IMG/VR virus record: IMGVR_UViG_3300044846_003325
Location: 1 to 20,377 of that record
DNA length: 20,377 bases
Source of the DNA: a virus
Strand: one strand, 5' to 3'
The stretch's first letter is position 1. Each line of letters starts with the position of its first letter. Made by a program: the position numbers and the translations under genes. The notes beneath the pieces are model-generated. The model was not told the origin of the DNA. It saw only the letters and a program-made list of their open reading frames with translations, and made no database searches. This document shows positions 1-20,377 of this stretch, one piece after another.

Positions 1-194
1 GCTGCTAAATTGATGTCCCCCGTCTGAACTTGATCTAAAATTTGTTCGTAAAAATTTGTTCCAAGGGTCTCTTGGATAAAAATGATTTGACCTTGTTGGA
101 TTGCGTATCTTAACTCACCCTTGTCGATATTCGGATCCAAAGGTGAATTGTCGATGAGTCTCTGCTCAGAGATTAAAAGGACATTATAGTTCAT
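1..194 (-). CDS. Head-tail connector-like protein (C-terminus beyond left edge)
   Basis: The first 64 codons of a gene run off the left edge. The start ATG at 194-192 overlaps the portal stop codon by one base (TAATG), so the two are translationally coupled. The visible N-terminus begins MNYNVLLISEQRLIDNSPLD and continues with an IQQGQ...LGTNFYEQIL segment. From memory this resembles the small head-tail connector proteins that directly follow the portal in many Bacteroidota phages (pattern LISE-R-L, then IQ-AQ, then LGT-LY). Position after the portal fits a neck or connector role. The assignment rests on a partial sequence, so the fold is inferred and not shown. Confidence 0.6.
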   Translation of the reverse strand, partial: MNYNVLLISEQRLIDNSPLDPNIDKGELRYAIQQGQIIFIQETLGTNFYEQILDQVQTGDINLA

Positions 195-1270
195 TAGGAG
201 AGGATTTTGTTTTGTTGAATATCCAACACAATTTCTTGCTCGGGATACATCAACTGAAGGATTGGTTTAATCTCAGAAACGAGGAATTCTTGTAATGGGA
301 AAATTGTCGTTGTTTGGAACAACTTGTATGCAGTTTCCAATTGCTCTGCTTGTGATGAAAATCCCGTTGGAGATGGTAAACCTATAAGTGATGGGTCAGG
401 GATTTTATGACCTGCGAGAATGTTCTCTCTAACTAATCCAAATATTTCAGAGAACATACCCTGATTTAAGGTTTGATTGATCTGTGTGATCTCAGGTTTT
501 TCTCCATCAGCACCACCCCAAGATACAATAATACGACCTGAATTTTTGCTTCCTACGTAACGATCCTCGAGTCTTTGTAGGATGTTCTCCTGTTCGTTTT
601 GTGAATCAGGTGCGGACTCAGGGAAGTGTACCCACAGTGAAGGTGAAGCACCATTAGAAATGTTTGATAAATTGAACTCAGAAATTGCTCTTGATAAACG
701 AATATCAAGTAACGATGCGGTGTAGTCAGGGGTTCCGTAGAAAATGTAACCAGGTTGGTATGACTTGATATGGACGATTTGACGAGAAGTATACTCGTTT
801 GGATTGAACTCTTTCAGTTCAACAATTCCGCTTTTTTTCCACATTCCCCAATCATGACAGAAGAACCAAGTATCGGAATACAACTCAGCATTTTCAGGTT
901 GTTTTGCTCTCATGTACTTGGAGGGGATCACGTGGAATCCTGAGATACCCTGTGACCTATCTTTTTTCCATACGATTTCAAGGAACAAATTTCCCGTCAC
1001 GATCAGTTCCCAAAACATCTGTTTAATGACCTCATTTAACGTCTCCTTTTGATTGATACGATAGTCGACAGTAAATCCCTTACCTGCTGAGTTATCTACT
1101 TTAGAACGAATACAAGCATTGTGAATTGGAGAATAATCAACATACCAATAGAAACGATCTACCTGCATATTGTCAAGACCCCATCTTACGAAAGGTTCTC
1201 CTTTATACATCTTTTCTTCCCATCGTTCCAAATTGGAAACTGAGAAATCCATTGAGTCAATTTTAATCAT
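194..1270 (-). CDS. Phage portal protein
   Basis: A 358-aa protein with the hallmarks of a short, PBSX-type portal, the dodecameric ring at the capsid vertex through which DNA is packaged. Visible signs are an N-terminal WY-DYSPIHNACI segment, a central YYG/FYGTPDY-like stretch (YIFYGTPDYTASLLDIRLS), an N-N-S-NGASPS motif, and a C-terminal SPTGFSSQAEQLETAYKLFQ segment before a final I-P-Q-F helix; this order is typical of portals. I chose the ATG at 1270-1268 (MIKIDSMDF). It overlaps the end of the upstream 148-aa gene by 8 nt. A longer reading from 1309 would add 13 unlikely residues lying inside that gene. The connector gene follows with a 1-nt overlap. Its place far downstream of the capsid genes is unusual. 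Confidence 0.9.
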   Translation of the reverse strand: MIKIDSMDFSVSNLERWEEKMYKGEPFVRWGLDNMQVDRFYWYVDYSPIHNACIRSKVDNSAGKGFTVDYRINQKETLNEVIKQMFWELIVTGNLFLEIVWKKDRSQGISGFHVIPSKYMRAKQPENAELYSDTWFFCHDWGMWKKSGIVELKEFNPNEYTSRQIVHIKSYQPGYIFYGTPDYTASLLDIRLSRAISEFNLSNISNGASPSLWVHFPESAPDSQNEQENILQRLEDRYVGSKNSGRIIVSWGGADGEKPEITQINQTLNQGMFSEIFGLVRENILAGHKIPDPSLIGLPSPTGFSSQAEQLETAYKLFQTTTIFPLQEFLVSEIKPILQLMYPEQEIVLDIQQNKILS

Positions 1271-1709
1271 TGTCTGGGTTGTATATGATAAATATATCGT
1301 CCGTTCCACCCGTGTAGGTTATTGGGACATTTTGATTAGTTCCCACCAAATAAACCAAGGTTTGATAAACCAAACCACTACTTAAAGCAGGGTCAAGATT
1401 GGTGTTAGACAATTGCTGATAACAACTCAGTTCGTATTGTCCTGGTATTAAATATACGTTGGTTTCAGAACATCCTGTAGCACCAGTTAAAACTTGTGGG
1501 ATAGAATCGTCAGTATTGATACAAAATAGATCGTATGCGGGGGTATATGAAACTGAAGGTTGTAAACGGAACGGAATAAAATTATACGGAGTATTAGACA
1601 ACTTGTGAGTCATCTTCCATAGATAATAGATCGTTCCTCCCGTTAAACTTGAGTTACGGGAACACACTGCTGCTGCTTGTGTGGTTACTCCTTGAGTTAG
1701 ATAAATCAT
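1263..1709 (-). CDS. Conserved phage structural protein of unknown function
   Basis: A 148-aa protein starting MIYLTQG, with a beta-rich composition, an NTPYNFIPFRL segment near residue 40 and an IPGQYELSCYQQ segment near residue 95. This arrangement (LT-G start, then a P-Y-F-F strand, then L-PGQY-Y-IY) recalls a small protein often found near portal and neck genes in Bacteroidota and aquatic phages, whose function I do not know. The ATG at 1709 lies 12 nt after the stop of the fibre gene, and the 3' end overlaps the portal start by 8 nt. Virion neck or fibre attachment would fit the location, but there is no direct evidence. Confidence 0.7.
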   Translation of the reverse strand: MIYLTQGVTTQAAAVCSRNSSLTGGTIYYLWKMTHKLSNTPYNFIPFRLQPSVSYTPAYDLFCINTDDSIPQVLTGATGCSETNVYLIPGQYELSCYQQLSNTNLDPALSSGLVYQTLVYLVGTNQNVPITYTGGTDDIFIIYNPDND

Positions 1710-1721
1710 TCCTAAAGATTA

Positions 1722-3659
1722 TTATAAGAAATCAGGAATTTTTTGACCGAAGATTACTGCTCCGAAGACCTCGAATCTCCATAGGTCAGTTCCATTATGT
1801 GTTGCGTTATCGTCACCTTGAGACCAAAGGATTCCATATCCTGATGGTGCTACCCAAGTTATGTCGTGTACTCCGTTATTTTTTGACTTCAAAATAAAAC
1901 TTGCACCATCTGTCATACCCGTCAAAGTAACGGTAGTATTAGCACTTAATGCAACTTGACCTTTCGAACCATCGTTGATGTTAAAGGTGTATCCTGTGGT
2001 TGTAACATCAGTCTGAACCTCGGTAGAAATTCTTCTGTAGATATGTAGGTTTTCCGTATAAGTTGTATCGGACGTAGTTAAAGTTCTACCAATTAAACCA
2101 AGAGGGACTTGATTAGAACCAGAACTAATTGTAGTTCCACTACCACCAATTATTACATTTCGAGCGGAATTGATATTAGTTATACTCGAACCTATGGACG
2201 CAAGAATGGTATTGTAATCTCCGTCTATAATTGTACAAGAATCTGAAGCAATAATCTCTGCGTTGAATGTATTCCCTGTAATTGTATTTTGAGTTCCACC
2301 CAAAATTTGTCCTAAACTACCACCTGAAATTGTGTTTCGATTACCACCACAAATTAACGAAGAATCGGTATCGAGAATAGTTCCCGATAACGCTCCAATA
2401 ATTGTGTTTCTTTCATCGGTTCCTGTAGGGGTTTCAATTGATGAACTATCTGAACCTATAATGGTAAAGTAAGTACCCCCACTTAATTCACAGAAATCCG
2501 ATGCGATAATTGAAGAAGCGTCACAACTCGTAATGTTATTACTCAAACCATTGAAAATTGATGATTTCGCTGAATTTTGTATAACACCCGAATCCGAACC
2601 AATCAAGGATGATAACTGTGTTCCCGTGTCACCTGAAATTCTTGAGTTTGCGGAACCCAAAACAAGTGAACGTCGTACGTTACCATTGATGTTAGAATTG
2701 CTTGACTGAATCAAACTATTACTTATACCCGTGGAATTTATTGTGTTACCTGTACCCCCAAGAACGAGAATAAAATCACCGGGGTTATCGATGGTATTTC
2801 TTCCACCAATTACAACTGATTCCGCACCAACTTTTGTGTTAACGCTATTTCCTGTCGCTGAGATAAAGATTGCGTTATTTGCGCTACTTCCCAAGTCAAC
2901 GGTCTGGTTTGAAATGACGATACTACCCTGACTTCTTGAGGTGATGTTTGAACCAATGTTAATTTGATTTGGTGCACCACCCAAAATTTCGTTGTTGTAA
3001 CCAATTGATACAGAATAATTACACTGACCACCAGTTTTACCAATATCATTAGTAGAACCCAACGCGATTGAGTTTTCACCATCAACATATAGAAGTGCTC
3101 CAATTGCACCTGCATTTGTTCTGTCACTGAAAATGTTGTATCCAATTGAGAAACCATTATTTCCCGCAGCGACGTTTCCTGCACCAATTGCGGTACAGGT
3201 ATCCCCTATAGGTCGTGCAGAACGACCAATTGCAATACCATCGGTCAGAGCAACTGCGTCATAACCAATCGCAATACCATAGTCACGAATTACACGAGCG
3301 TCAGTTCCAATTGCAATTCCATCTTGGGATTGACTCAAGTCAGTATTTGCTCGAAGACCAATTGCGATGTCCCTCTCTCTTGCAGCGTATGATTGTTGAC
3401 CAATCGCAATACCAGATTCTCCTGTTGAATCGGAACCATTACCAATTGATATGGAATTATTACCACCCGCAGTAGAACCCGATGCTGTTAAAAAGTCATT
3501 GGATTTAATTGAGTTGGTTCCTGACCCTCTGGTCATACCCAAAACATATTCCAATTGAGACTTGTTGCTGACTGTCTCACCTGAATTGTTGATTATCAAC
3601 CACGATTCAATGGAGTTGGTCGTAGTTGCTGTTAGTTGTGAAATTTTTAAATTCGACAT
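1722..3659 (-). CDS. Tail fibre/adhesin with YadA-like head repeats
   Basis: A 645-aa protein. Residues about 66-240 are a run of YadA-type head repeats, 14-16 residues with a recurring A-IG/S-IG core (SISIGNGS, GIAIGQQS, DIAIGLRA, GIAIGTDA, GIAIGYDA, GIAIGRSA). In trimeric autotransporter adhesins these form a left-handed beta-roll. Residues about 240-530 continue as degenerate Ser/Asn/Gly-rich I-I-G strands, likely a trimeric beta-structure. The final ~100 residues (from DTTYTENLHIY) look like a fibre C-terminal domain. The N-terminus MSNLKISQLTATTTN resembles phage fibre anchors. The start at 3659 was chosen because it follows the upstream stop by 10 nt with an A-rich leader; a start at 3710 would overlap that gene. 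Host-surface binding is inferred. Confidence 0.75.
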   Translation of the reverse strand: MSNLKISQLTATTTNSIESWLIINNSGETVSNKSQLEYVLGMTRGSGTNSIKSNDFLTASGSTAGGNNSISIGNGSDSTGESGIAIGQQSYAARERDIAIGLRANTDLSQSQDGIAIGTDARVIRDYGIAIGYDAVALTDGIAIGRSARPIGDTCTAIGAGNVAAGNNGFSIGYNIFSDRTNAGAIGALLYVDGENSIALGSTNDIGKTGGQCNYSVSIGYNNEILGGAPNQINIGSNITSRSQGSIVISNQTVDLGSSANNAIFISATGNSVNTKVGAESVVIGGRNTIDNPGDFILVLGGTGNTINSTGISNSLIQSSNSNINGNVRRSLVLGSANSRISGDTGTQLSSLIGSDSGVIQNSAKSSIFNGLSNNITSCDASSIIASDFCELSGGTYFTIIGSDSSSIETPTGTDERNTIIGALSGTILDTDSSLICGGNRNTISGGSLGQILGGTQNTITGNTFNAEIIASDSCTIIDGDYNTILASIGSSITNINSARNVIIGGSGTTISSGSNQVPLGLIGRTLTTSDTTYTENLHIYRRISTEVQTDVTTTGYTFNINDGSKGQVALSANTTVTLTGMTDGASFILKSKNNGVHDITWVAPSGYGILWSQGDDNATHNGTDLWRFEVFGAVIFGQKIPDFL

Positions 3660-3669
3660 TTCTTTTTCT

Positions 3670-4701
3670 TTATAGGTTTGGACCAAGCAAGTCACCCTGC
3701 TCAGTTTCAATTATGTCTCCGTTCTCAAACAATAAATAATCGAATGCTGCTGAACTTGGTGTAACTGACGGAGTAAGAGTTATGGTTGGAGTCACAGAAG
3801 GACTTAGGGTAATCGTCGGGGTTACCGATGGAGTTACCGATGGAGTGAGTGTTATGGTTGGAGTTACCGATGGAGTGAGTGTTATGGTTGGAGTTACCGA
3901 TGGGGTCGGAGTGCTCGTCGTACTTGGAGTAGGACTCGGTGGAATCACACAATCATTCCAATCTTGTGTTGTGAATTCCCATTGACCCGTCTGACCACTC
4001 CATGTACAATCTACCACCAATGCAGTCGCAGATGGGGTCATACTTGGAGTTATCGAAGGAGTAACGCTATTTGTTGGGGTATTCGATGGAGTCACCTGAG
4101 GTGAACTTGTGTTTGTTGGTGTATTCGAAGGAGTAGTCGGTGGGGTTGTAGACGGAGTAACCGTATTAGTAGGAGTGTTCGAAGGTGTATTTGGTGGAGT
4201 TCCTGTTGGGGTTAGGGTATTGGTAGGAGTATTGGAGGGTGTATTCGGTGGGGTTCCCGTTGGGGTTAGGGTATTAGTTGGTGTATTCGAAGGAGTATTC
4301 GGTGGGGTTCCCGTTGGGGTTAGGGTATTAGTTGGTGTATTCGAGGGAGTATTCGGTGGAGTACCCGTTGGGGTCAACGTATTAGTTGGAGTGTTCGAAG
4401 GAGTATTCGGTGGGGTCGTAGACGGAGTGACCGTATTAGTTGGAGTGTTCGAAGGAGTATTCGGTGGGGTTCCCGTTGGGGTCAACGTATTAGTTGGAGT
4501 GTTCGACGGGGTAACTGGTGGGGTCGTAGAGGGTGTTAAAGTGATAGTTGGGGTAATACTCGGAGTCGGTGTAGGACTTGGGGTCACAGATGGACTTGGA
4601 GTAGGAGATGCTCCCTCAAACCTCACGATAATATCCAATAATGCTCTATTCTCCCCCAAGTAGTTGGAGAATTTCTTATTCAGAAATACTTTATTACCCA
4701 T
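3670..4701 (-). CDS. Thr-Pro-rich repeat virion protein
   Basis: A 343-aa protein. A short N-terminal module (residues 1-31, [20 protein letters not shown] onward) is followed by a very long Thr/Pro/Ser/Asn linker. Residues 64-189 are seven 18-residue repeats of the type [19 protein letters not shown] small two-Cys segment (near 227-252, CTW-GQ-GQWE...W-DC) interrupts the linker. Residues about 263-315 form a second repeat of the type [10 protein letters not shown]. The C-terminal tag [18 protein letters not shown] is a motif I have seen at the ends of phage surface proteins. No catalytic residues are visible. It is probably an extended fibre, stalk or decoration, and the linker may be glycosylated or flexible. 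Function is inferred from composition and neighbours only. Confidence 0.65.
3757..3915 (-). repeat. [10 protein letters not shown]-encoding repeat
   Basis: Short tandem coding repeats inside the 343-aa gene. The amino acid units [10 protein letters not shown] recur about five times over residues 263-315. On the plus strand the phrase GTTATGGTTGGAGTTACCGA recurs exactly twice (3850-3900), so copies are nearly identical at the DNA level. Confidence 0.8.
4135..4512 (-). repeat. Seven tandem 54-bp coding repeats
   Basis: Seven in-frame units of 54 bp encode the 18-residue repeat [18 protein letters not shown] and its variant with VTPSTTPP in the 343-aa protein. Two partial units follow at lower coordinates (to about 4042). 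Neighbouring copies are very similar but differ at scattered third positions, so they diverged under protein-level constraint. Unit number could vary between related phages. Confidence 0.9.
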
Positions 4702-4709
4702 CAGTTAAA

Positions 4710-5507
4710 TTATTTTCTGGTGTGTAATACGAAACCAAATGATGCTACGTTAGTGGTTGCTGTGTTTGCAGCATCAGCAGAGGTGAATGGGTTAGGATAA
4801 CTTGTTAAATTGTATGCTATGGTTGAAGCAGCAGCGGTTGAAGTTGGGTTTCTCAATGGAGATACATAACCATTCGCAGGAGCAGCAAGAGTAAAACCTA
4901 AAGAAAACTGAAGATTTGATGTCAAACTCAAGTTTGCTGTAGCAGTTCCGTATCTCACCGATGGGGTGACGTTTGCGTTATCAATTGAATAAACCATAAA
5001 ATAGACTCCAGGTCCGTAAGCAGAGAATGATAAATCTGTTCCAAAGGTGTCTGTTTTAATACCTGTAGTTGTTGTAGACCAAGTGTATCCACTTGCAACA
5101 ACTTGATATGGTGCGAGTCCAACACCGTCAATCCATTGTGAATTGTAGAATGAAATGTTAACAATATCTGTGGTTGTTGTTGCTGTGATTAAATTGTAAG
5201 AAATTGCACTATAGGAAAGGTCACCCCTATCGTAGAATGCTTGTGCAACAAGAAGATTTTGAACTCCTGCTAATGGAGAACCCGCAGACGACAGAAACCC
5301 TTGACCGTAGTAATCACCAATTCCATACAAGGGGATTCCAAATCCTGTGTTTGAAATAAACGTGTTATTTGATACTTTCATCGGGAGGTCATTACCAAGT
5401 CCATCTTGAATAGATTGGAGGGAACTGGTGACCCCTGTGGTAGAATCCGCGAGTTTAATTAACCCCTGATAGGTGTTGTTGATTTGTTGATTTGTTAATT
5501 GACTCAT
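4710..5507 (-). CDS. Putative tail fibre/surface protein, beta-rich
   Basis: A 265-aa protein. The N-terminal ~48 residues (MSQLTNQQINNTYQGLIKLA, then SIQDGLGNDLPMKVSNN) match a pattern I know from the N-termini of phage fibre and spike-like proteins (G-I-L-D...lQ-DG-GN-tPL-lS). The rest is rich in Ser, Thr, Gly and aromatic residues, as expected for a beta-sandwich receptor-binding or decoration domain. It has no visible enzyme motif. It lies 8 nt upstream of the Thr-Pro repeat gene and 8 nt after the 85-aa gene, within the surface-protein block. Confidence 0.6.
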   Translation of the reverse strand: MSQLTNQQINNTYQGLIKLADSTTGVTSSLQSIQDGLGNDLPMKVSNNTFISNTGFGIPLYGIGDYYGQGFLSSAGSPLAGVQNLLVAQAFYDRGDLSYSAISYNLITATTTTDIVNISFYNSQWIDGVGLAPYQVVASGYTWSTTTTGIKTDTFGTDLSFSAYGPGVYFMVYSIDNANVTPSVRYGTATANLSLTSNLQFSLGFTLAAPANGYVSPLRNPTSTAAASTIAYNLTSYPNPFTSADAANTATTNVASFGFVLHTRK

Positions 5508-5515
5508 AAGTTTTT

Positions 5516-5773
5516 TTAATTTTGAGAATTACCCGAGAAGAATTGGGTATAATAGTTTTCTGACTCCTTAGGTTTTGGGACAAATTCTATCAATGGTAAG
5601 TTTTTTACCCATTGATTTTGTGGGTAGATTGTGGAATCCATTTCTTGAGTTGAGATTACCCATTCTGCGGGAATAGTTCCATAAGATAAAACGGGATTAA
5701 AATACCAATCAGGTTGAACTAATTGTCCAACCAAATCGTTTTTTTGTTGCTCTGTGAGTTGTCCTACTAACAT
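5516..5773 (-). CDS. Small hypothetical phage protein
   Basis: An 85-aa protein that I do not recognise. It starts MLVGQLTEQQKNDLVGQLVQ, an amphipathic helix-like segment, followed by an aromatic and Pro-rich portion (PDWYFNPVL, NQWVKNLPLIEF). There is no signal peptide or membrane segment. The ATG follows the stop of the 362-aa gene by one base and the end is 8 nt before the next start, so it is part of the same translational run. The phrase LTEQQK(N)-LVGQ near its start is similar in style to LTNQQINNTYQGL at the start of the next gene, which may indicate a related attachment helix (inference). Confidence 0.6.
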   Translation of the reverse strand: MLVGQLTEQQKNDLVGQLVQPDWYFNPVLSYGTIPAEWVISTQEMDSTIYPQNQWVKNLPLIEFVPKPKESENYYTQFFSGNSQN

Positions 5774-5774
5774 T

Positions 5775-6863
5775 TTAATATGTGTTTCTTGAGAGAGTTG
5801 TACTCCAAGTGTTTATTATATTGCTTAAGGTCAACATTTCTGAGTTATTAAGTACTTTGGACATAAACATAAAACCATATGAATTACTTGAAAATTGACC
5901 AGCAATACCTGAAGAATTTATAGCACCGAAATACAATTCATCTGTACCCCAAGAATCAGAACCTAAAGTGTCTGTATTTTGTTGGATTCCATTTTTCCAA
6001 ATTGAATCAACTCCACCTGACCTTCTTCCCATATAAAGACCTCTTGAATCAGAAGTTGCGATGGTTACAGAACCACCACCACCAAATTGGAATAGTGCTC
6101 TTGTTCCAAAATATTCTCTTGGAACTAAATAACTTGTTCCATTTCCAAGTAAAGAACCTTGAGCATTCAATGTTTGACTGTAACCACCAAGGACACGCAT
6201 AGTTGACTCCTGAGTTGAAGACATGTGTGTTTCCGCGTAAGAATTTGTTCCGTTTCCTGTTACTCCACTGACACCGAATGACCATCCACCAAAGAAGGTC
6301 AATCTATACGCACCATCGGTGTCAATTGGATTTTTCGCATTGAATTTACAACCTGATGAATTACCACCTAAAAGTGGGTAGAATGCGATTATTTTGTCAT
6401 AAAGGTTGTTAGATACCAAAGAGGTAAATAAAGTTGTTGTTGCTGCGGAAACAGTGGATGTAATTCCTGTTCCTCCCGCATCAACGACAGCACGTAAATA
6501 CGTATTTGCTTCAGTTGTTCCACTCGCAAGAGCACTACTCGAAGGACTCGGGGTCATCGTAATTGTCGCAGTGATACTTGGTGTTATTGATGGGGTAACC
6601 GTATTAGTCGGAGTTATACTCGGAGTTATACTCGGGGTAATACTCGGGGTTACCGTATTTGTTGGGGTAACACTCGGGGTTACCGTGTTGGTTGGGGTTA
6701 CAGAAGGGGAGGGAGGTGGACCATCGGTCTTAAACACATTCGCAACCCAATGGGTATCATGAACTTTTTGACCTAATGGACGCAACGCATCCTGTAAGTC
6801 AAACTCACGTTTTTTTATCTGTATTTGATTGATTGGTCTATATGATTTTCCGTTCCACTTCAT
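5775..6863 (-). CDS. Virion surface protein: anchor, Thr-Pro linker, lectin-like domain
   Basis: A 362-aa modular protein. Residues 1-48 (MKWNGKSYRPINQIQIKKRE, then DALRPLGQKVHD) look like a conserved virion-anchor module that I have seen in aquatic phage surface proteins. Residues 51-108 are a Thr-Pro-Ser linker of [16 protein letters not shown] units. Residues about 113-362 form a beta-rich domain with a LamG/concanavalin-like feel (DKIIAFYPLLGG near 155, then YMGRRSGG, and a final helix with LNNSEMLTLSNIINTW), as in carbohydrate-binding decoration domains. Translation starts 21 nt past a terminator-like hairpin (6884-6910), so its expression may be lower than that of the MCP and 184-aa genes. 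Confidence 0.65.
   Translation of the reverse strand: MKWNGKSYRPINQIQIKKREFDLQDALRPLGQKVHDTHWVANVFKTDGPPPSPSVTPTNTVTPSVTPTNTVTPSITPSITPSITPTNTVTPSITPSITATITMTPSPSSSALASGTTEANTYLRAVVDAGGTGITSTVSAATTTLFTSLVSNNLYDKIIAFYPLLGGNSSGCKFNAKNPIDTDGAYRLTFFGGWSFGVSGVTGNGTNSYAETHMSSTQESTMRVLGGYSQTLNAQGSLLGNGTSYLVPREYFGTRALFQFGGGGSVTIATSDSRGLYMGRRSGGVDSIWKNGIQQNTDTLGSDSWGTDELYFGAINSSGIAGQFSSNSYGFMFMSKVLNNSEMLTLSNIINTWSTTLSRNTY
6540..6713 (-). repeat. Thr-Pro linker repeats in the 362-aa gene
   Basis: In-frame imperfect repeats encode TPTNTVTPS and ITPSITPS units (residues 51-108). The same codon pattern appears in the 343-aa gene (4135-4512), so this is a dispersed coding repeat shared by different virion genes. 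Confidence 0.8.
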
Positions 6864-6883
6864 GTGTAAAAAAGTTAAGAAAA

Positions 6884-6910
6884 GGGGTGCTCTTTTTACA
6901 GAGACACCCC
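6884..6910 (-). terminator. Rho-independent terminator-like hairpin
   Basis: On the minus strand the arms at 6900-6910 and 6884-6893 form a ten-pair stem (GGGGTG-CTCT paired with AGAGCACCCC, one bulged base at 6904) with a six-base loop. It is followed by TTTTCTTAACTTTTTT down to 6868. It lies just after the 184-aa gene (stop at 6921) and just before the 362-aa gene (ATG at 6863). This fits termination, or partial read-through, at the end of the highly expressed capsid genes. Confidence 0.75.
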
Positions 6911-6920
6911 CTTATAAATA

Positions 6921-7475
6921 TTACAATTCGACAGTAATACCTGTGAAAACATCCTGTAAGGTTGTACCTGCTGGGACCAAGATTTCTTGGGTAGCAAATG
7001 GTTCTCCTCCTTGGATTGTTAACGCATTTAATCCGTTAAGATCTGTATACGCTTGACCTGTAGAAATACCTCCCGAAACGACCATCGCTCCGTTGGTCCA
7101 TGCACCTGTGAAATAGCGTGAATTATTGTCACGGATTACAAACACAATATTATTTTGACCTACAAGTGCGTTAAAAACATTACGCAAATCTTTGTCAAGT
7201 CTCGGTAAATTCATCACCAAAGTTGGTGTGAATACTACTGAAGAACTTGTGGTATTGACTGCGATGTCTTCTGTGAAGGAACTTCCTTGTTTTGTTAATT
7301 GAAATTGGTATAAGATTCCTGTTCCTGATGCTGACACAACTTGGTCATCAACATTACTCGTAAAACCGCTAATAGCAGCAGACGAAGAACCCCCCAAAAT
7401 CCATACAGTTGAGATACCTCCAGTAGACGCAGTTCTGCAGTCTAAAGTATATCCTGAACTTATAAAGCAACTCAT
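6921..7475 (-). CDS. Virion structural protein (tail tube or capsid-associated)
   Basis: A 184-aa protein starting MSCFISSGYTLDCRTASTGG. From memory this N-terminal pattern (MSC-I--GY-LDCR---GGI--V-) is typical of a small structural protein downstream of the MCP in Bacteroidota phages. The remainder alternates hydrophobic strands with Gly/Ser/Thr turns and includes a strand-rich LPRLDKDLRNVFNALVGQN segment, compatible with a tail-tube or head-decoration fold. It is separated from the MCP stop by 85 nt and followed by a strong hairpin, as expected for an abundant virion protein. Whether it is the major tail protein cannot be settled from sequence by eye. Confidence 0.7.
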   Translation of the reverse strand: MSCFISSGYTLDCRTASTGGISTVWILGGSSSAAISGFTSNVDDQVVSASGTGILYQFQLTKQGSSFTEDIAVNTTSSSVVFTPTLVMNLPRLDKDLRNVFNALVGQNNIVFVIRDNNSRYFTGAWTNGAMVVSGGISTGQAYTDLNGLNALTIQGGEPFATQEILVPAGTTLQDVFTGITVEL

Positions 7476-7560
7476 TGATTTTCAGTTATTTAAGTTTTGA
7501 TTGATGTCTTTTTTTGTAACAAAATTTGTTATAAAATTCGACGATTTTTTAGGGTTCATT
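7476..7560 (-). other. Leader between MCP and the 184-aa gene, with palindrome
   Basis: An 85-nt intergenic stretch. It contains the perfect palindrome TAACAAA-A-TTTGTTA at 7517-7531. No U-tract follows it on the minus strand, so it is not a typical terminator. It could be a weak operator or mRNA stem. A 25-codon reading frame (7482-7559) also fits in the leader but has no supporting evidence. Confidence 0.4.
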
Positions 7561-9042
7561 TTAGTAAGAAACTGTGAATGATGCGACGTCAAAAACACCG
7601 ACTCCATACGTAGCATGAAGGTTAAGTTTTATCACATCTTCGAATGGATCATAAAGCGCTTTTTGAGTCATCATTTCTGCATTCATACCTACCATGATAT
7701 ATTGTGCTGGTCCTGCGACATATCTACTTAATCCAGTGAGTCCCTGAGTAGGAATTACACGCACATTTGATGCAGGTAGCATTACACCCCAATCTGACCC
7801 TTCAGTAGCACTGTAAGTATTGTCAGTAAATAGATTGATGAATGAGTTATTTCTCATAGACGCAACGAGTGCTCTATAGTCAGAAAAACCGCAATAAATT
7901 ACGAGGTCATCTCTGTGAAGAATGTTCTCATCCATTTCTTGGTAGATAGCGGTAAACACGTCAAGACCATTGCTCGCAGTTGCTGCGGTGTATGCGATGT
8001 AATTAGCACCATTTCCGGTAGTAATTAAACCATTCACACCCATGAAACATTGGTTGCTATAAATTGTTGAACCAGTTGCGGTAGTATTTCTCCACAATTG
8101 TAGTTCGATTTGATTCGCTGTTCTATTAGCGATATCCTGAAGAATAACCTCTTCAACATTTTTGTTATCGTGGGGACTCTTTATTCCTCACTTCACTACC
8201 TTCTTTTAGTTATACGTAGTGCTCAGACTATATCATCAATCTCAGTTGTTTTTGAGATTGTCGGGTGCTCGTGTCAGGATTATCGATTGTGATTCTCACC
8301 TGTTAGTCGTTGAACGTTTCTACTACTTTTATTCACTTTCGTAGACTTCGCTGCTGATTGTCCTCTTCAGGGTTTCCCAGCAATTCACCCGATTTTACTT
8401 CCGCTTAAATGGTTAACGGAACGCTCTCATGGAAATTCGCATCAGTTAAATACTGAGACAAATATGTATCGTATAGATCATCATTTTTGTTATCGTGGGG
8501 ACTCTTTATTCCTCACTTCACTACCTTCATTTGGTTATTCGTAGTGATCAGACTATATCATCACCTTTTTATCGGTGTCGGGTGCTCGTGTCAGGTTTAT
8601 TGAGTGTGATTCTCACCTGTTAGTCGTTGAACCTTCCTACTACTTTTATTCACTTCGTAGGATCGGATGCTGATTGTCCTCTTCAGGGTTTTCCAGCAAT
8701 TCTCCCGATTTAATGTCCGCTTGATTATACCGTCAACGGACAGAGTTGCTGATTGACTTTCTTGTTACATAGGTCAATTGTTACAACATTCTGAACGGTG
8801 CTACCTGTCGGATCGAACCCACACGAGAGACTTTGTAGGATAACGTCGTTGGTAACGAAACCTACCTTCTCGGTTGTTCCCTTCAAATTAGGTCTTACAG
8901 AACTGTATTTTGGAAGAGTCAAACCAAGGAATGCTTTGATCATCATTTCGTCCCCGTAAGAATTGTACGTAGGTAGATTTGAAAGATCATAATTGAAGTT
9001 GAAGTTAGATGCTTCACCCTTCTTTTTAAAAGAATTTTTCAT
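7561..9042 (-). CDS. Major capsid protein, interrupted by two group I introns
   Basis: HK97-fold-type capsid subunit, in three exons: 9042-8736 (307 nt), 8481-8416 (66 nt) and 8156-7561 (596 nt). They sum to 969 nt, or 322 aa plus TAA. Exon 1 starts MKNSFKKKGEASNFNFNYDL and ends at ...QQLCP plus one base. The mini-exon supplies YDLYDTYLSQYLTDANFHES and VP. Exon 3 resumes with FEEVILQDIANRTANQIELQ and LWRN. The joined VPFEEVI...ANRTANQIE...LW segment matches a motif I know from phage MCPs (PFEE, then a QIE--LW helix). All three frames join without a gap. Unspliced, exon 1 runs into TAA at 8725-8727 (105 aa). The scaffold gene ends 19 nt upstream of the ATG, and an A-rich leader takes the place of a Shine-Dalgarno site. 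The 178-aa reading from a TTG at 8097 and the 105-aa ORF are fragments of this one gene. Confidence 0.9.
8157..8415 (-). ncRNA. Group I intron 2 of the MCP gene (ORF-less, 259 nt)
   Basis: Begins after the T at 8416 and ends at the G at 8157. P1: exon end TTCCGT (8421-8416) pairs with the guide GCGGAA (8404-8399), giving the canonical U.G pair at the splice site. P10: exon 3 start TTGAA pairs with TTTAA just before the guide. P7: GACTA (8308-8304) pairs with TAGTC (8230-8226), inside R-like GTTCAACGACTAA and S-like GATATAGTC. P8 is an eight-pair hairpin (8260-8237), and a P9-type stem pairs 8221-8216 with 8199-8194. P/Q-like GAATTGCTGG and AATCAGCA are present. It encodes no endonuclease, so it would depend on self-splicing and could not home by itself. 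Subtype is not assigned. Confidence 0.92.
8416..8481 (-). other. 66-nt mini-exon of the MCP gene
   Basis: Lies between the two introns and encodes two bases of a Tyr codon, 21 codons (DLYDTYLSQYLTDANFHES, VP) and the first base of a Phe codon. Its length is a multiple of three and both flanking introns are in phase 1, so omission would keep the frame and delete 22 residues. Confidence 0.88.
8482..8735 (-). ncRNA. Group I intron 1 of the MCP gene (ORF-less, 254 nt)
   Basis: Begins after the T at 8736 and ends at the G at 8482. P1: exon end TGTCCGT (8742-8736) pairs with the guide GCGGACA (8720-8714), seven pairs ending in the U.G at the splice site. P10: TGAT at exon 2 bases 2-5 pairs with ATCA near the guide. 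P7: GACTA (8625-8621) pairs with TAGTC (8555-8551). P8 is CACC/GGTG (8577-8574 with 8565-8562), a different sequence from P8 of the other intron but still paired. The P9-type stem pairs 8546-8541 with 8524-8519. No reading frame of note lies inside. Confidence 0.92.
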
Positions 9043-9061
9043 TTTTTTATTTGTTTGTTTA

Positions 9062-9817
9062 TTATCTTAATGATTCTCTAAGGAATCTTACTTTTGCGTC
9101 GAGGATATTCTCCTTACCAAAAGTTTTTTTTGCGACTGGAGATTGGTGAACAGGTGAGTTCTTGAAACCCTCGTAGTCTTTTTTCATTTCGCTAAGATCA
9201 GCAGAATATTTCTGCATCATCTTCAGCATTTCACCCATTGCTTCTTTCATTTTTTTGAGGTCAGTTTCTAATGATCCTTCACCTGCTTCGTCGGGGTATT
9301 TCACTCCAGTTATAACTCCTTGAGAATCAACCACTAACGTGATTCCTGATTCTGTGGTATGCTCACCCTCAGGTGCGCTTACGCGCTCCCCTGCTTCTGT
9401 GATTACATAGAGTTTCTGACCAACTGCGAAGTCTCCTTCTTCGTCGGTCTCTACCTTTGTTCCATCCGTTAACGTTGCTGATGAAAGAACTTCAGTATCA
9501 ACCTCAACATCTGTCGATGCTTCGTTGACTGGTGATTCTTCTGTCTCTACTGCTTCCTCCTCGATTTTCGAGATTATTGCATCTTCACCCACGGTTAGGA
9601 TAATACCTTCACGTGTGCGATGTGATCCACTCGGAGCAGGTTTGAGAATTGAATCCTCACCCACAACATAAAGCATTTCACCGATGGTGAATGGACCTTC
9701 TTGGTTATTAGTCACTTCAGTTTCTCCGTCAACCAATTTGGTGACCATAAACTTTTCTGACTTAAACTTGAGACCCAAAAGATCAGCGATTTTGTTGATT
9801 GCTTCTGTAGCGTTCAT
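9062..9817 (-). CDS. Capsid scaffolding protein
   Basis: A 251-aa acidic protein located between the prohead protease and the MCP, the usual place for the scaffold that templates procapsid assembly and is then degraded. Residues 26-85 and 115-173 are two copies of a small beta-rich module (pattern T--TDGE-EV...EG-F-IG--LYV...AP-G-H-T--GI-L-V...I). They are joined by a Glu/Val-rich acidic linker (86-113). Residues about 184-217 (LETDLKKMKEAMGEMLKMMQ onward) form a heptad-type coiled coil. A basic C-terminus (AKKTFGKENILDAKVRFLRE) probably contacts the capsid protein, as in other scaffolds. The ATG overlaps the protease stop (ATGA). Confidence 0.8.
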   Translation of the reverse strand: MNATEAINKIADLLGLKFKSEKFMVTKLVDGETEVTNNQEGPFTIGEMLYVVGEDSILKPAPSGSHRTREGIILTVGEDAIISKIEEEAVETEESPVNEASTDVEVDTEVLSSATLTDGTKVETDEEGDFAVGQKLYVITEAGERVSAPEGEHTTESGITLVVDSQGVITGVKYPDEAGEGSLETDLKKMKEAMGEMLKMMQKYSADLSEMKKDYEGFKNSPVHQSPVAKKTFGKENILDAKVRFLRESLR

Positions 9818-12423
9818 TCGTCTATTTGTTTTAGAATGTTGATTATGCTTGACAATAAATAGTCATCCTTGGATTGACGTGAAAAGTTCAGTATGAAGTT
9901 ACCCTCAACTGACGCTCCTTTTACCTTTCCAGGTTTGATGTATTCATTCCAAACGGTGTCTCCTTCAGGAGTATCAAGGACTTTGTAAGCACCCATCCAT
10001 GTACCTGATGGGACTTGTTCTTGAGTGAATCCTAATTGATATGCTTTGTCGTTTTCTCCCTCTACAATCCATGACTCTACCATGACAATGTCGTTGAACT
10101 TTTTTTCAGAGTGTTCGTAGTTTGTCATACGACCTCTGAGTTGGATCATAAACTTGTCACGGATTTGTCTGATTGAATCGGGGGTGAATTTTACGAAGTA
10201 TTTTTCGTTGCTTACCTCGTCGAAACGAGGTATTAGAATGTTAGGTATCATCAGTGGAGTGTAAATCATTCTCTTATCCTGATCTGCTGCGAATACCTGA
10301 CTTTTTTGTTCGTTGAATTGTAGATCACAAACCCCACCAAAACATTGACTGAATTGCTTGTCATTCATGTAAGTTCTTGAAAGGTTTGCTTGATAACGAG
10401 CAGTACCAGGGTAGTAACCCTTACCAACCATTTCGTGAGGTGCTTGACCAGGTTTTCCCTGAACATATCCATTATCGATTAGTTGGTTTTGTAGTGCGGT
10501 GAATTTTCTCCATGCGTGAATACATTGGGGACCCCCTTTGTATAACCATTTAGAATATCCTGACTGATTATGACCAAATGCTTTGTTCGCACCCTCGAGT
10601 GCGTAGATCTGTGAGATTCTTAGGAACCTATTTTCCAACGACATACAAAAATCTCTGTGGATTTCCTGCGCTGGAATTGCTTTACGAGCGTATTGGTAGT
10701 AGGATGTTTGGTTTTTGTGGTTCTGTTTTTTTACCTCATTCTCGGTGAATCCTCTGAGCAATGGACTGGTGATCGCTTCAAACTCCTCTCGGGTTTGATT
10801 TTGGATCATAAAATCAAATTGTTTACGAAGTTCTACTTCCTCAGTTGTCCATTGATCAAGATATTCTTTGATGGTTCTGATATGACCATCCATAAATGAT
10901 ACGTCATGTACCATCCCAACCTCCTCATCAATCTCGTGCATCAGGTCTTTAAAGTCATCAACCAAGATTATTGCTTGATCTAATTGACTTGGGTCACTAT
11001 TACCGTCGTAGATGACGTTTTTCTCGATCTCAAAGACGTTATCAGCAATCTGTGCTGCTGACCTAATCATACCGATCGTTTCTTCGTCTACGGTCATTTT
11101 TTGTAAATGCTCAAAAAGAGCAACCGCACCAGGACACATATCAAAATGTTTGGTTTTGTAACCGTAGATATCCATTGAGAAATCTTGGATACCAAACTCG
11201 TCGGAACATCCACACGAATAATCATCGGTGAGGATTGGTTTTACCAACATTGAATCGGTGTCTCCTGATGAGGGGTAATTCACATATACGGGTAGATCGA
11301 GAATGTAGTCGAATCTCATACCAACATCCCCCAACATAAATCTCACACGAGGATCCATATCATAGTGACGTTGTATACCAAGTTCTTTAATCTTATCTAC
11401 TTTTTCTATGACGTTTCCTTCTGTTAAAATTCTCCAAGTAGGGATTTGATATTTTAAACTAAAATCGACCAAATCATCTGTCATCCTTGGTAGATCGGAA
11501 ATGATGTAGATGCGTGACCCACGAGACAATTCATTCTCAAACGCACGGATACCTCTTGGGGTGTCCAATGTATTCCTCCATTCGAACGATACCTTTGCTC
11601 CTGAGAACTCACGATTTTCCCACATTCCATAACATTGAGCGAGTGCTTGGTCTTCGGTCTTACCTTCGTTTCTAACGACCGCTACACAACGAGCAATAAA
11701 GTCGTTCTGTGTTTCACCAGCGTTGGGGTATACAAAATTTTCAGGTTTTTGGATCTTACGTAAGTTATCAACATACTGACCCACAATTTTTTTTTCTGCG
11801 GTCTCAATCAGAGCAACAGGACGTTCTTCGGTTGCAGTCAAGGTAAAATCTGTATTGGGGACATTGACCTCACCTTGAGTTCTTAAATCGGTAATCTGAC
11901 CACGTGCTCTATCGTCTCCTTCTCCACGACCACCGTAAGTCCAAGAGACATAATCACCAACAGAAAATCCACCTGCGTTGTCCACAAAATCTTGAATTCC
12001 CATGTCTTGTTTAGATTCTTCTTGAGCAATGATTTTATCCACCCAAGTGAGTGCTTTTTTTCCCCCCCAAAGTCCCATCGCGATGGTTCCATTGTCGTCC
12101 CAATTTCCTGTGTCGTAGGTAGCAGCACGAGACAAAAACGACTTCATTCTTTTAATCGTTTCCAAACTGAGATTTTCACCCTGACACAATTGCTGTGCGC
12201 GAACTTTCCCGACCTGAGTCCCCGCAGGGTTTCCTCGTTTCTCGTTTTCCTTGATCGCTTGACACGCTTTTTGTTGGACGTACTCAGGAGCAACAAAAAA
12301 ATTGTGCTTCGCAAAATACATTAGTTCTTGCTCAATTGCAGGATACTCTACCCATGCGACTTCAAAAACACCCGTGTCTGCTGACATTGATGGGTCAATT
12401 TCAAGTTCGATTACCTTATACAT
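9814..12423 (-). CDS. Multidomain capsid maturation protein with C-terminal XkdF-type protease
   Basis: An 869-aa protein with several modules in order. Residues 48-135 resemble a phage segment rich in K/R-AQ-L--G--LS-ETIKRM-SFL-R. Residues 152-207 (SVGDYVSWTYGGRGEG... to RPVALIET) look like a DUF2945/TUDOR-like domain. Residues 227-270 match the PNAGETQNDFIARC...EDQALAQCYGMWEN type. Residues 278-370 look like a HAD-like domain with an altered first motif. Cys/His positions (C404, C406, C430) suggest metal binding. Residues 620-645 contain GGPQCIHAWRKF. Residues about 705-850 carry the XkdF-type prohead protease signature (VESWIVEGENDKAYQLGF, then GTWMGAYKV, then GKVKGASVEGNF), with His771 and Ser784 as candidate catalytic residues. 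It precedes the scaffold and MCP, as a maturation protease should. Its length greatly exceeds a single-domain protease. Confidence 0.75.
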   Translation of the reverse strand: MYKVIELEIDPSMSADTGVFEVAWVEYPAIEQELMYFAKHNFFVAPEYVQQKACQAIKENEKRGNPAGTQVGKVRAQQLCQGENLSLETIKRMKSFLSRAATYDTGNWDDNGTIAMGLWGGKKALTWVDKIIAQEESKQDMGIQDFVDNAGGFSVGDYVSWTYGGRGEGDDRARGQITDLRTQGEVNVPNTDFTLTATEERPVALIETAEKKIVGQYVDNLRKIQKPENFVYPNAGETQNDFIARCVAVVRNEGKTEDQALAQCYGMWENREFSGAKVSFEWRNTLDTPRGIRAFENELSRGSRIYIISDLPRMTDDLVDFSLKYQIPTWRILTEGNVIEKVDKIKELGIQRHYDMDPRVRFMLGDVGMRFDYILDLPVYVNYPSSGDTDSMLVKPILTDDYSCGCSDEFGIQDFSMDIYGYKTKHFDMCPGAVALFEHLQKMTVDEETIGMIRSAAQIADNVFEIEKNVIYDGNSDPSQLDQAIILVDDFKDLMHEIDEEVGMVHDVSFMDGHIRTIKEYLDQWTTEEVELRKQFDFMIQNQTREEFEAITSPLLRGFTENEVKKQNHKNQTSYYQYARKAIPAQEIHRDFCMSLENRFLRISQIYALEGANKAFGHNQSGYSKWLYKGGPQCIHAWRKFTALQNQLIDNGYVQGKPGQAPHEMVGKGYYPGTARYQANLSRTYMNDKQFSQCFGGVCDLQFNEQKSQVFAADQDKRMIYTPLMIPNILIPRFDEVSNEKYFVKFTPDSIRQIRDKFMIQLRGRMTNYEHSEKKFNDIVMVESWIVEGENDKAYQLGFTQEQVPSGTWMGAYKVLDTPEGDTVWNEYIKPGKVKGASVEGNFILNFSRQSKDDYLLSSIINILKQIDE

Positions 12424-12441
12424 TCTTAATAAATAGTTTTT

Positions 12442-15180
12442 TTAGAACTGACTTAAAGTTTCCAATCTACGTGCTGTTTCCTGTTTTGCTGTGATGTCAG
12501 ATTCCACAACATACGCACGGATTGGAGTATTTCTTTGTTTAGCGATTGCTTCGATCAATCGTGATTCATTTGCTGCTGAGGAGATAGGAGCACCACCCCC
12601 CGCTTGGTTGATCTGATCAAGGAGACCCATGTAATTAATTGTTGAAACACGATTAATAATTGCTTCGTTTCCTTCAAGTTCTACACCACCACCTTGGAAT
12701 TTTACACCTCCAAATTCATGTGAATTTCCTGTCACAAGTCCACCACCACGTTTTCTCATTATACCACCACGTTGGTAAGAGTCAATTGCTGCGAGTTGTT
12801 GTGCGATTGTCACGGTACTTGCTGCGGATGCTGCTGCTACCAATGACCCTGCAATAATACCTCCAATACCAGTTTGAGCGAATACACGAGTGATTGCTTC
12901 CGCAGTGTTCGCAATCGATTGAGCGAGAGAAATTCTAAGTTGAGTTTTTGCTGCTTGTTTTTCTAATCTTTCTCTCTCTGCTTGGTATGCTCTTTCTGCT
13001 TCAATACGTTTGTTTTTTGATTCCTCACTATCACCGATTATACCCTCAGTTATACGTTTGTATCTCTTTTCAAGTAGGTCAAATTGGAAGTCAAAACTCT
13101 GTTGAAAAGTTTGTTGAAACGCTCCTAAAACCCCTTGAACATTTTGTAACCCTTCTTGTAATCCTGTGATAAAATCCTTTAAACCTTCTTTGTCGAACGC
13201 ATTTTTAGTAAGTTCAACATTAGATTCAAGTTCATTGTTTAACGCTTTTACTTTTTCATTTACCTGTTCAACACCATCCTCAAATGCTGTGGTTTCAGTT
13301 GTTGCAAGTTTAATTTGATTTACAATAGTATTAAAATTTGCAGTCAAAATTTCTTCTTTCAAGGTTGACCCTAAACTACGTTGTTTGTCGATGTATTGTT
13401 GTGTTGCTTTTGCAAGTAGGTCAGTCGCTTTTCCTGCTGCTTGTGATCTCTCAACCGCAGTTAAAGTTTCATCATTTGTCGCTTCAAGTTCAGTTAAATA
13501 ATCTTTAAATGTGTCTGATAAAGGTTTCCCAAGTCCAATAATTAAATCAAAACTTTTAGCGATAACCTCGAGGTTTCTTTGGTATTTGTCAAACTCAACT
13601 AAAGTTGCAGGTGAAACAAGACCTTCAAGTCCTTTTCGAGTGACCTGAGCACCATCTCCTAATGCTGCAATTTCTTTTGCAAAATCTTTAGTTGTAGATT
13701 TACCATTTCTAACCTCCTCTAAATAACTTTTGAACGCATCTGTGTAGTTCTTAAAACGATTGAATGCTTCGTCTTCGTTTGTTCTATTTGCTTCAATTAC
13801 CTCATCACGTTCTTGAAGACGTGTTTTTTCTAAACCTAAAGTTCCAATCCACTTTTCTTGTGTTGCAATTTTTTCTTCAAGTTCTTTAACTATCTCAGCA
13901 TCACCTGATACAAACTTATCAACACGTAGTAAAGCATCGAGTTCTGCTTTACTGATTTCACCTGCAAGGAACAATTTTCTTGCTTCTGCGTCTGCACGTA
14001 GTTTTTCCGCTTCAAGACGTTTTTTTTCCGCTTCTGCGTCCGCTTCTTTTTGCTTGTTGAGTTTTTCCAAAATTTCACTCTGTTTACCTTGGATCTCTAA
14101 TACGTTGTTTACCGCAACCCCATACGCAGAGTTTGATCTTGTTAAAAACTCAACCTGTTTTTGGTTTTCTTGATATTGTGCTGCTAAATCACCTAAGACA
14201 CCAACCTGACCTTGTCGTTGGAGTGCTATCTTTGCTTCAATTTCTGACGCTTCTTTACCAAACGCACTGAGTTCCTTTTGTGCTTTAAAGACTAAATCAA
14301 ACTGTTGTTGGTAAAGTTCCGTTATTTTTGTTTCAATCGCTTTCGCTTTCGCTCTGTTCTCTATAAGGGTGATTTGATCTTGGATCTCTTTGTTCAAGAT
14401 TCCCTCATTGATCGCTTGTTCAAGTGTAAATGCAGCAAGTGAGGGTACTATTTTCTGAAGTTCTTTGTATGCTTCTAAACGAATTCTCTGTGATGTATTT
14501 GTGTCCGTGACGATACGTTGCAGTTCCTTGAGTTTTTGTGTTTCACCAACGGTTGATTTGGTTGCTTCCTTCTGTATTTCATTAAGGTCTACAAATGTTT
14601 TTGTTACGGTTTCTGTTTCATCATTCAGTAAAACCATCGCACCGATGATCGCTCCCAAAGCAGCGAGTAATGCGGTAAACGGATTTGTGAGAAGAGTTGT
14701 GAAGAACGCTTTTGTGGACGCATTAAGGAGGTTTGTTACGCTGATCTGTGCTTTCGTTGCGACAATGGATGCGTATTGTTTTACAACATACGCACCCTCT
14801 GCTGCTGCTTTTGCACCCAACGCAAGGGTCAACGCGTTTTGTGCTTTCGTAACTGCTGCTAACGAATCTTCACTCTCAAAACCAAACAACTGAATCGCTG
14901 CGGTTGCAGATGCAAACGATGCTCCAACAGCACCACCGAGTTTACCGAAGTCACCAATACGTGCTTCCAAGTCTTTACCTTCAACCTGTTTATTGAGATC
15001 TTTTAAACGCTGGTCAGCAATCTTGACATCCGAAGCAAGTTTTGTGAATGCTTTCGACCCAATCTCTAAACCTTTGAGTTCGTTTTTTGCTTCAGCAAGT
15101 GCTGTCTCGAGTTCTGCAATGCTTGAAACCGCTTTCTGTGTTCCCCCAAGGGTGAGGGTAAGTGCTATATTCTGCGACAT
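12442..15180 (-). CDS. Tail tape measure protein
   Basis: A 912-aa protein with the expected composition: long Ala/Glu/Lys-rich coiled coils (residues about 20-75, 370-420 and 700-750), a hydrophobic stretch at 159-185 (FFTTLLTNPFTALLAALGAI) and a second Ala/Gly-rich hydrophobic region at 748-800. Near the C-terminus a Gly-rich segment (RGGIMRKRGGGLVTGNSHEF through VELEGNEAIINR) is a typical tape-measure tail motif. It sets tail length and is thought to enter the cell envelope during DNA ejection; 912 residues would correspond to a tail of roughly 130-140 nm at about 0.15 nm per residue. The ATG is 3 nt after the stop of the hub gene. Its presence implies a long-tailed (sipho- or myovirus-like) particle. 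Confidence 0.9.
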   Translation of the reverse strand: MSQNIALTLTLGGTQKAVSSIAELETALAEAKNELKGLEIGSKAFTKLASDVKIADQRLKDLNKQVEGKDLEARIGDFGKLGGAVGASFASATAAIQLFGFESEDSLAAVTKAQNALTLALGAKAAAEGAYVVKQYASIVATKAQISVTNLLNASTKAFFTTLLTNPFTALLAALGAIIGAMVLLNDETETVTKTFVDLNEIQKEATKSTVGETQKLKELQRIVTDTNTSQRIRLEAYKELQKIVPSLAAFTLEQAINEGILNKEIQDQITLIENRAKAKAIETKITELYQQQFDLVFKAQKELSAFGKEASEIEAKIALQRQGQVGVLGDLAAQYQENQKQVEFLTRSNSAYGVAVNNVLEIQGKQSEILEKLNKQKEADAEAEKKRLEAEKLRADAEARKLFLAGEISKAELDALLRVDKFVSGDAEIVKELEEKIATQEKWIGTLGLEKTRLQERDEVIEANRTNEDEAFNRFKNYTDAFKSYLEEVRNGKSTTKDFAKEIAALGDGAQVTRKGLEGLVSPATLVEFDKYQRNLEVIAKSFDLIIGLGKPLSDTFKDYLTELEATNDETLTAVERSQAAGKATDLLAKATQQYIDKQRSLGSTLKEEILTANFNTIVNQIKLATTETTAFEDGVEQVNEKVKALNNELESNVELTKNAFDKEGLKDFITGLQEGLQNVQGVLGAFQQTFQQSFDFQFDLLEKRYKRITEGIIGDSEESKNKRIEAERAYQAERERLEKQAAKTQLRISLAQSIANTAEAITRVFAQTGIGGIIAGSLVAAASAASTVTIAQQLAAIDSYQRGGIMRKRGGGLVTGNSHEFGGVKFQGGGVELEGNEAIINRVSTINYMGLLDQINQAGGGAPISSAANESRLIEAIAKQRNTPIRAYVVESDITAKQETARRLETLSQF

Positions 15181-15183
15181 ATT

Positions 15184-17781
15184 TTAACAGGGGATTTCTA
15201 ATATCCTACCATAAGTATCCGCGACCACATAAGTGATCGTATCTGTCTGAGCACGGATGAAGGTTCCCATTGGGATAAGTTGGAACGATGTTCCCGTATC
15301 GATGTAAACTTTATCAAGGTTGTTCAACGTGCTCGGACCGAATGTATAGACCGCAGTTAGGTTAGGTGTTGTACCCGCACACACGAGATCCTGATCTGTT
15401 GAGACAAAACAGACTATGCTGTAGAACGGTTGAGGATATGGGTATGGTTGGTTTGGGGTTATCGCATAAATTGGTGCGGGTGGTTCAATCCTATAGTATG
15501 GGACTGATTCCTTAATCAATGAGATTTGTGTGTTACGTTTGTTGACAAGATCCGCATCTGTAATTTTTTCAATCGTAAACCAAGAATCTTTAATCCATAT
15601 TTTGTCGTTCAGTTCGGTCTCGTATACATCCAATGGTCTAAAGAAAAATTGACCTGTCAAACGTTTGTTATACGGGTTGTATAAGTTATCAACATAGGTT
15701 CTCCAAAATGAATTGTATAAAGTGAATTCCGTGAACTGCTGAATTTGGTTTGTGTTGTTACCAAAGAAATCGAAAGTTGATCTGAAATTCAGATCAGAAA
15801 TAATTGGAGCGAATTGACTCTCAAGGGTAGATAGGTGAGAGACACATGGATAGGTATTCCACGCAATTGGGGTTGTTCCCCCTGATAGAAAATACCACTG
15901 ACCTTGAACTGACCTTAACGCATCCTTGTATGCGTATCTGTTTCCACACCAAAAGAAAATATGTGTTTTGGTAGCATAGGGTTCTTGTTGTTGAGAAACG
16001 AATCGGTAGTATTGTGGAATGATAAAATTCTCCGCACCAGTAACACCCGATGTAGGACAAGATCCGAATGGAACCTCGTATACCTGTTCACCTTGAAGGA
16101 GATTAGAAACTGATGTGAATCGTTCTCTACCGAATATGTAATCAAAACGACTTGAGAATGTCAGGGGTAGATATTCTTCATCTGTATCGGTATAAGTCCA
16201 TACAATGTCTTTGGAAAGGTCAAAAGACAATGGTTCAATTTTTACATCGTTGTTTGTGTCTAAGATTTTTGTCCAATCTCTAACCTTTCGATCCGTGTCG
16301 TTGAAATACCAATTGTATGGTTCAATCCTAATTTGACGTTCATTTTCATCTTGATATACCACAAGGTTAAACATGGTGACAAGTCCCTTAAAAAATTCCA
16401 AACAGTTTATGTTCGGAATTCCGATTGTCATATCTATCTCTCCTCCAACTAATGTGGGGGATTGATACAAATCCCAACGAGGACCGTATAGGTCATTTGC
16501 AACTCCGTCAGAAAACTGAGATATGCGATATACCCCTTTGTTTGACGCAAAACCAATATCAATACGAACAGTCCTGTCATACAAGCGAACGTAAACCAAA
16601 TCACCTGGTGCTAAATTGACGTTGATAAATAGGTTAACGGGTAATGGGTTAGAAATCGTTGGGAATAGTTGGATGTCAGGTGATTGATACAGAATATCAC
16701 CAACAGGAATATCACTGATGTCGTTCCACTGATAGGGAATCGGTGTGGTTGTTTTGAACATAATAACCTGAACCCTACCGTTGGTGAACGTGATGTCCTT
16801 TTGTTGAATGTTGAATCTAACATTAAATCCATAAAGACCTGCGTAAGGTGTTCTAAAATAAGGACCGAAATCACCAAAGATAAAGTTGTTAAGGGGGTCA
16901 AAAGCATTACCAATTTGCTTTGACCAATAGATTGGGTGGATTCTGTCTTTTCTGTAAACCTCATTTGACGGTTCCTGATACACCTGAAAAATGTTTTGGT
17001 TCGTTACCGCACTTGCGAATGTTACACCGACCTCAGAGTTCTGAAACGTGTCGAGATACATACTCGTGAAATAGGGTGAATCAAAAAATTCTGATACCAC
17101 CTCGTATTGTGTTTCATTAAACATTCGATCCAATAATGTTTTAACTTGAATCGCTGGTTTAAAGTCGTTCGGACTCATTGGGTATTGAGTTTGATCAAAA
17201 GAATAGTCCTCACCAAAGGACATTTGGAATGACGGAGTTGCTCCCGTGGTTTCTCCTGAATACGATAATCCGTAGTTGATCATCGGGTAAATGATCTTAC
17301 CCCCAAACAAACCACTCACTCCGTCGTTCTCACATTCCCAAGATTCAACGATATTGTCGTAAGTGAGGTCATGTACAAGGTCGGTGTAATTGAGGTCTTG
17401 TAATTCAAGATTTCTAAACCTTGATGTAAAATCTGATACCTCACCCAAGATGAATAATTCATAAATCCTTTCGAGTCCTGAGGTAGTTACCGAGTTCATA
17501 CGCATAACACCCTCGAAGATATTTGTTCCACGATACTGAACCACAATTGGTAGGATTTGTAAAGGGTTAAATACCTCTGCGTTAACCTCATAATAATGTT
17601 CAAACACTTGAGCATTACGTGAGGTGTCAGGAATGATAATTGTCCTTGAATACGGAACCCTACGAGCAGTTAAGTTCGTAAGGTCATTCTGTTGTATCGT
17701 AAGGGTGATCGGTATGTCCTCAAATAGATCAATTTGTTCCCAAGTTTGACCAGAGAGTTGAACCAAAAGGGTTGTATTCAT
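15184..17781 (-). CDS. Tail hub/tip-associated structural protein
   Basis: An 865-aa protein. The N-terminal ~70 residues (LFEDIPITLTIQQNDLTNLT, ARRVPYSRTIIIPDTSRN, then a Y-V) match a pattern I know from large tail-tip proteins of Bacteroidota siphophages (DL-ed--I-L--q--DL-----R--SYSKTI-IP-T--N). Central residues are aromatic and beta-rich. A stretch near residue 460 (NCLEFFKGLVTMFNLVVYQD, then IEPYNWYF) resembles the hub domain linking baseplate to tail tube. The ATG overlaps the 177-aa gene stop by one base (TAATG), and the tape measure gene follows 3 nt later. Distal tail location is inferred from context and recollection, with no clear enzymatic motif. Confidence 0.7.
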   Translation of the reverse strand: MNTTLLVQLSGQTWEQIDLFEDIPITLTIQQNDLTNLTARRVPYSRTIIIPDTSRNAQVFEHYYEVNAEVFNPLQILPIVVQYRGTNIFEGVMRMNSVTTSGLERIYELFILGEVSDFTSRFRNLELQDLNYTDLVHDLTYDNIVESWECENDGVSGLFGGKIIYPMINYGLSYSGETTGATPSFQMSFGEDYSFDQTQYPMSPNDFKPAIQVKTLLDRMFNETQYEVVSEFFDSPYFTSMYLDTFQNSEVGVTFASAVTNQNIFQVYQEPSNEVYRKDRIHPIYWSKQIGNAFDPLNNFIFGDFGPYFRTPYAGLYGFNVRFNIQQKDITFTNGRVQVIMFKTTTPIPYQWNDISDIPVGDILYQSPDIQLFPTISNPLPVNLFINVNLAPGDLVYVRLYDRTVRIDIGFASNKGVYRISQFSDGVANDLYGPRWDLYQSPTLVGGEIDMTIGIPNINCLEFFKGLVTMFNLVVYQDENERQIRIEPYNWYFNDTDRKVRDWTKILDTNNDVKIEPLSFDLSKDIVWTYTDTDEEYLPLTFSSRFDYIFGRERFTSVSNLLQGEQVYEVPFGSCPTSGVTGAENFIIPQYYRFVSQQQEPYATKTHIFFWCGNRYAYKDALRSVQGQWYFLSGGTTPIAWNTYPCVSHLSTLESQFAPIISDLNFRSTFDFFGNNTNQIQQFTEFTLYNSFWRTYVDNLYNPYNKRLTGQFFFRPLDVYETELNDKIWIKDSWFTIEKITDADLVNKRNTQISLIKESVPYYRIEPPAPIYAITPNQPYPYPQPFYSIVCFVSTDQDLVCAGTTPNLTAVYTFGPSTLNNLDKVYIDTGTSFQLIPMGTFIRAQTDTITYVVADTYGRILEIPC

Positions 17782-18314
17782 TATCTACCTAAAAGTTTGA
17801 TATTATTAGAATAAACGTATTGTACTTCGACGTTGTAAACGGTTCTGTTTCCTTGTATTTTTTTCTCAAATTCTGTGTTCAAAATATTGACAGGATATAG
17901 ACCACCATTTGTTTGAATTTCATATACCAATTGGGAGGTAAAAAGTTCTTCGTAAAACTCGAACATCGGTTGATTTACGAATCCTGAATTCACCAAAACC
18001 GTTTCTACCATTACAACCTCCGAGTCGTTTAGTCCTCGTGAGTATTGTGTTTTTTGTGGATCAGGTGACCCCCAATCTATGTTCAGAGATTTGAACTGTT
18101 GACGCTGAATTGACAGACCTTGGAATCTATTGAACCTCATATTTACGTAGTCAAACATACCATAACGGTTGCTGAACATTAGTTGTAAATGTTGGTTTGA
18201 AGAACGTGTCGGTCCGCAGTTTACATTGAAGGTGAACACCTCAGAAACGGGTGTGTACCCTGAGCAATTACCCAAGGTATATGTCGTTGGAACGGGTTGT
18301 GGAATTAAACTCAT
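17781..18314 (-). CDS. Phage structural protein of unknown function
   Basis: A 177-aa protein starting MSLIPQPVPTTYTLGNCSGY. Residues 35-75 (SSNQHLQLMFSNRYGMFDYV, then NMRF, then LSIQRQQFK) fit a pattern known from tail-region proteins of Bacteroidota phages (I-F-NR-G-FDY--F------I-R--YK). The C-terminal half has strands such as LVYEIQTNGGLYPVNILNTE. It lies between the 506-aa protein and the hub gene. Its first four residues (MSLI) equal those of the 506-aa protein upstream, and it may represent a domain that in relatives is fused to that protein (see findings). Confidence 0.65.
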   Translation of the reverse strand: MSLIPQPVPTTYTLGNCSGYTPVSEVFTFNVNCGPTRSSNQHLQLMFSNRYGMFDYVNMRFNRFQGLSIQRQQFKSLNIDWGSPDPQKTQYSRGLNDSEVVMVETVLVNSGFVNQPMFEFYEELFTSQLVYEIQTNGGLYPVNILNTEFEKKIQGNRTVYNVEVQYVYSNNIKLLGR

Positions 18315-18326
18315 AATATTAAATTT

Positions 18327-19847
18327 TTAACAAGGACCACCGATCACACATACAAGAACTACGTTTGCTCCCGATGAGTTGTAGATATTCCCCCCATCCA
18401 CGAAGTCACCTGTGAATGGTGATGTCAGACTTGGTGAATCGTAAAGTTGAGTGTCGTTATTTGTTATGTCCGTCACATCACAAGTGGTGTAAACGGTAAT
18501 TGGTGTTGAACCTTCACAAGCACAAATACCACCTGAACAACTACCCGCACATTCGTTGATGTTCCAACTCTTAAAACAACCAGGAGTTGAAGATGGTGTC
18601 GGGGTCAATGTTCTCGTTGGACTTGGGGTGGGTGTGGATGTTATACCACAAGGACCGAGAGTTTCGATTATCACCTCAGGATCCGAGATTGGTGAAATAC
18701 AAGAACACACCGCATAAATCACGGTTTTCTGTATTACCAAATTTTGGAATGCTCCTGTGTTACAATTTTGAATTGTGATTGTCGTAGATGAACTTGCACC
18801 TGTGTATTCAACAGTATATTCTGTACACCCTGAACAAACAGGTGTGGTGCTTGGAGTGGGTGTGGGACTCGGAGTAATAGAACCTGAAGTAGGACTTGGG
18901 GTCGGTGTAGGACTCACAGGAATTGGAGTTGTAGCACCTTCAAACACACCATATAACTGAACGGTATATTGTTCTGTATTGGGTGGAAAATAAGGGACGT
19001 TCAAAGGACCTGCTCCAACATACATCGTGTTGTATTCTGTCTCCCCACTGATGGGATCGATCAAGAAAAGTTGTTGGTAAACCTGATTACAATCTGCTCT
19101 CGGTCCTCCACCATTTGTGGTTATATTGTCCATAGTATAACCCGTGATCAGTGCTCCTTCATCGTCATAGAAATTATACTCAACGTAATAGGGTTCGCTG
19201 AGACCAGTTGTGGTTCCACTCCATAGGTAGTAATTGGTAAATCCCAAGGTATAATATTCCTGATCGGTTATGTCCATGATTCTCGGTGCGTTTGTTAAAA
19301 ACAAACCTGATGTGGTTGGGTAAACCGATAATGGTGATCCTGAAAGAACAAAGGGACCGATGTCAAAATCCTGTTGAGTAGCACGTCCGTTTGTTCCCAT
19401 AGTGGAACGGAAAATTTTATAGTTATCAGATGCGTTTGCTGGAAAACCTACATCGTTGTTAACCCCCGTAAATCCTGTGACTGATCCAATCGCAGAATCA
19501 GAATATTCGTAACCAGCGATAATTTTGTAATTCAGGACTTGGTAGTTCGCAGGTCTTGAGAATCCAATAGTTTGGTGTGTGTAAATCGGAGTTGTGTCCC
19601 AATAAGATATGGGTAAAGAGTCCGTGTAGGTCTCTAAAACTTGTTGTAGATCGACGATCCCCACCCCCGATGGGTTAGGACTACACTTACCTGAAAAGAC
19701 AAGGTTTCCGTCAACTTCCAAATTGTATAGAAAACGAAACTTGAATGTTGACGATGTGTTGTAAGTTGATGAGGACAGGGTAAAAAAGATACCGTCCGAT
19801 AATACGGGTTGAAATTCCGCAGGTGTGTTAGTGTAAATTAAACTCAT
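18327..19847 (-). CDS. Structural protein with Thr-Pro linkers and Cys-rich modules
   Basis: A 506-aa protein. Residues 1-300 form a beta-rich N-terminal part (FKFRFLYNLEVDGNLVFSGK, then PNPSGVGIVDLQQVLETYTD), similar in outline to tail-region proteins of Bacteroidota phages. Residues 307-336 are a Pro/Thr linker, followed by a Cys-containing module (Cys338, 341, 362, 381, 383, 400). A second linker (404-422) is followed by a second Cys module (424, 433, 437, 442, 444, 456, 500, 506). The high Cys content is unusual for this window and suggests extracellular disulfides or metal binding on the virion surface. The start overlaps the upstream stop (ATGA). Confidence 0.65.
   Translation of the reverse strand: MSLIYTNTPAEFQPVLSDGIFFTLSSSTYNTSSTFKFRFLYNLEVDGNLVFSGKCSPNPSGVGIVDLQQVLETYTDSLPISYWDTTPIYTHQTIGFSRPANYQVLNYKIIAGYEYSDSAIGSVTGFTGVNNDVGFPANASDNYKIFRSTMGTNGRATQQDFDIGPFVLSGSPLSVYPTTSGLFLTNAPRIMDITDQEYYTLGFTNYYLWSGTTTGLSEPYYVEYNFYDDEGALITGYTMDNITTNGGGPRADCNQVYQQLFLIDPISGETEYNTMYVGAGPLNVPYFPPNTEQYTVQLYGVFEGATTPIPVSPTPTPSPTSGSITPSPTPTPSTTPVCSGCTEYTVEYTGASSSTTITIQNCNTGAFQNLVIQKTVIYAVCSCISPISDPEVIIETLGPCGITSTPTPSPTRTLTPTPSSTPGCFKSWNINECAGSCSGGICACEGSTPITVYTTCDVTDITNNDTQLYDSPSLTSPFTGDFVDGGNIYNSSGANVVLVCVIGGPC
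18582..18929 (-). repeat. Two Thr-Pro linker segments in the 506-aa gene
   Basis: Coding stretches at 18840-18929 and 18582-18638 specify PTPTPSPT-type linkers that bracket a Cys-rich module. They use the same TPS/TPT codon pattern as the linkers in the 343- and 362-aa genes. Confidence 0.75.
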
Positions 19848-20377
19848 TGGTTGCTTCCTCTTATGATTATTTTTCTATCGATCAAAGTTCTGAAAAATTC
19901 TGCTGCATATTCTCCAATATCTCTTCTAAGTTTTGACTCTGTTTTTTTGAATGCTTCACTGATAAAATTCGTTGGAGCAATACCGTATTCACCAATGGAT
20001 CTTTGAATTAAAAATGCTTGTGATTTTTTGCTCATTATTGAACCATCAGCATTACGATAAGGTCCTACTCCACTACGATTATTCACCCACGTGAGGATTG
20101 TTTGTAAAGGTGGATATTTGAATGCAGGGTTTTGTTGTTTACCCCTACGTCCTGCATTTACAACACTCCACTCAGGTGCGTTGGGAAAACTCAATACGAG
20201 TTTCAGTTCACCTGTTTCTTCGTCCGTTTCAAATTCGATGGTGGTCGATCTAAATAATTTCCCTGTGTAAAGACGATTGTTGTATGATGGTGATCCTTTT
20301 CCACTGACAGGTTTTACCGTTCCATCAAAACCACGAGATACTCTTTTGACCAACAATTCTTTTTGAATTGCATTCTT
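19844..20377 (-). CDS. Neck/tail-completion-like protein (N-terminus beyond right edge)
   Basis: 177 residues are visible. The frame is open to the window edge, so the true start probably lies outside; a TTG at 20356 is a possible but weak internal start. Features include EWSVVNAGRRGKQQNPAFKY, PPLQTILTWVNNR, and QAFLIQRSIGEYGIAPTNFI near the C-terminus. This series (a-y-v--Gr, then pP---I--W, then A--I-rsI-e-GI-pt-F) is typical of HK97 gp10-like neck and tail-completion proteins, which seal the head-tail joint. It ends with an ATGA overlap with the 506-aa gene. Confidence 0.6.
   Translation of the reverse strand, partial: KNAIQKELLVKRVSRGFDGTVKPVSGKGSPSYNNRLYTGKLFRSTTIEFETDEETGELKLVLSFPNAPEWSVVNAGRRGKQQNPAFKYPPLQTILTWVNNRSGVGPYRNADGSIMSKKSQAFLIQRSIGEYGIAPTNFISEAFKKTESKLRRDIGEYAAEFFRTLIDRKIIIRGSNQ

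Follow-up and report, generated by a model that had tools for sequence, protein, structure and literature searches.

Split reading frame of the capsid gene

Is the major capsid protein (MCP) gene of this virus broken, or is it a single gene whose pieces are rejoined in the RNA? The DNA studied here is a virus record of 20,377 bases (the window), and an ORF caller does see two broken capsid fragments at its MCP locus, as had been expected of an annotation pipeline. The original prediction was that the gene is split by two group I introns, and its junctions, lengths and reading frame proved exact to the base. On the minus strand, exon 1 (8736..9042, 307 nt) runs from the start codon to CCG-U, giving 102 codons plus 1 nt, and is followed by intron B (intron 1; 8482..8735, 254 nt), mini-exon 2 (8416..8481, 66 nt, 22 codons, in frame), intron C (intron 2; 8157..8415, 259 nt) and exon 3, which includes the stop codon (7561..8156, 596 nt). 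The two outer exons were delimited by the joined frame and by 80 contiguous homologues, the mini-exon by its conservation in homologues, and the introns by their Rfam scores, P1 pairing and covariation. Both introns are inserted directly after CCG-U and end in a terminal G, and an ORF search found no ORF in either, hence no homing-endonuclease ORF of their own. Joining the exons (307+66+596 nt) yields 322 codons (102+22+198) with no internal stop, and stops are present in all three frames of each intron. A capsid protein made from unspliced RNA would terminate after residue 105. An intein or a programmed frameshift at the locus is ruled out by the stops in all frames.

We searched the joined protein against 2.9 million viral contigs and obtained 141 relatives. 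The best 80 of these 141 are uninterrupted over nearly the whole protein and both junctions, at 67-84% identity, and nearly all of these 80 carry LCPY.LYDT and PFE across the junctions. Mini-exon 2 is present and conserved in every aligned homologue. Compared with L003, the closest intron-less homologue, the synonymous and nonsynonymous codon differences were 49 and 14 in exon 1, 12 and 1 in exon 2, and 80 and 38 in exon 3; this exon comparison leaves out L083, a contig with another intron in the upstream flank. Judged from these alignments, the MCP gene is intact apart from its introns, and mini-exon 2 is under purifying selection. A second intact MCP gene, which the original prediction had named as evidence against it, is absent from the window, where the tblastn matches are the three MCP exons only.

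Identity of the capsid protein and its gene neighbourhood

Sequence libraries were near-silent on the MCP, returning one weak family match (phrog_1623, E 7e-4) and no Pfam match, and tblastn with the window MCP gave zero matches in 50,697 phage records. The protein folded was L003, in place of the window's spliced protein, with a model built on 24 relatives; its mean pLDDT was 58.6, with 78-89 in the core and a poorly modelled N-terminal third. Against the PDB, this model had 201 matches at E <= 0.001, headed by phage capsids and encapsulins, and against BFVD it matched viral MCP models (best E 3.6e-18). On the strength of the model, the protein appears to be an HK97-fold major capsid protein.

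The structure matches agree with the gene order around the MCP. Immediately upstream lies the UP gene (9062..9817, minus strand, 251 aa), which is kept in the clade and has a scaffold-like position; two genes upstream is a large protein (9814..12423, minus strand) with an XkdF-type prohead protease domain (Peptidase_S78_2, E 1.7e-10). Downstream lies the DN gene (phrog_19091; 6921..7475, minus strand), which is intron-free in the window, and the head-gene context is completed by a portal protein (194..1309, minus strand) and a tape measure protein. Relatives of the portal protein reached at most 27% identity among the matches listed. A search for a prophage or host link in 84,980 bacterial and archaeal genomes gave no relative. 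The window also contains late genes with long repeats of the TPSNTPT/PTPTPS type (3670-4701, 5775-6863 and 18327-19847, minus strand) and YadA-head repeats within 1722-3710.

Group I identity and RNA structure of the introns

The covariance-model search that had been proposed as a check placed both introns above the curated cut-off of the Rfam family RF00028 (50 bits): intron C scored 74.4 bits (E 1.5e-17) and intron B 51.3 bits (E 1.3e-10), with no further RF00028 match anywhere else in the window. A tight degenerate P4-P6 pattern scan gave no matches. The elements read from the letters alone, namely a P1 with U.G at the splice site, a P7 of GACTA/TAGTC and a terminal G, are all present in both introns, and the P8 and P9-type stems correspond to helices kept across 19 aligned family members. 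Each intron folds better than its dinucleotide shuffles, with z about -2.5. Chance can be excluded because of the Rfam E-values together with the 80 homologues that are contiguous across both junctions. The identification as ORF-less group I introns in an MCP gene therefore holds by Rfam, by fold and by homologues.

For the structure test, we aligned 19 introns with their flanks to a hand-drawn P1-P9 structure of 58 pairs that includes the P3/P7 pseudoknot. In this alignment 95.6% of the cells are paired and all helices are kept (P3/P7 core, P4-P6, P8 and P9), and both-sided, compensatory changes occur in 28 of the 58 pairs, P1 included. None of 500 shuffles scored as high, and slid versions of the structure were 29-44% paired. 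RNAalifold, which cannot draw pseudoknots, gave the same helices on its own, except for P7 and a weak P7.2. P7.1 is found in all 19 introns with two covarying pairs, and P7.2 is weaker (77%). Extra P7.1/P7.2 stems between P7 and P3 mark subgroup IA, and introns B and C, which carry them, are of group IA type. The window's intron B has an A.A mismatch within P3.

These results bear on two doubts, that the capsid gene here has decayed or that the contig was wrongly assembled. The two broken fragments seen by the ORF caller are what such a locus would offer, but its exons are intact and evolve under purifying selection, compensatory changes conserve the intron structure, and the same elements occur in independent contigs, so that we regard decay or artefact as extremely improbable. 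What the window contains is very probably a functional major capsid gene of the HK97 fold that has two ORF-less group I introns in it and is spliced to encode one protein.

An intron family around the capsid gene

Further introns were located by pattern scans in an uncultured clade marked by the gene order UP-MCP-DN. In this clade, introns of similar type are found at no fewer than five positions, spread over the capsid gene and the gene that follows it. At site A, the insertion follows GGA-U and precedes UU GAC (two contigs); at site B, it follows CCG-U and precedes AY GAY (the window and 14 others), and three contigs with a divergent capsid gene have an intron 4 nt from B. Site C, between CCG-U and UU GAR, is filled in the window and in contig L085. 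Site E lies near the 3' end of the capsid gene in three contigs (L090, L095 and L100), and site D lies at residue 12/13 of the next gene (DN, phrog_19091) in twelve contigs (L094, L111, L112, L121, L136, L137, L138, L142, L143, L145, L146 and L150), where most introns have a P10 of about 6 bp. In the site-E introns, 24, 34 and 56 nt of 5' segment separate the pairing exon end from the guide, and their exact 5' splice site is uncertain.

Single occupancy was seen for A in L116, for B in most contigs, and also for D and E. In L083, introns A and B flank an 81-nt exon, and the rejoined exons encode a full capsid protein. The capsid gene of L085, on the minus strand, has group I introns of differing types at 2243-2516 and 3077-3363, one at site C and the other near the 3' end of the gene; our automated core pattern misses the second of them, which Rfam detects. 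With sites filled singly or in combinations, the occupancy of one site therefore does not predict that of another. Two introns flanking an MCP mini-exon had been called unusual in the original prediction. The arrangement itself stands, but its rarity is weaker than was claimed, given the clade relatives with introns at the same or neighbouring sites, the L083 pair around an 81-nt exon, and published multi-intron capsid genes in crAss-like phages (PMC7886860). Capsid genes that carry a group I intron, or several, are already known; the intron family around the MCP is the new part.

Each intron in the family has a guide matching its own site. In the window, the internal guide sequence (IGS) of intron B, GCGGACA, pairs with exon UGUCCGU over 7 bp, and that of intron C, GCGGAA, pairs with UUCCGU over 6 bp. 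Written as exon/IGS, P1 is GUCCGU/GCGGAC at site B and UUCCGU/GCGGAA at the window's site C, and elsewhere CUCCGU/GCGGAG at site C of L085, GUGGAU/GUCCAC at A and UGGAU/GUCCA at D. At exon position -6, window B has G, window C has U and L085 C has C, and the corresponding guide bases are C, A and G. Half of P1 consists of exon, which makes this helix informative: a change in the exon is accompanied by the matching change in the guide. For P10 pairing with the 3' exon, intron C has 5 contiguous pairs and intron B has 4 pairs after a mismatch at +1.

Predicted splicing and the mini-exon

Both introns most likely self-splice, each guided by its own P1. Each would fold into a P1-P9 ribozyme whose IGS fixes the 5' site by pairing to the final 6-7 nt of the exon just upstream, with a weaker P10 pairing to the downstream exon helping to fix the 3' site; guanosine would then start two transesterifications, joining the 102, 22 and 198 codons into one capsid protein of 322 aa. 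The introns belong to a small family that spreads among the head genes of this phage clade. From structure and comparison, we infer that splicing occurs in vivo and that the introns are self-sufficient.

If the intron C ribozyme sometimes used 5' site B instead of its own, the 22-codon exon would be skipped and a 300-aa isoform would result. The frame would be preserved, and such skipping is documented in Twort orf142 and in phage SIOphi (PMC11878797). Moreover, IGS C pairs over 5 bp with exon B (-6.3 kcal/mol) versus 6 bp with its own exon (-7.2), so guide C is nearly neutral, separating the two sites by less than 1 kcal/mol, and some skipping through it may be possible. Against this, IGS B favours its own exon by more than 4 kcal/mol (-10.6 versus -6.2), the difference at position -6 gives each guide a mismatch at the other site, and the 22-codon exon is conserved in all aligned homologues, with its 12 synonymous changes versus 1 nonsynonymous change relative to L003. 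Skipping of this exon looks disfavoured, and alternative splicing as a regular outcome seems to us quite improbable.

Origin of intron C

The window's introns B and C are each other's most similar intron (88.8% identity), and their P5 and P9.1 sequences are common to these two alone. A branch with support 93/99 sets them, with the outgroup, apart from the 32 other introns in the tree; the data allow a sister pair of B and C, but this pairing is not among the starred branches. The site-C intron of L085 groups with the site-E introns (100/99), and a single clade of the two site-C introns was rejected (p-AU 0.002). One origin of both is thereby rejected, and site C was therefore filled at least twice; L085, where it was filled independently, is a relative with only about 30% identity. 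The spliced gene contains TCCGT (UCCGU in the RNA) exactly twice, at sites B and C. On these grounds we favour, as the rather likely origin, that intron B was copied into the one remaining UCCGU of the coding sequence to give intron C, whose guide and peripheral stems then diverged. We infer that the copying ran from B to C, and its route likewise.

Introns B and C might instead have come from other phages in separate events, with gene conversion within the genome making them alike afterwards. Such a history would fit the fact that the two are identical over the last stretch and differ in their 5' parts and P8; introns of this family do move between phages, and two older introns so converted would show an equal similarity of B and C. 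No other C intron was found in the window's MCP subfamily, however, and the sole other one, in L085, is of a different intron lineage, which leaves separate gain with conversion somewhat unlikely.

For a copy of B at site C, one route would be that intron B RNA reverse-spliced into the other UCCGU of its own capsid message and was then copied to DNA. We hold this route to be doubtful. That the guide was later changed at -6, a change that would also have separated the two splice sites, is a further part of the same reading and is just as doubtful. The presence of UCCGU at both B and C fits a guide-directed route but is no proof of one, because any viable insertion needs it: the capsid gene would be lost if an intron inserted where P1 could not pair, and survivors would therefore look alike under any route. 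If true, reverse splicing here would give a clearer natural example than any other of a group I intron transposing ectopically inside a protein gene of a phage.

Movement of the introns between phages

In eight contigs the introns are identical, yet the adjoining exon varies at 36 of 89 third codon positions. Constraint alone is insufficient to explain identical introns, because across the rest of the family 123 of 244 intron columns are variable. Introns in this family thus move or undergo conversion.

What mobilises them could be a homing endonuclease acting in trans (collaborative homing), as opposed to reverse splicing or simple recombination. Phages offer a precedent for collaborative homing (PMC3984707), lateral movement is indicated in the eight-contig set, and the flanks closest to the insertion site are the most similar there. 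In more distant pairs, however, we saw no clear co-conversion tract, and 20 records (the window and 19 related ones, mostly fragments) held no HNH (PF01844) or GIY-YIG (PF01541) match over the curated cut-off. We treat homing in trans as a possibility, somewhat less likely than not.

Comparison with known split genes

As in the Cluster J mycobacteriophage LittleE, an intron (most likely group I there) interrupts the major capsid gene, but LittleE has one 819-bp intron with an endonuclease ORF, whereas here there are two ORF-less introns of about 255 nt; removal of the LittleE intron was established by RT-PCR and N-terminal sequencing of the virion protein (PMC3706429). A capsid intron is also documented for the lactococcal phage Tuc2009, as cited in that paper. 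The MCP of the crAss-like phage Zeta group is similarly split by group I introns, its ORF lying in five fragments, but of its four insertions, three carry coding sequence for intron-type domains, and splicing is predicted (PMC7886860). Several group I introns per gene are likewise found in Staphylococcus phage Twort (orf142) and in the Bacillus phages phiNIT1 and SIOphi, but the genes concerned differ from ours (tail tube, reductase, terminase or polymerase); phiNIT1 has a small exon flanked by two introns, and exon skipping, observed in that group, may be possible in the window MCP (PMC11878797). The huge gut 'Jug' phages also have numerous group I introns that are short, about 206 nt on average, and metatranscriptome reads confirm some of them, but the split genes described are terL, nrdD and DNA polymerase, and here it is the capsid gene (PMC12363816). 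Fungal rDNA offers a parallel in related group I introns that occupy different sites and share only 4-8 nt of 5' exon, for which spread by reverse splicing was proposed; unlike those rRNA genes, ours encodes a phage protein, and a likely donor site and a likely recipient site lie together in it (PMC1299323).

Gene callers will report the capsid proteins of this clade as broken. The family bears on how ORF-less group I introns reach new sites and makes a good natural test: one gene holds both a likely donor site and a likely recipient site, the guides have several specificities, alleles without introns exist, and movement has been recent. The host gene is an abundant late gene, in which mis-splicing should be costly, and the family is at odds with the proposal that phage introns settle mostly in genes of nucleotide and DNA metabolism (PMC11878797).

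An intron-packed capsid gene in a different phage

A different phage, the 279-kb record IMGVR_UViG_3300044846_005229 (L087), has an intron-packed capsid gene on the minus strand at about 5451-73. It contains about a dozen group I introns, with 11 Rfam matches over the cut-off, and a similar gene is present in L107. Read by hand, its exons are as short as 5 and 10 nt; exons 2-8, joined by hand, are 91% identical to uninterrupted homologues, excluding 4 boundary residues and the last few. The known relatives of the protein are annotated as major capsid protein, and its last exon gives a match to phrog_1005 (major head protein). Two of the insertions have ORFs that resemble homing endonucleases by eye.
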